From positions 1 to 64,000 of the forward strand of contig JAAELY010000029.1 in the NCBI GenBank assembly GCA_024226335.1: a stretch of DNA of 64,000 nt, written 5' to 3'. Of this stretch, positions 1 to 64,000 are shown in pieces; the stretch's first letter is position 1, and every line of letters starts with the position of its first letter. The DNA is from a bacterium. GTDB lineage: Bacteria > Myxococcota_A > UBA9160 > SZUA-336. The notes under the pieces are model-generated. The model saw nothing but the letters and a program-made list of their open reading frames with translations, was not told the DNA's origin and ran no database searches. Position numbers and translations under genes: made by a program.

Positions 1-498
1 ATGAACTTCCAACCCTGCGAAGTTCGGTGGAAATCACATTCAGGGTTGGGGCAGAAGGGCGGCTTGCGACAGGCCGGGAGTTCGCGCATTCCCGGTCACT
101 ACGCACACCCCGTGCCAGGTACATTCTTCGGACCACAACTCATTGCTCACCCCGTCTGAACCGACTGCTGCCGATCCGTCGGATTGGTATCGCGGGCCAT
201 CGAAGCAGCCGGAATCCCGACCGTTACCCTCAATATGATCTGGCCATTTCAACGCGTCGTCGGAATGCCGCGGGTGGCGGTGATCGAACACCCGTTCGGG
301 CGTCCCTACGGAGATGTGGGGGATTCGAGCGGGCAGACGGCGGTCCTCGAAGCGGCGCTTTCGCTTTTTGAAAGCGCAAAGACGCCCGGGCAAATCGAGC
401 ACCTTCCCTTTGTCTGGCCTGAGGATCCCAAGGATACGAAGTGGCACCCCGCCGAGCCCTCGCCAATCAACGCATTGATGAAATCGCGCCGGTGTTGA
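1..498 (+). CDS. Selenoprotein-B-like (GrdB family) C-terminal part, in-frame UGA
   Basis: The frame is open from base 1 to the TGA at 496-498 except for one in-frame TGA at 157-159. Reading that codon as selenocysteine gives V-U-T-D-C-C-R-S-V, a UxxCxxS motif followed by GLVSRAIEAAGIPTV. This aligns without gaps, U on U, to the second copy at 15802-16710, and the alignment runs on through HPFGRPYGDVGD. That is the C-terminal half of the glycine/sarcosine/betaine reductase selenoprotein B family, a thiol/selenol redox family. The first 50 codons (bases 1-150) do not resemble the family, and the ATG at base 1 may be chance. The gene may therefore be cut by the window edge, frameshifted or decayed upstream. 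A TTG at 184 could start a shorter product without the redox motif, which would make little sense. The Sec reading is inference supported by the paralogue. Confidence 0.55.
157..187 (+). promoter_or_regulatory. Possible SECIS-like hairpin at the UGA of the first selenoprotein-like gene
   Basis: Just after the UGA at 157-159, CCGAC (161-165) can pair with GTCGG (178-182), leaving a 12-base loop. A few weaker pairs involving 159-160 and 184-185 could extend it. Position and size suit a bacterial SECIS, but the stem is short and the loop is wide, so it is much weaker than the hairpin of the second copy at 16314-16340. Confidence 0.25.
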
Positions 499-575
499 TC
501 GTTACCGAACGGGTCTGATCGGGACAGATCGGGAGAACTACGCGGATTGCCGGGACCCGAGCCTGGATCGGTTTC

Positions 576-1397
576 CTACTTGCCTACACGTCCGAACTTC
601 GGCGGGCGGCGCTTCACGAAACTCTGCACGCCTTCCTTGAAATCCGGTTGCTTGAGAGTCTGTTCCATCAGCCGATTGGCCTCGCGCATGGCGTCGCCAA
701 GGGGTTGCATCAATGCCTGGTAGACCTGCTGCTTCATGATGCGAAGCGAAGTAGGCGAACAGTTTGCGGCCAGTTCTCGCACGTACTCTCGGGCGGCCTC
801 GGCGACGTCTCCTTCGACCACGCGATTGACCAGTCCGAGTTGCAGCGCTTCCTGCGCGTCTACCTTGCGGGGATGCCAGAGCAGATCGAGTGCTCGTGAA
901 GGACCCAGGAGGCGAGGCAGAATCCAGCTCGAACCGTGTTCAGCGATCAGTCCGCGTTGCGAGAACGAGGTGCGGAACACGGCAGTTTGCGCTGCGAATC
1001 TCAGGTCGCAGAGGCACGCGATGACCAGGCCCAGGCCCGCCGCGGGTCCGTTGATCGCGGCGATTAGCGGTTTTCGGATCGAAAGCAGATAGCCGAAGGT
1101 CACCTGGAAGTCGGGACCCATCTCGGGGTCGCCGGGATGCGCTTTCAGGGCGGGATCGTCTTGCGGGCGGTTCAACTCCTGATCACCGGCCAGAGCGTCC
1201 ATGTCCATGCCTGCGCTAAATCCACGGCCTTCGCCGGTGAGCACGATCCCGACCACGTCTGCATCATCTTCCGCTCGTGCGATCGCGTGGCGGATTTCGG
1301 CCAGCAGGCGGCTGGTCAGCGCGTTGAGGCGATCCGGACGATTCAAGGTGATCGTCGCGACCGGCTCTTCTACCTCGTAGCGGATTTCCTGGTACAT
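576..1397 (-). CDS. Enoyl-CoA hydratase/isomerase family protein
   Basis: A 273-residue crotonase-fold protein of usual family length. The N-terminus has the strand signature ATITLNRPDRLNAL. The first oxyanion-hole segment is GRGFSAGMDM, and the second is INGPAAGLGLVIACLCD. A glutamate follows in GLIAEHGSSWILPRLLG, matching the position of one catalytic acid in hydratases. These enzymes act on acyl-CoA thioesters in the cytoplasm, typically in fatty-acid or aromatic-acid breakdown; the substrate cannot be read from sequence. It lies convergent with the selenoprotein-like fragment and reads on its own. A second paralogue is at 41444-42244, and the window holds other acyl-CoA genes (18260, 19648, 38984). 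Confidence 0.9.
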   Translation of the reverse strand: MYQEIRYEVEEPVATITLNRPDRLNALTSRLLAEIRHAIARAEDDADVVGIVLTGEGRGFSAGMDMDALAGDQELNRPQDDPALKAHPGDPEMGPDFQVTFGYLLSIRKPLIAAINGPAAGLGLVIACLCDLRFAAQTAVFRTSFSQRGLIAEHGSSWILPRLLGPSRALDLLWHPRKVDAQEALQLGLVNRVVEGDVAEAAREYVRELAANCSPTSLRIMKQQVYQALMQPLGDAMREANRLMEQTLKQPDFKEGVQSFVKRRPPKFGRVGK

Positions 1398-1524
1398 GCG
1401 TGGCCTCCTCGCTTCCGCGATTATCTCACGGCTGCGAGGACGTTTCCCAGTTGGTGCACCCAGGCCGTGGCCGGGCGGCCTGGAGGTCGCGTCCGGCGCT
1501 GGCTCGCGCGCAGGGAAAGGGCGC

Positions 1525-2442
1525 TCAGAGTCCCGCGTCTGCGAAGCCGCGGTGCATGCGATCGTCCGACGCTTTCCTCGCTCGGGTCGGCTTCGAGATA
1601 GCCGGTGTGAAACGGAAACTCTGCAGGGTCTGCCCGACTGTCATGCCGGAGACGCGCTCTGGATTCTCGCGAATCCGGCCGTGGTGAATCAATACGATTG
1701 AATCCCGCAACTCTTCCGGCAGTTCCCGGAGATCTTCGATGTGTGTGTGAACTGTGGTCTGGAAGTGCGGATCGAAACTGCACTCGTGGAACAGCAGATC
1801 GCCGCGTTCCGCATCGAAGTCGTCGAACAGCCGACTGTCGCGACTGAAGGTCGTATCACCACTCCAGCGGATTACCGGGCCTGTGCCGCGTTCGGGATCG
1901 AGTTCGAGAGTCAGGCCGCAAGCGGGGAAATCGGGGAGGTGGGGTACCGGGAACATGCTCAGATGCAGACGTCCTTCCGCCAGCTTCGCTCCTGCCTCAC
2001 CGATCGGATGGGCTTCAAAGTAGTCCTTGATCGTGGCGGTGCGCGACTCGTTCTGCCCGACCTTGATCCGGCCCATCTTTCCTTCGAGGCTGGCCCAGGC
2101 AGCGTGAAGTACCGCCGAACTCGAGTACAGAGCACCGGTTCGTGGGCACTGAAAACAGCCCCGGTAGCCGAAGTTCTCGAGGCCGTTCATGTGGTCGCCA
2201 TGCGTGTGGGTGAGCAGAACCCCATCCACATCGTCGTAGGTCAATCCCAGCCGATCGAGTTGTCGCCCACAGGTGCTTCCGCAGTCGATCAAGTAGCGAT
2301 ACAGGACGCGGGCGTCCTCGACGATTTCGATCAGGGCGCCCGTATTGGCGATCCCGAGGTCGGCATCGAACGCGGCTCCAATGCCCAGGAGCGTGAGCTT
2401 GAGTTGCCAGTCTCCCGGATTCGAGGGTTCATTCGACGCCAT
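1525..2442 (-). CDS. MBL-fold metallo-hydrolase
   Basis: A 305-residue metallo-beta-lactamase-fold hydrolase. The metal motif is clear: LLTHTHGDHMNGLENF (HxHxDH), with a later histidine in FPVPHLPDF, an aspartate in IRWSGDTTFS and a histidine in IVLIHHGRI. The N-terminus LTLLGIGAAFDADLGIANTGALI resembles the ribonuclease Z/arylsulfatase-like branch, where the strand is followed by a nucleophile-binding loop. I chose the ATG at 2442 because a GGAGAAGGA ribosome-binding site sits directly upstream and the similarity starts there. The longer frame to 2631 adds 63 unlikely residues. The substrate is unknown. Confidence 0.85.
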   Translation of the reverse strand: MASNEPSNPGDWQLKLTLLGIGAAFDADLGIANTGALIEIVEDARVLYRYLIDCGSTCGRQLDRLGLTYDDVDGVLLTHTHGDHMNGLENFGYRGCFQCPRTGALYSSSAVLHAAWASLEGKMGRIKVGQNESRTATIKDYFEAHPIGEAGAKLAEGRLHLSMFPVPHLPDFPACGLTLELDPERGTGPVIRWSGDTTFSRDSRLFDDFDAERGDLLFHECSFDPHFQTTVHTHIEDLRELPEELRDSIVLIHHGRIRENPERVSGMTVGQTLQSFRFTPAISKPTRARKASDDRMHRGFADAGL

Positions 2443-2686
2443 ACGGGTTCCTTCTCCGCGGTCTTCTTCTCGGGACCGCTGCTCGGCCATCGCCGGGCAA
2501 TCACCGGGCAATCGCCGTAGCGGAATTTTCGACCTCTTTCCGGGTTCCAGGCTGTGAACTGGTTCACAGTTGGAGGATTCCAGGGCGATTTTCCCGCAAT
2601 TGCGTCCATGCCAAAAACCCATTCCCGCCATATTGCCCAGATCGGCCCGTCTAGGAGGCCGTCGGGTTGCTCCTGGGCCGGGATCT

Positions 2687-3553
2687 TCAGATCAGGCGGG
2701 TGTTCTCCGGTTCGTCGATGACCGGGTTCTCGAGTGCTCCGATTCCCTCGATCTCCACACGGCAGACATCGCCGGGCTTCAGCCAGGCCGGCGGCTGCAT
2801 GTAGTGTGCGACGCCTCCCGGTGTTCCGGTGAAGATCAGATCCCCCGGTTCCAGCGTGAAGGCAGTGCTGAGATGCTCGATGATTGCCTCGGCATCGAAG
2901 ACCAGTTCCCGGGTATTCGACTCTTGCCGCAACTCGCCGTTGACCCAACAACGAATATCGTAGGCGGAAGCTGCGCCGATCTCTTCGTGGGTGACGATTG
3001 CAGGTCCGATCGGCGCGTGGGTATCGAAGGATTTGCCCATCGTCATGGTCTGAACGCGGTCTTGCCAGTCGCGCACACTCACGTCGTTGCCGATCGTGTA
3101 ACCGGCGATCACTTCGTGCGCGCGATTGCCAGGTACGTGACGGCAGCGGCGGCCGATCACGATGACCAGTTCGGCTTCGTAGTCCAGTTGTTCGGAAACC
3201 TTCGGTCGGTGAATCGCCTGGCCCGGCCCGATGATCGCAGTCGATTGCTTGTTGAACACGAGGGGAACCTTCGGAGTGTCGCGTCCTGTCTCCGCAATAT
3301 GATCCGCATAGTTGAGCCCGACAGCCAGGATCTTCGGGGGGCGCTGAATCGGAGCTTCCAGTTCGATCTCACCGAGAGCCAGTGTCGGCCCAGAAGCGTT
3401 GCTGGCCGTTTGCAAAGCTGTCTCGCCAGCCGCAAATAGAGCGCTCATCTCGCTGGGCAACGCGGGCGCGGCGGCCGAGAGATCGACAATCTCGTCGCCG
3501 CGCTGAACTCCGATCCGAGTGCGGCCGGAATGTGTGAACGTCACGAGTCTCAT
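2687..3553 (-). CDS. Fumarylacetoacetate hydrolase (FAH) family protein
   Basis: A 288-residue protein with the FAH-fold signatures in order: ILAVGLNYADHIAETG near the middle, then LDYEAELVIVIGRRC with the acidic metal ligands, then GYTIGNDVSVRDWQ, and finally DLIFTGTPGGVAHYM and GDVCRVEIEGIGALENPV at the C-terminus. These enzymes hydrolyse or decarboxylate acylpyruvates and related diketo acids, such as catechol or homoprotocatechuate breakdown products, using Mg2+ or Mn2+. The start is the ATG at 3553, where the family's MRLVTF N-terminus begins; the open frame runs on to 3676 without similarity. It is divergent from the thioredoxin-fold fusion gene, with about 75 bp between the starts. Confidence 0.92.
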   Translation of the reverse strand: MRLVTFTHSGRTRIGVQRGDEIVDLSAAAPALPSEMSALFAAGETALQTASNASGPTLALGEIELEAPIQRPPKILAVGLNYADHIAETGRDTPKVPLVFNKQSTAIIGPGQAIHRPKVSEQLDYEAELVIVIGRRCRHVPGNRAHEVIAGYTIGNDVSVRDWQDRVQTMTMGKSFDTHAPIGPAIVTHEEIGAASAYDIRCWVNGELRQESNTRELVFDAEAIIEHLSTAFTLEPGDLIFTGTPGGVAHYMQPPAWLKPGDVCRVEIEGIGALENPVIDEPENTRLI

Positions 3554-3627
3554 GGGAACTCCAGAAGATCTGATGGGGTAGGGTTGGCGCGCTGCAGGAG
3601 GATGCCCGCGGGCAGTATACTCACGCC

Positions 3628-5070
3628 ATGTCGAATACAGCGCCTCCTCCGCCTCTGCCTTCGGGAATTGTTGCATTCGTAAAGCGGGACTGTCCTACTT
3701 GTGAGCTGGTCGTACCCGTCCTTACTCAACTTGCGGCCAAGACGCAGCTCACGGTCTACACACAAGACGATCCCGCCTTTCCCGAAGGTGTGAACGCGAG
3801 CGACGACACATCTCTCGCGATGTCCTGGCATCACCGGATCGAGGCGGTGCCCACGATTGTTCGGGTCGAGGACGGAGTGGAGACGGAACGCCGGCTCGGC
3901 TGGCATCGCGGTGAGTGGCAGGAGCTTACGGGGGTATCGGATCTGGGAGCCGGATTGCCCGCAGAGCGACCCGGCTGCGGCTCTCTCTCCGTGGATCCGG
4001 ATATCGAGGTCGAGTTGCGCGTCCGCTTCGCGGGTTCGAGCCTGCGGGCGCGACGAGTCGAGATTGCGGACCTCGAAGATGAAATGGAAGCGGTCTTCGC
4101 GCGGGGCTGGAGTGACGGGCTGCCGGTCGTTCTTCCGACAGAGAAACGAGTGTTCTCGATGCTGGAGGGAACGACGCGCGCACCCGATGAGATCGTCGCG
4201 GTCGTCCCTCCCGACCTGGTCGAGTGTACGGTCGAGAAAGTCGCGATCAACGCGGTGATGGCGGGGTGCAAGCCGGAGTACCTGCCGGTGGTTCTGGCTG
4301 CGCTCGAAGCTGTGTGCAACGACCAGTTCAATATGCACGGTGTGCTGGCCACGACCATGGGAGTGGGGCCGATCGTCGTGGTGAACGGTCCGATTCGCCG
4401 TGCGATCGGCATGAACTCGGATGAGAACGTTCTAGGGCAGGGCAATCGCGCAAATTCCACGATCGGTCGTGCGTTGCAACTGGTGATTCGCAATCTGGGT
4501 GGCGGTCGTCCGGGAGAGGTCGATCGTGCGACCTATGGAAATCCGGGGAAGCTCGGCTTCTGCTTCGCGGAGGCTGAAGAGACGTCTCCATGGCAACCGC
4601 TTTCAACGGATTTCGGCTTCGAAGTGGGTGAGAGCACCGTGACCGTGTTCGCAGGAGAAGGGCCGCGTAACGTGGTCGATCAGCTCTCGCGCGACCCGGA
4701 ATCACTCGCGCGAACCCTCGCGGTCAATTTGCGAACGGTCCAGCATCCGAAGCTCGTCATGGCGTTCGACTGTATGTTGGTCATCGGTCCCGAACACGCG
4801 CGTGTTTTCAAACAGGCGGGCTGGAGCAAGAAGGACCTTCAGGCGAAGCTCCAGGAATTGCTGATGATCCCGGGTGAGGAACTGGTACGCGGAGCGGGAG
4901 GAATTGCAGAAGGTCTGCCCGAGTCCGTTCGCCCGGCGACGCTGCCGAAACTGCGCCCGGGTGGGCTCTTGATCGTTCACGCAGGTGGGGGTGCGGGTCT
5001 GTTCTCCGCCATCATAGGTGGCTGGGTGAACGGAGAGATGGGAAGTCAGCCCGTTTCCCGAAAGATCTAG
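3628..5070 (+). CDS. Thioredoxin-fold domain fused to a large conserved domain of unknown function
   Basis: A 480-residue fusion. Residues about 13-110 form a thioredoxin/glutaredoxin-like module with the CxxC pair Cys22-Pro-Thr-Cys25 in VAFVKRDCPTCELV and a cis-proline-like VPTIVRV near residue 75. From about residue 140 a long domain follows with motifs ARGWSDGLPVVLPTE, VEKVAINAVMAGCKPEY, VNGPIRRAIGMNS, GQGNRANSTIGRAL and GLFSAIIGGWVNGEMGS. From memory, this second domain occurs in conserved proteins found with UGSC-type (seleno)proteins; I could not check that. No signal peptide is visible, so it is probably cytoplasmic. Its position between two selenoprotein-B-like genes suggests a role in thiol/selenol redox chemistry, but that is inference. 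A CDS on the other strand starts only 75 bp upstream. Confidence 0.8.
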   Translation: MSNTAPPPPLPSGIVAFVKRDCPTCELVVPVLTQLAAKTQLTVYTQDDPAFPEGVNASDDTSLAMSWHHRIEAVPTIVRVEDGVETERRLGWHRGEWQELTGVSDLGAGLPAERPGCGSLSVDPDIEVELRVRFAGSSLRARRVEIADLEDEMEAVFARGWSDGLPVVLPTEKRVFSMLEGTTRAPDEIVAVVPPDLVECTVEKVAINAVMAGCKPEYLPVVLAALEAVCNDQFNMHGVLATTMGVGPIVVVNGPIRRAIGMNSDENVLGQGNRANSTIGRALQLVIRNLGGGRPGEVDRATYGNPGKLGFCFAEAEETSPWQPLSTDFGFEVGESTVTVFAGEGPRNVVDQLSRDPESLARTLAVNLRTVQHPKLVMAFDCMLVIGPEHARVFKQAGWSKKDLQAKLQELLMIPGEELVRGAGGIAEGLPESVRPATLPKLRPGGLLIVHAGGGAGLFSAIIGGWVNGEMGSQPVSRKI

Positions 5071-5079
5071 GCGGCTGGC

Positions 5080-6030
5080 TCAGCGCGGCCGGAGCAGGAC
5101 CTTCAGGATGCCGTGTTCTCGGGCGCGCTCGAAAGCGTGGACGGCGTCTTCAAGGTCGTAGCGCGAGTCGATCAAGGGGCGCGGATCGACAAGGCCTCGT
5201 TCGAGAGCTTCGATTGCGGGCGGAAACAGGCCGCAGCGCGAGCCGATGATCGTCAGTTCATCGATTACGATCCCGGCGGCCTCGACGGGCGTCGCGCCGT
5301 GGAACGTGCTCTTCAGTACCACGGTCCCGCGCGGACGAGTGCGCTCGATCGCAAGCTGCAAACCGGCGGCAACGCCCGTTGCCTCAACGGTGACATCGAA
5401 TTCTCCATCGGGTACCGAGTTCGCTGCCCATGTGTGCGCTCCGACTCGCTTTGCGAACTGCAGTTTTTCGGGGTGGTGACCCGCTGCATGCAACTCGCAA
5501 CCGGTTTGAGCCAGCACCATCGAGATCAGCAGGCCGAGCTTGCCGTCGCCCAGAACCAGTACCCGATCCCGTTCCGTGATCTCGACTTGTTCCAGGATCT
5601 CGAAAGCGGCTGCGAGGGGTTCGATGAAGACGGCGCAGTCGTCGTCGATCGCTTCGGGAACGACGAGCAGATTCCCGACAGGCACGACCACGTACTCTGC
5701 AAAACAGCCGTCTTTTCCCAGGATCCCGAGCACGCTGCGCTTTGCACAGTGGCGGGCCAGGCCCGTATTGCAGCGTTCGCAAGCTCCGCAGCCCAGATTG
5801 ATCTCAGAGGTCACGCGTTGGCCCAGCCAGGATGGGTCCTGGCACTCGACCACTTCGCCGACGAACTCGTGGCCCAGCGTGCCGCGGAAGTCCATATAGC
5901 CGCGCACGATCTCGAGATCGGTGTTGCACACACCCGCGAGTCTGACGCGGACCAGTGCATCGCCGGGACCCGGAGTTGGCCTGGGGACTTCTTCGATCAC
6001 CAGATCTGGGTGCATGCGAAGCGCGCGCAC
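5080..6030 (-). CDS. Zinc-dependent alcohol dehydrogenase (MDR family)
   Basis: A 316-residue medium-chain dehydrogenase. The catalytic zinc cysteine is in GVCNTDLEI, the ligand pair in GTLGHEFVGEV, and the four structural-zinc cysteines are in GCGACERCNTGLARHC. The nucleotide-binding fold begins at VLVLGDGKLGLLISMVLA. It is slightly shorter than the usual 340-350 residues. Members oxidise alcohols or polyols with NAD(P)+; the fold resembles sorbitol/threonine dehydrogenase-like proteins, but the substrate is not evident. It converges with the thioredoxin-fusion gene, with a 9-bp gap between stop codons. Confidence 0.9.
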   Translation of the reverse strand: MRALRMHPDLVIEEVPRPTPGPGDALVRVRLAGVCNTDLEIVRGYMDFRGTLGHEFVGEVVECQDPSWLGQRVTSEINLGCGACERCNTGLARHCAKRSVLGILGKDGCFAEYVVVPVGNLLVVPEAIDDDCAVFIEPLAAAFEILEQVEITERDRVLVLGDGKLGLLISMVLAQTGCELHAAGHHPEKLQFAKRVGAHTWAANSVPDGEFDVTVEATGVAAGLQLAIERTRPRGTVVLKSTFHGATPVEAAGIVIDELTIIGSRCGLFPPAIEALERGLVDPRPLIDSRYDLEDAVHAFERAREHGILKVLLRPR

Positions 6031-6165
6031 GGATTTGCTCCCTTCGTACTAGAGGTGCTCGAAGACGGAGTCTGTTCGCTGCGCTGGATTCGTCACCTCG
6101 AGTTCTAGATACTGCCACAGACAGAGCGCTCCACGGAGTCTGTTCTGAGCGGGAGAAGTCGGTTG

Positions 6166-7242
6166 ATGGACAAGCTACGCGTTCACGGTGCTGAGGTTTC
6201 GTACTTCACGGGAAAGCTCGAGGGCTATCTGAGGTACAAGGAGATTCCTTACGAACTCGTCGTGCCCGATATGCGCGTGCTCGCACGCGAGACCGGGGCC
6301 GCACAGATTCCTGCGATCGAACTGGCGGACGGTCGTTGGCTGACGGATACGACGCCAATCCTTCACTGGCTGGAAACTCAGCACCCCAAGCCCGAAGTGA
6401 TTCCCGCAGACCCTCTACAGGGGTTCTTCTCGAAACTGGTCGAAGACTACGCGGACGAATGGATGTGGCGACCGGCGATGCACTACCGCTGGAGTTACAA
6501 GCCCGACTCGATCCTGCTGCGCCGGCGCATTGCCGAAGAGTTGGGCGGGGGAGTCCCATTGCCCGGCTGGCTCAAGCGCTTCTTCATCTACCGGCGTCAA
6601 CTCGGCTGGTACGTAAAAGGGGATGCGGTTACGCGCAAGACACGCGCCCACGTAGAATCCGTGTACCTGAAGACGCTCGCTCACCTGCAAGTGATCTTCG
6701 AGCGACGCCCGTTCATGCTCGGACGGATTCCGACCCTTGCCGACTTCGGTTTCTTCGCTTCGATGTGGAGGCACTTCGCATTGGATCCGACGGCGAGTGC
6801 GATCATGAGGCGTCGAGCACCGGCCGTCTCTGAGTGGACGGCGAGGCTTTGGAATGCGCGCGCCAGTGGCACACAGGGATCCCTCGTTCCGGGAATTCCG
6901 GAGGACTGGTCACCCCTGCTAAACGAAATTGGCTCAGCCTATCTTCCCTATCTGTGCGAGAACGCGGAGGCCTGGAAGCGCAAGCAGAAGCGTTTTGACG
7001 CCGAGATCCAGGGAGTTCCCTATCGTCGCATCCCGATGTCCCGCTACCGGGTGTGGTGTCTCGAGCGGTTGCGGGCAAACTTCCAGGGCCTGCCCTCATC
7101 CGAGAGCAATCGCGCACAGGCAATCCTCGAAGCGCACGGTTGCTGGGAGCCACTCTGGCGGGTCGCGGAAACGGCGTCGGGGATCGACCCGGAAAATCGC
7201 GCGCCCTTCGCGCGCAGCATCAGGGTGCACTACAGCGAATAG
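6166..7242 (+). CDS. Glutathione S-transferase-like protein, long form
   Basis: A 358-residue protein whose N-terminal third is a thioredoxin-like GST domain (VSYFTGKLEGYLRYKEIPYE, then AAQIPAIELADGRWLTDTTPILHWLE with the cis-proline and the acidic/serine-like turn). A helical domain ending in LGRIPTLADFGFFASMW follows. About 120 extra residues at the C-terminus are not part of the classical GST fold. The ATG at 6166 follows a GGGAGAAG ribosome-binding site; the frame also allows TTG at 6163. A distant relative is at 54376-55719, which also has an extended C-terminus. Glutathione use and substrate are unproven. Confidence 0.8.
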   Translation: MDKLRVHGAEVSYFTGKLEGYLRYKEIPYELVVPDMRVLARETGAAQIPAIELADGRWLTDTTPILHWLETQHPKPEVIPADPLQGFFSKLVEDYADEWMWRPAMHYRWSYKPDSILLRRRIAEELGGGVPLPGWLKRFFIYRRQLGWYVKGDAVTRKTRAHVESVYLKTLAHLQVIFERRPFMLGRIPTLADFGFFASMWRHFALDPTASAIMRRRAPAVSEWTARLWNARASGTQGSLVPGIPEDWSPLLNEIGSAYLPYLCENAEAWKRKQKRFDAEIQGVPYRRIPMSRYRVWCLERLRANFQGLPSSESNRAQAILEAHGCWEPLWRVAETASGIDPENRAPFARSIRVHYSE

Positions 7243-7274
7243 CCCGAACGGGTGATGCTTTCCGTCATACGGGA

Positions 7275-7958
7275 TCAGCGTTGTAGGATGCTCGAGGCTC
7301 CCTTTGCGAAGTCTTCTCGGGCCTTCTCGTCCTTGAGCATGTTGGGTTGCTTGAAGGGCACTTCGACACCTCTACGGCATCCTGGCTTTTCCTTCATCGC
7401 GTCGAGCCAGCGGCGCAGGTTCGGCAGTTCGTCGATCGAAACTCCCGACCAGCGGTAAGTGCGCACCCAGCACCAGTTCGCGATGTCCGCGATCGAGTAG
7501 TCATCGCCAAGCCATTCACTCTGCCCAAGGCGTGAATCGAGCACTTCGAACAGTCGCCGAGACTCGTTCTGGTAGCGATCGATGACGGGTTGGAGTTTCT
7601 CGGGAAAGTAGCGGAAGAAGACATTGGCCTGTCCCATCATCGGGCCGATCCCACCCATCTGGAACATCAGCCATTGGATGACCCGCGCTCGCCCCTTCGC
7701 GTCCGTCGGCAGGAGTCTTCCGGCCTTTTCGGCCAGGTAGAGCATGATCGCTCCGGTCTCGAAAACCGCAAAGTCGTCCTCGTCGCGGTCGACGATTACG
7801 GGTATGCGACCGTTCGGATTGAGTTCGAGAAACGCGGCTTCTTTCTGCTGGTTCCGGGTCAGGTCGATGGCGTGGGTCTCATAGGGCATTCCCAGTTCTT
7901 CCAGGGTTACCGAAGCCTTGTGGCCGTTTGGAGTGGGCGAGGTGTAGAGATCGATCAC
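7275..7958 (-). CDS. Glutathione S-transferase family protein (YfcG/YghU-like)
   Basis: A 227-residue protein with a canonical two-domain GST layout. The N-terminus is [20 protein letters not shown] with the TSPTPNG active-site loop typical of the nu-class, disulfide-bond-reductase-like GSTs (E. coli YfcG/YghU). Next come [11 protein letters not shown] with the cis-proline and [12 protein letters not shown], the gamma-glutamyl-binding segment. The helical domain contains [16 protein letters not shown], the conserved N-capping box. Nu-class members use two glutathione molecules to reduce disulfides and peroxides; that activity is inferred from the loop. It converges with the long GST-like gene. 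Confidence 0.9.
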
Positions 7959-8010
7959 GATGTCCTCCGCGTGCTGATTGCAGCGGGCGATAGTGGCACA
8001 AGCTTCGCTC

Positions 8011-9227
8011 TCAGGTGCTCGGCGGCGAATTCGCGATACTGGTTCCCGAGGGTTGGTGGCTTTTCTCGAGTGCTGCTTTCAATGTCTCGAGGATGCGCTG
8101 ATTCGCCTGCTCGGTGCGAAATGCCGTGTCTGCGCGTTCCCAGGCCTGGCGACCCATGGCGAGTCGCAGGTCCGGATCGTTGGCCAGTGTCGCGATGCGT
8201 TCTGCCATCGTTTCGACATCGTGCTCGTCGACCAGGAATCCGGTTTCTCCGTCGATCACGCTATCGCTGATGCCTTCGTGGCGCGTAGCGACGACCGGCA
8301 CTGCGGCCGCAGCGGCTTCCATTACCGCCACTGGACTGCCCTCGCGATCTCCGTTTGAAGCGACGACCGAATGTTGCAGGAACACGTCTCCATCGCGCAT
8401 GAAACTCAAGACTTTGTCGTGGGGCTGAGCGCCGTGAGCGAATACCCACTGGCCGAGTTCCTGTTCCGCAATCATACGCTCCACGTCTTCGAATAACGGG
8501 CCATCGCCGATCAAGTCGAGTCGCAACGGGGGCTGCGTTTGTGCTTTGGCAAGGACGGCGGATTCAATGCAGCGAAGGGGTGTTTCTTCTCCGTCATACG
8601 ACCGACGACGAGCAGGCGACATGATTGAGTGTCTGCGTGGCGTTGTGGCAGTTCATCGGGAACGCTGACACCGCAAGCGTTGACTTCGAAGTGGACGTTT
8701 TTCACCAGTTCAGAGAGTCGACGGCGCATGGCCTGGCTCACGACGAGAATTCCGTGAGCTGCCGAGAGTATGTGTTTCAAACTTTCGCGGTAGGTGTCGT
8801 TGCGGAGCGCAGCGGATGCGTCGACGCCGTGAAACTGGATCACAAACGGAACACCTGAAGATCGAATTGCCGGGAAGGCCCATGAGGCGATCGTGCCGAA
8901 TTGCACAAAGATCACGTCGGGTTCGAAGGTGCGAATCTGCTCGAGGAGACGATCCTGCACATCGGGTGCCCAGGAGGCTTCGCATCCGGGGACGCGACGT
9001 TGCTCTCTCCAGCGCGCCTTCAATCGCGGTGCATTCCAGAAACCACGCGATGGTGGATCAGGTGCAAGTTCCACGACAGGTGGCAGGCCCTCGAATCGGT
9101 CCAGCAAATCGGAATCGATCTGTGTCGCCGCAATTCCCACTAGTCGATCCCCGAGTCCGCGGGCGTGCTCGATCACGAAGGTTTCGGAGAGCACTGGAAA
9201 GCGCGGGCAGAGCATCAGTACTCGCAT
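8011..9227 (-). pseudogene. Glycosyltransferase (GT4-like) split by a frameshift
   Basis: Two overlapping reading frames together make one GT-B glycosyltransferase. The N-terminal part starts at the ATG at 9227 (VLMLCPRFPVLSETFVIEHA, a WcaL-like start) and stays in register to VVGRMTEKK near 8583. The C-terminal part continues one base out of register (TPLRCIESAVLAKAQ, LIGDGPLFEDVE, GSPVAVMEAAAAAVPVVATR, the donor-binding EX7E-like region) to a stop at 8011. The shift lies at 8577-8590, where the minus strand reads gagaagaaacacccc. Adding one A to the AAA run would restore a gene of about 405 residues. It could be a real disrupted gene, an assembly error or a recoding site; no classic slippery heptamer is visible. 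It lies 65 bp from the flippase gene, same strand. Confidence 0.8.
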
Positions 9228-9291
9228 CGAAGCTCTCGACGTCTGATTGGAATACTCAAGCGATTTCCGTTCGCTGACCTGCGCCAGACGT

Positions 9292-10665
9292 TCACCTGTT
9301 CAGGCCCAGCGCCGCGAGCCAGCCACTTTCGTGTAACGCAATCGCCAATCCAGCGGTTGTTGCAGCCATGGCGAAATAGCGCAGTTCGCGGGCGATGGAC
9401 AGCACGCCGTGGCGACGAAGACCCGTGAAAACGACCAGGAGCGAAAGGACTCCGTAGGTGCCGATCACCCAGACGACCCATTCCAGGCCTCCTCCGGCCA
9501 TCGCCGGCGCGGACAGGGCGAGAATCCAGAACGCCTGCGATAGTGTGCTGAAGAACATGTAGCGCGGCTGGCCAAGCGCAGTCAGGCCGAACTGGGCCGG
9601 CCCTGTGGCTACACCGATCAGGATTCGCAGCGCCAGGATGCGCGTCATCCAGCCGGCATCGCTCCAGCGCTCGTCCCATCCCAGATGGATGAGTTCCGGA
9701 CCGGCTGCGATGAACACGAACGCCATCGGAAGTACCAGGCACTCGATTCGGAATCGAGTGCGGTAGTAGATCTCGCTCATCCGCCGGGGTTCGTCGCGGT
9801 GGACCCTGCTGAAGACGGGTAACAGGACTCGGTGTTGAAGTATCGAAACGAAACGGAGCGGCGCATCGACCAGGAAGTAGGCCAGATTGTAGATGCCCAG
9901 CGTTGCAAAAGAGACCAGACTGGCGAGGAGTAGCCGGTCACCTTGCTGGGCGAGAAAGTTCGTCGCGGTCGTGAAGAAGATCCACTTGCCGAAACCCAGT
10001 AACTCCCGAACTGCACCCGGGTCCCAGTGAAAGCGATTCCTCTGTCCGGGAAGTACCAGGTGAGTGAGCAATGCCTTGAGCGCAGCCGCCGACAGTGCAC
10101 CCGCGACCAGGGCCCAGACCGTGGGGGATTGCACGGCCCAGGTGATCATCACGATCACGCTCAGAAGCTGGCAGCCCACCTCGATCAGTGTGATTTGGGT
10201 CGGCGACAGGTTGCGGTGTTGCGTAAAAACACGGGTCGAGTTCAGGCCAGCGAACAGCGGACCGAGGGAGGCGACAGCGAGCAGGCCGGCGAGTTCCGGA
10301 GTCTTGTAGAGGTGGGCAAAGGGCTGGGCCAGGGCGCTCGCGAGCAGCCACAACACGATCCCGCGCATGACCTGTGCGGTCCAGAGCGTGTCGAGGAAAT
10401 GTGGATCCTCACCTCTGCGACTCTGGATTACGCTCGGGCCAATGCCCAGGTCGGACAGCTTCTGCAGGCCTTCCAGCCACACGAAGACGATCGCCATCAA
10501 CCCGAACGCCTCCGGGAAGAGCAACCGTGTCAGGACCAGGTTGCTGCCGAGGCGAATCAGTTGTGACGTACCCAGGCCACCGATCGACCAGATCGAGGCG
10601 CGCACGGCCAGCGCCTTCAATCCGGAGTCGCTTGCCTCGTTGTCTGCGCTTCCTTCCTGGCTCAC
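9292..10665 (-). CDS. Polysaccharide flippase (Wzx/MATE-like oligosaccharide exporter)
   Basis: A membrane protein of about 457 residues with 12 or more hydrophobic segments and the family N-terminus AVRASIWSIGGLGTSQLIRLGSNL. An internal GVATGPAQFGLTALGQPR lies between helices. Such proteins move lipid-linked sugar repeat units across the inner membrane for surface polysaccharide assembly. I chose GTG at 10665, which has GGGGAG four bases upstream; the open frame extends to a TTG at 10698 with no ribosome-binding site visible. The gene lies next to the frameshifted glycosyltransferase on the same strand, and a second glycosyltransferase is at 13839, so the three may serve the same glycan. Confidence 0.85.
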   Translation of the reverse strand: MSQEGSADNEASDSGLKALAVRASIWSIGGLGTSQLIRLGSNLVLTRLLFPEAFGLMAIVFVWLEGLQKLSDLGIGPSVIQSRRGEDPHFLDTLWTAQVMRGIVLWLLASALAQPFAHLYKTPELAGLLAVASLGPLFAGLNSTRVFTQHRNLSPTQITLIEVGCQLLSVIVMITWAVQSPTVWALVAGALSAAALKALLTHLVLPGQRNRFHWDPGAVRELLGFGKWIFFTTATNFLAQQGDRLLLASLVSFATLGIYNLAYFLVDAPLRFVSILQHRVLLPVFSRVHRDEPRRMSEIYYRTRFRIECLVLPMAFVFIAAGPELIHLGWDERWSDAGWMTRILALRILIGVATGPAQFGLTALGQPRYMFFSTLSQAFWILALSAPAMAGGGLEWVVWVIGTYGVLSLLVVFTGLRRHGVLSIARELRYFAMAATTAGLAIALHESGWLAALGLNR

Positions 10666-10908
10666 CCGTCTCCCCAACCGGAACTCGAACACGCGCAATC
10701 CGATCCACCGTTCAGGGAGAATGCCACCCTCATCGTCCAGGGAAAGGGGGGCGTCGGTTCAGAGTTACGTGGGTTGCGAAAGCCCCGCCAGTCTGGCTCA
10801 GATGCGCGCGATCGCGACGCTTCGTCCGGGGATTTCGGAGTTGGCCAGGGATCGCCTGGATCTGCCAGAATGGGCACAGCAACCACCTGGACCTCGCGGA
10901 GGAAGAAG

Positions 10909-11709
10909 ATGTTGGAGCTGTATCACAACGGACTTTCGAGCTGCTCTCAGAAGGTGAGGCTCGTTCTCGCAGAAAAGGGGCTGGACTGGGAGGCCCACGA
11001 CGTGGACCTGATGGCGGGCGGTCAGCACGCACCGGACTACGTGAAGCTCAATCCGAATCACGTCGTACCCACGTTGGTCCACGATGGACGCGCGATGATC
11101 GAGTCGACGCTCATCAACGAGTATCTCGAAGATGCGTTCGCCTCACCGGCCATGCGACCCGCCGATCCGGCGCTGCGTCACGAGATGCGCTTGTTCGTGA
11201 AGCGCATCGACGAAAAAGTGCATCCCGCTGCGGGTGTCCTGACCTACGGAATCGCTACCCGACCGATGTTGATGGGGCGTTCGCCGGAAGAACGCGAAGC
11301 CAGCTACGCGCAGATTCTCGATCCGGCGCGCCGCGCCGCCCGCAAGAGCGTGGTCGAAAATGGCGTGAAGGCCCCGGAGTTCGCGGGAGCCCTGGCGGCC
11401 TTCGTCGACCTGATCGACCGCATGGAAGTCGATCTGGCCAAGCACGAGTGGATCGCATCCGAAGAGTTCGGCCTGGCCGATGCCTGCGCGCTGCCGTATG
11501 TCCTGCGCCTGGACCACCTGGCCATGACGCCTCTGCTCTCGGCTTCGACTCGTCCCCGTGTCGCCTCCTGGTTCGAACGCGTACAGGCGCGAGACTCCTA
11601 CGCGAAGGCCGTAACGGCTTTCCTGCCCGAGCCGATTGTTGCCATGTTCAAGAAAAACGGTGCGGCCGTCTGGCCAGACGTCGAGGCGTTGTTGCCGAAA
11701 CGCAGCTGA
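10909..11709 (+). CDS. Glutathione S-transferase family protein
   Basis: A 266-residue GST. The N-terminal domain begins LELYHNGLSSCSQKVRLVLAEKG, where the SSCSQ loop holds the likely catalytic serine or cysteine; VVPTLVHDGRAMIESTLINE carries the cis-proline and glutathione-binding serine. The C-terminal helical domain has EFGLADACALPYVLRLDHL. The loop and the spacing resemble the LigF/theta-like group, some of which cleave ether bonds or dehalogenate. I chose the ATG at 10909, which follows GGAGGAAGAAG; the frame extends to 10774 without similarity. It overlaps the upstream open frame of the DUF3604 gene, whose real start I place at 11756. Confidence 0.9.
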   Translation: MLELYHNGLSSCSQKVRLVLAEKGLDWEAHDVDLMAGGQHAPDYVKLNPNHVVPTLVHDGRAMIESTLINEYLEDAFASPAMRPADPALRHEMRLFVKRIDEKVHPAAGVLTYGIATRPMLMGRSPEEREASYAQILDPARRAARKSVVENGVKAPEFAGALAAFVDLIDRMEVDLAKHEWIASEEFGLADACALPYVLRLDHLAMTPLLSASTRPRVASWFERVQARDSYAKAVTAFLPEPIVAMFKKNGAAVWPDVEALLPKRS

Positions 11710-11755
11710 CCCAGACGGACTCGTCGCGCATTTCTACACGCTGGAAGAGGGCGAG

Positions 11756-13822
11756 TTGGAAAGCAGAATTTTCAGTCGGAGGATTCGCAAGCGGATTCCC
11801 CCGTTGCTGATCGGCCTGTTCGCAGTGTGTGCTTCGATCGTAAGCGCCGCGGAGCGAGCCTTCGAGCGCACCGAAGAGCGCGAGGAATGCGCGCACTACG
11901 AACCACTGCGCCGTCCGATGTTTGGAGACCTGCACGTCCACTCGAGCTACTCGTTTGACTCCTATGTTTCTTCTCAGCGAAACGACCCTTCCGCAGCCTA
12001 TCGCTACGCGAAAGGGGATCCGATCCATCTGCCCGATCTCGACGGTGAACCAACCGTGCGGATGCAGCTTCGTCGACCTCTCGACTTCGCCTCGATCACC
12101 GATCACTCCGAGTTTCTGGGCGAGATGAACACGTGCACAGAGAACCCGTGGTCCCCCGCCTATTGGACGCCGGTCTGCATGATGACTCGGAGCGACATCT
12201 TTATCGTCCAACTGCTTGCGGCCAGCCACTGGGCGGACCGGGTGTCCGAAGATGCCGATCCCAAGACGCGATCCTATGTGTGCCGCTGGTTTCCGGAGCG
12301 TTGCAACGCAGGCCTGGACACGTTCTGGTCGCGGATCCAGCGCGCAACCGAAGAGCACTACGATCGCAGCTCGGCCTGCGCGTTTACGACGTTTGTCGGC
12401 TACGAATACACGGATGCCCCGGGGCTCCAGAACCTGCACCGCAACGTCATCTTCCGAAACGAGAACGTCACCGCACGACCCGTCAGTGCCTACGACACCG
12501 GTGCGCGGAACTTCCCGCGCTTGTGGGAACTGTTGCGCGAGCGCTGCATCGATTCCGGGAATGGTTGCGATGTACTCGCAATTCCTCACAACTCCAATCT
12601 GTCGGGCGGGCTCATGTTTCCAGATCCGCGCTCTGAGAAGGAAGCGCTCGACAGGCTGTTCTTCGAACCGGTGATCGAGTTGATCCAACACAAAGCGGCC
12701 TCTGAATGTCGCTTTGATCGGCTCGAAGGTCGCGGTCTCGCGACTTCGGATGAACTCTGCACCTTCGAGCAGAACCGGACCGACAACCTGGCGTCGTTGG
12801 GTGTGTTGTTCGGTGAGATGCAGACCGAGGTTGGCCGACCGGTGTCACTCGACGAGTACGGTCGGCGCAACATGGTGCGCAACGCGCTCAAGGACGGACT
12901 TGTGCTCGGGAGGAACGGTCTCAACCCGTTCAAGATGGGGTTCATCGGCAGCACGGATACGCATAGCGCGATTCCCGGTGCGACCGACGAGCGTGACTAC
13001 GTCGGTCATCTGGGTCGGCGCGACGCGGGGTATCGGAATCTGCAGGATCACCTCGAGGATAATCCCGGTGGACTCGCAGTCGTGTGGGCGGAAGAGAACT
13101 CGCGCGATTCGATCTTCGAGGGCCTGCGCCGCAAGGAGACCTACGCCACCAGCGGTACTCGGCCCACCGTGCGCTTCTTTGGCGGTTGGGATTTCGAACC
13201 GACCCTCTGCGGTGCCTTCGATCTGGTGGCGCAGGGGTATCGGCTCGGCGTTCCCATGGGGTCTGATCTTCCCGACCGACCCGAGAGCGGGAGCGCTCCG
13301 CGCTTCGTGGTCAGCGCTCAAAAGGATGCTGGCACGGGAGGGCGATCGGGCTCGGATCTCCAGCGCATCCAGATCATCAAAGGCTGGGTGGATACGGCTG
13401 GAAGGGCTCGCGAAACCGTCTACGAAGTGGCGGGCAGTGCCACTGGAGACGGGGCTGTGAACGAGCAGACGTGTGAACCGGAGGGGCGAGGCTTTGATCA
13501 GCTCTGCGCTGTTTGGAGCGATCCCGATTTCGATCCCGCACAGGCTGCGTTCTACTACGCGCGTGTACTCGAGAATCAAAGCTGTCGCTGGAGCACGCAT
13601 CAGTGCATGGCCGCAGGCGTGAATCCCTTTGCGTCTGATTGCCGGGAGCGCGCGCGAGAAAAGACGCTCGAGAAACAGCAGCAGGGTGCGCGCGGTGAGG
13701 TTTTCGCCGGCTGCTGCCTGCGCGAAGAGGAAGAACCGTTCTACTCTCCGTTGATTCAGGAGCGCGCCTGGACTTCTCCGATCTGGTACGAGGCTCGTGA
13801 AAAGGCTGGCCGAGCCGACTGA
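11756..13822 (+). CDS. Secreted DUF3604 protein (PHP-like fold)
   Basis: A protein of about 688 residues recognised from the DUF3604 pattern. An early metal-motif-like GDLHVHSSYSFDSYV is followed by SITDHSEFLGEMNTC, then long segments ending GFIGSTDTHSAIPG, with His/Asp clusters reminiscent of PHP phosphoesterases. The N-terminus has a signal peptide: basic RRIRKR, then IPPLLIGLFAVCASIVSAA, so it is exported. I place the start at TTG 11756, preceded by GGAAGAGGG, giving a short n-region. The frame opens at 11636 inside the GST gene, which is less likely. The function of the family is not established; a hydrolase is plausible. Confidence 0.85.
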   Translation: MESRIFSRRIRKRIPPLLIGLFAVCASIVSAAERAFERTEEREECAHYEPLRRPMFGDLHVHSSYSFDSYVSSQRNDPSAAYRYAKGDPIHLPDLDGEPTVRMQLRRPLDFASITDHSEFLGEMNTCTENPWSPAYWTPVCMMTRSDIFIVQLLAASHWADRVSEDADPKTRSYVCRWFPERCNAGLDTFWSRIQRATEEHYDRSSACAFTTFVGYEYTDAPGLQNLHRNVIFRNENVTARPVSAYDTGARNFPRLWELLRERCIDSGNGCDVLAIPHNSNLSGGLMFPDPRSEKEALDRLFFEPVIELIQHKAASECRFDRLEGRGLATSDELCTFEQNRTDNLASLGVLFGEMQTEVGRPVSLDEYGRRNMVRNALKDGLVLGRNGLNPFKMGFIGSTDTHSAIPGATDERDYVGHLGRRDAGYRNLQDHLEDNPGGLAVVWAEENSRDSIFEGLRRKETYATSGTRPTVRFFGGWDFEPTLCGAFDLVAQGYRLGVPMGSDLPDRPESGSAPRFVVSAQKDAGTGGRSGSDLQRIQIIKGWVDTAGRARETVYEVAGSATGDGAVNEQTCEPEGRGFDQLCAVWSDPDFDPAQAAFYYARVLENQSCRWSTHQCMAAGVNPFASDCRERAREKTLEKQQQGARGEVFAGCCLREEEEPFYSPLIQERAWTSPIWYEAREKAGRAD

Positions 13823-13838
13823 ACCCGGCGCGACGCCG

Positions 13839-15035
13839 TCAGTCTTGCGAATCCAGTCGCGCCGCAGCCACGATCTTGCATACCTGGCGTTCGAGCGTGA
13901 TCTCACGGGCGAAGGAGCGCGCGCTCGTACCCATGCGCTCTAGCCTTTCGGGATCGGCCAGGAGTTCGTTGGCGGCGTGCGCCATCAAAGCGGGGTCGCC
14001 CGCCGGAATCAGTCGCCCTCGGTCTTCTTCTTCTCCCAGGATTTCAGGCAGGCCACCGACCGCGGTCGCAAGCACGGGCCGTCCGAAAGCCATGGCTTCA
14101 AATGCAGTCTTGGGAACGCCCTCCGTGTGCGACGGGATCACGAGTAGGCGAGCGCTTGCGTAGCGTGCAAAAAGCTCTTCTCCAACAGATACATGTCCGT
14201 CAAAGATCACCCTTTGCTCAAGCCCGAGTTGGCTTGCGAGTTGGCGTAGCTCCGCCTCTGATTCTCCCGAGCCCACGATCCGCAAGATGGCGGGGCGCCC
14301 GTCGACCTCGATCTTCGGCAGCGCTCGCAGCAGCACATCGACACCCTTCTCGGGAGCCAGGCGACTCACGACCAGAAGATCGGCCGCGTAGTTCGGGTGC
14401 GGGCTGACTTCCTGTTCGAGTACGCGTTCGTGGATCACGCTATCAATCAGGGGAATGGCTTCGAGTCCGAATTCGCGCAGACGGTCGACCAGTTGCTGGC
14501 CGTAGGTGAAGCAGGGAACGTTCATCTTGCGGGCGCGTTTCGCGAAAGCGCGCAACTGGGTCAGCATGACTGCGCTCGCAGCTCGCCTTACAAACGCCGG
14601 TCCCGGTGCTCGCAGACCTGCATCCCGATCGTAGTTGCCGCGCAGAACCGCGAAGGGCTTCAAATGCGGTGTGCGTGAAGCCAGTGCGAGCGCGCGGTGA
14701 CTCACGGGATGCCCGAAGTTCAGCCAGACGGCGTCCAGTTGCGGAAGCGTCGCACGCAGGGCTCTTTCGATCGATCCCCAGTAACGCCACGGCTGAAGAT
14801 AGAGATTGTGGATGCGCGGGTAGGGCGGGAGAGCGACGACGCGGACCCCGTCTTCCGGGACTTCGTAGGGCATGTCCTCTGCATCGATCTCCGGGAACAC
14901 GCGGGCGATGAAAACCAGTTCGTCGAAGTGCTCTCGGAAACCGAGTAGGAAGTGAAGCATGGGCGTTTCCGCCCGGAAACCCGTCGGAGTCCGGAACAAG
15001 GGAGAATCCACTAGAAAACCGATCCGACGCGTCAT
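13839..15035 (-). CDS. Glycosyltransferase family 4 protein
   Basis: A 398-residue GT-B glycosyltransferase, intact unlike the copy at 8011-9227. The C-terminal donor-binding half has LLVVSRLAPEKGVDVLLRAL, LRIVGSGESEAELR and PSHTEGVPKTAFEAMAFGRP followed by VGGLPEIL, which includes the EX7E-like motif region. The N-terminal half (acceptor side) starts RIGFLVDSPLFRTPTGFRAE. It transfers a sugar from a nucleotide donor, probably in surface polysaccharide assembly together with the flippase gene. It converges with the DUF3604 gene. The linkage and sugar are unknown. Confidence 0.9.
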   Translation of the reverse strand: MTRRIGFLVDSPLFRTPTGFRAETPMLHFLLGFREHFDELVFIARVFPEIDAEDMPYEVPEDGVRVVALPPYPRIHNLYLQPWRYWGSIERALRATLPQLDAVWLNFGHPVSHRALALASRTPHLKPFAVLRGNYDRDAGLRAPGPAFVRRAASAVMLTQLRAFAKRARKMNVPCFTYGQQLVDRLREFGLEAIPLIDSVIHERVLEQEVSPHPNYAADLLVVSRLAPEKGVDVLLRALPKIEVDGRPAILRIVGSGESEAELRQLASQLGLEQRVIFDGHVSVGEELFARYASARLLVIPSHTEGVPKTAFEAMAFGRPVLATAVGGLPEILGEEEDRGRLIPAGDPALMAHAANELLADPERLERMGTSARSFAREITLERQVCKIVAAARLDSQD

Positions 15036-15115
15036 GGAGACCGGCGAGTCTAGCAGGTTGCGGAAGAACCCTGGAGCGAGATTCGCGTCAGAGGAAGCTC
15101 AGCTCCCGTTGTCTT

Positions 15116-15733
15116 TCAGGCCGAGGCACTCGGTCGACTCGATACGCGTTCGTACCAGCGCTCGACGTTTGAATGTGACGCCTCGGGTTTGAGCCCGTTC
15201 AGTTGCCCTGCGAAATCGAAAGTCGTGAGGGCCACGATGTCGGCCATGGTGTACGCGGGACCGGCGATATACGCACGAGTGGCCAGCTGGTCATTGAGGA
15301 AGCCGAAGTAGCGCCGCACGATTTCTCGGTTCTGTTCCGCGACCTCCTCGATCTGTTTCGAAACGATCTTGGCGGTCATCGGGCTGCCGTGGACCCAGAC
15401 CAGGCTGAGCGGATTCATGAAATTGAACTCGATGCGCCGCAGCCACATGTCGATTCTGGCCCGATCGACAGGGTCGAGCCCGAAAAGAGTCGGGTCGGGA
15501 TGCAAGGCCTCGAGGTAGCGGCAGATCGACAGGGACTCGGCGATATGAGTGCCGTCGTCGAGTTCGAGTACCGGTACCCCGCCCATCACGTTCACCTTTT
15601 CGATGAATTCGGGCCGGCGGTTTTCCCGTTTCACGATATCGACCTGCTCAAAGGGCACGTCGATGTCCTTCTCGGCCAGATAGATGTGCACGCGTCGCGG
15701 GTTCGGGGCCCCCGAATAGGTATAGAGCTTCAT
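15116..15733 (-). CDS. Glutathione S-transferase family protein
   Basis: A 205-residue GST with KLYTYSGAPNPRRVHIYLAEK at the N-terminus (tyrosine and serine at the active-site loop), VNVMGGVPVLELDDGTHIAE with the cis-proline, and a helical domain ending AYIAGPAYTMADIVALTTFDF. The ATG at 15733 is chosen because the family alignment begins MKLYTY; the frame runs to 15784 upstream. It is divergently transcribed from the selenoprotein gene at 15802, with 68 bp between the starts, so they may share a control region. The catalytic substrate is unknown. Confidence 0.9.
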   Translation of the reverse strand: MKLYTYSGAPNPRRVHIYLAEKDIDVPFEQVDIVKRENRRPEFIEKVNVMGGVPVLELDDGTHIAESLSICRYLEALHPDPTLFGLDPVDRARIDMWLRRIEFNFMNPLSLVWVHGSPMTAKIVSKQIEEVAEQNREIVRRYFGFLNDQLATRAYIAGPAYTMADIVALTTFDFAGQLNGLKPEASHSNVERWYERVSSRPSASA

Positions 15734-15801
15734 GGGTGCGATGATAGGTGATTCAGGCCCGGTAGGTGTACCCTGACCGAGCACATCCAGCGGGGGACGA
15801 A

Positions 15802-16710
15802 ATGGCCGAAACCGATCGCAAGACCAGTCATCGCAGCTTCGTTAGCTACATCGATCGAACTCGTGAGTTCTACGCCGCTCAGGGCTACGACCAGCCCTAC
15901 CAGTGGTCGACTTATCGCGAGGTGCCTTTTGCCCCGCTGACCCGGCCGCTGTCCGAATGCCGGGTTACGCTGGTGACCACCGCCAGTCCTTTTCGCAACC
16001 AGAAGGCGCAGGATGGCGTTTTGCGGGGCGCGAAGGCTGTCTGGTCGGGAGCGACCGATGCGCCACCCGACAAGCTGTTCACCGATGATCTGGCCTGGGA
16101 CAAGGAGACGACGCACACCGACGATGTTGAGTCCTTCCTTCCCATCCAGCAATTACATGCGGCGGCTGCGCGTGGGCGAATCGCCGGGGCCACCGAACAC
16201 TTCCACGGCGTGCCGACCGATTACAGTCAGCGGCGTACGATCGAGCAGGATGCCCCGGAGATCCTGAAGCGCTGTCGAGAAGACGGGGCGGACGTCGCAC
16301 TTCTGGTACCGCTCTGACCTGTCTGCCACCAGACGGTCAGTCTGGTCGCCCGTCATCTGGAAGCGAACGGAATTCCGACCGTAGTCGTGGGCTCCGCGCG
16401 CGACATTGTCGAAGAGTGCGGGGTGGCCCGCTTCCTGTTCAGCGACTTCCCTCTGGGAAACCCCTGCGGTGTGCCCTACGACCGCGAGATGCAGCAGTCC
16501 ATGGTCGCTCATGCCCTGGATCTGCTCGAGAGTGCTCGACTGCCTCGTACAACGGTCCAGGCGCCCGTCCGCTTCGGCAGCGACGAGGACTGGAAGGCGC
16601 GCTACGCGCGAATCGACGCTTCCAACCGCGAGCAATTGCGCGCCATGGGCGACCGCAGGCGCGCCCGCCAGGGACAGGCGAAGAGTGAGGGGCGCGCGAG
16701 AGAGAGTTGA
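15802..16710 (+). CDS. Selenoprotein B-like (GrdB family) protein with selenocysteine at UGA 16315-16317
   Basis: A 302-codon gene with one in-frame TGA at codon 172 (16315-16317); the ORF is otherwise unbroken to the TGA at 16708-16710. The ATG at 15802 has GGGGGA upstream. The N-terminus reads SFVSYIDRTREFYAAQGYDQ then FAPLTRPLSECRVTLVTTAS, the known pattern of glycine/sarcosine/betaine reductase selenoprotein B family proteins. The stretch VPLUPVCHQTVSLVARHLEA contains the UxxCxxT redox motif, followed by NGIPTVVVGSARDIVEECGV and FPLGNPCGVPYD. The family's classical members form Sec-dependent reductase complexes, but this stand-alone 302-residue form has no proven role. A SECIS-like hairpin starts at the UGA (separate entry). 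It neighbours a divergent GST and sits 12 kb from the thioredoxin-fusion gene. If UGA were a real stop, the redox cysteine half would be lost. Confidence 0.88.
16314..16340 (+). promoter_or_regulatory. SECIS-like hairpin beginning at the UGA codon
   Basis: The mRNA folds into an 11-bp stem: 16314-16319 pairs with 16335-16340, the U at 16320 is bulged out, and 16321-16325 pairs with 16330-16334 around the 4-base loop CCAC (16326-16329). The UGA (16315-16317) is in the 5' arm. Known E. coli SECIS elements also start near the UGA and have a bulged U in the upper stem that SelB reads. The loop here lacks the G-U of the E. coli loop, so recognition would differ in detail. The bases also encode the redox motif, so part of the pairing may be coincidence. 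Confidence 0.65.
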
Positions 16711-16717
16711 GGCGCGA

Positions 16718-17065
16718 TCAGGCCTCTAGAATCTGCCGGTAGAAACCAGAGAACGCTTCGCCAGAGCCGTCGAGTAGGACTCCGAAACCGCCGAACACCG
16801 CTTCCGGTGCTCGTCTTCCCGCGTCCTGTCGGGTCGTCCAGCGTACGGAACCGGAGATGCATACGGCACGACCGCGGAGGTCCGTGAAGGTGACGACGAC
16901 AGCTTCATCGGGTGCGGGTAAGTGGTTCGCGGTCACGAACAGTCCCTCGCGACTCACGTTGCGAATGCAGCCAATCCTGCGGCCGGTGGGCGTTTCGAAG
17001 GATGCGGCGATACGCCCCACATCGCGGCGAATCGGAGCGGCATCCTGACTTTCGAGTTCCGTCAC
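16718..17065 (-). CDS. PilZ-domain protein
   Basis: A 115-residue single-domain protein. The c-di-GMP motif is visible: an arginine-rich stretch APIRRDVGR near residue 10-17 and the second element IRNVSREGLFVTA, which has the (D/N)xSxxG pattern. The remaining strands continue to FGVLLDGSGEAF. PilZ proteins bind c-di-GMP and alter a partner, often in motility, polysaccharide synthesis or adhesion. It converges on the selenoprotein gene with 7 bp between stops. The window also holds a c-di-GMP enzyme at 44125 that could feed such a receptor, though distance makes this only a possibility. Confidence 0.8.
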   Translation of the reverse strand: MTELESQDAAPIRRDVGRIAASFETPTGRRIGCIRNVSREGLFVTANHLPAPDEAVVVTFTDLRGRAVCISGSVRWTTRQDAGRRAPEAVFGGFGVLLDGSGEAFSGFYRQILEA

Positions 17066-17135
17066 TGGGGGGTGTATCGACCGCTACAGAGTGGGCCTTT
17101 ACGAGAGGTGCCGCGAGGGTGTGCGTCGATGGGGA

Positions 17136-18077
17136 TCAGCGGATGGCCACGGGATTGATCACCATCTGCACGGCTCCGACAAAGCGCGGTTGCCCCAGTA
17201 CGAACAGGAATTCCCAGGCGCGATCGGCGAGCAACTGCTCGGTGCGGATGTTCTCGAGGATGTAGACACCGTTTTTCGCCAACAGGATCTGGTGTACGGG
17301 AAACACGCGTTCTTCAGACTCGCCGGGAGACACGTCCAGGCCCCAGGTGTCGGCGCCGACTGCGACCACGTTCTTGGCAGCGAGATATTCCGCGCCCTTT
17401 TCTCCAAGTCCGGGTTCGCCCGCCAGAAAGCGCTCGGGATCCGTCTTCGCCAGCGCCTGCCAGCCCGTGTTCAGGATGACCACGTCGCCCTTGCGCAACT
17501 CCACGCCCTGCTTCTGCGCCGCTCCTGTGATTTCGGCCACGTTGATCGCGCGGCCCGCTTCGAGTCGTGTTTTTCCCAGGAATCCAGCGATGTCGAGCAG
17601 AACGCCCCGCGTTACGATCGGTGGCAACTCGTGTGTGCCGAACTTGATCAATCCGTCGGGACGCCAGAACTCGGAGATGTGTACGCCGTTGTAGTAGCGG
17701 TGATCGATTCCCAGGTGGCCGAGTCCGTCGATCTGGGTGCCGATGCCCAACCAGGTGAGCATCCAGTCATCGTTGAAGGTTCCCTTGTTCGCCCCTGAAG
17801 AAGCGCCGGATCCGTCGCCGGCGGCGACCGCGAAAAGTTCGAATGAACGGCTGCCGAAGGCGGGCGTATCGCGGCCGGTTTCTACCCCCAGAGCGTAGGT
17901 CTTGCCGGTCTTGACCAGCTTGGCCGCAGCGAGCACACCTTCCGGCGAGAGATTGTTGATCGCTCCCAGGGTGTCATCCGCGCCGTATCTGGACGGGTAC
18001 CAGGAGTCTTCTGCGAGGCTCGATCCGGGCCAGTTGCAGGCTGCGACGAGGACGAGAGCGGGGAAAATGCGCTTCAT
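17136..18077 (-). CDS. Cyclase-family protein (kynurenine formamidase-like), probably exported
   Basis: A 313-residue member of the cyclase family (PF04199 type). The metal-site pattern appears as LGIGTQIDGLGHLGI in place of the classical HxGTHxDxPxH, with later blocks RGVLLDIAGFLG, GDVVILNTGWQAL and NVVAVGADTWGLDV. The N-terminus MKRIFPALVLVAACNWPGSS looks like a signal sequence; LVAAC is a possible lipobox, so it may be periplasmic or lipid anchored. The family hydrolyses or cyclises small cyclic amides or esters; the substrate here is unknown. It is divergent from the 18260 gene with 182 bp between. Confidence 0.8.
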   Translation of the reverse strand: MKRIFPALVLVAACNWPGSSLAEDSWYPSRYGADDTLGAINNLSPEGVLAAAKLVKTGKTYALGVETGRDTPAFGSRSFELFAVAAGDGSGASSGANKGTFNDDWMLTWLGIGTQIDGLGHLGIDHRYYNGVHISEFWRPDGLIKFGTHELPPIVTRGVLLDIAGFLGKTRLEAGRAINVAEITGAAQKQGVELRKGDVVILNTGWQALAKTDPERFLAGEPGLGEKGAEYLAAKNVVAVGADTWGLDVSPGESEERVFPVHQILLAKNGVYILENIRTEQLLADRAWEFLFVLGQPRFVGAVQMVINPVAIR

Positions 18078-18220
18078 GATTCATCCTTCGCTCCGGCCGA
18101 TACCGGTGTTCGGCAAGCTTCTCACGCCCCCCTTGAGAAATCCCGTCGAGGCTGACAAGATCGCCTCAGACGGACTCCCCCGGCGCACCTCCGCGAGCCC
18201 TGGGGCCGGTCCCATTTTCG

Positions 18221-18238
18221 CCGTATCTACGGTAGGAT
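18221..18238 (+). promoter_or_regulatory. Possible operator/-10 region upstream of the beta-oxidation pair
   Basis: A 12-base near-perfect inverted repeat CCGTATCTACGG (18221-18232) directly abuts TAGGAT (18233-18238), a -10-like hexamer about 22 bases before the ATG of the 3-hydroxyacyl-CoA dehydrogenase. An inverted repeat overlapping a promoter is the layout of a repressor site. No convincing -35 element is visible, so this stays tentative. Confidence 0.25.
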
Positions 18239-18259
18239 AGAAGGACAGAGAGCAAATTT

Positions 18260-19609
18260 ATGTCTGTTACCAGCAAGATCCCCAGCGGGGTGGAACTGCG
18301 AAAGCTCCTCTCGAGTCGAAGCATCGAGCGCGTCGTCATCCTGGGTGCCAACGGAACGATGGGCTACGGCAGCGGCGCCCTGTTCACTCAAGCCGTACCG
18401 CACGTCACCTTTCTGGCGCGCAGCAAGGCCAAAGCGGACGAGGGACTCGCGGAGGCCATCAGCCAGGTGCGCTCGCCCACGGTGGCCTCGCGCGTGGAGA
18501 CCGGCGATTACGACAGCGATCTGGATGCGGCCGTCTCCAAGGCCGATCTGATCTTCGAAGCTCTGACCGAGGACTTTGCGATCAAGAAGCAGATGTTCGA
18601 CCGGGTCGAAAAGGTGCGCCGCGATGACTCGATCATCGCCACCGTGACTTCGGGACTGTCGATCAACGAACTCTGCGAAGGCCGAAACGATTCCTTCCGC
18701 AGAAATTTCCTCGGACTGCACTTCTTCAATCCACCCAACGTCATCGTGGGTACGGAACTGATCGCGGGAAGCGATACAGATCCCGCCCTGGTCGACTTCA
18801 TCGATGCCTTCGCGCGCTTGCGACTGGGTCGCGAGATGATCCGCACGTCCGACACACCGGCCTTTGCGGGCAATCGCGTCGGTTTCAAGGTACTCAACGA
18901 GGCCGCGCAACTGGCCGAGCAGATCAGTCCGTTGCTGGTCGACAAGATCGTCGGTCCTTACACGGGCCGGGCGATGACGCCGCTGGCCACCATCGATCTG
19001 GTGGGCTGGGACATTCATCGCGCGATCGTCGACAACGTATTCGAGAAGACCGACGACGAAGCTCACGCAACGCTCGAACTGCCCGCCTACATGGCCAAGC
19101 TCATGGAGCAGGGAGTTCTGGGCAACAAGACGGGTGGAGGCTTCTTCAAGAAAGACGGCAAGACGCGCCTGGTGCTCGATCCAGCCACGGGAAACTACCA
19201 GGCCGAGGCCGACGTCAAACTACCGAAGATGGAGTACGTCGATGACATCGCCCATCTCTACGGGCAGGCGCGTTATCGGGAGGGCATGCAGCTCTTTCTG
19301 GGCGCCGAAGGCGACGAGGCAGAGCTCGCACGCAAGGTGATCGCGGGTTATGTCAGCTACGCCTTCCACCGGGTCGGCGAAGCCACCGAGACCCTCGATG
19401 GCATCGACCGGATCATGGGTACGGGTTTCAACTGGGCGCCGCCGGGTGTGCTGGTCGACACCATGGGCGCACGCGCGGCCGTGAACATGATCGAAAAGGC
19501 CGGATTGCCGGTGCCCGACGCTCTGACCGAAGCGGTCAAGAACGGCCGGGAAGACGGTTTCTTCGACGCTCCTCACATCAACACTGGCAAGTTCTTCGTC
19601 GCGGGCTGA
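18260..19609 (+). CDS. 3-hydroxyacyl-CoA dehydrogenase (NAD-binding)
   Basis: A 449-residue protein with an N-terminal NAD-binding fold ([17 protein letters not shown], a variant of GxGxxG). It then has the 3-hydroxyacyl-CoA dehydrogenase signatures [13 protein letters not shown] with the catalytic histidine, [19 protein letters not shown], and a C-terminal domain with [20 protein letters not shown] and [14 protein letters not shown]. It oxidises 3-hydroxyacyl-CoA to 3-ketoacyl-CoA in beta-oxidation. It is followed after 38 bp by the thiolase gene and a GGAGGA ribosome-binding site, so the two probably form one transcript carrying consecutive pathway steps. There is no fused crotonase domain, so a separate hydratase is needed. 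Confidence 0.92.
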
Positions 19610-19647
19610 GCCCGCGCCTTCAAGTTTCTTCAGGAGGATTCCCCAAA

Positions 19648-20883
19648 ATGGCAGCGACTCCAGAGGTCTACGTACTCGGTGGCTATCAGACGGATTTCGC
19701 GCGCAACTGGACCAAGGAGCAGAAGCACTTCTCCGCGCTCATGCGCGAGAGCGTGCTCGGTGGGCTGCAGAGTTGCGAGATCGCTCCGGAAGAAGTCCAG
19801 AGCGCACATGTGGGCAACTTCGCCGCTGAGCTCTACTGCATGCAGGGCCATCTGGGGGCGTTCTTCACGGAAGTCGATCCCGCTTTCTCCGGACTTCCGA
19901 CCAGTCGCCACGAAGCGGCCTGTGCTTCGGGTAGCATCGCTCTCCTGGCTGCGTCCGCCGAGATCGAGGCGGGTCGTTACGACCTGCAGGCGGTTGTCGG
20001 CATCGAACAGATGAAGACGGTTTCGGCCTCCGAGGGAGGGGCCTTCCTGGGTACCGCTGCCTGGTACGCAGAAGAAGCCGACGGCATCGAGTTTCCGTTC
20101 CCGAAGCTCTTCGGCCGCCTCGGCGACGAATACGACGCGCGCTACGGACTCAAGGACGAGCATCTGGCGGAGCTGTCCAAGATCAACTACGCGAACGCCA
20201 AGCTGAATCCGAACGCCCAGACGCGCACCTGGTACATGAACAAGGAGCACGCGCTGTGTCGAACTGACGACAACGCGGCGGTTGGCGGTCGCATCCGCAT
20301 CGCGGATTGCTCACAGGTCACCGACGGCGCGGTTTGCGTCTTCCTGGCCTCTCGCGAATACGCCGAGCGCTACGCCAAGGGTCGGGGTCTGAAGCTCTCC
20401 CAGATCCCACGCATCAAGGGCTGGGGCCACAACACAGCGCGCCTGCGTTTCAGCGACAAGGTCGCCGAGAGTCGGGGCAACGAATTCGTTCTGCCGCATG
20501 TGCGCAGCACCGTGGTTTCGGCCATGGAGCGCGCCGGTATTGCGGATGTGAATGGCATCGATGGCATCGAGACGCACGATTGCTTCACGACTTCGGAGTA
20601 CATGGCGATCGATCACTTCGGCATCACCAAGCCCGGTGAAAGCTGGAAGGCGATCGAAGCGGGCTGGCTGGAGATCGACGGCAAGCATCCGATCAATCCC
20701 AGCGGCGGACTGATTGGCGCGGGCCACCCCGTGGGCGCAACCGGGACTCGTCAGTTGCTCGATGCCTATCTGCAGGTGACCGGTCAGGCCGGCGCCTACC
20801 AGGTAGAGGGAGCCAAGAACTTCCAGACCCTGAACATCGGCGGGAGTGGCACCACGAGTTGTAGTTTCGTCGTCGGGGTGTAG
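19648..20883 (+). CDS. Thiolase family protein (acetyl-CoA acyltransferase, SCP2-type)
   Basis: A 411-residue thiolase. The acylated cysteine is Cys92 in [15 protein letters not shown], the histidine is in [16 protein letters not shown], and the C-terminal motif [17 protein letters not shown] carries the base histidine. The last segment, [14 protein letters not shown], fits the SCP2-thiolase group rather than the classical NEAFA type. It splits 3-ketoacyl-CoA with CoA to shorten the chain. It is the second gene of the pair with the dehydrogenase at 18260. A GAGGA ribosome-binding site is 11 bases upstream of the ATG. Confidence 0.93.
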
Positions 20884-20922
20884 TGCGCGGGAACCCGTTT
20901 TCGAAATTCGCAGCGGGGGGCC

Positions 20923-22800
20923 GTGAGTAGCGAAACGATCGAACGGCGTCTGGCGGCGGTCCTCTCGGCGGATATCGTCGGCTATAGCCGGCTGATGGCC
21001 GACGATGAAGACGCAACCGTGAATACGCTGCGCTCGCGCCGCGATCTGGTTTCTCAGCTCATCCCCGATCACCGCGGGCGTTTGGTCGATTTCACCGGCG
21101 ACAACTTCCTGGCGGAGTTTCCCTCTGCGATCGATGCCCTGCGCTGCGCGCTCGAAATCCAGGCCAACACCGCAGAACTGAACGAAGTCCTGCCCGAAGC
21201 ACGCCGGATGCGCTTCCGCATCGGCGCCCACCTGGGAGATCTGCGTTCCGAAGGTGAGCGCATCTTCGGTGAAGGCGTGAACATCGCCGCGCGCCTGGAG
21301 GCGCTAGCGGAACCCGATGGGATCTGTGTCTCGTCGGCGATTCGAGATCAGGTGCGAAACAAGCTGGATCTGGAGTTCACCGATCTCGGACCGCGAGACT
21401 TGAAGAACATCCCGGAGCCGGTTCACGCATTCGCCGTGGGAGCGATCGAGGGGGAGGGGTCGAGACCTCGAGCGGGTACGAGGCGTTTCCTGTGGGTGGC
21501 CGCCGGTGTGTTCCTTGTGGTCGGACTGCTTCTGACCTGGGTCTATCGCGGTGTCTCGCCTGCGCTGGAGTTCGCAGCACTCGCGCCCCCTTCCAATCCG
21601 GCTCTTCCGTCCGAGCCCTCGATCATCGTCCTGCCATTCGACAATCTCAGTGATGATCCCGAGCAGGAGTACTTCAGTGACGGGATTACCGAGGATCTCA
21701 CGACGGACCTGTCACAGATCCCGCGCCTGTTCGTAATCGCGCGCAACTCGGCGTTCACCTACAAGGGCAAACCCATCGACGTCGTGCAGGTCGGTCGCGA
21801 GATGGGCGTGCGCTATGTGCTCGAAGGCAGTGTGCGCAAAGCTGAAGATACCGTTCGCATCACCGCACAGTTGATCGATGCGGGCACGGGGTTTCACGTC
21901 TGGAGCGCCCGTTACGATCGAAAGATCGCGGGTCTTTTCGCCCTTCAGAGTGAGATCTCAGAAGAGATCCTCGCCGCTCTGAGCGTCGAGTTGCAGGAGG
22001 CGGAGATTCGGCGCATGCGCAGCACGCGCCCCAATGAGGTCAGTGCCTACGATGCCTTCACGCGCGGATTTGCCAGCTTTCTTCGCTTCAGGCATGCGGG
22101 GCACGAGGATGCAGCGCGCTGGTTCGAGCGCGCCATCGAGATCGAACCGGACTACGCAAGGGCGCACGCATTTCTCGGCCTGGCAACCATGCACGGGTAC
22201 ACGCTGGGTTGGAGCATGGACGTGGACGCGCTGGAACGCGCGGAAGCACTCGCTCAGAGAGCTTTCCAGATCAATCCGCGCCAATTGGAGACCCAGTACC
22301 TGCTGACACAACTCAATCTGGCGCGCGGCCGACCGGGGAGAGGGCTGGAAGCGGCGCGCAAGGGCGTCCAACTGGCTCCGAGAGACAACACCGCCATCTT
22401 CCTTCTGGGGTTGTCCTTGGTTGCCGCGGAAGGTGATTTGAAAAAGGGCGGAAGCTTGATTCGCGAAGCGCTGCGTCGCAATCCACGGCCGCCGGCCTCG
22501 TGGTGGACAACGCTCGCGAGCACTCGTTATCTGACGGGGCGCCGGGAAGAAGCCGTGGCGATCTGGGAGCGATCGCGCGGTGCGAATCCCGATGAGATCC
22601 ACGTCCGCATCGCGCTGGCCTGGCACTACGCGACGAACGGCGCGCGGGAACGAGCCAGCGAGATCGTTCGCGAGATACGCGTCGTAAACCCGGAACTCAC
22701 GCCGGAGCGCGCACGCGACTTGATCGCGCCGATAGGCACTCCGATGCGTTCAGAGGAGCTTCTGGAGGCCCTCCAGCGCGCCTTCGCATTGTCTTCTTGA
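20923..22800 (+). CDS. Class III adenylate/guanylate cyclase with TolB-like and TPR regions
   Basis: A 625-residue modular protein starting at GTG 20923. Residues about 8-180 form a class III cyclase domain: LAAVLSADIVGYSRLMADDE with the metal aspartate, DFTGDNFLAEFPSA with the second aspartate, and GVNIAARLEALAE with the asparagine and arginine that stabilise the transition state. A transmembrane segment (FLWVAAGVFLVVGLLLTWVY) follows near 187-206. Then comes a TolB/FlgO-like N-terminal module (SIIVLPFDNLSDDPEQEYFS) and TPR-like helices toward the C-terminus. Such proteins make cAMP or cGMP in response to signals at the outer side of the inner membrane; the ligand is unknown. It follows the thiolase gene closely (39 bp). 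Confidence 0.9.
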   Translation: MSSETIERRLAAVLSADIVGYSRLMADDEDATVNTLRSRRDLVSQLIPDHRGRLVDFTGDNFLAEFPSAIDALRCALEIQANTAELNEVLPEARRMRFRIGAHLGDLRSEGERIFGEGVNIAARLEALAEPDGICVSSAIRDQVRNKLDLEFTDLGPRDLKNIPEPVHAFAVGAIEGEGSRPRAGTRRFLWVAAGVFLVVGLLLTWVYRGVSPALEFAALAPPSNPALPSEPSIIVLPFDNLSDDPEQEYFSDGITEDLTTDLSQIPRLFVIARNSAFTYKGKPIDVVQVGREMGVRYVLEGSVRKAEDTVRITAQLIDAGTGFHVWSARYDRKIAGLFALQSEISEEILAALSVELQEAEIRRMRSTRPNEVSAYDAFTRGFASFLRFRHAGHEDAARWFERAIEIEPDYARAHAFLGLATMHGYTLGWSMDVDALERAEALAQRAFQINPRQLETQYLLTQLNLARGRPGRGLEAARKGVQLAPRDNTAIFLLGLSLVAAEGDLKKGGSLIREALRRNPRPPASWWTTLASTRYLTGRREEAVAIWERSRGANPDEIHVRIALAWHYATNGARERASEIVREIRVVNPELTPERARDLIAPIGTPMRSEELLEALQRAFALSS

Positions 22801-22959
22801 TCCTTCGAGCGGTGGAATAGTCCGCTCAGACAGGTTAGGCCAACGAACGCCACTCTCGACACCAGTGTTCACGATGGTCGAGCTTTCGCCAAACGATCCA
22901 CCTTGATCGCTGATTGAGGCACGAAGTCTCAAGATGAGCGGAGCACCACCGAAACAGAC

Positions 22960-22977
22960 TCAGGTTTGAATTCCTGA
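22960..22977 (+). repeat. Small inverted repeat upstream of the TonB-dependent receptor
   Basis: TCAGG (22960-22964) and CCTGA (22973-22977) flank TTTGAATT, a perfect 5-bp stem with an 8-base loop, 26 bases before the GTG start of the receptor. It may be a binding site or a leader hairpin. The T-loop-like centre prompted a tRNA check; no acceptor or anticodon arm fits, so no tRNA is called. Confidence 0.25.
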
Positions 22978-23002
22978 ACTAGCTGAGGCCGGAGGGCTCG
23001 CT

Positions 23003-25030
23003 GTGTCGCAGTTGACAAAATTTGGCTCGTGTCGGACGTCACCCGTCTGGCTCGGTCTACTCGTCATCTCGATCGCCCTTGCAGGTTCATCGCTTTCTCG
23101 GACTGCATTTGCTGCAGATGATGACTCCGTCGATGTCCTGGCGCTATCGCTGGAAGATCTGGTCAACATGACCGTGACCACCGTCTCCAAGAAGACACAG
23201 CGCTTGATCGATTCCGCTTCTGCGGTCTATGTGATTTCTGCAGAAGACATCCGCCGCAGCGGAATGACCAGCGTACCCGAGCTTCTCCGGCTCGTTCCCG
23301 GGATCAATGTGGCGCGCTTCTCGTCCAGTACCTGGGGTGTGGCCTCTCGCGGTGCGAGTCGACCGCTCAAGAACGATCTCCTGGTCATGGTTGACGGTCG
23401 CAGCGTCTACACTCCGCTCTTTGGCGGAACCTACTGGGACATCCAGAGCGTCACCCTCGAAGACATCGATCGGATCGAGGTCATCCGCGGTCCGGGTGGA
23501 ACGGTCTGGGGCGCGAATGCCGTGAGCGGCGTCATCAATATCATCCGCAAGAGCGCGAGCGTCTCCGATTCCAATTTCGTCAGCTACGCCGCAGGAAACG
23601 AAGACCGGATGACGACCAGCTTGCGCGTCCATCGGAAAGTCGGGGACGCGCAGATGCGTGTCTCGGGGAACTTTCTGACCAGAGATGAATCGCATAGTCC
23701 TGTCCGAGGAGATGCGGGGGATGGCTGGCGTCAGGGAATGATGAGCTACGCGATGGATTGGGACACATCGAGTCGCGATCGAGTCACCCTTCAGGGAGAC
23801 TGGTATTCCGGAAAACCCAATCTGCGCACTCGCGTCGATACGGCTACCAGCATCTACACAAATACCGGGCAGACCGAGGGCAACTACGAGAACTCGACCC
23901 GCGGAGGCAATGTCCTGGGCCGCTGGACCCGGAAGTTCTCGGAGTCGGCTTCGACGCAGTTCCAGTTCTACTGGGATCGACGAACTCGTGAAGGCGCGAA
24001 GCTGAAAGAAGACCGCCACACATACGACGTGGACTTTCAGAACGACTTCCTTCTCGGTGAGTCGCACGCGATCACCTGGGGTACGGGCGCGCGTCTGATG
24101 CTCGACGATCTCGAAACTTCGATCAATGCGCTTTTCATTCCGAACAGCAATGAAGAAGTGGTCTACAACGGCTTCATTCAGGATGAAGTCTCTCTGATTC
24201 CGGACGAACTCAAGCTGACTCTAGGCACGAAGACCGAGTGGAATAGTTACACCGGATGGGAATTCTCTCCCAGTCTCCGAATGCTCTGGGCGCCGACTGA
24301 AACGCAGCAATTCTGGGGGGCGATCTCGCGCACCGTTCGCACGCCCTCTCGGGCTGCGCGCGAACTCAGTATCCTGATTGCTGGGGTGGTGGCCAATCCG
24401 TTCGGGCCACCCGCATACCTGCCGATGACGGTCGCAGGGCGGAAGAACCAGAGTTCTGAATACACCTTCTCCTATGAACTCGGTTATCGTACCCAGCCGA
24501 TTCCTTCCCTCTCCTTCGATCTTGCGACCTTCTACAACGTGCTGGAGAACGGGAGTTCCTTTGCGGCGTCGCCGACGAACCCCGCCGCGCTTTCTTTCGA
24601 CAATACGGCAGAACTCCACTTCTACGGTGGAGAACTGGCGGCCCAGTGGCAGGCGCGACGATGGGCGCGGCTGAAGGGTAGCTACACGTTCTTCCGCACC
24701 GGTCGCCAGAACTACACCGATGCGGCGCCAGCGCACAAGTTCCAGATCCAGTCTTACGTGGACTTGCCCTGGGACCTGGAACTGGACTCCTGGCTCTCCT
24801 ATTACGGCCGCACCGACAGTCCTACGACTACGGATACGGACATGGACAGCCGATGGCGTCTCGACGTGAGGCTGGGCTGGAAACCGATGGAGCAACTCGA
24901 ACTGAGCCTGGTCGGCCAGAACCTCCTGCACGACGAAGTCGAGGAACTCGATAGCTTCACTGAATCCGGCGGCACAGGTGCAATGGAGGTCGAGCGCTCC
25001 TTCTACGCAAAGGCCACCTGGCGTTTCTAG
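23003..25030 (+). CDS. TonB-dependent outer-membrane receptor
   Basis: A 675-residue receptor starting at GTG 23003. The N-terminus has a signal peptide (SPVWLGLLVISIALAGSSLS then AFA), followed by the mature start DSVDVLALSLEDLVNMTVTT, a pattern common to plug N-termini. The plug has SAVYVISAEDIRRSGMTSVP, LLVMVDGRSVYTPLFGGTYW and IEVIRGPGGTVWGANAVSGV. A long C-terminal beta-barrel ends in an aromatic residue (ATWRF), as usual for outer-membrane barrels. It should import a siderophore, cobalamin or polymer fragment using energy from a TonB motor; a possible motor operon lies 2.7 kb downstream (27691-32357). The substrate cannot be told. Confidence 0.93.
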   Translation: MSQLTKFGSCRTSPVWLGLLVISIALAGSSLSRTAFAADDDSVDVLALSLEDLVNMTVTTVSKKTQRLIDSASAVYVISAEDIRRSGMTSVPELLRLVPGINVARFSSSTWGVASRGASRPLKNDLLVMVDGRSVYTPLFGGTYWDIQSVTLEDIDRIEVIRGPGGTVWGANAVSGVINIIRKSASVSDSNFVSYAAGNEDRMTTSLRVHRKVGDAQMRVSGNFLTRDESHSPVRGDAGDGWRQGMMSYAMDWDTSSRDRVTLQGDWYSGKPNLRTRVDTATSIYTNTGQTEGNYENSTRGGNVLGRWTRKFSESASTQFQFYWDRRTREGAKLKEDRHTYDVDFQNDFLLGESHAITWGTGARLMLDDLETSINALFIPNSNEEVVYNGFIQDEVSLIPDELKLTLGTKTEWNSYTGWEFSPSLRMLWAPTETQQFWGAISRTVRTPSRAARELSILIAGVVANPFGPPAYLPMTVAGRKNQSSEYTFSYELGYRTQPIPSLSFDLATFYNVLENGSSFAASPTNPAALSFDNTAELHFYGGELAAQWQARRWARLKGSYTFFRTGRQNYTDAAPAHKFQIQSYVDLPWDLELDSWLSYYGRTDSPTTTDTDMDSRWRLDVRLGWKPMEQLELSLVGQNLLHDEVEELDSFTESGGTGAMEVERSFYAKATWRF

Positions 25031-25053
25031 CGGACCGGCGGACCGGCACCTTC

Positions 25054-27237
25054 CTATTTGATGAAGAGCATCTCCTGGTAGGTCGCCAGCGGCCAGAGGT
25101 CATCGGCAACGATGCCTTCCAGTTGATCCGCAACCGCTCGCACGCATAGCATCGCCGGCAGGATCTTCCCGCAGCAATGCTCCGCCTGCGCCATCGTAGA
25201 CTCCTCGGTAGCTTCCATTTCCGATTCGAGTGCGGATATTGCATCCTGGAGCTCTCCGACCAGATTGGTCAGCCGGTCCAGTATCCGGGTGTCGGCCTTG
25301 GCTGAGAGTTCTTTCAAGCGGGTCGCGGTTTCCGCGAGTTCCAACTGGTAGCGGATGGCGGCCGGCAGGATGATGGTGCGGGCCATTTCGACGCTGGTGC
25401 GCGCTTCGACGCCAACGCTGAGTACATACTGCTCCAGGTAGACCTCGAGTCGGCTATGCAGTTCGCGCTTGCTGAGAACGTTGAATTTTTCGAACATCGC
25501 TACGACAGCATCGTTCTCGAGAACGGGCAGGGCATCGACACTGGTGTTCAGGTTCGGCAGACCGCGTTCCTTTGCTTCCGTGTGCCAGGCTTCGGAGTAG
25601 CCGTCGCCATTGAAGATGACGGCACCGTGATCGCGAACGATCTCCATCAGCACCTGCTGGACGGCCGCGTTGAATTCGTCTGGATCGGCTGCGACTGCAG
25701 CTTCGATTCGCTCCGCAATGAAGTCGAGCGATTCCGCGAATATCGTGTTCAGGGCGACCATGGGCCCCGCGATCGATTGCGAAGATGCAACGGCGCGGAA
25801 TTCGAAGCGGTTGCCCGTAAAGGCGAACGGACTCGTGCGATTGCGATCGCCTGCATCTCTGGGAAGGTCGGGCAAGGTGTCGACTCCCACTTCGAGGATC
25901 TTCTCGCGGGAATCGGCAGTTGCTGAACCTGCGACTCCGATCTGCTCGAAGATCTTGGTGAGCTGGTCACCCAGAAAGATCGAGATGATCGCAGGCGGCG
26001 CTTCATTGGCGCCCAGGCGGTGGTCGTTTCCCGCAGATGCGACGACTGCTCGAAGCAGGTCGCCGTGAAGATGTACGGCTCGGATGACCGCGGCGCAGAA
26101 CACCAGGAACTGAGCGTTCGCATGCGGCGTGTCGCCGGGATCGAGCAGGTTGCCCTGCGTCGCATTGCCGATCGACATGTTCACGTGCTTGCCCGAACCG
26201 TTGATCCCCGCAAAAGGTTTCTCGTGAAGCAGGCAGGTCATACCGTACTGCTCGGCGACGCGCCTCATGGTAACCATGATCATCTGCTGGTGGTCTGTTG
26301 CGAGGTTCGCGGCCTCGAACACGGGTGCAATTTCGTACTGGCCGGGTGCGACCTCGTTGTGGCGTGTCTTGATGGGAATTCCCAGCTTGATCAACTCGCG
26401 CTCACACTCGAACATGAACGCGAGTACACGGGATGGGATCGCACCAAAATAGTGGTCGTCGAATTCCTGGCCTTTGGGAGATGCGGCGCCGAAGAGAGTT
26501 CGGCCCGCGGCGATCAGATCGGGTCGCGAGAAGAAGAAGTTGCGATCGATCAGGAAATACTCCTGCTCCGCACCTGCGAACGAAGTGATCTTGCCGATCT
26601 CCTTGTGGCCAAATAGTTCGAGGATGCGCCGCGCCTGGCGGTCGAGCGCCTGCATCGAGCGGAGCAGGGGGGTCTTCTTGTCGAGCGCCTCACCGGTCCA
26701 CGAGACGAATGCGGTGGGAATGCACAGGGTCGTCCCGTTGGGATTCTCGAGGATGTACGCCGGGCTCGTTACGTCCCAGGCGGTGTAACCGCGGGCCTCG
26801 AACGTGGAACGAACGCCGCCGTTCGGAAAGCTCGATGCGTCGGGTTCGCCCTGAATCAGGGTCTTTCCCGCGAATTCCGCAATCGCGCCGCCGGATTCAT
26901 CCGGGGTCAGGAAACAGTCGTGCTTTTCAGCAGTCGATCCGGTCAGAGGGTAGAAAACGTGTGCGTAGTGGGTCGCGCCCTTCTCGATCGCCCAGTCTTT
27001 CAAAGCCGCAGCGACGACATCGGCGCTGGAAGAGTCGAGCTGGGTTCCAGAGTCGATCGTTTCGACGAGTGAGTCGAAAATGGATTTGGGCAGGCGGTTC
27101 TTCATCACGCTTCGACTGAAGACGTTGGATCCGAACAGATCGCTCGCGGACACATCCGAAAACGACAGGGCTTCGGAGATTGGCTGGTAATGGGTGACTG
27201 CTTCGATCGCGTTTTGTCGGGCGCTGCTTCCGCTCAT
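25054..27237 (-). CDS. glnN: Glutamine synthetase type III
   Basis: A 727-residue protein of the GSIII class, matching the known 700-730 residues and much longer than GSI. Motifs in order include [35 protein letters not shown] with the metal-binding glutamates, [38 protein letters not shown] and [20 protein letters not shown]. It makes glutamine from glutamate, ammonia and ATP in the cytoplasm. I chose ATG 27237 (TGGAGGA six bases upstream) over the ATG at 27243, which abuts that same site, and over the long frame to 27705. The 450-bp region to the divergent ExbD-like gene probably contains its promoter. The gene sits between the receptor and the motor operon on the other strand. Confidence 0.95.
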
Positions 27238-27690
27238 GCTCATTCCTCCATTCGTGGCTCGAAATCTGCTGGCTTGAAATCGGGGTTTCGAAGATCGACG
27301 CGGATATGTGCTGACCTTCCGGATGAGCTGCCCCGGGGGTTCGCCAAGGATTCCGGGTCCGATTCCCGAAAAGGGGCTGCTCGAATCCACCGGGTTGAAG
27401 AGCAAGTCGCGTGCCCGCGTAGGAGACGCCATGCGGCCGCGGCCGGGCCCGGGGAGTCGTCCCGTGCTGAATTCCTGGGCAACACCTGCCTGGAACGCGG
27501 GCAGGGAGTCGGGTCCGGAAGGGAAGGTCGTGACGGCGTTGATAAGAGCGACCGGCAAGCCTTGCCTACCTGCGACTTTCCAGCCCGGGCGGAGCCCGTC
27601 TGTCTCGGACGTAGTCGGACAGGAAGTGTCTCTCTCGCCGGGGGAATTCCACCGTCTAAAGCCGGTGGGAAAAAAACCGTTCAGGAGCGC
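27238..27690. other. Intergenic region between glutamine synthetase and the ExbD-like operon
   Basis: This 450-bp stretch separates two divergent start codons and should hold both promoters. I see no sigma54-type TGGCAC-N5-TTGC site and no recognisable riboswitch. A 6-bp stem CCACCG/CGGTGG with loop TCTAAAGC lies just before AAAAAAA on the plus strand near 27650-27678, but an A-run after the stem is not a terminator in either direction. Open frames here do not resemble known proteins and are treated as shadows. Confidence 0.5.
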
Positions 27691-28164
27691 ATGCAACGGG
27701 ATCATTCAGGCGCACCTTCCTGGCTCTACTCCTTTGTCGACCTCGCGTTTCTGCTGGTGATTGCACTCAGTCTGATGGATGTGGACTTTGGCGACGCACT
27801 GGACCTGGGCGAACTCGAGGTTCCGGAGGTGAGCGCATCTGCACCGCTCGCAAACCCTGAACACGTTCGGGATCGCTGGCAGTTGCGTGTGCATCCGAGA
27901 GCAGCGGGTGGACGGACTCCCTTTGAACTGGCAGCCGCGGATCTGGCGGCTTCGGACAGACTGAACCACGAGATCGAACGCTTTGCGGGTGACGAGCTGG
28001 AATCCAGACTCGAAAACCTCCGGGCCCAAGGCGCCAGAAAGCCGCTGCTTGCGCCGCACGAAGACTCTCGCAGTGCCGATCTGCTTGAGGCAGTCGGATT
28101 GCTCGAAGCTCTCTGGCCGAGCGGTCGTCCGGCTCTGGTGTCGGTTGCCGCGGGCGCGGAATGA
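27691..28164 (+). CDS. ExbD/TolR-like membrane protein, short
   Basis: A 157-residue protein with one transmembrane helix near residues 11-30 ([20 protein letters not shown]) that has the ExbD/TolR signature of an aspartate inside the helix ([12 protein letters not shown], like the PLIDVVFLLLIFF pattern of ExbD). The rest is soluble and presumably periplasmic. The ATG at 27691 follows CAGGAGCGC. It is the first gene of a five-gene cluster with a TonB-like protein, a helical-repeat protein, a lipoprotein and an ExbB-like protein. Its stop overlaps the next start by ATGA. ExbD couples the proton-motive force to TonB. The periplasmic part is not recognisably ExbD-like, so the call rests on the helix and the context. 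Confidence 0.6.
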
Positions 28165-29132
28165 ACGACGACCTGATTCGCCGCAACTACGGGTACGGGG
28201 CTGGACGCATTCGCCTGTCGGTACCGTCTCATTGCAACAGCCAGGATTACTCCTTCCTGGATGCGTGGCGGCTCACGCTGCAGGAGGCACGGGATCTGGG
28301 TATCCGCGTTTTCCTGTTCCACGCGTCTCGAAACGTGGCTGTCTGTTGTCTGATCCTCGTGATCCTATCGACTCCGTTCCTGTGGTCGTTCAGCCGACCG
28401 TCGCCCGAGGTCTTCGAGCCGCTTGTGATTCAACTCATCAAGCCCGAGCCGCCACCGCTGCTAGTTGAGCCGGATCCAGTCGAGCCAGATCCTGTGCCTC
28501 TGGCGCGGCCCCTGGTGACGGAACTGGCCCAGAAAAGTGAGCCGGAACCCGTCGCCAAACCACGTCGAAGTCCGCAGGTGAGCATCGATGCGCTGGCTCC
28601 GGTCGCAGCACGAAGCCCGCGGCCGGATATCGAACCTCTACCGAGTTCCCGCAATGCGCCGCTGGTCTACGCCCGCGCGCCGATCTCTGTCGGCAAGCGA
28701 GTCGCGGTACCGGATGTGGCGGCGGCGGCACCTCGCCTCGCGCTGCCCAGCGCTCCTGTCGTGTCGCGGGCCGTTCCATCGGATCACGTCTCTGGACATC
28801 GCCGTCCCTCGCTTCCAGCGCGACCCGCGCTGGCTCCCTTCGAGGCCTCCGCGAAGGCACAGGACAATGGAATTTCCGGTGTGCCGCTGGCTTCGCTGGC
28901 CGCTTGCGAGACGGACGCCGAAGAGGATTCCCTAAAGCAGGACCTGATTTTCGCCGTTGATGTGCGCGAAAGCTGCCGCTCCGTGATGGGTGTGTATCGC
29001 TTTCTCCAGATGCGAAATGTGAACGGCTTCTTGTTGTGGGTGAGCCGGAGCCCGGATCGGCCGGAGTTGGATCGTTGTGGAGAGTTGAGGCTCGCACTGA
29101 GTTGTCTCGAAGGCGGGACGGAGGCAGATTGA
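28161..29132 (+). CDS. TonB-like energy-transducing protein
   Basis: A 323-residue protein. After a cytoplasmic N-terminus there is one transmembrane helix near residues 53-72 (VAVCCLILVILSTPFLWSF), then a proline-rich stretch of EP/VP repeats such as KPEPPPLLVEPDPVEPDPVP, and a C-terminal end with about 70 residues containing two cysteines. The layout matches TonB/TolA-type proteins that span the periplasm and pull on outer-membrane receptors. The last 90 residues do not show the typical TonB C-terminal YP motif, so it may be a divergent or different partner. It overlaps the ExbD-like gene by four bases and leaves 2 bp before the next CDS, so the three are probably translated from one message. 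Confidence 0.6.
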   Translation: MNDDLIRRNYGYGAGRIRLSVPSHCNSQDYSFLDAWRLTLQEARDLGIRVFLFHASRNVAVCCLILVILSTPFLWSFSRPSPEVFEPLVIQLIKPEPPPLLVEPDPVEPDPVPLARPLVTELAQKSEPEPVAKPRRSPQVSIDALAPVAARSPRPDIEPLPSSRNAPLVYARAPISVGKRVAVPDVAAAAPRLALPSAPVVSRAVPSDHVSGHRRPSLPARPALAPFEASAKAQDNGISGVPLASLAACETDAEEDSLKQDLIFAVDVRESCRSVMGVYRFLQMRNVNGFLLWVSRSPDRPELDRCGELRLALSCLEGGTEAD

Positions 29133-29134
29133 CC

Positions 29135-31237
29135 ATGAGATCGACGTTGATCCTATCGATGACCCTCGCGCTGTCGTTCGCGGGTTTCGCGAACGCGACC
29201 GGGAGCGCGAATGAAACGGAAACCGCCTGGTCGGGTTACCTGGATTTTGCGTACGTCTACGTCTCGGCGGAGCCGCAGGCTTTGCGAGCGCGTCTGGAAG
29301 AGTATGCCGCCGAGGCGGGAGTGAGCCTGAGTGACTTCGCTGCCGAGAATCTCGACGGCGATGGGTTCTTGCCTCGAACGCTTGGCGAAGATGACCAACG
29401 TCGCCGCGCGGTCGCGCATCTGCTCTTGTTCATCGCAAGTGGCAATGGAGATGAGATCGAAGCGGCCGTCGCGAGCGTGCGAGAGTTGGAGAACCGGCTC
29501 GAAAGAAGCGAGAACCGATGGTGGTTCCACTACATTCTGGCGCACCACGCATTGCATCACGGAAACGCAGCCGAGTTTTCCGCGCAGATCTTCGATATCT
29601 GGCGCAATGTGGTGGCCGAACTCGAAGTGTCGTACGCCACCTACGAAGACCTCGCCCTACGAGAGAGTTCGAGCGCGGGTTTCATGTCGGCGTTGCCCTT
29701 CCTGTACGAGAACCTGGCTCGCATCATCTTGATTCGCAGCCAGGAGGCTGGAATCGATCGCGGCCTCGACGCACTCGGTGCGATCGTGAGGATGCTGGAT
29801 GACGGTCGGGTGGGTGAGCACCCGAAGGAGGTGCCGATCGAGGCATCGGCGGCCGAATATCTGGACCATATCGTCCGGCGCTTGACCGGTCCGGAATCGG
29901 ACGGAGAGAGCCTGACGTTCACGCTGGCGCTTTTCGAAGCCAATCGGAAGCACGAGAAGGCGCGAAATCTCCTGGCCAGCGAGGATCTGTCGGAGAGCAC
30001 GCGCGAGGCGATCCGGATCAGCACGGGCGCCTATCGCGACGCTCTGCATCGCGCAAATACGATCCAGGGACGCTGTGCTGTGTACACACGCGCCTTGCGC
30101 CAGCTCGGTGAGCTCCACGCCGCCAAGCAGCGAATGAACAGCATTGCCGAGATCGAGGTTCCTTTCAGCATCCAGCAGGCGATGGCGCTCTATGAACAGA
30201 TGGAAGAGGGTCTCGAGGGCGGCTGGAAGAACCACGGATACCGCAACATGGGTCGCGCGGCGTACGTAAGTGCGATGCATCGGCTCTGGGAAGAGATCCA
30301 GGAAGCGAGCTTCAACGTCGCCGAGTTCTATCTCTCGCAGGGTTCGCGTCCGGGCGTGGGCGGAAACGAGGCGGTCAGTGATGCATCTGCACACTTCGGG
30401 CGCTACTTGAACTTCTTCGAGCAACACGCGCGCCCTGGAGATCACGAAGGCGTTCCCACTTCAGCGTATTTCGCCGCCTATGTCGCCGCGAGAGGCGTGG
30501 GCGATGCGGCCTTGAGCTATCGCGCCGGCAATCCGTCGACCAAGCAGATCGAGCATGCGAGCCAGCAGTACCGCAGTGCACTCGAGATCTTCCCGTTTGA
30601 CCGCGGGCTGTGGGCGCGGGTGGCGCACTCCTTCGAACAGCAGGGACGCGAACGCGACTTCCTGAGTGAAACACAGAGCGTCGCCGACCGCGTCGAGCGC
30701 TCGCGTCATCTCAACACCTGGATCGAACAGAATCGGGAACTCGGCAGTTCCTTTGGTGCGATTCGCCGCGCTCTATCGGACGATCTGGCGATCATGTATC
30801 TGGGTTTCGCGCAGCCCGACGGAGTCGCTTTGCTGGAAGAAGAGCTCACCGGGCTCGTCAGTCAGCGCGACAGCCTACAGCTCGAAGTCGAGACACTCGC
30901 CTGGGAGCGCGAAGAACTCGACATGGCTCGAGCCGAGGGGCTCGCGGTCCCGGCGCAGGAAGAGGAACTCCCGGTCGTTTCCGCAAATCCGGGGACCACA
31001 GAGATTTCCTCGAATCGGATTCTCGAACTCGCAAAGCGGATCGAACAGCTACAGACCCGTCAGGACAAGCTCACACAGCAGATCGAGCTGCGTTCGCGCG
31101 CGCTGCCTTTGTTTCAGAAGGCACTCGACTCTGCAAGTGCCACGCGTGAACTCGCCGCCCGACGGGATCACCCCGCCCATACGCTCCTGCGTCAACTCTA
31201 TTTCGAGAACCTAGCTCTCCGGGAGGAGCAGTCGTGA
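29135..31237 (+). CDS. Large exported protein with helical repeats, unknown function
   Basis: A 700-residue protein with a signal peptide (MRSTLILSMTLALSFAGFAN). The mature part is largely helical. It has TPR-like stretches (NRWWFHYILAHHALHHGNA, SALEIFPFDRGLWARVAHSF) and a long coiled-coil segment near residues 575-690 (VALLEEELTGLVSQRDSLQ and KRIEQLQTRQDKLTQQIELR). I chose ATG 29135, preceded by GGAGG, over the longer frame from 29036. It is the middle gene of the five-gene motor-like cluster; the next start (GTG) overlaps its stop. I recognise no known family. A periplasmic scaffold or adaptor for the TonB-like motor is inference from context. Confidence 0.75.
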   Translation: MRSTLILSMTLALSFAGFANATGSANETETAWSGYLDFAYVYVSAEPQALRARLEEYAAEAGVSLSDFAAENLDGDGFLPRTLGEDDQRRRAVAHLLLFIASGNGDEIEAAVASVRELENRLERSENRWWFHYILAHHALHHGNAAEFSAQIFDIWRNVVAELEVSYATYEDLALRESSSAGFMSALPFLYENLARIILIRSQEAGIDRGLDALGAIVRMLDDGRVGEHPKEVPIEASAAEYLDHIVRRLTGPESDGESLTFTLALFEANRKHEKARNLLASEDLSESTREAIRISTGAYRDALHRANTIQGRCAVYTRALRQLGELHAAKQRMNSIAEIEVPFSIQQAMALYEQMEEGLEGGWKNHGYRNMGRAAYVSAMHRLWEEIQEASFNVAEFYLSQGSRPGVGGNEAVSDASAHFGRYLNFFEQHARPGDHEGVPTSAYFAAYVAARGVGDAALSYRAGNPSTKQIEHASQQYRSALEIFPFDRGLWARVAHSFEQQGRERDFLSETQSVADRVERSRHLNTWIEQNRELGSSFGAIRRALSDDLAIMYLGFAQPDGVALLEEELTGLVSQRDSLQLEVETLAWEREELDMARAEGLAVPAQEEELPVVSANPGTTEISSNRILELAKRIEQLQTRQDKLTQQIELRSRALPLFQKALDSASATRELAARRDHPAHTLLRQLYFENLALREEQS

Positions 31238-31767
31238 AACGCTCTCTATCGATCATTCTCGCCATTGGTTGCGTCATCAGCATGAGTGCATGTGCAACGC
31301 GTTGGTCGGGCAATGACTATTTCAAGAAGCAACCTGTGGGCGTCGAGCCCGATCAGCAGGTTTCCGGTGAGGCACTCCTGCAACGCAAGGAGACCCTGAG
31401 GCGTTTGCATCGCGACTTGAAAAGTGTCAAGGCCACGGCTGAAAGCCTGCGACGGCATCGTGATCTGGAAGGCATCGCGTCGCTCGAAGGTTTCGTGCAT
31501 CCGTATTTCGAGCAACAGATCGAGCCGTTGATTTCGGACACAGGCGAATGGCACGCGGAACTCCAGCTCCTCGAGGCGAACCTCTTGTTCGCCCAGGCGG
31601 AGGTCCTCTACGAACTGCGCGATGCTCGCCGGCTGGCCAAGATCGCCAGGCGTATTCACAACCGCTTTGCCTCGTCCAAGAGCATGCTCGTCGAATATCC
31701 GATTGGCGAGCAGAGCACCGTGCAAAACGCTCTCGAAGATCTCGAATACAAAAGGGAGATTCTCTAA
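31234..31767 (+). CDS. Small lipoprotein with helical body
   Basis: A 177-residue protein starting at GTG 31234, overlapping the upstream stop (GTGA). The N-terminus SIILAIGCVISMSACATRWS carries a signal peptide and a lipobox (SMSAC), so it should be lipid-anchored, with Cys20 as the modified residue. The rest is helical with a high charge density (LQRKETLRRLHRDLKSV; ARRLAKIARRIHNRFASS). I recognise no family. It is fourth in the motor-like cluster and its stop TAA overlaps the ExbB-like start (TAATG). A role as outer-membrane or inner-membrane tether of the system is possible. Confidence 0.75.
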   Translation: MKRSLSIILAIGCVISMSACATRWSGNDYFKKQPVGVEPDQQVSGEALLQRKETLRRLHRDLKSVKATAESLRRHRDLEGIASLEGFVHPYFEQQIEPLISDTGEWHAELQLLEANLLFAQAEVLYELRDARRLAKIARRIHNRFASSKSMLVEYPIGEQSTVQNALEDLEYKREIL

Positions 31768-32357
31768 TGGATCCGATCTTCTCGACCTTGCCGCTCGAAC
31801 TGACGTTGGCCGCGGCGATCAGCCTGGTTTCTCTGGCCGGCGCCGGATTGCCGTTCTATCGAGGATTTCGGATCTTTCTGCGCGGTCGCGCTGCCACGCG
31901 TCGCCTGCAGACTGCAGAGATGTTCGAAGAAGCCAACAGCTCGGGTATCGCACCGCTCTCTCAGCGCATGATGAGCGTCTTGACGCGCTCGTTTTCCGAG
32001 CACCCTGAACAGTCCCCGGACTTCGTTCGCGATGCGACTCGACAGTTCGTTCTGAACGACTACGACATGAGCTATGCCCGGCCCCTTTCCATGTACTCCA
32101 ATATCCTGCCGCCAATCGGGTTCATCGGAACGACTCTCGGCATGATGGTGCTCTTCGTGTCGCTTCAGCTGTCGAACAACACCTTGCAAATCGGAGCGCT
32201 CTCGGTAGCTCTGAGTTCGACCATCCTCGCGCTGCTGGGCTTTGCTGCACTCGAGGGTTGTCGCATCCGGCTCTACGCTCGCCTGATGTGCTGCATCGAC
32301 GATGTGTTCGATGCGGATCTCGCGGCCCAGCTCAGCGAAACCCGCCGCAGCGCCTGA
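31767..32357 (+). CDS. ExbB/TolQ/MotA-type proton channel protein
   Basis: A 196-residue protein with three hydrophobic segments: residues about 8-28 (LELTLAAAISLVSLAGAGLP), about 111-135 (NILPPIGFIGTTLGMMVLF) and about 145-170 (ALSVALSSTILALLGFAAL). The middle block PPIGFIGTTLGMMVLF followed by the ALSVALSSTILALLGF helix is the MotA/TolQ/ExbB domain signature (PLLGLLGTVxGM and AL..T..GL). It is shorter than E. coli ExbB, 244 residues. With the ExbD-like and TonB-like genes at the start of the cluster, it would complete a proton-driven motor. It is the last gene of the group. Confidence 0.75.
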   Translation: MDPIFSTLPLELTLAAAISLVSLAGAGLPFYRGFRIFLRGRAATRRLQTAEMFEEANSSGIAPLSQRMMSVLTRSFSEHPEQSPDFVRDATRQFVLNDYDMSYARPLSMYSNILPPIGFIGTTLGMMVLFVSLQLSNNTLQIGALSVALSSTILALLGFAALEGCRIRLYARLMCCIDDVFDADLAAQLSETRRSA

Positions 32358-32473
32358 TCAGAATCCGCAGCAGGCCCGAACGCGAACCGCTTTCTCCGGA
32401 GGCATAGGACCGCACTGAAAATCGAATTGTGATTCCAGTGCGAAGCGCCGACAATGCCTTTCGGAGGATCCTG

Positions 32474-33931
32474 ATGGCGCAGCAAGAGTACTCGATCGTC
32501 GACGCGGCGGATGTCGACAGTTTTTCCGATGAAGCGGATGTCCTGGTGGTGGGGCTGGGAGCCTCCGGAACCTGTGCCGCCATCGAGGCCCGCGAAGCGG
32601 GAGCGGACGTCCTGGTCCTGGAGCGCGCCAGCGCTGGCGGCGGGCTGACCATGTCGGCCGCGGGGCACTTCTACCTCGGAGGCGGGACTCGGGTCCAGAA
32701 GGCCGTGGGCGTGAAAGACGACGTCGAGGAGATGATCAAGTATCTCGAAGCCGTGACGCCTGAACCCGACATGGACAAGATCCGCGTCTACTGCGAACAG
32801 AGTGTCGAGCACTTCGATTGGCTGGTCGCACGAGGTGTACCGTTCAAGGACACGATGTACCCCGCGAAAGACGTCGTGCAGATGACCGACGAATGTCTGA
32901 TCTGGTCGGGAAACGAAGAAGCCTGGCCGTTTCGCGAAAAGGCCATCCCGGCACCGCGTGGACACAAGGTGGCGAAGGAAGGGGAAGCGGGCGGCGCGGA
33001 ACTCATGGATCGTCTGATCCCTTGTGCCGAACGACTGGGCGTGAGGCTCGAATGCGACGCGGGAGTCGAAGCTCTTGTTCGCGCCTCATCGGGCGAGATC
33101 GTCGGTGTGCGCTATCGCAAGTATGACGAACTCAGGACCGTGCGGGCGCGCAAGGCCGTGATCCTGGCAACCGGCCACTATACTCTCGATCCGGAAATGC
33201 TCGCGGCCAACTGTCCGCGCCTCGCAGATGACCGCATCGAGAAGCAGGGCTCGACTTTTGATTTCGGTGTCGGGCACAAACTTGGTGTGATGGCCGGTGG
33301 CGTGACACAGCATATGGATGGTGCGCTGATTACCTCCCCGTTCTATCCACCCGAATGCCTACTCAAAGGTATTCTGGTGAACAAACACGGCAAGCGATTC
33401 ATTGACGAAGACTGCTACCACGCCCGTTCGAGTGCCATGTGCCTCGAGCAACCCGATGGCAAGGCGTACCTGATCGCCGACGAATCCTTCTTCGAACGGC
33501 CCGCGTACGGTTGGCAGGAACTGATCGACGCCTGGGATACGATCGAGGACATGGAACGAGATCTGAAGATGCCCGAAGGTGCGCTGCAGAAGACGATTGC
33601 GGACTACAACCAGCACGCGAAATCGGGAGAGGACCCCGAATATCACAAGGCCGCGAAGTGGCTCGTCCCCCTCGCCACGCCTCCTTACGCGGCCCTGGAT
33701 CTTTCCCTGGGTTCGGCGCATTTCGTCGGTTTCGCGCTCGGTGGCTTGAAGTGCTCGATCGATGGCGAAGTCCTGGACCCACAGGACAAGGTCATTCCCG
33801 GCTTGTACGCCATCGGAGCTTGTGCTTCGAACATCGCCCAGGACGGCAAGGGCTATTCGAGTGGCACCTGTATAGGAGAATCGACCTTTTTCGGTCGGCG
33901 CGCAGGACGCCACGCAGGGGCGCCTGACTGA
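32474..33931 (+). CDS. FAD-dependent oxidoreductase (fumarate reductase/3-ketosteroid dehydrogenase-like)
   Basis: A 485-residue flavoprotein. The FAD-binding fold begins ADVLVVGLGASGTCAAIEAR, followed by VLVLERASAGGGLTMSAAG, the pattern of the fumarate reductase/FAD-binding_2 superfamily. A second FAD-contact segment near the C-terminus is IPGLYAIGACASNIAQDGKG followed by SSGTCIGEST. ATG 32474 has GGAGG upstream; the open frame extends to 32429. Such enzymes dehydrogenate steroid, terpenoid or short acid rings, or reduce fumarate; the substrate here is not evident. It lies after the motor-like cluster but 117 bp away, so it need not belong. Confidence 0.88.
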   Translation: MAQQEYSIVDAADVDSFSDEADVLVVGLGASGTCAAIEAREAGADVLVLERASAGGGLTMSAAGHFYLGGGTRVQKAVGVKDDVEEMIKYLEAVTPEPDMDKIRVYCEQSVEHFDWLVARGVPFKDTMYPAKDVVQMTDECLIWSGNEEAWPFREKAIPAPRGHKVAKEGEAGGAELMDRLIPCAERLGVRLECDAGVEALVRASSGEIVGVRYRKYDELRTVRARKAVILATGHYTLDPEMLAANCPRLADDRIEKQGSTFDFGVGHKLGVMAGGVTQHMDGALITSPFYPPECLLKGILVNKHGKRFIDEDCYHARSSAMCLEQPDGKAYLIADESFFERPAYGWQELIDAWDTIEDMERDLKMPEGALQKTIADYNQHAKSGEDPEYHKAAKWLVPLATPPYAALDLSLGSAHFVGFALGGLKCSIDGEVLDPQDKVIPGLYAIGACASNIAQDGKGYSSGTCIGESTFFGRRAGRHAGAPD

Positions 33932-33955
33932 GCGGGCGAGTCCTGAAACGCATTT

Positions 33956-34357
33956 TCAGTCGTTTCCAGGCGGACGGGTGGGGCGCGGACGAGCGAGGTA
34001 GGCCGCGACCGTCGCGCGCACGTCGACGTCGTCGATTTCCAGGTCGAAAGCCATGGGGCCGGGCGGAAATCCGACGCGATAGGCGCGGCCATCGGCGGTG
34101 CGTTCGAGTTGTCCGTAGTCGATCAGCATGCGCCGTACGGTCACGTGGTCTGTCTCGATCGCCGGTGTGACCTCGGCATTCCACGCACGGATCAACTCGT
34201 TGATCTCTGCCTCCGAATAGCTGCGGCCACTGTCGAGGGTCAACAAGAAGCTCTTCATCAGAATCTGTCGATCTCGGCGTCTACGCGGAAGTCCGCGCGG
34301 GCCGCGATCGGCGCCGAGGCGGACGAGGCGCTCGATGAACTCTTCCAAGCTGATCAT
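33956..34357 (-). CDS. DUF2087-domain protein
   Basis: A 133-residue protein matching the DUF2087 domain: LPRRRRDRQILMKSFLLTLD then SYSEAEINELIRAWNAEV, TVRRMLIDYGQLERTADGRA. These small domains are found alone or after a winged helix and are probably nucleic-acid linked; the RRRR stretch fits. ATG 34357 is chosen because the similarity starts just downstream; the open frame runs to 34618 over unconvincing residues. It converges with the flavoprotein gene. Confidence 0.8.
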   Translation of the reverse strand: MISLEEFIERLVRLGADRGPRGLPRRRRDRQILMKSFLLTLDSGRSYSEAEINELIRAWNAEVTPAIETDHVTVRRMLIDYGQLERTADGRAYRVGFPPGPMAFDLEIDDVDVRATVAAYLARPRPTRPPGND

Positions 34358-34501
34358 GGATCTTCCAGGTTTGCCAGGCGGTTTCGCAGATCCGTGAACA
34401 ATAGAGCAGTTCTGCAGAGTTTCGATCCGAGCGGTTTTCGGCGCAGGGTTGGATAAGATAGGATGGATTCGATCCCTCGTCTGCAATGAAAGGCCGAGTT
34501 G

Positions 34502-35260
34502 ATGAGCGACGTTGAATTGCATCAGTTTCCGAGTTCCCATTTCAACGAAAAGGCCCGCTGGGCGCTCGATTTCAAGGGCATCGAGCACAAGCGAATTCCG
34601 CATCTGCCCGGACCACACGCCCTGGCGATCCGCAGACTCAGTGGCCAGACCGCAACTCCGGTCCTGGATCTGAATTCCAAGGTGATTGCGGGTTCCGCAC
34701 AGATCATCGCTGAACTGGAAAGGTTCAAACCCGAACCCGCTCTGTATCCAGAAGACCCCGTCCTGCGAGAGCGCGCACTCGAGATCCAGCGCTGGTTCGA
34801 TAGCGAGATCGGTCCGCAGGTGCGCTGCGCTGTGTTTTCTGTGTTACTCGAGGATCTGGGCTATCTACACGCGACGTTTGCATACCCCCACGGTGCGTTG
34901 AAGCGCACCATCTATCGGGCCATGCTTCCGCTGGTAAAACCGGTGATCGCCAAGGCAAACGGCGTCACCGGGCCGGCCGCAGTCGACGCGGCGTTCGCGG
35001 GTACGACACGAGGCTTCGACTTCGTCGCGGCGGAATCGGCACAGACGGGCTACCTGGTCGGCGATCGCTTCAGCATCGCAGATCTCACCGCGGCTTCACT
35101 TCTGGCTCCAGCGATCCTCGCGCCGCATCCAGACATGGCCAAGCGGGAACCCGTACCCGCGGAAATCTCCGCCTTCGTTGCACGCTGGAAGGACCATCCG
35201 GGAGCCCAATGGGTGCACCAGCAATACCGAACACACCGGCCGGACCCGGCTACCCGCTGA
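34502..35260 (+). CDS. Glutathione S-transferase family protein
   Basis: A 252-residue GST. The N-terminal domain begins VELHQFPSSHFNEKARWALDF, where the FPSSHFNEKARW loop resembles the SSxxxxK(A/V)R pattern of bacterial GSTs; TATPVLDLNSKVIAGSAQII carries the cis-proline and the glutathione-binding serine. The C-terminal domain contains GYLVGDRFSIADLTAASL. ATG 34502 is used; a TTG lies three bases upstream. A strand-opposed DUF2087 gene starts 144 bp upstream. Substrate unknown. Confidence 0.88.
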   Translation: MSDVELHQFPSSHFNEKARWALDFKGIEHKRIPHLPGPHALAIRRLSGQTATPVLDLNSKVIAGSAQIIAELERFKPEPALYPEDPVLRERALEIQRWFDSEIGPQVRCAVFSVLLEDLGYLHATFAYPHGALKRTIYRAMLPLVKPVIAKANGVTGPAAVDAAFAGTTRGFDFVAAESAQTGYLVGDRFSIADLTAASLLAPAILAPHPDMAKREPVPAEISAFVARWKDHPGAQWVHQQYRTHRPDPATR

Positions 35261-35584
35261 AGCCCGCGTTTCATAGCGGCCGGAGGAGGGGATGAAATTC
35301 CAGCCGTCGCTTCATGACTGGCTGGAAATATTGTCTTTACTAAGGTTTGGGTATGCGAGCCAGGAGAATCAGAAGGCGGGCACGAGGAATCCTCGGTGGC
35401 CGCCTCGCGCCCGATCAGGCCTTCGATGGGGACACGTGCGTCCCGAGTTCACCCGGAGGCAAGAAGCGCTGATTCGCTGAGCGCGCAAATAGAACGGAAT
35501 GGCGGCCGGCCGGGTCTTCACCTGGCGGGCCGTTTGCAATTATGGCGGAACTGACGAAGACCGGCGGCCTCAACAGAGGTTTTC
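35261..35584. other. Intergenic region upstream of the ABC-F gene
   Basis: A 324-bp stretch between the GST stop and the ABC-F start. Besides the small ORF at 35292-35480 and a tiny alternative frame at 35353 I see nothing coding. ABC-F genes are often regulated by leader peptides and attenuation, so a strong ribosome-binding site with a short ORF here is worth noting. The palindrome CGAGGAATCCTCG near 35384-35396 could be part of a hairpin. Confidence 0.35.
35292..35480 (+). CDS. Small ORF, possible 62-residue protein
   Basis: A 62-codon frame beginning after GGAGGAGGGG with ATG four bases later, an unusually strong ribosome-binding site for such a short ORF. The sequence starts KFQPSLHDWLEILSLLRFG. 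I recognise no family, and another short arginine-rich frame overlaps at 35353. It may be a small protein or a chance frame. Confidence 0.25.
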   Translation: MKFQPSLHDWLEILSLLRFGYASQENQKAGTRNPRWPPRARSGLRWGHVRPEFTRRQEALIR

Positions 35585-37228
35585 ATGTCGATACTCAATC
35601 TCGTCAACGTCACATTGAACCGGGGAGGGCGAACGCTCTTCACGGACTTGAACTGGTCGCTGCCCGCCGGACGGTGTTATGGCCTGGTCGGTCCCGACGG
35701 CAGCGGAAAGTCGAGCCTGGTGCGCGCGATCGCCCGAATCGATTCGCTCGACGGCGGTCGCATCGAGCGCTCGCGCAATCTGCGAATCGGCTATGTCGCT
35801 CAGGACGTCGACCTGCCTGAGGATCAGACACTGCTCGAAGTCGCTTCCGTGCTTCCTCCCGAGTTGGGCGAACTCGAAATCGAACTCGAGCGCATCGAAG
35901 CGCGACTCGCGGATCCTGCGGTTACGGGGGACGAAGCTCTGCTCACGCGCGTGCTGGAGCATCAGGAGCGGGCCCTCGAGCGCTTCGAGACTCTGGGTGG
36001 GTTGTCGCATGCGGGTCGAGTCCGTTCGGTCTTGCGCGATCTGGGCTTCTCTGAAAGTGAATTCGAGGCGCGAATCGACAGCTTCTCGGGCGGGCAGAAG
36101 AAGCTCGCTGCGCTGGCGCGTGTTGCGTTGGACGGCCCCGACGTGCTCCTTCTGGACGAACCGGACAACCACCTCGATCTCCTGTCAAAGGAATATCTGG
36201 AACGATTCGTCAGCGGGTTCCCCGGCACTGTCGTCCTGATCTCTCACGATCGCTACCTGCTTGATTCTCTCGCCGATGGGATTGCCGAACTGACCGACGG
36301 TGCACTGAGCCTGTACAAGGGAAACTACAGTGTGTACTCCGCCGAGCGCGAACTCAGGCGAGCCCGTCAGGCTCGCGAGTTCGCCCTCCAGCAGAAAGAG
36401 ATCGCGCGCCTCGAAGCGCAGATCCAGCGCTTCGAACTCTGGGCGAGCATCGTCGTGAACGAGCGCCATATCAAACAGGCGCGAAGCCGCCGCAAGAAGA
36501 TCGCGCGCATGGACGAGCTGGAGCGGCCGCGCGATTCGCCGCTCATGGGGCTCGCGCTCGAAGGCGGGCGAGGTAGCCGTATGGCCATCCGTACCCACGG
36601 GCTCAGCATGGGCTTTCCCCAGAAACTGCTCTTCGTCGATCTGGAACTCTCGCTCGAACACGGCGAGCGCGTGGGGCTGGTGGGCGCGAACGGCTCGGGC
36701 AAGTCAGTGTTGCTGAAGCTGATCACAGGTCAGCTTTCACCACTGGAAGGACGCATCGCAATCGGGCCCAGTTCCCGACTGGGTTACTACGCACAGGAGC
36801 ATGAGACGCTGGATCGCTGGTCGTCGCGCAGCGCTCTGGAACTCGTTCGCGACTCTTCACCGGTGACTGAAGACGAGGCCGTTGGCTTTCTGATGCGTTT
36901 CGCCTTCCGCTACGACCAGATCAGGCAGCCGATCGATCGGATGTCGGGGGGAGAACGCAGCCGGCTTCAATTAGCGCGCCTGATGCTGCAGAAACCGAAT
37001 GTGCTCTTGCTCGACGAGCCGACCAATCACCTCGATCTTCCTTCCGCTGAGGTCCTCGAAGCCGTGCTCGATGATTTCAACGGCGCTCTGCTGGTTGTTT
37101 CCCACGATCGCTACTTCCTGGATCGTTGCGTCGACCGCGTCATCGAAATCCGCGACGGCGAGTTACTGCCCTTCGACGGGGGCTATACCGACTATCGCGC
37201 CGCTTTGAGCGAATCCGGAGGAGATTGA
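35585..37228 (+). CDS. ABC-F family ATPase
   Basis: A 547-residue soluble protein with two ABC ATPase domains and no membrane segments. Domain one has Walker A GPDGSGKSS, signature FSGGQKKLAALARV and Walker B VLLLDEPDNHLD. Domain two has Walker A GANGSGKSV, signature MSGGERSRLQLARL and Walker B VLLLDEPTNHLD. Between them lies a charged linker of about 80 residues with RARQAREFALQQKEIARLEAQ, the P-site-tRNA interaction motif region in ABC-F proteins. Such proteins act on ribosomes in translation or resistance to ribosome-binding antibiotics; the subtype is not assignable by eye. The first Walker B has Asp-Asn (DEPDN) instead of DEPTN, a minor variant. Confidence 0.93.
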   Translation: MSILNLVNVTLNRGGRTLFTDLNWSLPAGRCYGLVGPDGSGKSSLVRAIARIDSLDGGRIERSRNLRIGYVAQDVDLPEDQTLLEVASVLPPELGELEIELERIEARLADPAVTGDEALLTRVLEHQERALERFETLGGLSHAGRVRSVLRDLGFSESEFEARIDSFSGGQKKLAALARVALDGPDVLLLDEPDNHLDLLSKEYLERFVSGFPGTVVLISHDRYLLDSLADGIAELTDGALSLYKGNYSVYSAERELRRARQAREFALQQKEIARLEAQIQRFELWASIVVNERHIKQARSRRKKIARMDELERPRDSPLMGLALEGGRGSRMAIRTHGLSMGFPQKLLFVDLELSLEHGERVGLVGANGSGKSVLLKLITGQLSPLEGRIAIGPSSRLGYYAQEHETLDRWSSRSALELVRDSSPVTEDEAVGFLMRFAFRYDQIRQPIDRMSGGERSRLQLARLMLQKPNVLLLDEPTNHLDLPSAEVLEAVLDDFNGALLVVSHDRYFLDRCVDRVIEIRDGELLPFDGGYTDYRAALSESGGD

Positions 37229-37280
37229 GATCACTCGGCGTCGCGGGTCGGAAAGGCATAGACTCGAAAGGCGCGATCAG

Positions 37281-38714
37281 ATGGAGTCTGAATGTTCGCT
37301 GCCACTGACGTCCGTGAATAGCCCGGCTTCAGCTGAACCCGATCCGGCCTTTCCCCGTGGCCTGTTCATCGTCGGAGCGTTGCTCGCGCTCTCGCTCGGC
37401 TTCGTCACGCCGCCGTTCGGCGTGCCCGATGAACACGTTCATTTCTACCGCGCGTACCAGATCTCAGAAGGGATCTGGGTTCCGTATTCCCGAGGAGACG
37501 AAGTCGGCGGTGAGCTGCCCGCAAGTCTGCCCGGAGCGAGCGCGGGTTTTTTGCAGATGCGCAATCGGCCGGATGCGAAGATCGAGTCGAGTTCGCTTAT
37601 GCGAGCTCTCGGTTGGCCGTTGGACGCATCCGTTCGGCGTTTCGTGCGTTTCGATGCGACCGTCGCCTATTCGCCCGTCGCGTACGCACCGCAGGCGCTC
37701 GGCATCGCCATTGCGCGCACTCTCGGTCTAGGGCCTCTTCCGCTTCTGTACGGCGCCCGCCTTGCGAACCTGGCGGTCGCATTGATGTTGATCTGGTTTG
37801 CGCTCAAGCGCGCGCCGAATGCGAAATGGGTCCTGGCCTGGCTCGCCTTTTCTCCGATGGCCGCGTTCCAGTTGGGTAGCGTTTCGCCGGATGCGCTGAC
37901 GAATACCAGTGCATTCGCTTTGATCGCCTGCTTGTTCGCGCGCGCCAGCTCAGACGATGGGATGACTCGCTCTGAGCTGTTTACGTGGATCGCACTCGGA
38001 TTGTTGCTCTCGCTCGGTAAACAGGTGTACCTGGTTGTGGTCTTGCTGATCATCGGAATGGAGAGCCGCTGTTTCGGATCGCGGACTCGTCAGTTTGGCG
38101 TATTGGCAATCGTCCTGGCGATCGGTGCATTCGGCGTCGGTTCGTGGGCTCTGGCCTCGCGCAGTTCGACTCTGCCGGAGAGTTGGGTCGCCGGGGTGGA
38201 TCCGGGAGCACAGATTGCCTGGATCTGGGCTCATCCGTTTGAACTTCTCGGTCTGCTCTTCGCCGAAGTCCGGGATTACGGTCCGCAATACATCGAACTC
38301 AGTTTCGGGCGCTACCTGGGCTGGCTCGACACAGAGCTGCCTCGCTTCGCGATCTGGCTCTTCGCGGCGTTTTCCCTCGGTATCGCGCTCTGGGATGGCG
38401 ACGCGAGCCGGCCTCTGAAGCTTCGTCTTCGCGTCGTCTCTCTGGCGGTCGCGGTCATGGGTATCTCGATCGTCGCCCTCGGAGCCTATGTGTTCTCCAA
38501 TCCGCCTGGCGCGGCTGAAATTCGCGGGATCCAGGGTCGATACTTCATTCCTTTGAGTCCGCTGGTCTTCCTGCCGTTGGCCGCAGCGAGGTTTCGGACT
38601 CTGGTCGACGCTCGTCTGACGGCCGTCCGAGTGCGAGCGGGTTTGCCGATCGCTCTGGGCGGATTCTCCGCGATGACTCTATACTGTGTCATTACTCGAT
38701 ACTACTCCGGCTAG
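37281..38714 (+). CDS. DUF2142-type polytopic membrane protein
   Basis: A 477-residue membrane protein with about ten hydrophobic segments. The first loop FGVPDEHVHFYRAYQISEG is the characteristic P-DE-xHFYRAY signature of DUF2142 (glycosyltransferase-like, C-fold). A later GIQGRYFIPLSPLVFLPL matches the family's C-terminal signature. These are thought to work on sugar or lipid-linked sugar transfer at the inner membrane, but the reaction is not proven. Its stop codon overlaps the left arm of the inverted repeat at 38711. Confidence 0.85.
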   Translation: MESECSLPLTSVNSPASAEPDPAFPRGLFIVGALLALSLGFVTPPFGVPDEHVHFYRAYQISEGIWVPYSRGDEVGGELPASLPGASAGFLQMRNRPDAKIESSSLMRALGWPLDASVRRFVRFDATVAYSPVAYAPQALGIAIARTLGLGPLPLLYGARLANLAVALMLIWFALKRAPNAKWVLAWLAFSPMAAFQLGSVSPDALTNTSAFALIACLFARASSDDGMTRSELFTWIALGLLLSLGKQVYLVVVLLIIGMESRCFGSRTRQFGVLAIVLAIGAFGVGSWALASRSSTLPESWVAGVDPGAQIAWIWAHPFELLGLLFAEVRDYGPQYIELSFGRYLGWLDTELPRFAIWLFAAFSLGIALWDGDASRPLKLRLRVVSLAVAVMGISIVALGAYVFSNPPGAAEIRGIQGRYFIPLSPLVFLPLAAARFRTLVDARLTAVRVRAGLPIALGGFSAMTLYCVITRYYSG

Positions 38715-38879
38715 GGAATCTCTGCACAGGGAGGATTCGAGCGAGAAGCGAGAGTCGCCGCCTGAGCAAGAAGCGTGATCCGATCGCAGATCCGTAGATC
38801 TGCAGAGGGTCGCGCGACGCAGCGCAGGTGGATGCATCGCGCTTCACAGCCGCAGCCTCCCTGTGCAGAGGTTCCCTAG
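38711..38879. repeat. 169-base element with 24-base terminal inverted repeats
   Basis: The left arm (38711-38734) and right arm (38856-38879) are reverse complements except for one T/G wobble, a 24-base match. Between them is a 121-base centre that folds further: GCAGAT/ATCTGC with a 6-base loop CCGTAG at about 38787-38804. The left arm overlaps the stop codon (38712-38714) of the DUF2142 gene. It could be a structured RNA, a MITE-like unit or a transcription boundary. No target-site duplication is evident beside the arms. No comparable copy was noticed elsewhere in the window. Confidence 0.6.
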
Positions 38880-38983
38880 AAGCCGGTGTGGCAATATGTC
38901 CGGCGCTGGCGCGGCATCCGGGCTCGGCGTAACATGACGGCCGCTTTCGGACCCACGAGTCCGAGCCCCGAAGGAGGCCCGCC

Positions 38984-40225
38984 GTGATCGAGTGGAGTGA
39001 ACAGCATCTGATGATCCGCGATACCGTCCGTCGCTTTGTCGAGGACGAAATCGCACCCAATCTCGAGGAACTCGAGCACGGCGATCTGCCGCCCTACGAC
39101 ATTCTGCGCAAGCTCTACTCCACCTTTGGCATGGATGAGATGGCTCGAGCTCGCTTCGACAAGCAGATCGAGAGGGAGAAGCAGGGCAAAGCGCCGCGGA
39201 AATCGAAAGACACGCCCGATGACAGCGCGCGTGCGGATCAGGCCGCGATGTCGATCATCCCGATCATCGAACTCTGCCGTTTCTGTCCGGGCATGGTCAC
39301 TGCGCTCGGTGTTTCGACCGGCCTCACCGCGGCGGCGGTCAATTCCAAGGGCACGATCGAGCAGAAGGAGCGCTGGGGAAAGGATCTGCTCACGCTAGAG
39401 AAGATCGGTGCCTGGGCGATCACGGAGCCCGGGTCCGGATCGGATGCTTTTGGCGGAATGAAGGCAACGGCTCGCCGCGAAGGCGACGAATTCGTGCTCA
39501 ACGGAAGCAAGACCTTCATCACTAACGGACCCTATGCCGACACGATCGTTTTCATCTGCAAGCTGGAAGAAGACGGCGTCGATCAACGCGATCGCACGAT
39601 CCTGAACTTCGTTCTCGACAAGGGCATGAAGGGTCTGGAACAGACCCGGCCACTGCGCAAGATGGGCATGCACTCGTCCCCCACCGGGGAACTCTTCCTG
39701 AACGATCTGCGCTGTGGAATGGAGCACCTGCTCGGCGGCGAGAAGGCGCTCAAGGGAAAGAAGGGCGGAGGTCGCGAAGGGGCGAAGGATACCTTCTCGA
39801 TGGAACGCTCCGGTGTTGCGGCGATGGCCCTGGGCATCGTGGAGCGTTGTCTGGAGCTTTCCGTGAAGTACGCCAAGGAACGCGTGCAATGGGATCGCCC
39901 GATCGGGGAGTATCAGCTGATCCAGGACAAGCTGGCGCGCATGGAAGTCGCGCGAATGAACCTGCAAAACCTGGTGTTTCGCACGATTGAGCTGGCTTCC
40001 CACGGCCAGGGCATGAGCTTCGCGGAAGCTTCAGCCATGAAACTCTACGCTGCGCGGGCTGCGGTCGAGGTGGCGATGGAAGCCGTCCAGGTCTTTGGCG
40101 GCAACGGCTATATGGCCGAATACCAGGTCGAACAACTCGCGCGCGACGCGAAGGTTCTCCAGATCTACGCGGGTACCGACGAGATCCAGATTCGCGCCAT
40201 CGCCCGCGAACTGCTCAGCAGGTAA
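38984..40225 (+). CDS. Acyl-CoA dehydrogenase
   Basis: A 413-residue flavoprotein starting at GTG 38984. Motifs: IGAWAITEPGSGSDAFGGMK and TFITNGPYADTIVFIC (flavin and substrate contacts), KYAKERVQWDRPIGEYQLIQ, VQVFGGNGYMAEYQVEQLAR and YAGTDEIQIRAIARELL at the C-terminus, in the usual order. Acyl-CoA dehydrogenases remove two hydrogens from acyl-CoA in beta-oxidation or branched-chain or aromatic routes, passing electrons to ETF. Unusual is a charged insert near residues 60-90 (REKQGKAPRKSKDTPDDSAR), which may be a linker. It works on the same kind of substrate as the genes at 18260, 19648 and 41444, but they are not in one operon. Confidence 0.92.
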   Translation: MIEWSEQHLMIRDTVRRFVEDEIAPNLEELEHGDLPPYDILRKLYSTFGMDEMARARFDKQIEREKQGKAPRKSKDTPDDSARADQAAMSIIPIIELCRFCPGMVTALGVSTGLTAAAVNSKGTIEQKERWGKDLLTLEKIGAWAITEPGSGSDAFGGMKATARREGDEFVLNGSKTFITNGPYADTIVFICKLEEDGVDQRDRTILNFVLDKGMKGLEQTRPLRKMGMHSSPTGELFLNDLRCGMEHLLGGEKALKGKKGGGREGAKDTFSMERSGVAAMALGIVERCLELSVKYAKERVQWDRPIGEYQLIQDKLARMEVARMNLQNLVFRTIELASHGQGMSFAEASAMKLYAARAAVEVAMEAVQVFGGNGYMAEYQVEQLARDAKVLQIYAGTDEIQIRAIARELLSR

Positions 40226-40299
40226 CGCTTCGGCGGAACTGGGACGGGTTTCCGGTTCACGGCTTCTGGGCCGGGTGGCCGTACTGAAAACTGATCACC

Positions 40300-40812
40300 T
40301 CACAAGGTGCGCATTGGAATGCGTGCACCAGAGGTCCAGCGGACGGATCCCGCGTCGACATCCATTCGTTTGCGCGGCCATCCGGGAGAGCTCAGGGAGC
40401 GTTGCACGAACGCGGCCAGGCTCAAGAGCAGCAGAAGGCCGAATCCGAAGCCAGCGCTGAGCGACCAGAGGATCACACCGGAGTATTCGATCGTCGACTC
40501 GAGCACACAGATTTCGGGTTGATCTTCCAGGAAGACGATCTTCAGGATCCGCCCGAGGTCCTCGGATTCATTGGGCCAGACCTGGACCTTGGCGGTGCAC
40601 CTCTGCCCCGTCCGGGGACCGGTGCTCAACTCCAGAAGGGCCAGTCCCGGGTTGAACCTTTGGACCAGTTTCGCATCTGCTCGCTGCCCGTCCTCGTGGA
40701 GCAGGTAGCACCGCCAGGCGCGCACCATGGGACCGGTTGCGACCAGCAACATACCCGCAACGATCAGGGAGACGATCGACCAGAGCAGCAGGGACTGTCG
40801 GCGCGTTGTCAT
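40300..40812 (-). CDS. DUF3592-like membrane protein
   Basis: A 170-residue protein with two hydrophobic segments: residues about 8-30 (LLWSIVSLIVAGMLLVATGP) and about 109-132 (ILWSLSAGFGFGLLLLLSLA). A soluble stretch lies between them (residues 45-105, with two cysteines). The size and layout match DUF3592 proteins, whose function is unknown. The start ATG at 40812 faces the 40835 gene, 22 bp apart, head to head. No regulation is visible. Confidence 0.6.
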   Translation of the reverse strand: MTTRRQSLLLWSIVSLIVAGMLLVATGPMVRAWRCYLLHEDGQRADAKLVQRFNPGLALLELSTGPRTGQRCTAKVQVWPNESEDLGRILKIVFLEDQPEICVLESTIEYSGVILWSLSAGFGFGLLLLLSLAAFVQRSLSSPGWPRKRMDVDAGSVRWTSGARIPMRTL

Positions 40813-40834
40813 GAGCGCCTGATCGGCCCACCAG

Positions 40835-41389
40835 ATGACATTCTTGAAGTCCCTATACAGGGAGTACGTATCGGCCTTTCATGCACCCGGGGCGCTCCCC
40901 GGTGAGATCTGCCAGACCACCGGTTGTCTGAGTGTGACGGAGAATCTCGACCTGTTGACGACCCGAGTGTTTGACGACGGAGGTGACGGGTTCGCGGATG
41001 TCGGAGACACCATCGACTACACCTACAATGTCATGAACAGCAGTCTGGTCACAGCTGCCAATGTCTCCGTGGGAAGCAGTGGGCCAGCCTCTGCGAGTTG
41101 TACGGGAGGAAACCCGATCCCGTCGATCGCTTCGGGCGCCTCGGTTGTCTGCACCGGTCAGTACGTGCTAACGCTGGTCGACGTCGACGCCGGGCAGTTC
41201 TTTAGTTCAGCGGTAGCCGTGAGCGGTTCCAACGCCGCGCAACAACACAACGACCTGATCCTTCTGCTCCCGGCGGCCCCGGCGGTCCCTTTACTGGGTG
41301 CGTCGTTGCTGACATTCCTGGCTGTGGGATTAGGCGGCATCGTTCTGGTTGGAGCGGCGAAGCGGGTTCGAGATGGAGGGGTAGGGTAA
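40835..41389 (+). CDS. Surface protein fragment with DUF11-like repeat and C-terminal sorting-type tail
   Basis: A 184-residue protein. Residues 40-70 (GFADVGDTIDYTYNVMNSSL) match the DUF11 repeat pattern (GDTI.YT..V.N). The C-terminus has PAVPLLGASLLTFLAVGLGG followed by AAKRVRD, a hydrophobic helix with a basic tail like PEP-CTERM or IPTL-CTERM sorting tails. No signal peptide is visible at the chosen ATG 40835, and no ribosome-binding site lies upstream. The gene may be truncated at its 5' end, possibly a remnant of a longer exosortase substrate. The other PEP-CTERM proteins are at 49997 and about 50725. Confidence 0.5.
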   Translation: MTFLKSLYREYVSAFHAPGALPGEICQTTGCLSVTENLDLLTTRVFDDGGDGFADVGDTIDYTYNVMNSSLVTAANVSVGSSGPASASCTGGNPIPSIASGASVVCTGQYVLTLVDVDAGQFFSSAVAVSGSNAAQQHNDLILLLPAAPAVPLLGASLLTFLAVGLGGIVLVGAAKRVRDGGVG

Positions 41390-41443
41390 GAAGAAGCCCC
41401 TTCAGTACTGGTGGTATAGCGAAAGCGGTTCGGCGAGAGTTCG

Positions 41444-42244
41444 TCATTCACCCGTGAATTTGGGCCGTCGCTTTTCCAGGAAAGCCCGCATGCCTTCCTG
41501 CTGATCCTTCGTACCCATGGTGCGCATCACGGCGCGCCTTTCTTCCGCCAGACCTTCGACGAGAGAGCGCTCACCTGCCCCGACGACGGCGCGAAGAACG
41601 CCCGCGACAGCGATCGGTGGCATTGCCGCAAGTTCGTGAGCCAGAGCGCGCGCGCGTTGCTTGAGTTCGGCGATCGGCCAGACCTCGTTCACCAGTCCGA
41701 TGCGCAAGGCTTCCGGCCCCGAGATCTTCTTCGCGCGCAGAATCATGTCCAGTGCGTGATCGCGCCCCACGCAACGCGTGAGCCGGGCGCTGCCGCCCCA
41801 GGCGGGTACGGAACCCAGGTCCATTTCGGGCAATCCGATTCGGGCGCCTTCGCTGGCCGCGAGGCGGAAGTGACAGGCCAGGGGAAGTTCGAGTCCGCCG
41901 CCCAGGCAGTAGCCGTAGAGCGTTGCGATCGTGGGTTTCTCGAGGTTCTCGATCGCCGAAAGAACGCGCAGGCGTTGATCGAATACCGCCTCGATGCTGC
42001 CCTTGCGTTGGACTCCCTGGGGCAGTTGTTTCAGGTCCATGCCGACCGAGAAGTTGTCTTCTCCGACGGCGGAGAACACCACGGCTCGTATCGAGGAGTC
42101 GGTCGCGACTCGCGCGACCTCGAGTTCGAGAGCGTCCATGTAGTCGAGGCTCATACGGTTTCGCGGTGCATCGTTGATCAGGAGACTGACGACTCCTCCG
42201 TCGCGTTCGACAAGCAGAGCGGGGCGATCATCGGAATCGGACAT
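41444..42244 (-). CDS. Enoyl-CoA hydratase/isomerase family protein
   Basis: A 266-residue crotonase-fold protein. The first oxyanion segment is GEDNFSVGMDLKQL and the second is TLYGYCLGGGLELPLACHFR; GLPEMDLGSVPAWGGSARLT has the conserved glutamate. ATG 42244 has GGAGGAAGAC upstream; another ATG 12 bases earlier (42256) lacks a site of its own. The reaction could be hydration, isomerisation or a related acyl-CoA step. It converges with the DUF11-type gene, leaving 54 bp. It is a distant paralogue of 576-1397. Confidence 0.9.
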   Translation of the reverse strand: MSDSDDRPALLVERDGGVVSLLINDAPRNRMSLDYMDALELEVARVATDSSIRAVVFSAVGEDNFSVGMDLKQLPQGVQRKGSIEAVFDQRLRVLSAIENLEKPTIATLYGYCLGGGLELPLACHFRLAASEGARIGLPEMDLGSVPAWGGSARLTRCVGRDHALDMILRAKKISGPEALRIGLVNEVWPIAELKQRARALAHELAAMPPIAVAGVLRAVVGAGERSLVEGLAEERRAVMRTMGTKDQQEGMRAFLEKRRPKFTGE

Positions 42245-42370
42245 GTCTTCCTCCATTTCGTGTGGGCATTTTATCAGGAAGATGCTTCTTCTCGCACGCC
42301 GGACGTGGCGCGGTGAAGCCTGTTAGGATCCTCGCGTGTATATGATTCGAACGTACCCAGGCGCAGAACT

Positions 42371-42976
42371 ATGTCGCTCCTGCTGATTCGTCACGGAGAG
42401 ACGGCGATGAACGCAGCGCGCGTCATGCAGGTGGCCGGGACGCCACTGTCCGAAAAAGGTGTGGAGCAAGCGTCGCGCCTGGGCCGGCGTCTGGTCGATT
42501 TCCCGATCGGCCGGCTCGTATCGAGCGATCTTCGACGCGCAGAGATGACGGCCACGGGAATCGCCGAAGCCACGGGACTCGAGGTGGAATTCGAACCGCT
42601 GCTACAGGAGCGGAACTTCGGAGATCTTCGCGGCACTCCGTACGCCGAGCTGACCAGTGATCCGTTCGCGGTCGATTTCGTTCCGCCAGGCGGCGAGTCC
42701 TTCGCGGAATTCGACGTCCGTGTGGATCAGGCGTGGCAGCGCATTCTAGAACTGACCAGCAGTACCGATGGCGACCTGGCGATTGTCACCCACGGGCTGG
42801 TCTGTCGGTCACTTCTGATCCGCCACCTGGATTTCGACGGTCTCGAGGATCCCACGGCGTTTCACAACACGGGCCTCACTGTGATCGGTGAGGGGGCTCC
42901 GTGGAGAGTCAGCCTGTTCAATTGCACGACTCATCTCGCCGAGCTCGCCTCCGATCGGTATTCTGCGCCCGTCTGA
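42371..42976 (+). CDS. Histidine phosphatase family protein (phosphoglycerate-mutase-like)
   Basis: A 201-residue protein with the RHG signature LLIRHGETAMNAARVMQVAG at the start, ERNFGDLRGTPYAEL and the second histidine in LAIVTHGLVCRSLLI. The fold is the histidine phosphatase (phosphoglycerate mutase/CobC/PhoE) superfamily, which removes phosphate from sugars or nucleotides. No cobalamin gene is nearby, so the substrate is not fixed. The gene at 43025 follows in the same orientation after 48 bp. Confidence 0.9.
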   Translation: MSLLLIRHGETAMNAARVMQVAGTPLSEKGVEQASRLGRRLVDFPIGRLVSSDLRRAEMTATGIAEATGLEVEFEPLLQERNFGDLRGTPYAELTSDPFAVDFVPPGGESFAEFDVRVDQAWQRILELTSSTDGDLAIVTHGLVCRSLLIRHLDFDGLEDPTAFHNTGLTVIGEGAPWRVSLFNCTTHLAELASDRYSAPV

Positions 42977-43024
42977 AATCCAACGCCCCGGTTTCCCGAA
43001 TCCATTTCCACAGGAGATCGATAC

Positions 43025-43507
43025 GTGAAACGTGCACTGAAGTTCGTCGCGGCTCTGCTCACCATCAGCGTAGTAATCGCCGGGATCGCCTATCTCTTCC
43101 GAACCGATCCCATCGGGCCGATCTCGGGCCGCAAGCTCAGCGGCGACGAGGTCTCGTGGCCCGACAACTGGGACTTTACCCGCGAAATCATGTTCGCTGC
43201 GATCGAAGTCCGCCCGGATGATCCCCATTCGGTCACTACGATCGTATTCGTGTACGAGGGTGCGCTTTTCATTCCCGCAAAGAACGGTTCGAGCAAACGC
43301 TGGACACAGTACGTAAGTGCGGACCCGAGAGTCCGTGTGAAGCTCGGTGATCAGATCGTTCCCGGTCGCGCGATGCGTATTGAAGACGACAGCCAACGCG
43401 AGGCGATGACTGACGCCGCGCGTACCAAGTACGCTTCTTTGTTGCCCGCTGGGGAAGATCCTCCGCAAGCGGAAGACGTCTGGGTCTTTCGCATCGACCC
43501 CCGCTAA
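43025..43507 (+). CDS. Membrane-anchored protein of unknown function
   Basis: A 160-residue protein. The N-terminus KRALKFVAALLTISVVIAGI is a signal anchor or an uncleaved signal. The body (residues 50-150) has a string of strands VTTIVFVYEGALFIPAKNG and DPRVRVKLGDQIVPGRAMRI, which loosely resembles FMN-binding split-barrel or nitroreductase-like (DUF385) proteins; the similarity is weak and only suggestive. GTG 43025 or the following codons start it; GGAGAT lies about 8 bases upstream. It follows the phosphatase gene in the same direction and leads to the H-NOX gene. Confidence 0.6.
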   Translation: MKRALKFVAALLTISVVIAGIAYLFRTDPIGPISGRKLSGDEVSWPDNWDFTREIMFAAIEVRPDDPHSVTTIVFVYEGALFIPAKNGSSKRWTQYVSADPRVRVKLGDQIVPGRAMRIEDDSQREAMTDAARTKYASLLPAGEDPPQAEDVWVFRIDPR

Positions 43508-43579
43508 AGCGCCCGTATAGAGATAACGCTGCTCTGCCGAAGGAAAAGGTGCATTGCCTTCTATCTTCGGAGACAAAGC

Positions 43580-44137
43580 GTGTACGGACTGGTCAATCAA
43601 GCCCTTGAAGATCTGGTTGTCAAAACGGCAGATGATTCCGTTTGGCAATCGGTGAAGCGCACGGCGGGCATCAGCCTTCCGGGTTTCGTTTCAATGGAAA
43701 ACTACGAAGACGCGATTACTTTCGATCTCGCGGCCGCCGCGGGCTACGAACTCGGGATGACTCAGCAGGAATTACTGCGCGCGTTTGGCAAGCACTGGAT
43801 CACATTCTCTGCAAGCCAGGGCTATGGAGCTCTGTTGCGCATGGTCGGGAAGGACATTTCCGAGTTCATCGCCAATATCGATGTTCTGCACGCCCGCGTG
43901 AGCATGAGCTTGCCCGATATGGCACCCCCGTCATTTCGTGTCTCCGAGGAGTCCGGCGGAGAACTGATCGTGCGCTACTACTCCGAGCGTTCGGGATTGA
44001 CGCCCATGGTCATCGGTGCGCTCGAGGGTCTGTGTGAGATGCTCGGTACTCCTTATGCGGTAGAGCATGTCACCATGAAGGGAAAGGATTGTGACCACGA
44101 AGTCTTTCGCATGCGGCCGTCAGGTTGCGCGTCTTGA
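43580..44137 (+). CDS. H-NOX heme domain protein (heme NO/O2 sensor)
   Basis: A 185-residue stand-alone H-NOX protein starting at GTG 43580. Signatures: MYGLVNQALEDLVVKTADD at the N-terminus, His104 in DVLHARVSMS as the likely proximal heme ligand, proline in DMAPPSF, and the YxSxR heme-propionate motif Tyr133-x-Ser135-x-Arg137 in YYSERSG. H-NOX domains bind NO (sometimes O2), and in bacteria they signal to a partner enzyme. The stop overlaps the start of the HNOBA-GGDEF-EAL gene, consistent with a sensor-effector pair. A strong RBS-like GGAGAC lies 8 bases upstream. Confidence 0.93.
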   Translation: MYGLVNQALEDLVVKTADDSVWQSVKRTAGISLPGFVSMENYEDAITFDLAAAAGYELGMTQQELLRAFGKHWITFSASQGYGALLRMVGKDISEFIANIDVLHARVSMSLPDMAPPSFRVSEESGGELIVRYYSERSGLTPMVIGALEGLCEMLGTPYAVEHVTMKGKDCDHEVFRMRPSGCAS

Positions 44138-46317
44138 GACCGAAGCCGCTTGGACTCGACAGCGAAGCGCTCTCGCGGTGCTTTCCCTTTCACTTCGCGA
44201 TTGATCGGAGCTTGAAGATTCTTCAGGTCGGCCCCTCCCTGGTGAAGGTCCGGTCTCGGTTCACTCCAGGTGCCGATCTGGCTGATCTTCTGTCGATCCA
44301 ATCCCCGAAACTGGAACTGGAATTCGAGAGCCTGGTCGCGCAACCGCGTTCTCCGTTCATGCTTGAACTTCGCGATCCCACCCTCTGTCTCCGCGGGCAA
44401 TTCCTGGAGATCGAAGCGGGAGAGGTGGCGCTCTTCGTCGGGTCTCCCTGGGCCCATTCCATGACCGAGCTGGCCGATACGGGTCTTATCCTGGGTGACT
44501 TTGCAGCTCACGACAGTACGATCGAGCACCTCTTTCGGCTGAACACACAGAATGCCGCCGTGGCTGACGCGAGGCGGATCCAGGAGAGATTCCAGACGGA
44601 AGCCGCCGAGCGTGCGCACCTCGAACGGGTAGGACGCGCGCTGGAAAACGATCTGGATGCTGCAGGTGACTTTCACCTACACGCTTCCCGCACCGGGCAG
44701 ATCCTGAATTTGCATGCGACTCCCACACTCCGCGCGCTCTCAAATTCTGAACTGGCCGGGAAGCGACAGGTAGGTGAAGTGCTGCCTGCACTCGGCGAGA
44801 TGCTCGACGAGATCTTCGAGAAGCTGGACGAGAACGAGCTACCCCATCCGTTTGAGCTCTCGGTCGCGCAAGCTGACCGGATGCTCACCCTCGACTGTCG
44901 CGCAGCCGCTACGTTGTCCGGAGGAGCTCTCATCGTCGGTCGCGACGTGAGCGATCGCCGCGAACTCGAAACCCGGCTTGCGCATAGCGTGCTACACGAT
45001 CCGCTCACGGGGCTGCCCAATCGATCGCTGCTCGCAGATCGGCTCGAGCATGCTCGAAGTGTCTGTCGCAGTGACAGGAACTCATCACTTCTGGGTCTAC
45101 TGTTCATCGATCTGAAAGAGTTCAAGGACATCAACGATGCCATGGGGCATGCGGTGGGAGATCAACTCCTGAAAGCCGTAGCGCGCAGGTTGTGCGAAAA
45201 CCTTCGTCCCAATGATACGGCTGCCCGTCTAGACGGGGACTGTTTTGCCGTTCTCCTGGACGAGATCGCTCATCCGAGTCAGGCCCTGGAGATTGCATTT
45301 CGTCTGCGGGAAGAGATTTCTCAGTCGATGAAACTGAGCGAAATCGAAGCTCATCTCGACTGCAGAATCGGAATTGCGGTCAATGACGGTCAGGCCAGTG
45401 TCGACAAACTCTTTGCCCAGGCGGGCATGGCCATGCATCGGACAAAGTCCGAAGGCGAGGATGATGTCGGCCTGTTTGAAGGGAGCATGCAAGAGCGGGC
45501 GAGTCACAGACTGGAGGTCAAGCGCGATCTGGCTCGAGCGCTCGAGGCGAATGAGATCGTCGTATTCTTCCAGCCGATCGTCGCAATCGATACGCTGCAA
45601 CTCGTAGGTGTGGAAGCTCTCGTACGCTGGCAGCATCCCGAACGAGGCCTGTTAGGTCCGTGGGCCTTCATCGATGTAGCCGAGGAGTCCGAACTGATTG
45701 TGCCTCTGGGTGCCCGCGTCATGGAACTCGCACTCGAACAGACGGCCGCCTGGCACCGACTGGGCGGACCGGTCAGCAAGTTGAAGATCTCTGTCAATCT
45801 CTCACCCAAGCAGCTTCTGCAAGACGATGTGCCCGCGACATTCCAGCGCTGCGTCGAACGCGCAGAAATCGATCCACAACGCGTGACGCTTGAAATTACG
45901 GAGAGTCACGCAGTCGCGGATCTGAAAGCAACGGTTGCAGTTCTCGATCGCTTGCGCGTATTGGGTGCCCGCATCGCGATGGATGACTTTGGTACGGGCT
46001 TCTCTTCGCTGAGCTATCTGGAACAGCTTCCGATTGATGTATTGAAAGTCGACAAGGCGTTCATCGACCGGCTCGGTTCCGGGAAGAATGCGCCTCTGGC
46101 GGAGTGGGTCATCTCCCTGGGCCAGACTCTCGGTATGGCCGTCGTTGCGGAGGGGATCGAAGAAGCGGACCAGTTGGAGATCCTTCGCGAACGCGGTTGC
46201 GAATTCGGTCAAGGCTATCTGTTCGCTCGTCCGCTCCCTGCGGCCGAACTGACCGCGCAGATCGTGTCCGCCGCAGGGCCGATGCCGGTCTACACCATCA
46301 AGACGGAAGAGGACTAG
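44125..46317 (+). CDS. HNOBA-PAS-GGDEF-EAL protein, likely c-di-GMP phosphodiesterase paired with H-NOX
   Basis: A 730-residue modular protein. Domain order: an HNOBA-type (H-NOX-associated) N-terminal domain, residues about 10-150 (CFPFHFAIDRSLKILQVGPS); a short helical linker; a PAS-like region about 175-285; a GGDEF-type domain from about 288 (VLHDPLTGLPNR) whose signature is degenerate, ARLDGDCFAVLL, so cyclase activity is doubtful; and an EAL domain from about 460 with an intact EALVRW, DDFGTGFSSLSYL, VDKAFID and EGIEEADQLE. It probably degrades c-di-GMP, with GTP binding to the degenerate domain perhaps regulating it. The start may be TTG 44125 or TTG 44134 (four-base overlap with the H-NOX stop). 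The adjacent H-NOX should report NO to it. Confidence 0.9.
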   Translation: MRVLRPKPLGLDSEALSRCFPFHFAIDRSLKILQVGPSLVKVRSRFTPGADLADLLSIQSPKLELEFESLVAQPRSPFMLELRDPTLCLRGQFLEIEAGEVALFVGSPWAHSMTELADTGLILGDFAAHDSTIEHLFRLNTQNAAVADARRIQERFQTEAAERAHLERVGRALENDLDAAGDFHLHASRTGQILNLHATPTLRALSNSELAGKRQVGEVLPALGEMLDEIFEKLDENELPHPFELSVAQADRMLTLDCRAAATLSGGALIVGRDVSDRRELETRLAHSVLHDPLTGLPNRSLLADRLEHARSVCRSDRNSSLLGLLFIDLKEFKDINDAMGHAVGDQLLKAVARRLCENLRPNDTAARLDGDCFAVLLDEIAHPSQALEIAFRLREEISQSMKLSEIEAHLDCRIGIAVNDGQASVDKLFAQAGMAMHRTKSEGEDDVGLFEGSMQERASHRLEVKRDLARALEANEIVVFFQPIVAIDTLQLVGVEALVRWQHPERGLLGPWAFIDVAEESELIVPLGARVMELALEQTAAWHRLGGPVSKLKISVNLSPKQLLQDDVPATFQRCVERAEIDPQRVTLEITESHAVADLKATVAVLDRLRVLGARIAMDDFGTGFSSLSYLEQLPIDVLKVDKAFIDRLGSGKNAPLAEWVISLGQTLGMAVVAEGIEEADQLEILRERGCEFGQGYLFARPLPAAELTAQIVSAAGPMPVYTIKTEED

Positions 46318-46362
46318 CCGGGACATCCACCGGTAGAGAAAGACACGAATTCGCTCCCTTTG

Positions 46363-47280
46363 TTACTTGTAGAGCGCCTCGACGTTTTCGATGTCTGGAC
46401 TGTGGCGGAAGCGACGATGTCCCCACATCCACTGTTCCGGATTCTGGCGGATCAGCGCTTCCATGCATTCATTGCAACGCGCCGTCACGTGTTCGATGTC
46501 CCGTTTGCGATCGCCGCTCAACTCAAACTCCAGTTCGGGTAGAGCCGTGGTTCTGTGTCGGTCCGGGCCATCCGGTAGCACGTAGAGCGGAATGATGGCC
46601 GCCTTGGCGCGCAGGCCGAGCGTGGCGATGCCTGCCGAAGTAGAACAGCGCACGCCAAAGAAGGGAACGAAGACACCGCGCGAGCGACGGGAATACTGGT
46701 CCAGGAGGACGCCCACGCCCTGGTTCTTGCGCAGCGCGCGCAGGATCTGCATCCCCGCCTTGTTGCGATCGATCAGTTGGGTTCCCGCGCGGGTTCGGGT
46801 GCGTTTGAGGCGCTCGTAGATGCGCTGGTTTGCCATCGGTCGACCTACGACCGCGGATCCGTGCTCGCGGAGCGCGATACTCGCCGCTTGCGTGCCGACC
46901 TCGAAAGCGCCCAGGTGCTGAGTCAAGAGGATCGCCCCTTTGCCCCGAGAGAGAGCGGCTTCCACGTGTTCCATGCCGACAAACCTGCAGTTCTGTTCGA
47001 CCTCGGCATCACTCCAGTATTCCGAGTGAACGAAGTCGACCATATTGCGTCCGAAATTCGCGTAACTCTCCCGGCCGATCGTCTCGCGCTCTGCTTCGCT
47101 GCGTTCGGGAAAGGCGATGCGAAGATTCGTGAGCGCCCAGCGCACGCGTTTACCGCGCTGGTCGAAATAGCGACGAGCCGCCGCGGCTGCGATCCGCTTG
47201 CCCGTCGAACGAGGAACCGAGCGCACGAGTCGAGACAACGCCAGGTAGCCGCCGTACTCCAGGCGGTCATCAATCTTCAC
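46363..47280 (-). CDS. Lysophospholipid acyltransferase family (LpxL/HtrB-like)
   Basis: A 305-residue protein of the LPLAT/LpxL family. The acyltransferase HX4E motif is TQHLGAFEVG; a later block is LLDQYSRRSRGVFVPFFGVR and the C-terminus is EQWMWGHRRFR, which is a typical end of Lpx acyltransferases. It would add a secondary acyl chain to lipid A or an analogous lipid, at the inner membrane; an N-terminal helix is not strongly hydrophobic, so the anchoring is uncertain. The downstream gene on the other strand (47444) is divergent with 163 bp between. Confidence 0.88.
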   Translation of the reverse strand: MKIDDRLEYGGYLALSRLVRSVPRSTGKRIAAAAARRYFDQRGKRVRWALTNLRIAFPERSEAERETIGRESYANFGRNMVDFVHSEYWSDAEVEQNCRFVGMEHVEAALSRGKGAILLTQHLGAFEVGTQAASIALREHGSAVVGRPMANQRIYERLKRTRTRAGTQLIDRNKAGMQILRALRKNQGVGVLLDQYSRRSRGVFVPFFGVRCSTSAGIATLGLRAKAAIIPLYVLPDGPDRHRTTALPELEFELSGDRKRDIEHVTARCNECMEALIRQNPEQWMWGHRRFRHSPDIENVEALYK

Positions 47281-47443
47281 GTGTTCTCCCCCAACGCCCG
47301 GTTCCGGAACCGTCGCGAGATGATAGCGCCCAGAATCGACTCGGGAGACGTTGGCCTCCGCGGGTCGAGTGCAGAACGCAGTCTGTTTCGGTTCTGACAG
47401 TACCGGTGGTTTCGGCGATACTACAGAACACTGGAGGCTCCTA

Positions 47444-47866
47444 ATGATGGAAAAGACGCTGGAACTGTGGCATCAGGCCGTCCGCGGACAACTCGCGGGT
47501 GGGCTGGATGAGATTCTTCACGAAGACGTGGTGTTCTATTCGCCGATCGTCTTCACTCCCCAGAAGGGCCGTGAGGTCACGAAACTCTACCTGAGCGCCG
47601 CCGGTGTGACGCTTGGAGGCGGCGAGAGCAGTGGCTCCGGGTCCGGCGGTGCGTTTCGATACACCAAAGAGGTGGTTCTGGGCAACCACGCTGTGCTCGA
47701 GTTCGAAACCGAGATGGACGGCAAGTACGTCAACGGAGTCGACATCATTACGTGCAACGACGACGGCAAGATCGTCGAGTTCAAGGTCATGATCCGACCC
47801 CTGCAAGCCATCAATCTGGTGCATCAGCAGATGGCGCGAATGCTCGAAAAGCTCGGAAAGAACTGA
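47444..47866 (+). CDS. SnoaL-like/NTF2-fold protein
   Basis: A 140-residue protein. It has LELWHQAVRGQLAGGLDEIL and HEDVVFYSPIVFTPQ at the N-terminus and VNGVDIITCNDDGKIVEFKV at the C-terminus, the pattern of SnoaL-like NTF2 polyketide-cyclase folds. These may be enzymes or ligand-binding proteins. GGAGG lies about 6 bases before ATG 47444; the longer frame from 47351 lacks it. It precedes the saccharopine-dehydrogenase-like gene by 36 bp, same strand. A second NTF2-like gene is at 51566. Confidence 0.8.
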   Translation: MMEKTLELWHQAVRGQLAGGLDEILHEDVVFYSPIVFTPQKGREVTKLYLSAAGVTLGGGESSGSGSGGAFRYTKEVVLGNHAVLEFETEMDGKYVNGVDIITCNDDGKIVEFKVMIRPLQAINLVHQQMARMLEKLGKN

Positions 47867-47902
47867 AACAACAGCGCGGCAACGCGAAGAAATGGGGTTC
47901 CG

Positions 47903-49138
47903 GTGACATCAGTGGATCGCGAGCTCGATCTCATCGTCTGGGGAGCGAGCGGGTTCACAGGAAGGCTGGTCGCCGAATACCTTCTCGAGCGTTATGGCGC
48001 ATCGGGAGACCTGCGCTGGGCGCTGGCCGGACGCAACCGCGCCAAGATCGAAGCCGTGCGCCGGGAGCTGGGTGAGCCGGCGGCGAAACTCGAGATCCTG
48101 CTGGCCGATGGCGACGATACTCCGAGCCTCGAAAGGCTGGTGAACAGAACCCGCGTCGTGTGCACGACGGTGGGGCCCTATGCGATGTACGGATCCAAGC
48201 TCCTGGCGGCCTGCGCGTGCGCGGGGACCGACTACTGCGACCTGGCGGGAGAAGCCCATTGGATGCGTCGAATGCTCGACGCGCACCTCGATGAGGCGGC
48301 CGCCAGCGGCGCGCGTATCGTTCACAGCTGCGGCTTCGATTGCATTCCCTCGGATCTGGGCGTGTTCTTGATGCAACGCGAGATGCGCAGTCGTCACGAT
48401 GTGCCCTGTGCGCGCATCAAATTCCGCGTCAAGGGATTCAGCGGTGCGGCGAGCGGAGGCACGATCGCCAGCATGACGAATATGATGGATGAGGCCGAGA
48501 GCGATCCGGAAGTGAACCGCGTCATGAACGATCCGTACGCGCTCAACCCCAAGGACCGGCGTTCCGGTCCCGATGGGCAGGAGCGCGTGATGCCCGCATA
48601 CGATCTGGATTTTGCGGAATGGACCGCCCCATTCATGATGGCCGCCATCAATACCAAGATCGTGCGTCGCTCCAACGCTTTGCTCGACTACGCCTACGGT
48701 CCGGAGTTTCGCTACGACGAGGCCATGCTCATGGGATCAGGCCCCATCGGCCTGGCGAAGGCAGCGGGAATTTCGGCAAGCATGGGCGCGATTCTGGCCG
48801 CTGCGTCTCTCGGTCCGCTGCGCCGTGCATTCTCTTCTCGTTTGCCCGCACCTGGCGATGGGCCGACGCGGGAGCAGCGCGAAGCGGGCTATTTCGACAT
48901 TCGGTTGCTAGGCGAACACCCCGACACGCCTGCGAAAAATCTCCGCGCACGCGTCACGGGAGATCGAGACCCGGGCTACGGGTCTACGGCCAGGATGCTG
49001 GCTGAAAGTGCTGTGTGCCTGGCGAAGGATCCGCGCACCGTTGGTGGAGGAATCTGGACGCCGGCCGCGGCCATGGGCGATCCCTTGCTCGAGCGACTTC
49101 AGCAGAACGCGGGACTCAGCTTTACGATCGAGGCGTGA
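47903..49138 (+). CDS. Saccharopine dehydrogenase-like oxidoreductase (trans-enoyl reductase type)
   Basis: A 411-residue protein starting at GTG 47903. The NAD(P) fold begins LDLIVWGASGFTGRLVAEYL; then the family pattern TVGPYAMYGSKLLAACACAG and YCDLAGEAHWMRRMLDAH, and the second half ends in a WTPAAAMGDPLLERL segment as in the mycobacterial trans-acting enoyl reductase group. These reduce double bonds or form amine products; the substrate here is unknown. Its last 17 bases overlap the PabC-like gene on the other strand. It follows the SnoaL gene closely. Confidence 0.88.
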   Translation: MTSVDRELDLIVWGASGFTGRLVAEYLLERYGASGDLRWALAGRNRAKIEAVRRELGEPAAKLEILLADGDDTPSLERLVNRTRVVCTTVGPYAMYGSKLLAACACAGTDYCDLAGEAHWMRRMLDAHLDEAAASGARIVHSCGFDCIPSDLGVFLMQREMRSRHDVPCARIKFRVKGFSGAASGGTIASMTNMMDEAESDPEVNRVMNDPYALNPKDRRSGPDGQERVMPAYDLDFAEWTAPFMMAAINTKIVRRSNALLDYAYGPEFRYDEAMLMGSGPIGLAKAAGISASMGAILAAASLGPLRRAFSSRLPAPGDGPTREQREAGYFDIRLLGEHPDTPAKNLRARVTGDRDPGYGSTARMLAESAVCLAKDPRTVGGGIWTPAAAMGDPLLERLQQNAGLSFTIEA

Positions 49139-49763
49139 GTTCGGTGATCAGGTGTGCGTCGCACCAGCGTCGCACGGAGTTGATCGCGAATAGGCGCGTC
49201 GCCCGGGCGAGAGCAGCGATGGGGAGCACCGCTTCTTCGATCTCGCCCCTGGCCAGCAGGTGCGCGCGGTAGGTCCCGGGCAAGAGGCCCGACGAGGCCG
49301 CCGGAGTGAGGCGCCGGGAATCGATTTCCAGCACGATGTTCGCCGCACAGCATTCGGTGAGTTCCCGTCGTTGGTTCCAGAGCAGCACGTCACCCGCCTC
49401 GGGATGGGAAGCCAGGGCCCGCTGGTAGGTCTCGCGCCTCGAAGTCTTGTGCTGTAGGAAGACATCGTCGCTGGCCACTGGCCGATCGCCGAGCGCGAGC
49501 AACACGGGCGAACTGGGCTTCGGAGTCTGGTGTTCCAGCCAGATCGATCCATCGCGCGAGAGTTCCAGGCGAACTTTTCGCGCTTCGTCGGGCAATTCTG
49601 TGGCCAGTGCTTCGAGCCTCGACCGGGCCTCTCCGGCGTCAAAAGCGAAGCCAAAATTCGCCGCCGCCCGGGCCATCCGGGCCAGGTGAAGATCCAGCAG
49701 GAGGTAGCCGCGCGGGGGCTCCCAGAGCAGGGCCTCGTAGATTTCGAAGCGATCGAAATTCAT
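49122..49763 (-). CDS. Aminotransferase class IV, PabC-like (aminodeoxychorismate lyase-like)
   Basis: A 213-residue PLP fold-type IV protein. It has EALLWEPPRGYLLLDLHLAR at the N-terminus, HKTSRRETYQRAL with the likely PLP lysine and LLWNQRRELTECCAANIVLE, and PAASSGLLPGTYRAHLLAR near the end. This is the sequence style of the PabC half of PabB-PabC fusions (aminodeoxychorismate lyase, p-aminobenzoate for folate). ATG 49763 is used because the frame upstream (to 49820) lacks similarity. It stands alone: no PabB or PabA partner is beside it. The start is 233 bp from the PEP-CTERM gene in the opposite direction. Confidence 0.85.
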   Translation of the reverse strand: MNFDRFEIYEALLWEPPRGYLLLDLHLARMARAAANFGFAFDAGEARSRLEALATELPDEARKVRLELSRDGSIWLEHQTPKPSSPVLLALGDRPVASDDVFLQHKTSRRETYQRALASHPEAGDVLLWNQRRELTECCAANIVLEIDSRRLTPAASSGLLPGTYRAHLLARGEIEEAVLPIAALARATRLFAINSVRRWCDAHLITELTPRS

Positions 49764-49915
49764 CCTGGGACGAATAGCACAGCTCCAGACCGTTGTATCT
49801 CTACCCGCTGATGACTGCATTAGGTTTGCAAGTTATTGAAATAGCTCGCGAAATCGGATTCAACGGGCGGAATGCGGGGGGCGCTCGTCGAGCACCGGCA
49901 GAACGGGGATTTTTT

Positions 49916-49948
49916 GCAACGAATACGGGGGTTTTCCCCTGTAGTTGC
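49916..49948 (+). promoter_or_regulatory. Leader hairpin before a PEP-CTERM gene
   Basis: GCAAC (49916-49920) pairs with GTTGC (49944-49948), and an inner GGGG/CCCC stem with a TTTT loop forms inside, 48 bases before the ATG at 49997. The AT-rich stretch upstream (49810-49860) is a plausible promoter region. The hairpin could affect expression, but nothing else marks it. Confidence 0.3.
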
Positions 49949-49996
49949 GTCGGGCTGACAGGGTATGGTCCGGTTCTCTTGGAGGGAGACAGGGAA

Positions 49997-50683
49997 ATGG
50001 CACGAATTCTGATAATGACTCTCGGGCTTTTCGGAATGCTGTCTGTGGCACTTCCGGCATCCGCGGCGCCGACGACCTACAACTTCACCTCAGGTGATGC
50101 GACGATCACGGCCGACACGACACCCGGTGGTGTATCGGTTCTGGCGTCCGCCTCGTATCCACTCGACGGAATCTTCGTCGAGTTCGACGATGCGCTACCG
50201 GCGCTGACCGATTTCGCGATTTCGGTTGCGCCCACGGGCGTTATCGCGATGGCCAATCCGTACGGCGGCTACGATCAGCTCGAAATCGTCTCCGCGATCC
50301 TGACGCCCGGGGTTGGATACACGAACTTTTTCGTCGCCGGCGGTCCGACGTCATACTCGTTCGCCGTCGGTCCGGTGGAGGTCAACGCGGTCTATAACGT
50401 CACGGATTCGACCCTGACCAACCCTCCCCAACTCGGCGTTCCGCTCACGTTTTCCAATAGCTCCATCAGCGGCACGATCGACATCAGCCTGATGCAGCTG
50501 GAACTTTCCGGCCTGACCCTCGGCGTTCTGAGTGGCGCAGCATTCGGCGAAGCTGATGACCTGGTCATCAAGGCAGACATCACGCTCGAGGGAACGGCCG
50601 TTCCCGAACCTGGTCTGGGTGTTCTGCTCGGAATGGCCATTGGAACCTTCATCGCCGTTGCCCGACGGTCGAATCGAGGCTAA
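49997..50683 (+). CDS. PEP-CTERM sorted secreted protein
   Basis: A 228-residue protein. The signal peptide is MARILIMTLGLFGMLSVALP then ASAA. The C-terminus is TAVPEPGLGVLLGMAIGTFI followed by AVARRSNRG, the VPEP motif, hydrophobic helix and basic tail of exosortase (EpsH) substrates. The body is beta-rich (YPLDGIFVEFDDALPALTDF and similar). ATG 49997 follows GGAGGGAGACAGGGAA. It is exported and then processed at the PEP motif to a cell-surface or extracellular matrix location. Exosortase itself is not in the window. Confidence 0.9.
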   Translation: MARILIMTLGLFGMLSVALPASAAPTTYNFTSGDATITADTTPGGVSVLASASYPLDGIFVEFDDALPALTDFAISVAPTGVIAMANPYGGYDQLEIVSAILTPGVGYTNFFVAGGPTSYSFAVGPVEVNAVYNVTDSTLTNPPQLGVPLTFSNSSISGTIDISLMQLELSGLTLGVLSGAAFGEADDLVIKADITLEGTAVPEPGLGVLLGMAIGTFIAVARRSNRG

Positions 50684-50724
50684 ACCTCCACATTCTAAGC
50701 GCCGCCTCCCCTCCAGGAGATCCC

Positions 50725-51459
50725 CTTTTTCGAAAGAAGACATTCAGCACAGCCCGTAGAATCGTCCGCGATGCGCTTTCGGTCGTCGCGGTTCTGAGCC
50801 TGTTTTTCGGCATCAGCGGATCTGCCAGCGCAGCCACAACCGTCGCCGTCATCGGCGGAGCCGGTCTCGATCTGGCTCATGCTTGCGTGAGTCCCGCTGG
50901 TGGTGTCTGCACCGCCGGCTCCAGTGCGTTCACGGGCACCGGTGCGGTCGTGACGCTGGGCCAGGTCACCTTCAGCCCTGATCCCGGCACTGTCGGTATG
51001 GGAACCGCCGACGTGCAACTCTCGCTACAGGTGCCGCTGGTACAAGCTGGTAGTGGCGGTGGAGTCTCCAATGTCATGTTCATCGGCATGACCTACGAGG
51101 TCACCGGCCAGACGGTTTTCGCAAACAACGCGGGCGGCGGTTACACGAATTACATCGGGCTGGGAACGACGGCAGGCACGATCAACGGTCAGTATATGCA
51201 GGACGCCAATCCCGCGATTGCGATCAACAACCTGCCGGGCCAGCTCACCGCGCTCAATTGTCTCGTCGATATCAACGGTGCGGGGGCCTGCGGATTCACT
51301 TTCGGACCGACTGACTTCACCTTGGCTGTTGGTTCCGAGACCTACGACTTCCAGCACACGTTCAACGTGCTCGTTCCTGAACCCGCCACTGCGAGCTTGC
51401 TCGGCGTGGGCCTGCTGGCATCGATCATCGCTGCCTCGCGGCGACGCCACAGCCTCTAG
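50725..51459 (+). CDS. PEP-CTERM sorted protein with no canonical start codon in its signal-peptide frame
   Basis: A PEP-CTERM protein with VLVPEPATASLLGVGLLASI and basic tail ASRRRHSL at the C-terminus. The first canonical start in frame is GTG 50887, which would omit the signal sequence. The frame is open upstream without ATG, GTG or TTG; there it encodes RKKTFSTARRIVRDALSVV then VLSLFFGISGSASA, a good signal peptide with a basic n-region. An AGGAGA site at 50715-50720 precedes CTT at 50725 and TTT. I list the frame from 50725 as the likely coding start, which would need a rare start codon or a mutated one. It lies 41 bp after the previous PEP-CTERM gene. Confidence 0.55.
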   Translation, partial: LFRKKTFSTARRIVRDALSVVAVLSLFFGISGSASAATTVAVIGGAGLDLAHACVSPAGGVCTAGSSAFTGTGAVVTLGQVTFSPDPGTVGMGTADVQLSLQVPLVQAGSGGGVSNVMFIGMTYEVTGQTVFANNAGGGYTNYIGLGTTAGTINGQYMQDANPAIAINNLPGQLTALNCLVDINGAGACGFTFGPTDFTLAVGSETYDFQHTFNVLVPEPATASLLGVGLLASIIAASRRRHSL

Positions 51460-51565
51460 AACGGCGAGACCGCTGCGGGACGGCAGCTTGTCGTTCTTGC
51501 CGGGTGTTGCATCTCCGGAAAGCGTCGTTTCTGCCCGTACATCGCTGTCCTGATATCCTGTCCCC

Positions 51566-52003
51566 ATGGAAGATATCGAACGACTGCTGATCGAGCGTGA
51601 GTGCGAACGACTGGTGACCGCGTATTGCCATTACGTGGACCATGGCGAAGCCGCCCGAATCGCCGAGTTGTTCACCGAGGACGGTGTCTGGGCGAGTCCC
51701 CAGGTCACCATGAAAGGCCGCGCGGAACTGGAACAAGGTTTCCAGGCGCGACAGGACAATGCGGCGCGCATGTCGCGTCACATCTGTCACAATTTTCTGT
51801 GCGACGTCCAGGATGCGAACCGCGCCGAGGGTGTGGTCTACCTGACGTTGTACCGTCATGACGGCGATCCCGAACGCGCGATTTCTCCGCTCGAGGGGCC
51901 CGAGATGGTGGGTGAGTATCGCGATCGCTTCGAGCGAACCCCGGAAGGCTGGCGGATCGCCGAACGCCGTACCGTCGTCAGCTTCTTTCGAGGTGCGAAG
52001 TGA
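51566..52003 (+). CDS. SnoaL-like NTF2-fold protein
   Basis: A 145-residue protein: ERECERLVTAYCHYVDHGEA, RIAELFTEDGVWASPQVTMK, the usual SnoaL_4 pattern, and FERTPEGWRIAERRTVVSFF at the end. Enzymes of this group include dehydratases and ring cyclases, but others only bind ligands. ATG 51566 has CTGTCCCC before it and no clear ribosome-binding site. Its stop overlaps the start of the SDR gene (GTGA), suggesting joint translation. The substrate may be common to the two. Confidence 0.85.
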   Translation: MEDIERLLIERECERLVTAYCHYVDHGEAARIAELFTEDGVWASPQVTMKGRAELEQGFQARQDNAARMSRHICHNFLCDVQDANRAEGVVYLTLYRHDGDPERAISPLEGPEMVGEYRDRFERTPEGWRIAERRTVVSFFRGAK

Positions 52004-52800
52004 GCGAGATTGCACAACGCCACAAGGGGCGTCGGGCGCTGGTCACTGGAGGCGGAAGCGGTATCGGACGCGCTGCCGCTCTGCGCCTGGCCGCCGAGGG
52101 TGCCTCGGTCGCGGTGTGTGACAAACGGGGAGAGACCGCGAAGGTCGTCGCTGCGGAGATCGCTGCGGCCGGTGGCAAGGCGCTGGGCATCGAGTGCGAT
52201 GTAACTGTCGAACATCAGGTCGAAGACGCCGTGCGGCAGACCGTCGAAGCCTTCGGGGGTATCGATTCGCTGTTTGCCAACGCCGGAACCGCCGGTGCGG
52301 GCTGGATTCACGAAACCGAACTGGCCGACTGGGAGTTCGTGCTGCGGATCAATCTTACGGGCGTGTTCCTGGCGGCGAAGCACGTGATTCCGCACTTGCT
52401 CGAAGCGGGTGGGGGAAGCGTCGTCACGACGGCTTCGATTGCGGCTCATGTGATTGGCGCCGGGGGATCAGCAGCCAGTTATGCCGCATCCAAGGGGGGA
52501 GTCCTGCAGCTTACCCGTCAGATTGCGGTGGACTACGGTCCGCAGGGGATTCGCGCCAATTGCCTTTGCCCGGGAGCCGTGAAGACCGGACTCGGAGCGA
52601 ACGTGATCGAGGATCGCGAGCAACAGTCGACGCCGCTTCCCGAAGGCGGTCGTCTACCGCGCGGAATGCCGCGGCCGCCTCTGGCGCGAGTTTCGGAACC
52701 GGAAGAACAGGCCGCGGTGGTCGCCTTCCTGCTCTCGGATGAAGCTTCGTTCATGACGGGCAGTGCCGTGATGGTCGACGGCGGCTACACCGCGATCTGA
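52000..52800 (+). CDS. Short-chain dehydrogenase/reductase (SDR)
   Basis: A 266-residue classical SDR starting at GTG 52000. TGxxxGIG appears as ALVTGGGSGIGRAAALRLAA, the NAG motif as LFANAGTAGAG, the catalytic Tyr and Lys in SAASYAASKGGVLQLTRQIA, and the C-terminus FMTGSAVMVDGGYTAI. It reduces or oxidises a hydroxyl/keto group with NAD(P)(H). The stop/start overlap with the SnoaL-like gene suggests an operon, perhaps for one small-molecule pathway. No substrate can be named. Confidence 0.92.
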   Translation: MSEIAQRHKGRRALVTGGGSGIGRAAALRLAAEGASVAVCDKRGETAKVVAAEIAAAGGKALGIECDVTVEHQVEDAVRQTVEAFGGIDSLFANAGTAGAGWIHETELADWEFVLRINLTGVFLAAKHVIPHLLEAGGGSVVTTASIAAHVIGAGGSAASYAASKGGVLQLTRQIAVDYGPQGIRANCLCPGAVKTGLGANVIEDREQQSTPLPEGGRLPRGMPRPPLARVSEPEEQAAVVAFLLSDEASFMTGSAVMVDGGYTAI

Positions 52801-52920
52801 GCTAGACGAGCAAATACGACATCGATCCCGACTTTGCCACGCTTCTTCCGTTACTCCCGACGGCCATTGATCTGTCGACGCTCGACAGAGTTCGCGGGAT
52901 TCCCTAGCGGGTCGGGGCTA

Positions 52921-53829
52921 TCAAGAGCCTGCCTTTTGGCAGCGCTTCAATACCGCCTGTGCAAAGCGATCGGCCGCGAGGGGATCGACCTTAAGGAAGA
53001 GGCAGGGCTCGAAGAGTTCGGCTTCCAGAAGAGCGGCGGAGCCATCTCCGAGGTGGATCACGTCTAAACGGGCGTAGAGTAGCGGCTGCTCGATTCCGAA
53101 CTGGCTCGCGAGCAGCGCGCGGATTGCCGTCGAAGCTCGATTCGCCACTGCGCGTTCTTCGACAGAAGGTTCGCGCGAAGAGATATCTTCGAGGTACTCG
53201 CCAGCGACGAATCCACCGCCGACGGCCAGAAGTTCGCCTTTTCGGAATCCGTGTGAGTATTCTCCGGAAAAGAAGACCAAAGATGTCTCGCCGATCTCCA
53301 TGACCGAGGCGGCGTATTCCTGGATCATGACCGCGAGGTCTTCGCCGATGATCCGTTTGGCGAGTTTCATGGCCGCCGGGTCGTCTGCGAAGAAGCGTCC
53401 GGTGTTGCGACTGCCCGCAGAGATGACTGGCTTGACCACGATCTGATTCGATCCGAGATCTTCCAGAGCCTTCGCGCACTCGTCCAGTCCGTTTGCGAAA
53501 ACCGTAGGGACCACGGGAACGCCTTGTTGCCCAAGCTGCGCAAGATAGTGTTTGTCGAGGTTCCAGCGCACGACGGCGGGCTCGTTGCAGATCGGCACTC
53601 GAGCCTCGAGGCCCTCCAGCCAGTCCAGGAATTCAGGGAGACGTTCGGTGTAGTCCCAGGGAGAGCGCAGCACCACCAGGTCAAAGCTCTGCCAGTCCAC
53701 TCCGGGGTCGTGCCAGACCGGGTGGAGTAGAGGTACGCGTTTACGGGCAAATGCTGCATCGTGCAGCGGTCGATCGTGATCGGCGTCCTGGATCATATCC
53801 AGATCCGTCGTGACGAATGCGATCCTCAC
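52921..53829 (-). CDS. ATP-grasp family protein
   Basis: A 302-residue protein of the ATP-grasp type: DLVVLRSPWDYTERLPEFLD, NQIVVKPVISAGSRNTGRFF (ATP-lysine and glycine-rich stretch), LAVMIQEYAASVMEIGETSL and LEAELFEPCLFLKVDP with acidic metal ligands. The pattern resembles the cycloserine/RimK-like ATP-grasp group (LRSPWDY). Such enzymes join a carboxylate and an amine with ATP. It is divergent from the FxsA gene with about 50 bp between. Product unknown. Confidence 0.88.
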   Translation of the reverse strand: MRIAFVTTDLDMIQDADHDRPLHDAAFARKRVPLLHPVWHDPGVDWQSFDLVVLRSPWDYTERLPEFLDWLEGLEARVPICNEPAVVRWNLDKHYLAQLGQQGVPVVPTVFANGLDECAKALEDLGSNQIVVKPVISAGSRNTGRFFADDPAAMKLAKRIIGEDLAVMIQEYAASVMEIGETSLVFFSGEYSHGFRKGELLAVGGGFVAGEYLEDISSREPSVEERAVANRASTAIRALLASQFGIEQPLLYARLDVIHLGDGSAALLEAELFEPCLFLKVDPLAADRFAQAVLKRCQKAGS

Positions 53830-53878
53830 CTGTCTTCCGAGCCTCCTTGGCGCTCTCCAGACACTGTGCCATCTTCAG

Positions 53879-54352
53879 ATGATGGCGCGCCTGCTTCTCC
53901 TGTTTATCGTCTTGCCCGCAGTCGAACTCGGTTTGTTGATCGAGATCGGCGGCTACATCGGAACCCCGGCAACGATCGGACTCATCGTGGTGACCGGTAT
54001 CGTAGGTGCCGCCCTGGCCCGACGACAAGGGCTTCGCGTGATCGGTGAAATCCAGAGAGAACTCGCCGAAGGTCGCCTTCCGGCTTCTTCGCTGATGGAC
54101 GGCCTGATGATCCTGATCGCGTCTGCCCTCCTGGTGACGCCCGGCGTTTTGACGGACGTGTTCGGATTTCTGTGCCTGATGCCCGGCTTTCGTTCTCTGG
54201 TCAAACGCTCTCTGAAGGCTCGTTTCGAGGCTGCGGCGCGCGAGGGCAGGGTGCACGTCAATATCGCGGGAATGGATCTTGGGCGTTCCGAGGACTACGG
54301 CGACGAACCTATCATCGACGTGACGCCCGGGCGTTCTGATCGAAAACCCTGA
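53879..54352 (+). CDS. fxsA: FxsA family membrane protein
   Basis: A 157-residue protein with hydrophobic helices: RLLLLFIVLPAVELGLLIEI near the N-terminus, ATIGLIVVTGIVGAALARRQ, and ILIASALLVTPGVLTDVFGF before LMPGFRS. This is the FxsA pattern (LxPGxxTDxxG). FxsA is an inner-membrane protein known for suppressing phage F exclusion in E. coli; the ordinary role is unclear. Two adjacent ATGs at 53879 and 53882 allow either start. The gene is followed after 23 bp by the GST-like gene. Confidence 0.9.
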   Translation: MMARLLLLFIVLPAVELGLLIEIGGYIGTPATIGLIVVTGIVGAALARRQGLRVIGEIQRELAEGRLPASSLMDGLMILIASALLVTPGVLTDVFGFLCLMPGFRSLVKRSLKARFEAAAREGRVHVNIAGMDLGRSEDYGDEPIIDVTPGRSDRKP

Positions 54353-54375
54353 CCCCGGGCGAGGGACGCCACTTC

Positions 54376-55719
54376 ATGTACCGACTCTTCTCCTGGGAAC
54401 ACAGCTATTTCTCCGGCAAGGTTCGCGCGTATCTGCGTTTCAAACAGCGACAGGGAGCGCTCGGACCGGGGTTCGAAGACATCCTGGCAACGCCTGAGTT
54501 GATCCAGGGCCTCTTGCTTGCCCGTTCCGGGAGCGGTGCGGTTCCGCAACTCTGCGCACCGGATGGAACCTGGGTACAGGACTCCAGCGAGATCATCGAC
54601 TTTTGTGAGGTCGCACATCCTCAGATGGCCATCGTTCCAGATCCGGCTCAGGCTCCGCGTCAGTGCCTCACTTCCTACCTGATCGAACTATTGGCCGACG
54701 AGTGGATGGTGGTGCCCGGGTTCTGGGAACGCTGGTATTTTTCGGAAGATGGGCGAGAGCTGAGTCACCGCGGTTTCAATGAACAACAATGGGGAGCTGC
54801 AATCGCCGCAGGAGCGCCGGGTGAAGTGCGGCGAGCCGTTGGCGCGGCGTTTTTCGAAAACGCTTTTGGCATTTCGGAATCCCGCACGAATCCGAGGGGC
54901 GTGTACGCGGGGCTGGTCCATCTTGGAGTCGACGAACGCACCGAGCCCGCATGGCAGGCGAGCCAGCAACAGATCCTGGAGCTTCTGGAACTGCACTTCG
55001 CAAAACACGATTACGCACTCGGCGGACGGCCGAGTCTGGCGGACTACGGTCTGCTCGCGCCGCTGTACGCGCATCTCTACCGCGACGCCGTTCCGGGGTT
55101 CGCGCTTCGAACGCATTTCCCGTTGGTATGTGAGTGGGTTGAACGCACCAACGGTGAAGGCGCGCTCAACGCGCGAATGTACGGGCAGAAGCTCTATTCA
55201 CTCGACGAGGCGGGCCAGCTCGTGGGGCGAGAGGCGACCAGCGACGGCGCAGCCTGGCTGGAAAGCGATGAGATTCCAGATACTCTTTTGCCGCTGCTCG
55301 GCGTCTTCTTCGAGGAGATGTGGCCGGTCCTGCGCGACGCGATGCAAGTGCTCACTCGGTTCATCGCAAGCGACATGCATCGGTCCGATGGTGAACTTCC
55401 GGGCAAGACCTTTACGGCCACCCCGGGCTTCGAAGCACATCAGACCGGGGAAGGGGCTCTGACGCAGGAGTTCGAGATTGGCGGCGTGCGCGGTCGACGC
55501 ATGGTCGTTCCCTATCAGATCTGGATGCTCCAGCGCCTGGAGCGCGTACTCGCATCGTGTACGTCAACTCCCGATGCTCGAGAACGCGTCACTTCGCTCC
55601 TCGCCGAAATTCCGAACGGTCTTGAACTCCTGGAGCTCGGCAAGAAGCTCGCCGGGTGTCGCGTGCGCAAAGAGGGAGCGCTTTTGTACGCGGAACGCGG
55701 CAGTGAGTGCAGCGCTTAG
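54376..55719 (+). CDS. Long glutathione S-transferase-like protein
   Basis: A 447-residue protein. The N-terminal quarter is a GST thioredoxin-like domain (RLFSWEHSYFSGKVRAYLRF with SYFSG matching the loop of 6166-7242, and AVPQLCAPDGTWVQDSSEII); a helical domain follows with GGRPSLADYGLLAPLYAHLY. The last 150 residues are extra and unlike classical GSTs. It is the longest of seven GST-type genes in the window. It follows the FxsA gene by 23 bp. Its stop overlaps the HDOD gene on the other strand by four bases. Catalysis is uncertain. Confidence 0.8.
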   Translation: MYRLFSWEHSYFSGKVRAYLRFKQRQGALGPGFEDILATPELIQGLLLARSGSGAVPQLCAPDGTWVQDSSEIIDFCEVAHPQMAIVPDPAQAPRQCLTSYLIELLADEWMVVPGFWERWYFSEDGRELSHRGFNEQQWGAAIAAGAPGEVRRAVGAAFFENAFGISESRTNPRGVYAGLVHLGVDERTEPAWQASQQQILELLELHFAKHDYALGGRPSLADYGLLAPLYAHLYRDAVPGFALRTHFPLVCEWVERTNGEGALNARMYGQKLYSLDEAGQLVGREATSDGAAWLESDEIPDTLLPLLGVFFEEMWPVLRDAMQVLTRFIASDMHRSDGELPGKTFTATPGFEAHQTGEGALTQEFEIGGVRGRRMVVPYQIWMLQRLERVLASCTSTPDARERVTSLLAEIPNGLELLELGKKLAGCRVRKEGALLYAERGSECSA

Positions 55720-56582
55720 AACAGTTCGCTGACCTGCGTTTCCAGGTTCTGGAACTCGTCCACGTAGGATTCGTATTGCTCGGGTCGAATCTCGAGGGCT
55801 TTCATGCTCTGGGCGCCCTCCTTTCCCTGCTCGGCCGCAGAGAACGCAGAGATGCCGATCTGCTCGCACAGTCCACCGGATAGTCGGATCACGTGGAGTT
55901 CGAGCGTGTCGGGTGCCAGAGGCGGATCGGCGGCGTGATGCTCCTGGGCCACACCGATCACATGATCGGGCATGCCCGCCTTTCTCAGATAGTCCGCACC
56001 AACGGACGCGTGCAGAGTCGAGAGAACGCGATTGACTTCATCGAGCGACGGATGCGCATCGAGGCGCCCGCGTACCAGCCCGCTGGCCAGGGTCTTCAGA
56101 ATCAAGAGGCTGCCGACGTCCCGGAACAGAGCGCCCAGGAACACGCGCCCGTCGTCCCCGATCTTGAGTTTGTGCGAGAGCCAGCGCGCTCCAAAGGCGC
56201 AAACCATCGATTCGTGCCACAGCGGTTGCCAGAGATCGGCGAACACCTCGAACTCAGTTCTCTCCCTCAGGTCGTAGAGGCTTCGACAGGCCGAGGCCAT
56301 GGCGATCTTCGCCGTCTCACTAAAGCCCATGCGCATGATCGCGGTGTCGAGCCGATCGATCGAAGACACCCCGCGGTAGATCGGGGAATTGGCCGCGCGG
56401 ATCACGTCGGCTGCAATGGCCTGGTCCTGATGGATCAGCGACTCGATCTCGGCGATCTCCACGTCTTGTTGCTCCAACGCGCTGACCAGGCTTCCTGCGA
56501 CGCGCGGGAACGACGGAAGTTCACCGGGGTGCTCCTGAATGCTCTCGTGAACCCACACCATCAATCGATCGTCACCGTTCAT
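55716..56582 (-). CDS. HDOD-domain protein
   Basis: A 288-residue protein matching HDOD (HD-related output) domains: ELPSFPRVAGSLVSALEQQD, LIHQDQAIAADVIRAANSPI, SIDRLDTAIMRMGFSETAKI, and LFRDVGSLLILKTLASGLVR. HDOD proteins are signalling outputs, often in c-di-GMP or stress networks. The metal HD doublet is not conserved in HDOD, as usual. The gene converges with the long GST-like gene (4-bp overlap). Confidence 0.88.
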   Translation of the reverse strand: MNGDDRLMVWVHESIQEHPGELPSFPRVAGSLVSALEQQDVEIAEIESLIHQDQAIAADVIRAANSPIYRGVSSIDRLDTAIMRMGFSETAKIAMASACRSLYDLRERTEFEVFADLWQPLWHESMVCAFGARWLSHKLKIGDDGRVFLGALFRDVGSLLILKTLASGLVRGRLDAHPSLDEVNRVLSTLHASVGADYLRKAGMPDHVIGVAQEHHAADPPLAPDTLELHVIRLSGGLCEQIGISAFSAAEQGKEGAQSMKALEIRPEQYESYVDEFQNLETQVSELF

Positions 56583-56826
56583 TCCACGCTTGCCTCGAAT
56601 CGTCTTCAGGGAGAATCGGCGCCCGGGCCGCGGGACTCAAGTTGGGGGTGCGATCGAAAGGCGAAAGGAGTGCCGGTTCGAAGACCATCTCTGGAGTCTC
56701 CGAATGTTGTGCGAGAAGAAGAAACTAATCGACTCCTGAGCCATCTCCAAGTAGCATGAAACGCGAGAACCAGCGTCGGTAGAAGGGCATTTCGCAACGT
56801 TGAAAATCTCTTGGAAGGAGAACGCC

Positions 56827-57954
56827 ATGGGTTGCAAGCCGTTTTCTCGCCTCGCGGCCTGGATCTTGGCCGTCAGTCTGATCGTTGCTCTGCCCAGTTC
56901 GGTCGGGGCCAAGATGTACCGAATGTTCGTCACCGGTGAGGACGGGGCCACCGATGTGATCTTCTCGGTCACCTTCGACCCACAAGTGCCCGGAAGTGCG
57001 GTTGTGTTTCCGATCCTCGGTACCTCGATTCGAGTTGACGGCATCGACTTCGTTCCCGGAACCACCAGCGAAGTGGTCGTGGGGGCGCAGTTAGAGCCGG
57101 GGCCTGGCGGTGAGATCACACACTACGATCCGATCGCGGGTACGACACTGGCCTCCTACGTTCCTTCGACGGGTGGCAGTAGCAAGCCGTCCACCATATT
57201 GAGCACGCTCTCGCACGCCTACTACATCCTCAACCAGTTCGGATTTGCGGGCACTACGCACCGCATCATTCGAACTCCTTTTGCGGGGCCCGCTGGAACG
57301 ACCGAAATCGTATTTGACGGTTCCGACCCGAATGCGGGAAGTCTCGTGAACCTCGAAGGCCTCGAACTCGTTGGCTCCACGCTGTACTTCTTCGCACTCG
57401 ACAATGCGGCTGCACCGGGACGCGCGCTGTACAGCATTGGCTTGAGCGGTGGGCTCTGGGATGGCGCACCACCCGCAAAGCTTCTTTCTCCTCTCGCGGG
57501 TGCTCCGGTCGGCGATGGCTCGGATGAACTCGATCTGGACGAGAACACCGGCATCATCTACGGCTCGAACGTCGTCAATGCCGAGGTCATCTACTGGGAC
57601 ACTGGACTCTCGAGCGGTGGCTTCCTGATCGGTCCCGGTGTTTCGATATTGGGGCCCAATACGACGAAACTCGCTGCATCTCCGATCGATGGAATTCGCG
57701 CAACCGGTGATGGTTGGCTGGTCCTGACCGGTCTCAATGGGACGATCTTCTCGATCGATATCGCGGGCGTTCTCGCTGGATTCGACGATGGAGATGTACT
57801 CGTCATCGAAGACAACGCGGCGGTGAGTTTTGACGATATGACTCCACTGTCTTTACCTGTCCCGCTGACTTCTCCATGGAGCAGCCTACCGTTGTGCCTG
57901 TTGCTATTCATGACGGCTGCGGTCGGAGTGCGGGGAATGCGCTCCACTATCTGA
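56827..57954 (+). CDS. Secreted protein with a sorting-type hydrophobic C-terminal tail
   Basis: A 375-residue exported protein. The signal peptide is in SRLAAWILAVSLIVALPSSV then GAK. The body is beta-rich (SNVVNAEVIYWDTGLSSGGF, GDGSDELDLDENTGIIYGSN) and could be a propeller. The last 35 residues are LSLPVPLTSPWSSLPLCLLL, then FMTAAVGVRGMRSTI, which is a hydrophobic helix plus arginines like exosortase or IPTL-type tails, but with no PEP. ATG 56827 has GGAAGGAGA upstream; the frame opens at TTG 56800. A strong hairpin follows the gene (57961). Confidence 0.7.
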   Translation: MGCKPFSRLAAWILAVSLIVALPSSVGAKMYRMFVTGEDGATDVIFSVTFDPQVPGSAVVFPILGTSIRVDGIDFVPGTTSEVVVGAQLEPGPGGEITHYDPIAGTTLASYVPSTGGSSKPSTILSTLSHAYYILNQFGFAGTTHRIIRTPFAGPAGTTEIVFDGSDPNAGSLVNLEGLELVGSTLYFFALDNAAAPGRALYSIGLSGGLWDGAPPAKLLSPLAGAPVGDGSDELDLDENTGIIYGSNVVNAEVIYWDTGLSSGGFLIGPGVSILGPNTTKLAASPIDGIRATGDGWLVLTGLNGTIFSIDIAGVLAGFDDGDVLVIEDNAAVSFDDMTPLSLPVPLTSPWSSLPLCLLLFMTAAVGVRGMRSTI

Positions 57955-57960
57955 TCCTCT

Positions 57961-58002
57961 TGTCCCGGGCTGCTGCATGTTTTGGTTTGGCAGCCCGGGA
58001 CA
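57961..58002 (+). terminator. Strong GC-rich hairpin after the secreted-protein gene
   Basis: TGTCCCGGGCTGC (57961-57973) pairs perfectly over 13 bp with GCAGCCCGGGACA (57990-58002), leaving a 16-base T-rich loop. It begins 6 bp after the stop codon of the secreted protein gene. No U-run follows, so it would be an atypical terminator or an mRNA stabiliser. Confidence 0.6.
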
Positions 58003-58058
58003 TCTGATACATCGCTGAGCTAGGTTCTGTACTTCACCAGACAACATCGGAGTGCAGC

Positions 58059-58664
58059 ATGACCTATCCCCGTCTCAGGCGATTGAGCCTTTCGCTCGTG
58101 TTCACGGTTTTCTGTTTCTCGTCCGTTTCATTGCCCGTTCACGCGGGTCCTGATCTGGACGGCGCGGTCAAGGCACTGGCGGCCGTGCCCGCGGACGGGA
58201 TCGGCGATGCCGTAGGCGGAGCGGGTCTGGTCGCGGCATCCGTTTTGGGTTTTGGGGCCAATCTGGTTGCGGCCATTGACAACAATTCTCACTCGCACGT
58301 CATCTTGCGCGGGCTCGTGAGCACGCCTCTGCGTCGCCTCGCGCTGGGGATGTCCAGAACATCGAGTGGCATTCTCGAAGGCTTCAGCAACGACGATTAC
58401 GAATACTATCCGCAGGATGAATCCGTCTATCTGAAGGCGAACCTTCAGAAGCGCTTCTGGACGCTGAGGGGCGGGCTCGGTGCAATGGTATTGAGCGTTG
58501 TCGATACTCTCGGGAACACCGGGCAGTTTCTGCTCCGTTTACCCGGAGCTGGCGAAGCTGCGGACTCCCTGGCCCGGGTTCAGACGGACGCACGCACCCG
58601 TCTGGTCGGGCCGGCAAAGGATGGCGCGTACGACGTAGGGACCTACGACTTCGGAAGAAACTGA
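58059..58664 (+). CDS. Secreted protein of unknown function
   Basis: A 201-residue protein. A signal peptide occurs at RRLSLSLVFTVFCFSSVSLP then VHAG. The mature part has a helical glycine-rich stretch (VGGAGLVAASVLGFGANLV), then TPLRRLALGMSRTSSGILEG and a C-terminal segment ARTRLVGPAKDGAYDVGTYD. It may be a distant member of the exosortase-associated TIGR04073-type proteins, but the match is not secure. It follows the hairpin after the 56827 gene and converges with hemolysin III. Confidence 0.7.
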   Translation: MTYPRLRRLSLSLVFTVFCFSSVSLPVHAGPDLDGAVKALAAVPADGIGDAVGGAGLVAASVLGFGANLVAAIDNNSHSHVILRGLVSTPLRRLALGMSRTSSGILEGFSNDDYEYYPQDESVYLKANLQKRFWTLRGGLGAMVLSVVDTLGNTGQFLLRLPGAGEAADSLARVQTDARTRLVGPAKDGAYDVGTYDFGRN

Positions 58665-58677
58665 GCGGAAGCCGGAC

Positions 58678-59328
58678 TCAGACCAGGGGAACGAGGTAGG
58701 CGAGCGCAAGCGCGTAGTGGCTGGCGCTGCCTCCGATCACGAACAGGTGAAAAGTTTCGTGGTAGGAGAACACGCGCGGCCAGAGGCGTGGTCTCTGGGT
58801 GACGAAAAGGACAAAACCCACGGTGTAGAGCAGCCCCCCGAATACTGCGAGTTGAAGGCCCTCGATGGGCAGGCGCTCGGATAGTGGGCCCAGCAGCGGA
58901 AGGACGAGCCAGCCCTGAGTCACCTGCAAGCCCGCCGAGAAGCCGCTGTGAACGCGTGGAGCGAGTAGCTTCTGCAGGACTCCGATCAAGGTGATGCTCC
59001 ACGCGGCTGCAAGCGTGACGCCGCACAGCCAGCCGTCGAGCAGGATGAAGGCGATGGGTGTGAAACTGCCGGCGATCAAGACATAGATCATCGAGTGATC
59101 TAGCCGGCGCATCCGCTCTTTCCAGCGGGTACTCCAGGGCACCGAGTGATACAGGCTGCTCACCGAATAGAGTCCGATCAAGCTAAGGCCAAAACAAACC
59201 AGAGCTGCGCGGGGTGCCAGCGGACCTTGGCTACGCGTCCAGAGCAAGACCGCGCCGATCGTGAAGAGCAGTGTTGCGCCGCCGTGCAGAAACCCGCGCA
59301 CGGGATTTTGCATCGAGCCCAGGCTCAT
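58678..59328 (-). CDS. Hemolysin III family membrane protein
   Basis: A 216-residue protein with seven hydrophobic helices and the signatures GLYSVSSLYHSVPWSTRWKE and LDHSMIYVLIAGSFTPIAFI, with the last helix ending SYHETFHLFVIGGSASHY. These carry histidine and aspartate residues expected of the zinc site in the hemolysin III / adiponectin-receptor (PAQR) superfamily. It is probably an inner-membrane protein, perhaps a lipid hydrolase. ATG 59328 is chosen to give the normal length; the frame extends to 59715. Confidence 0.93.
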   Translation of the reverse strand: MSLGSMQNPVRGFLHGGATLLFTIGAVLLWTRSQGPLAPRAALVCFGLSLIGLYSVSSLYHSVPWSTRWKERMRRLDHSMIYVLIAGSFTPIAFILLDGWLCGVTLAAAWSITLIGVLQKLLAPRVHSGFSAGLQVTQGWLVLPLLGPLSERLPIEGLQLAVFGGLLYTVGFVLFVTQRPRLWPRVFSYHETFHLFVIGGSASHYALALAYLVPLV

Positions 59329-59579
59329 CCTTTCCTGTTCGCATTGCATCCACTGGAGGCTACGCAGAGAGCGCATGCGGTGGAAGGGCCTCTGCGTCGA
59401 AGTTTTGCAAAACCTTTCGACTGCAGGTGCGGAAACGGGAACCCATGGGTCCATATGAGACTCCGCCGCCATCTCGATCGGCGAGTTCTGCCGGATTCCG
59501 CGTCGCGTCACCCGCCTGGAGCCGATCCTCGTGATTGACTTTCCTCGAACGGGGACCAGTTTTTGGGGAGACTGGAGGA

Positions 59580-60455
59580 ATGAGCTTGACTGCTTCCTTG
59601 AGAACGCAAGCCGAGCACACGATAGAGGTTCCCGGTCACGGGGATACCATCGTGCGCGAGCATACCGGACCCGAAGGTGCTCCGGTCCTGATGCTTCTGC
59701 ATGGTCTCGGTGCAACGGCTGCGCTCAACTGGGGCCGCTGCTACGACGCTCTATCGCAGCACTTCCGCGTGCTGAGCCTCGATCACCGGGGGCATGGACG
59801 GGGCCTTCGAACTCGGCGCTTTCGTCTGGAGCAGTGTGCCGACGACGCCGTCGCAGCTGCGGAAACCATGGGAGTCAAGCGTTTCATCGCCGTTGGCTAT
59901 TCGATGGGCGGTCCCATTGCTTCGTTGACGTGGAGACGCCATCCAGAGCATGTGAGCGGTCTTGTACTCTGCGCGACAGCGCGTCACTTCGCGCGTCGCG
60001 GAGCTGCTCGGTTTGCTCGGGCGACCTTGCCGATTGCTGCGGCAGCGGTTCGTCTGGTCCCGAGTCTGGTCCAACGCAGTGCGACACACCGCATGTTGCA
60101 AAGCATCGAGCATCCAGAGATGCGAGATCGAGTCCGCGATGAACTACTGGGGCACGATCCGGCCACCGTCATTCAGGCTGCTCAGGCTGTTACCAGCTTC
60201 GCGTCGCAAGACTGGATCGGAGAAGTGGGTGTGCCGACGTCCGTGGTCGTTACTACACTCGACGAACTGGTTCCCGTATCGCGGCAGCGAAAACTCGCCG
60301 ATTCGATTTCCGGTGCAGAGGTTTTCGAAGTCGAGGGCGATCATGCGGCCTGCGTAGTGCGGGGCGAGTTCGTGTCCACGCTCGTACGTGCTTGTCGCTC
60401 TGTCTCCCAACGTGTCGAACTCGCGTCGACACTCCCCGACTGTCCTGGCCCGTGA
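59580..60455 (+). CDS. Alpha/beta hydrolase
   Basis: A 291-residue alpha/beta hydrolase: APVLMLLHGLGATAALNWGR with the oxyanion HG, VLSLDHRGHGRG, and nucleophile Ser in FIAVGYSMGGPIASLTW (GxSxG), then VVTTLDELVPVSRQRKLADS with the acid and a late EGDHAACV with the histidine. It cleaves an ester or related bond; substrate unknown. ATG 59580 has GGGGAGACTGGAGGA upstream. Confidence 0.92.
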   Translation: MSLTASLRTQAEHTIEVPGHGDTIVREHTGPEGAPVLMLLHGLGATAALNWGRCYDALSQHFRVLSLDHRGHGRGLRTRRFRLEQCADDAVAAAETMGVKRFIAVGYSMGGPIASLTWRRHPEHVSGLVLCATARHFARRGAARFARATLPIAAAAVRLVPSLVQRSATHRMLQSIEHPEMRDRVRDELLGHDPATVIQAAQAVTSFASQDWIGEVGVPTSVVVTTLDELVPVSRQRKLADSISGAEVFEVEGDHAACVVRGEFVSTLVRACRSVSQRVELASTLPDCPGP

Positions 60456-60565
60456 TGGAGCGGATTGCTGTGTGGATGCCATGGCCGTGAGGAACGGCCG
60501 GATCCATCTACTGGAGCCTTCGGCTCTCCGCGCCGATAAGGGAGGCGGATTGAGAGGAGGACGCA

Positions 60566-60913
60566 ATGCTCATTCAGAGTGGCGCGAAGGTATTCATCGC
60601 ACACCGCCGATTGTACGCGGACGATCAACCGCGCTTCTTCATCGGGACCATTGAAGAGTACGGGGACGGACTGGCCAAGATCTCAGGCTACTCCTGGGTA
60701 CGGGAGCAGGTTCACGGCGACATTCTGCGCAAGAAGGACCAGCGCACGAAGATCGTGTCTTTGGCCTCCGGAACACTTATCGTCTACGTCCTTCCGGATG
60801 AAGTCGAAGTCGAGAACCTTTCAATCGAGCACGGCCCGGACCGGGATTATGCGCTCACCGATGGCAAAGGTTTTCAGATGGATCTGAGCGAGCGGCGCCA
60901 GATCGGTTCCTGA
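60566..60913 (+). CDS. Small protein of unknown function
   Basis: A 115-residue protein with GGAGGACGCA directly before ATG 60566. It reads QSGAKVFIAHRRLYADDQPR, FFIGTIEEYGDGLAKISGYS and IVSLASGTLIVYVLPDEVEV, likely beta-rich with a small-barrel layout. I recognise no family. It follows the hydrolase by 111 bp and converges with the beta-glucosidase. Confidence 0.7.
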   Translation: MLIQSGAKVFIAHRRLYADDQPRFFIGTIEEYGDGLAKISGYSWVREQVHGDILRKKDQRTKIVSLASGTLIVYVLPDEVEVENLSIEHGPDRDYALTDGKGFQMDLSERRQIGS

Positions 60914-60920
60914 ACTCGGC

Positions 60921-62183
60921 TCAGCCAGCGGTCGAGAAGCTCTCGGGATCGAATACGCCGCTCCGTGCGACGGCTCCTACGCACCGAGCACTGGCCTTTG
61001 GAGTTCTTTCCTGGGTTGACCGGTCCACCGAAACGAGTCCGAAACGCGGTCCGTAGCCGTGGATCCACTCGTAGTTGTCCAGGAGTGACCAGGCAAAATA
61101 GCCGCGAATATCCAGACCGTCTTGAAGGCAGCGCACGAGTGAAGCCAGGGCCGCGGAGTAGTACGCTACCCGCTGCTCATCATCATCGCCGCCGAGTCCA
61201 TTTTCGGTCACGTAAAGAGGGACTCGAGCTTCCCGCGCCGCGAGTCGCAGAGTCGCTTCGAGGGCCTGGGGCCAGTACTCGTATCCCATGATTAGCACGG
61301 GTACGTCCTCTTCTGGTGGAAGTGGGCCGTCCGGGCCGAAGCGGACGCGACTGTAAGTCTGCACACCGAGGAAATCATCTGTGCGGGCCGCTTCGAAGAA
61401 CGGCGTGAAACTTTCGTCCAGCGCTCGTGCAAGAGTCTCTTCACCGCCGGGAGCTGCTTGATAGTCCTGCATCGCGAGCGTGATGCCGACCGGAAAGTTT
61501 CCGGGACCCGCGCGGAGGATGTCACGCGCTCCGATATGGGCCGCGAGCATTCGGTCGCGCGTCAGAAACGGCTGGCTCAGCAAGAATGGCGAGAAGTGTT
61601 CTAGATCACTTCCGCAGCGTCGAGCCGCTTCGGCCACGAACGGCGCTAGTTTCTTGAGGCCCTCGCGAGGAATGGTTCCCGAGACCGCGAGTGCGGCCGG
61701 CAAGTTCGCCTCATTGATCGTGCACGCGATGTCGATCTCATCGCCGAGATGCGCGACAGCGTGCTCGCAGTAGCGACGGAATCGATCGACACATTTCTCG
61801 CTTTCCCAGCCTCCGTCCGCGCTGAACCAGAGTGGGCTCGTGAAGTGATGGAAGGTGACGCAGGTGCGCAGTCCGTGTTCGCGACAACTCGCGAGGACTC
61901 TGCGGTAGTGATCGAGTGCAGCGCGAGAAAACTGACCCTCTTCGGGTTCGATGCGCGCCCATTCGATCGAGAAGCGGTACGCGCCAAAGCCGAGTTCGGC
62001 TAGCAGGGAAATGTCTTCTGGATAGCGATGGAGTTGGTCGCAGGCGTCACCGGACGGCTCGGTGAAGATTGTACCGGGCGTGTGTTCGAGGCACCAGAAA
62101 TCGCTGTGGGTGTTATTGCCTTCTACCTGATGGGCCGCGGTGGCTGCTCCCCATACGAAGTCTTTTGGGAACGAGAACTGCAA
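60921..62183 (-). CDS. Glycoside hydrolase family 1 beta-glucosidase
   Basis: A 420-residue GH1 protein: FSFPKDFVWGAATAAHQVEG at the N-terminus, the acid/base region CTINEANLPAALAVS (the usual NEP appears as NEA), and the nucleophile region VPLYVTENGLGGDDD with glutamate in TENG. The C-terminus contains YFAWSLLDNYEWIHGYGPRF. It removes beta-linked glucose or galactose from oligosaccharides or glycosides. No signal peptide is visible, so it is cytoplasmic. Next to it, in the same direction, is an SMP-30 family gene, starting about 60 bp upstream. Confidence 0.93.
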   Translation of the reverse strand: MQFSFPKDFVWGAATAAHQVEGNNTHSDFWCLEHTPGTIFTEPSGDACDQLHRYPEDISLLAELGFGAYRFSIEWARIEPEEGQFSRAALDHYRRVLASCREHGLRTCVTFHHFTSPLWFSADGGWESEKCVDRFRRYCEHAVAHLGDEIDIACTINEANLPAALAVSGTIPREGLKKLAPFVAEAARRCGSDLEHFSPFLLSQPFLTRDRMLAAHIGARDILRAGPGNFPVGITLAMQDYQAAPGGEETLARALDESFTPFFEAARTDDFLGVQTYSRVRFGPDGPLPPEEDVPVLIMGYEYWPQALEATLRLAAREARVPLYVTENGLGGDDDEQRVAYYSAALASLVRCLQDGLDIRGYFAWSLLDNYEWIHGYGPRFGLVSVDRSTQERTPKASARCVGAVARSGVFDPESFSTAG

Positions 62184-62242
62184 GATCGATCTCCTCGAAT
62201 GTTTCAGTCGCGCGTCTCGGTCAGGGGTTGTACCGGAATTCG

Positions 62243-63079
62243 CTAGACCCGTGCGAGAGGGACGGGAAGCCCGGGTGTATCGACTCGTGTCCGGAAGACC
62301 GTGCCTCCGAGAGTGGCGTCTTCGGTATTGTCGGCGGTTACGATGTAGAGGTCGCGCAGATCACTTCCGCCGAAACACAGACTCGTTACCGCGGTGGCCG
62401 GAACTTCGATCCGTCGTTCGAGTTCACCCGTAGGTGTGTAGCGAGCTGCGCAACCTCCGCCGTAAACAGCTACCCAGATGCAACCCTCCGCGTCGACCGC
62501 GAGACCGTCCGGCGCTCCGCTGTCGAGCTTCACAAGAACCCGGCGGTGTTTCGCTTCTCCTTCAGGCGTCAACTCGTGCACGAGGATTGCCTGGGGAACA
62601 GTATCGCTGTGATAGAGCAGCCGACCATCGGGAGAAAAGCCGATCCCGTTGCTGAGTCGTATACCGCCGTAGAGTTCTTCGGCCTGGTCGGGTCCGGAAA
62701 TCCGCCAGAGTTCGCCGGTCTTTCCGCCGGCGTCATTTCCGAACGGATCGGAGCGCAGCGCGCCGACGTAGATCCGTCCTTCGCGGTCGCAGAACAAGTC
62801 GTTGAAACCGGGTATGTCATCCCGCTCCAGAAGCACACGGGTCTGCCCCTCGCTGTCGACGTGGCAGACGTTGCGCCCCGAGATCACCACGCCTCCATCC
62901 GCGTGTAGAGCAATTCCTCCCACACCTCTGCGCCGGGGTACGATCGTCTTGATCGTTCCGTCCGCTGAACGTCGATAGACTCCGCCCTTGTGAACATCGC
63001 TGAAGTAGAGCCGATTCGAGGCGTCGACCCGCGGGCCTTCGATCAATCCATAACCGCTGGCAAGGATTTCGATGCTCAT
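62243..63079 (-). CDS. SMP-30/gluconolactonase/LRE family protein
   Basis: A 278-residue six-bladed propeller protein: GLIEGPRVDASNRLYFSDVH with the metal glutamate in EGP, GFNDLFCDREGRIYVG with the N and D ligands, RLSNGIGFSPDGRLLYHSDT with the asparagine and aspartate ligands, and SGAPDGLAVDAEGCIWVA with the aspartate. These are Ca2+/Zn2+-dependent lactonases or esterases. The gene precedes the beta-glucosidase in transcription order by about 60 bp, so the two may be one unit for a glucoside or glucono-lactone. Confidence 0.92.
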   Translation of the reverse strand: MSIEILASGYGLIEGPRVDASNRLYFSDVHKGGVYRRSADGTIKTIVPRRRGVGGIALHADGGVVISGRNVCHVDSEGQTRVLLERDDIPGFNDLFCDREGRIYVGALRSDPFGNDAGGKTGELWRISGPDQAEELYGGIRLSNGIGFSPDGRLLYHSDTVPQAILVHELTPEGEAKHRRVLVKLDSGAPDGLAVDAEGCIWVAVYGGGCAARYTPTGELERRIEVPATAVTSLCFGGSDLRDLYIVTADNTEDATLGGTVFRTRVDTPGLPVPLARV

Positions 63080-63290
63080 CGTGAGATCGTCTCACATCTC
63101 TTCGGCTTCAGCGCTCCAAAGCGGCCCGAGCCTGCTCCGATGGCGTTGTTGGCGTCAATTTCCGAGTTCGGCTTGCCCAAGCTGGGCTAGATCTTGCCGA
63201 TAGACCAAAGGGTGACGGAGTCCGTGTCAGCTTTCGAGCCTGAGGCCGTTCCCTGGAGAACCCTACCGCCGAGCGACAGGAGCCACGACG

Positions 63291-64000
63291 ATGAGCGTTG
63301 ACGGAACAGAGGCCAAGAATCCCATCGACCCTGAGCAACTCGTGCAGTTGATGGAAACGGCCGATCGATTGGTCGTTCGCGAATCTCCGGAAGAGGAGTC
63401 CTCGATTCTGTTCGAATCGAACAACCGGGCCGACCTGGAGGCCCTTGCGCGTTGTCTGGGTATCGAGATCCCCGAGGAGGGGATCCACTGCATGTGTTCT
63501 GGCTCCCCCGCGATCTATCTGTATCGGGATGAAGAAGAACTGGTCGAACTGACCAATCATCACGGATTCTCACTTCGCTGTTCACTCTGGGATAGCGATG
63601 CGATCATCGCGAACACCGAAAAGTGGCTCTCCTGGTTCGATGTTCACGGGATGGATGGACCCCGAAGAGAGGTCGAAGCGCTTCAGGTCCAGGAAGCCGA
63701 ACAGCACAGGAACTGGGAGAAGTGGGCAGGTGCGATGCCTGCCTGTATCTCGGAAGTCTGGAACGGGATGATCGAGCAATGTGGCGGGACTGATTTTTCG
63801 ATCCTTCGCAACGCCCTGGAGGCCGCGCTACCGGCGAAAGAGGATCAGATCCGCAGCCTGTTCGGCTGGTACGGTTCCGGGGCCGGACCGTGGTCCGGAT
63901 TTCCCTCTTACGAAAACACGGCGGGGGAACTCCTGCTCGGCTACGAGATCTCCGAGTTGATCGGAGCGTTCGATATCGCTTCGGCCACACCCGAAATGAC
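63291..64000 (+). CDS. Uncharacterised protein, cut by the window end
   Basis: An open frame from ATG 63291 (GACAGGAGCC upstream) to the last base, at least 236 codons. It is rich in Glu, Asp and Trp, has several cysteines (ARCLGIEIPEEGIHCMCSGS) and runs to FSILRNALEAALPAKEDQIR before GWYGSGAGPWSGFPSYENTA. It has no signal peptide or membrane helix. I recognise no family. It is divergent from the SMP-30 gene by 211 bp. Confidence 0.65.
   Translation, partial: MSVDGTEAKNPIDPEQLVQLMETADRLVVRESPEEESSILFESNNRADLEALARCLGIEIPEEGIHCMCSGSPAIYLYRDEEELVELTNHHGFSLRCSLWDSDAIIANTEKWLSWFDVHGMDGPRREVEALQVQEAEQHRNWEKWAGAMPACISEVWNGMIEQCGGTDFSILRNALEAALPAKEDQIRSLFGWYGSGAGPWSGFPSYENTAGELLLGYEISELIGAFDIASATPEM

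Follow-up and report, generated by a model that had tools for sequence, protein, structure and literature searches.

We describe here a gene of 302 codons with an in-frame UGA, located in a 64,000-nucleotide stretch of DNA (the window) from a draft genome of the uncultured bacterial class UBA9160, which almost certainly encodes a selenoprotein of a stand-alone family related to PrdB, the small subunit of D-proline reductase. The reading of this UGA as selenocysteine (Sec) is supported by the Sec machinery of the genome, by homologues that have only Sec or Cys at this residue, by equal selection on both sides of the codon, and by a covarying bSECIS hairpin. We put the probability of the explanation as a whole, a genuine Sec-decoded and stand-alone PrdB-like selenoprotein, at roughly 0.85.

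A single gene with an in-frame UGA codon

Translation of positions 15802-16710 with TGA read as U yields 302 residues (...LLVPL-U-PVCHQTVSLVARHL...) and one internal TGA (Table 1), which confirms the initial annotation of a single gene whose frame is open except at the TGA of a U-P-V-C-H-Q-T motif. Under the normal code the locus falls mechanically into open reading frames at 15766-16317 (183 aa, GTG start) and 16387-16710 (107 aa), a split of the kind that had been predicted for annotation pipelines. The ATG start agrees with the N-termini of orthologues, which follow the pattern xTHRSFVSYIDRTREFY. Conservation had also been described as continuing across the UGA, and it does: each half alone matches the PrdB profile TIGR04483 (34.4 bits for the N-terminal and 38.6 bits for the C-terminal half), and pN/pS is ~0.35 both 5' and 3' of the codon in 15 pairwise comparisons.

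Table 1. Positions of the selenoprotein gene, its predicted decoding elements and a related gene in the window
Feature	Positions	Strand	Remarks
PrdB-like selenoprotein CDS (predicted)	15802..16710	+	302 aa including Sec172; ATG 15802; stop TGA 16708-16710
Putative Sec-encoding UGA (U172) of UPVCHQT motif	16315..16317	+	TGA/TGC/TGT in all homologues scored
Cys175 codon	16324..16326	+	second UxxC redox residue, proposed resolving Cys; from alignment
bSECIS hairpin (predicted)	16328..16346	+	stem 16328-16334/16340-16346; loop 16335-16339 (GGUCA); UGA-to-loop 17 nt
Second PrdB-like gene, 3' part, UTDCCRS group	157..498	+	contig edge; UGA 157-159; SECIS 170-188

In a set of 60 genomes, this codon is TGA in each of 16 orthologues (57-71 % identity) found elsewhere in the class, and also in four further genes of the present genome. 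The best 80 relatives in public species genomes have TGC or TGT in 74 cases and TGA in 6, the latter all in gammaproteobacterial MAGs. Among the homologues scored, no codon other than these three was found at residue 172, where U or C had been anticipated. Cys175 is more than 90 % conserved in the alignment, and one paralogue group has Asp in its place. On the unrooted tree, two changes, in either direction, suffice for the Cys state, and the window gene falls within a group made up of 17 Sec sequences, all from its class. Genome-wide reassignment of UGA was rejected, since this gene and many of its orthologues terminate with TGA.

Selenocysteine machinery of the genome

The genome is a fragmented draft of 5.75 Mb in 556 contigs, estimated to be 97 % complete. 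A check for selA, selB, selC and selD had been proposed in the initial annotation, and all of this machinery was found: profile searches of the genome recovered selA, selB and selD, each above its curated cut-off, and there is one tRNA-Sec(UCA), at 72.7 bits with the Rfam model, which ARAGORN identifies as tRNA-SeC (anticodon TCA). Two weaker Rfam matches to tRNA-Sec were rejected as ordinary tRNA-Ser. The selD gene (locus L212, G000:C545:82897-83823) is itself interrupted by an in-frame TGA in the context LVPAGG-U-ARKLG, followed by a hairpin, AGGACCU-GGUUC-AGGUCCU, with 7 bp and a GGU loop 26 nt past the UGA. SelD is a predicted second selenoprotein of this genome, unrelated to the PrdB-like ones and with a signal of the type that their genes carry.

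A covarying bSECIS hairpin

With the U of UGA numbered 0, positions 13-19 and 25-31 form the stem of the predicted bSECIS hairpin and enclose a loop of 5 nt. All seven pairs are present in 74 of 95 distinct UGA sequences and at least six in 92 of the 95; in Cys homologues, pair 18:26 is mostly broken and pair 15:29 often so. For 30 diverse sequences, 95.2 % of SECIS cells are paired, against 20-37 % with one side slid, and the covariation score of 0.58 compares with 0.20 (s.d. 0.025) for shuffled data, none of 500 shuffles reaching as high a value. Within the loop, pair 20:23 is C:G in 67 and G:C in 21 of 94 Sec sequences; in Cys sequences these two positions mostly read C/C. Synonymous choice hardly varies at codons +4 to +10 (diversity 0.03 versus 0.44 at other invariant residues), and comparison with synonymous recodings gives a z of -2.6 (more stable) for hairpins of Sec genes and 0.1 for Cys genes. 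A covariance model of the hairpins detected five sites in the genome at E <=1e-6, which are the five PrdB-like UGA genes, and the next site had an E of 0.28; sensitivity here is by construction, because those five genes were in the training set of the model, and it is the specificity that is informative.

Folding of a 61-nt segment of the window favours a different hairpin, with the UGA inside it, and a 45-nt segment yields the SECIS hairpin; the comparative evidence decides for the SECIS hairpin as the probable structure. A published bSECIS model (PMC13188914) calls for a loop of 3-9 nt, an upper stem of 4-16 bp, a G within the first two loop nucleotides, an N1:N2 loop pair, a UGA-to-loop distance of 16-37 nt and an energy of at most -7.5 kcal/mol. 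The hairpin described here lies within this range, with a loop of 5 nt, a stem of 7 bp, the loop GGUCA in which the covarying pair 20:23 is the N1:N2 pair, a spacing of 17 nt and an energy of -11.0 kcal/mol. No Rfam family matches the PrdB-like SECIS. Like the bSECIS of E. coli fdhF, the hairpin stands right after the UGA and has GGUC in its apical loop (+21 in fdhF, +20 here), but it differs in stem sequence, in its seven unbroken pairs and in the energy of the folded segment, which is -5.7 kcal/mol for fdhF.

Relationship to PrdB and GrdB

Judged by profile scores, the closest named family is PrdB, and the GrdB family is less close. The read-through protein scores 88.7 bits (E 4e-25) with NCBIfam TIGR04483 and does not reach the equivalog cut-off of 300 bits. 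The GrdB, GrdF and GrdH profiles (TIGR01917/01918, NF040794/NF040795) give 20.8-27.8 bits against cut-offs of 65-800, aligning only at profile positions of about 212-426, and the protein lacks the two-domain length of these families; a Pfam search of the 302-aa protein found no match. The initial annotation had assigned the N-terminal half to the glycine/sarcosine/betaine reductase selenoprotein B family. Matches to GrdB, GrdF and GrdH do exist, but they are weaker than the match to PrdB, and the restriction to the N-terminal half did not hold, both halves being similar. Its description of a stand-alone form of unknown function was judged right.

The protein resembles PrdB in its homology over both halves and in the Sec of a UxxC motif, and differs from it in score and in that neither a PrdA partner nor a prd operon was found. 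With GrdB, GrdF and GrdH (also PF07355) it shares a related C-terminal Sec domain (20-28 bits), but it corresponds only to the Sec-bearing half of GrdB. Searches of its own draft genome for PrdA and for the GrdE/GrdG-type partner PF09338 gave no match, the control genomes being silent too in both searches. We file the gene neither as a D-proline reductase nor as a GrdB, since it scores below the cut-offs by which these two families are defined; against a D-proline reductase there is further the failure to find a PrdA/GrdE-like partner and the unconserved gene neighbourhood.

Gene neighbourhood

No conserved neighbours, operon or adjacent partner gene were found at 14 loci of Sec orthologues, and the neighbours of Cys homologues are lineage-specific only. 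In the window, a glutathione S-transferase (GST) gene (15116-15733, minus strand) is divergent from the selenoprotein gene, ~68 nt away from where the latter starts; the L137 orthologue also has a similar GST beside it, and a GST is adjacent in 2 of 15 loci. In Acetobacteraceae and relatives, a gene that by eye resembles a CaiB/BaiF-type CoA-transferase lies shortly after the Cys homologue in the same orientation (loci L028, L029, L032, L034, L046, L052, L055, L071, L094, L099 and L104), which hints at a catabolic role.

Paralogues within the genome and the class

PrdB-like genes occur in 44 of 53 genomes of the class that are at least 90 % complete, and in none of the 53 is the TIGR04483 cut-off reached. 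Among the matches listed, each has one in-frame TGA except for two partial matches in the present genome. The second PrdB-like gene of the window (Table 1), which spans 151-498 and is truncated by the contig edge where the window begins, is related and lies outside the transcription unit of 15802-16710. The genome also has a sixth PrdB-like locus (L211, G000:C266, about 1176-1490), which is without the Sec-motif segment; compared with L189 it looks like an in-frame deletion, and may be a pseudogene, an assembly gap or a non-catalytic form.

By N-terminus and motif the paralogues form at least seven groups, with the Sec motifs UPVCHQT, UPVCHQS, UPLDHQT, UPMCNQA, UPDCCRS, UPNCTRA and UPLCPRT/UPMCTRT. 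In the UPLDHQT group (L150-L155, L157 and L159) the Sec is kept and the second redox Cys is replaced by Asp. Members of two paralogue groups (L003, L004, L171, L175, L196 and L202) have lengths of about 385-430 aa and score above the cut-off of Pfam GRDB; their C-terminal part beyond the PrdB-like domain has no Pfam match.

Predicted structure and proposed mechanism

The predicted structure is an alpha/beta protein (pLDDT 89.9, pTM 0.90) with Sec172 between a strand at 165-169 and a helix at 173-188. Solved structures searched with the protein sequence and profile gave no convincing match, and the fold gives no function, since comparison with the PDB and viral libraries returned nothing at E <0.01. 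Placement at the start of a helix, as predicted for this selenol, is common among reactive chalcogen nucleophiles. The Sec of PrdB and GrdB acts together with another subunit, which carries the pyruvoyl group and holds the amino acid.

We infer, on very strong comparative evidence, that the UGA is decoded as Sec in the cell. SelB with Sec-tRNA-Sec would bind the hairpin, whose loop 17 nt past the UGA would present a GU enclosed within a G:C (or C:G) pair, and the UGA would be read as Sec. In the single-chain protein, Sec172 would then sit just before the helix with Cys175 one turn further. Its selenolate could attack a small substrate at an electrophilic atom, or else an S-S or S-X bond; a Se-S bond (selenenyl-sulfide) would form with Cys175 and be reset by a cellular thiol system. 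A bond with the second Cys is not expected to be universal, because one paralogue group has UxxD. Whereas D-proline and glycine reductases work with a pyruvoyl-carrying partner, this protein would do without one. The picture of a single-component thiol-dependent selenol reductase, in both its chemistry and its reductant, has about an even chance of being correct. FarB, a GrdB-family selenoprotein proposed as a monofluoroacetate reductase that attacks the C-F bond (PMC10838667), also has a bSECIS and is a precedent for Sec attack on small molecules, but it has a GrdE-like partner, FarE, and an operon, and comes from anaerobic Synergistota.

Alternative explanations

That the UGA is really a UGC or UGU, altered by a sequencing or assembly error, or else a true stop in a decaying gene, might be suspected from the predominance of Cys among the best public homologues (74 of 80) and from the fragmented state of the draft. 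Either of these, of which the initial annotation had named a sequencing error as fatal to its reading, is refuted by the comparative data and has a negligible probability: the same codon is TGA in all 16 orthologues and in four further genes of this genome, selection is equal on both of its sides, and the covarying hairpin occurs only with TGA. Given a Sec-decoded gene, the best family match would fit a true D-proline reductase PrdB or an amino-acid reductase B subunit whose pyruvoyl partner is encoded elsewhere or missing from the draft, with GrdB, GrdF and GrdH scoring below PrdB. We consider this improbable in view of the 88.7 bits against a cut-off of 300, which no genome of the 53 reaches, the searches for PrdA and PF09338 that found nothing (though their positive controls were silent), and the orthologue loci, where a partner gene is adjacent in 0 of 14.

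Somewhat less improbable, though still unlikely, is glutathione-linked detoxification, in which the Sec would attack toxic electrophiles and the adduct would be resolved with glutathione and the adjacent GST. The closeness of that opposite-strand gene, the similar GST beside the L137 orthologue and the C-F bond attack proposed for FarB (PMC10838667) all speak for it; against it, most of the 15 loci have no adjacent GST, and the Cys homologues adjoin other genes. A protein thiol-disulfide oxidoreductase or redox chaperone, with no small-molecule substrate, would account for a UxxC placed where a helix begins, an arrangement of thioredoxin-like selenoproteins, and for Sec orthologues outside any catabolic operon. 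It is a minority possibility, as a thioredoxin fold is not matched by sequence families, the relatives PrdB and GrdB use small molecules, and the UxxD group has no second Cys. The stand-alone PrdB-like reductase is the reading that we prefer.

Significance

UxxC selenoproteins named 'proline reductase PrdB' were reported from the Sargasso Sea in 2005 (PMC1088965) and from GOS in 2008 (PMC2398784), with 42 and 235 Sec sequences, respectively. Compared with these published sequences by description only, the present protein shares PrdB homology over the Sec domain, the UxxC motif and a family with both Sec and Cys members, so that its membership in this group, known from marine metagenomes since 2005, appears well supported. 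It differs from them in that it is shown to score below the PrdB cut-off, with no PrdA found and with several paralogues per genome. New here are the proof of the SECIS by covariation and the class-wide radiation into at least seven Sec paralogue groups, one with UxxD in place of UxxC, which together make a selenoprotein family of unusual size for one lineage. Our literature search found no paper on stand-alone PrdB-like proteins in Bradyrhizobium or as PrdB paralogues, and no reported function for PrdB-like proteins outside clostridial D-proline reductase.

In ocean metagenomes, PrdB-like proteins rank with the abundant selenoprotein families and are carried as 'proline reductase', although the window gene and all matches in 53 genomes of the class fall below the PrdB cut-off. 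The covariation-backed SECIS model can be used to call PrdB-like genes that annotation has truncated, and one uncultured class turns out to hold several copies per genome. Cys-form homologues in the culturable Bradyrhizobium and Belnapia make a genetic test of function possible. We tentatively suggest that the Sec paralogue groups are single-component selenoenzymes without pyruvoyl partners that act on different substrates; if true, they would constitute a selenoenzyme superfamily that has diversified by substrate and lies outside the fermentation of amino acids (Stickland).
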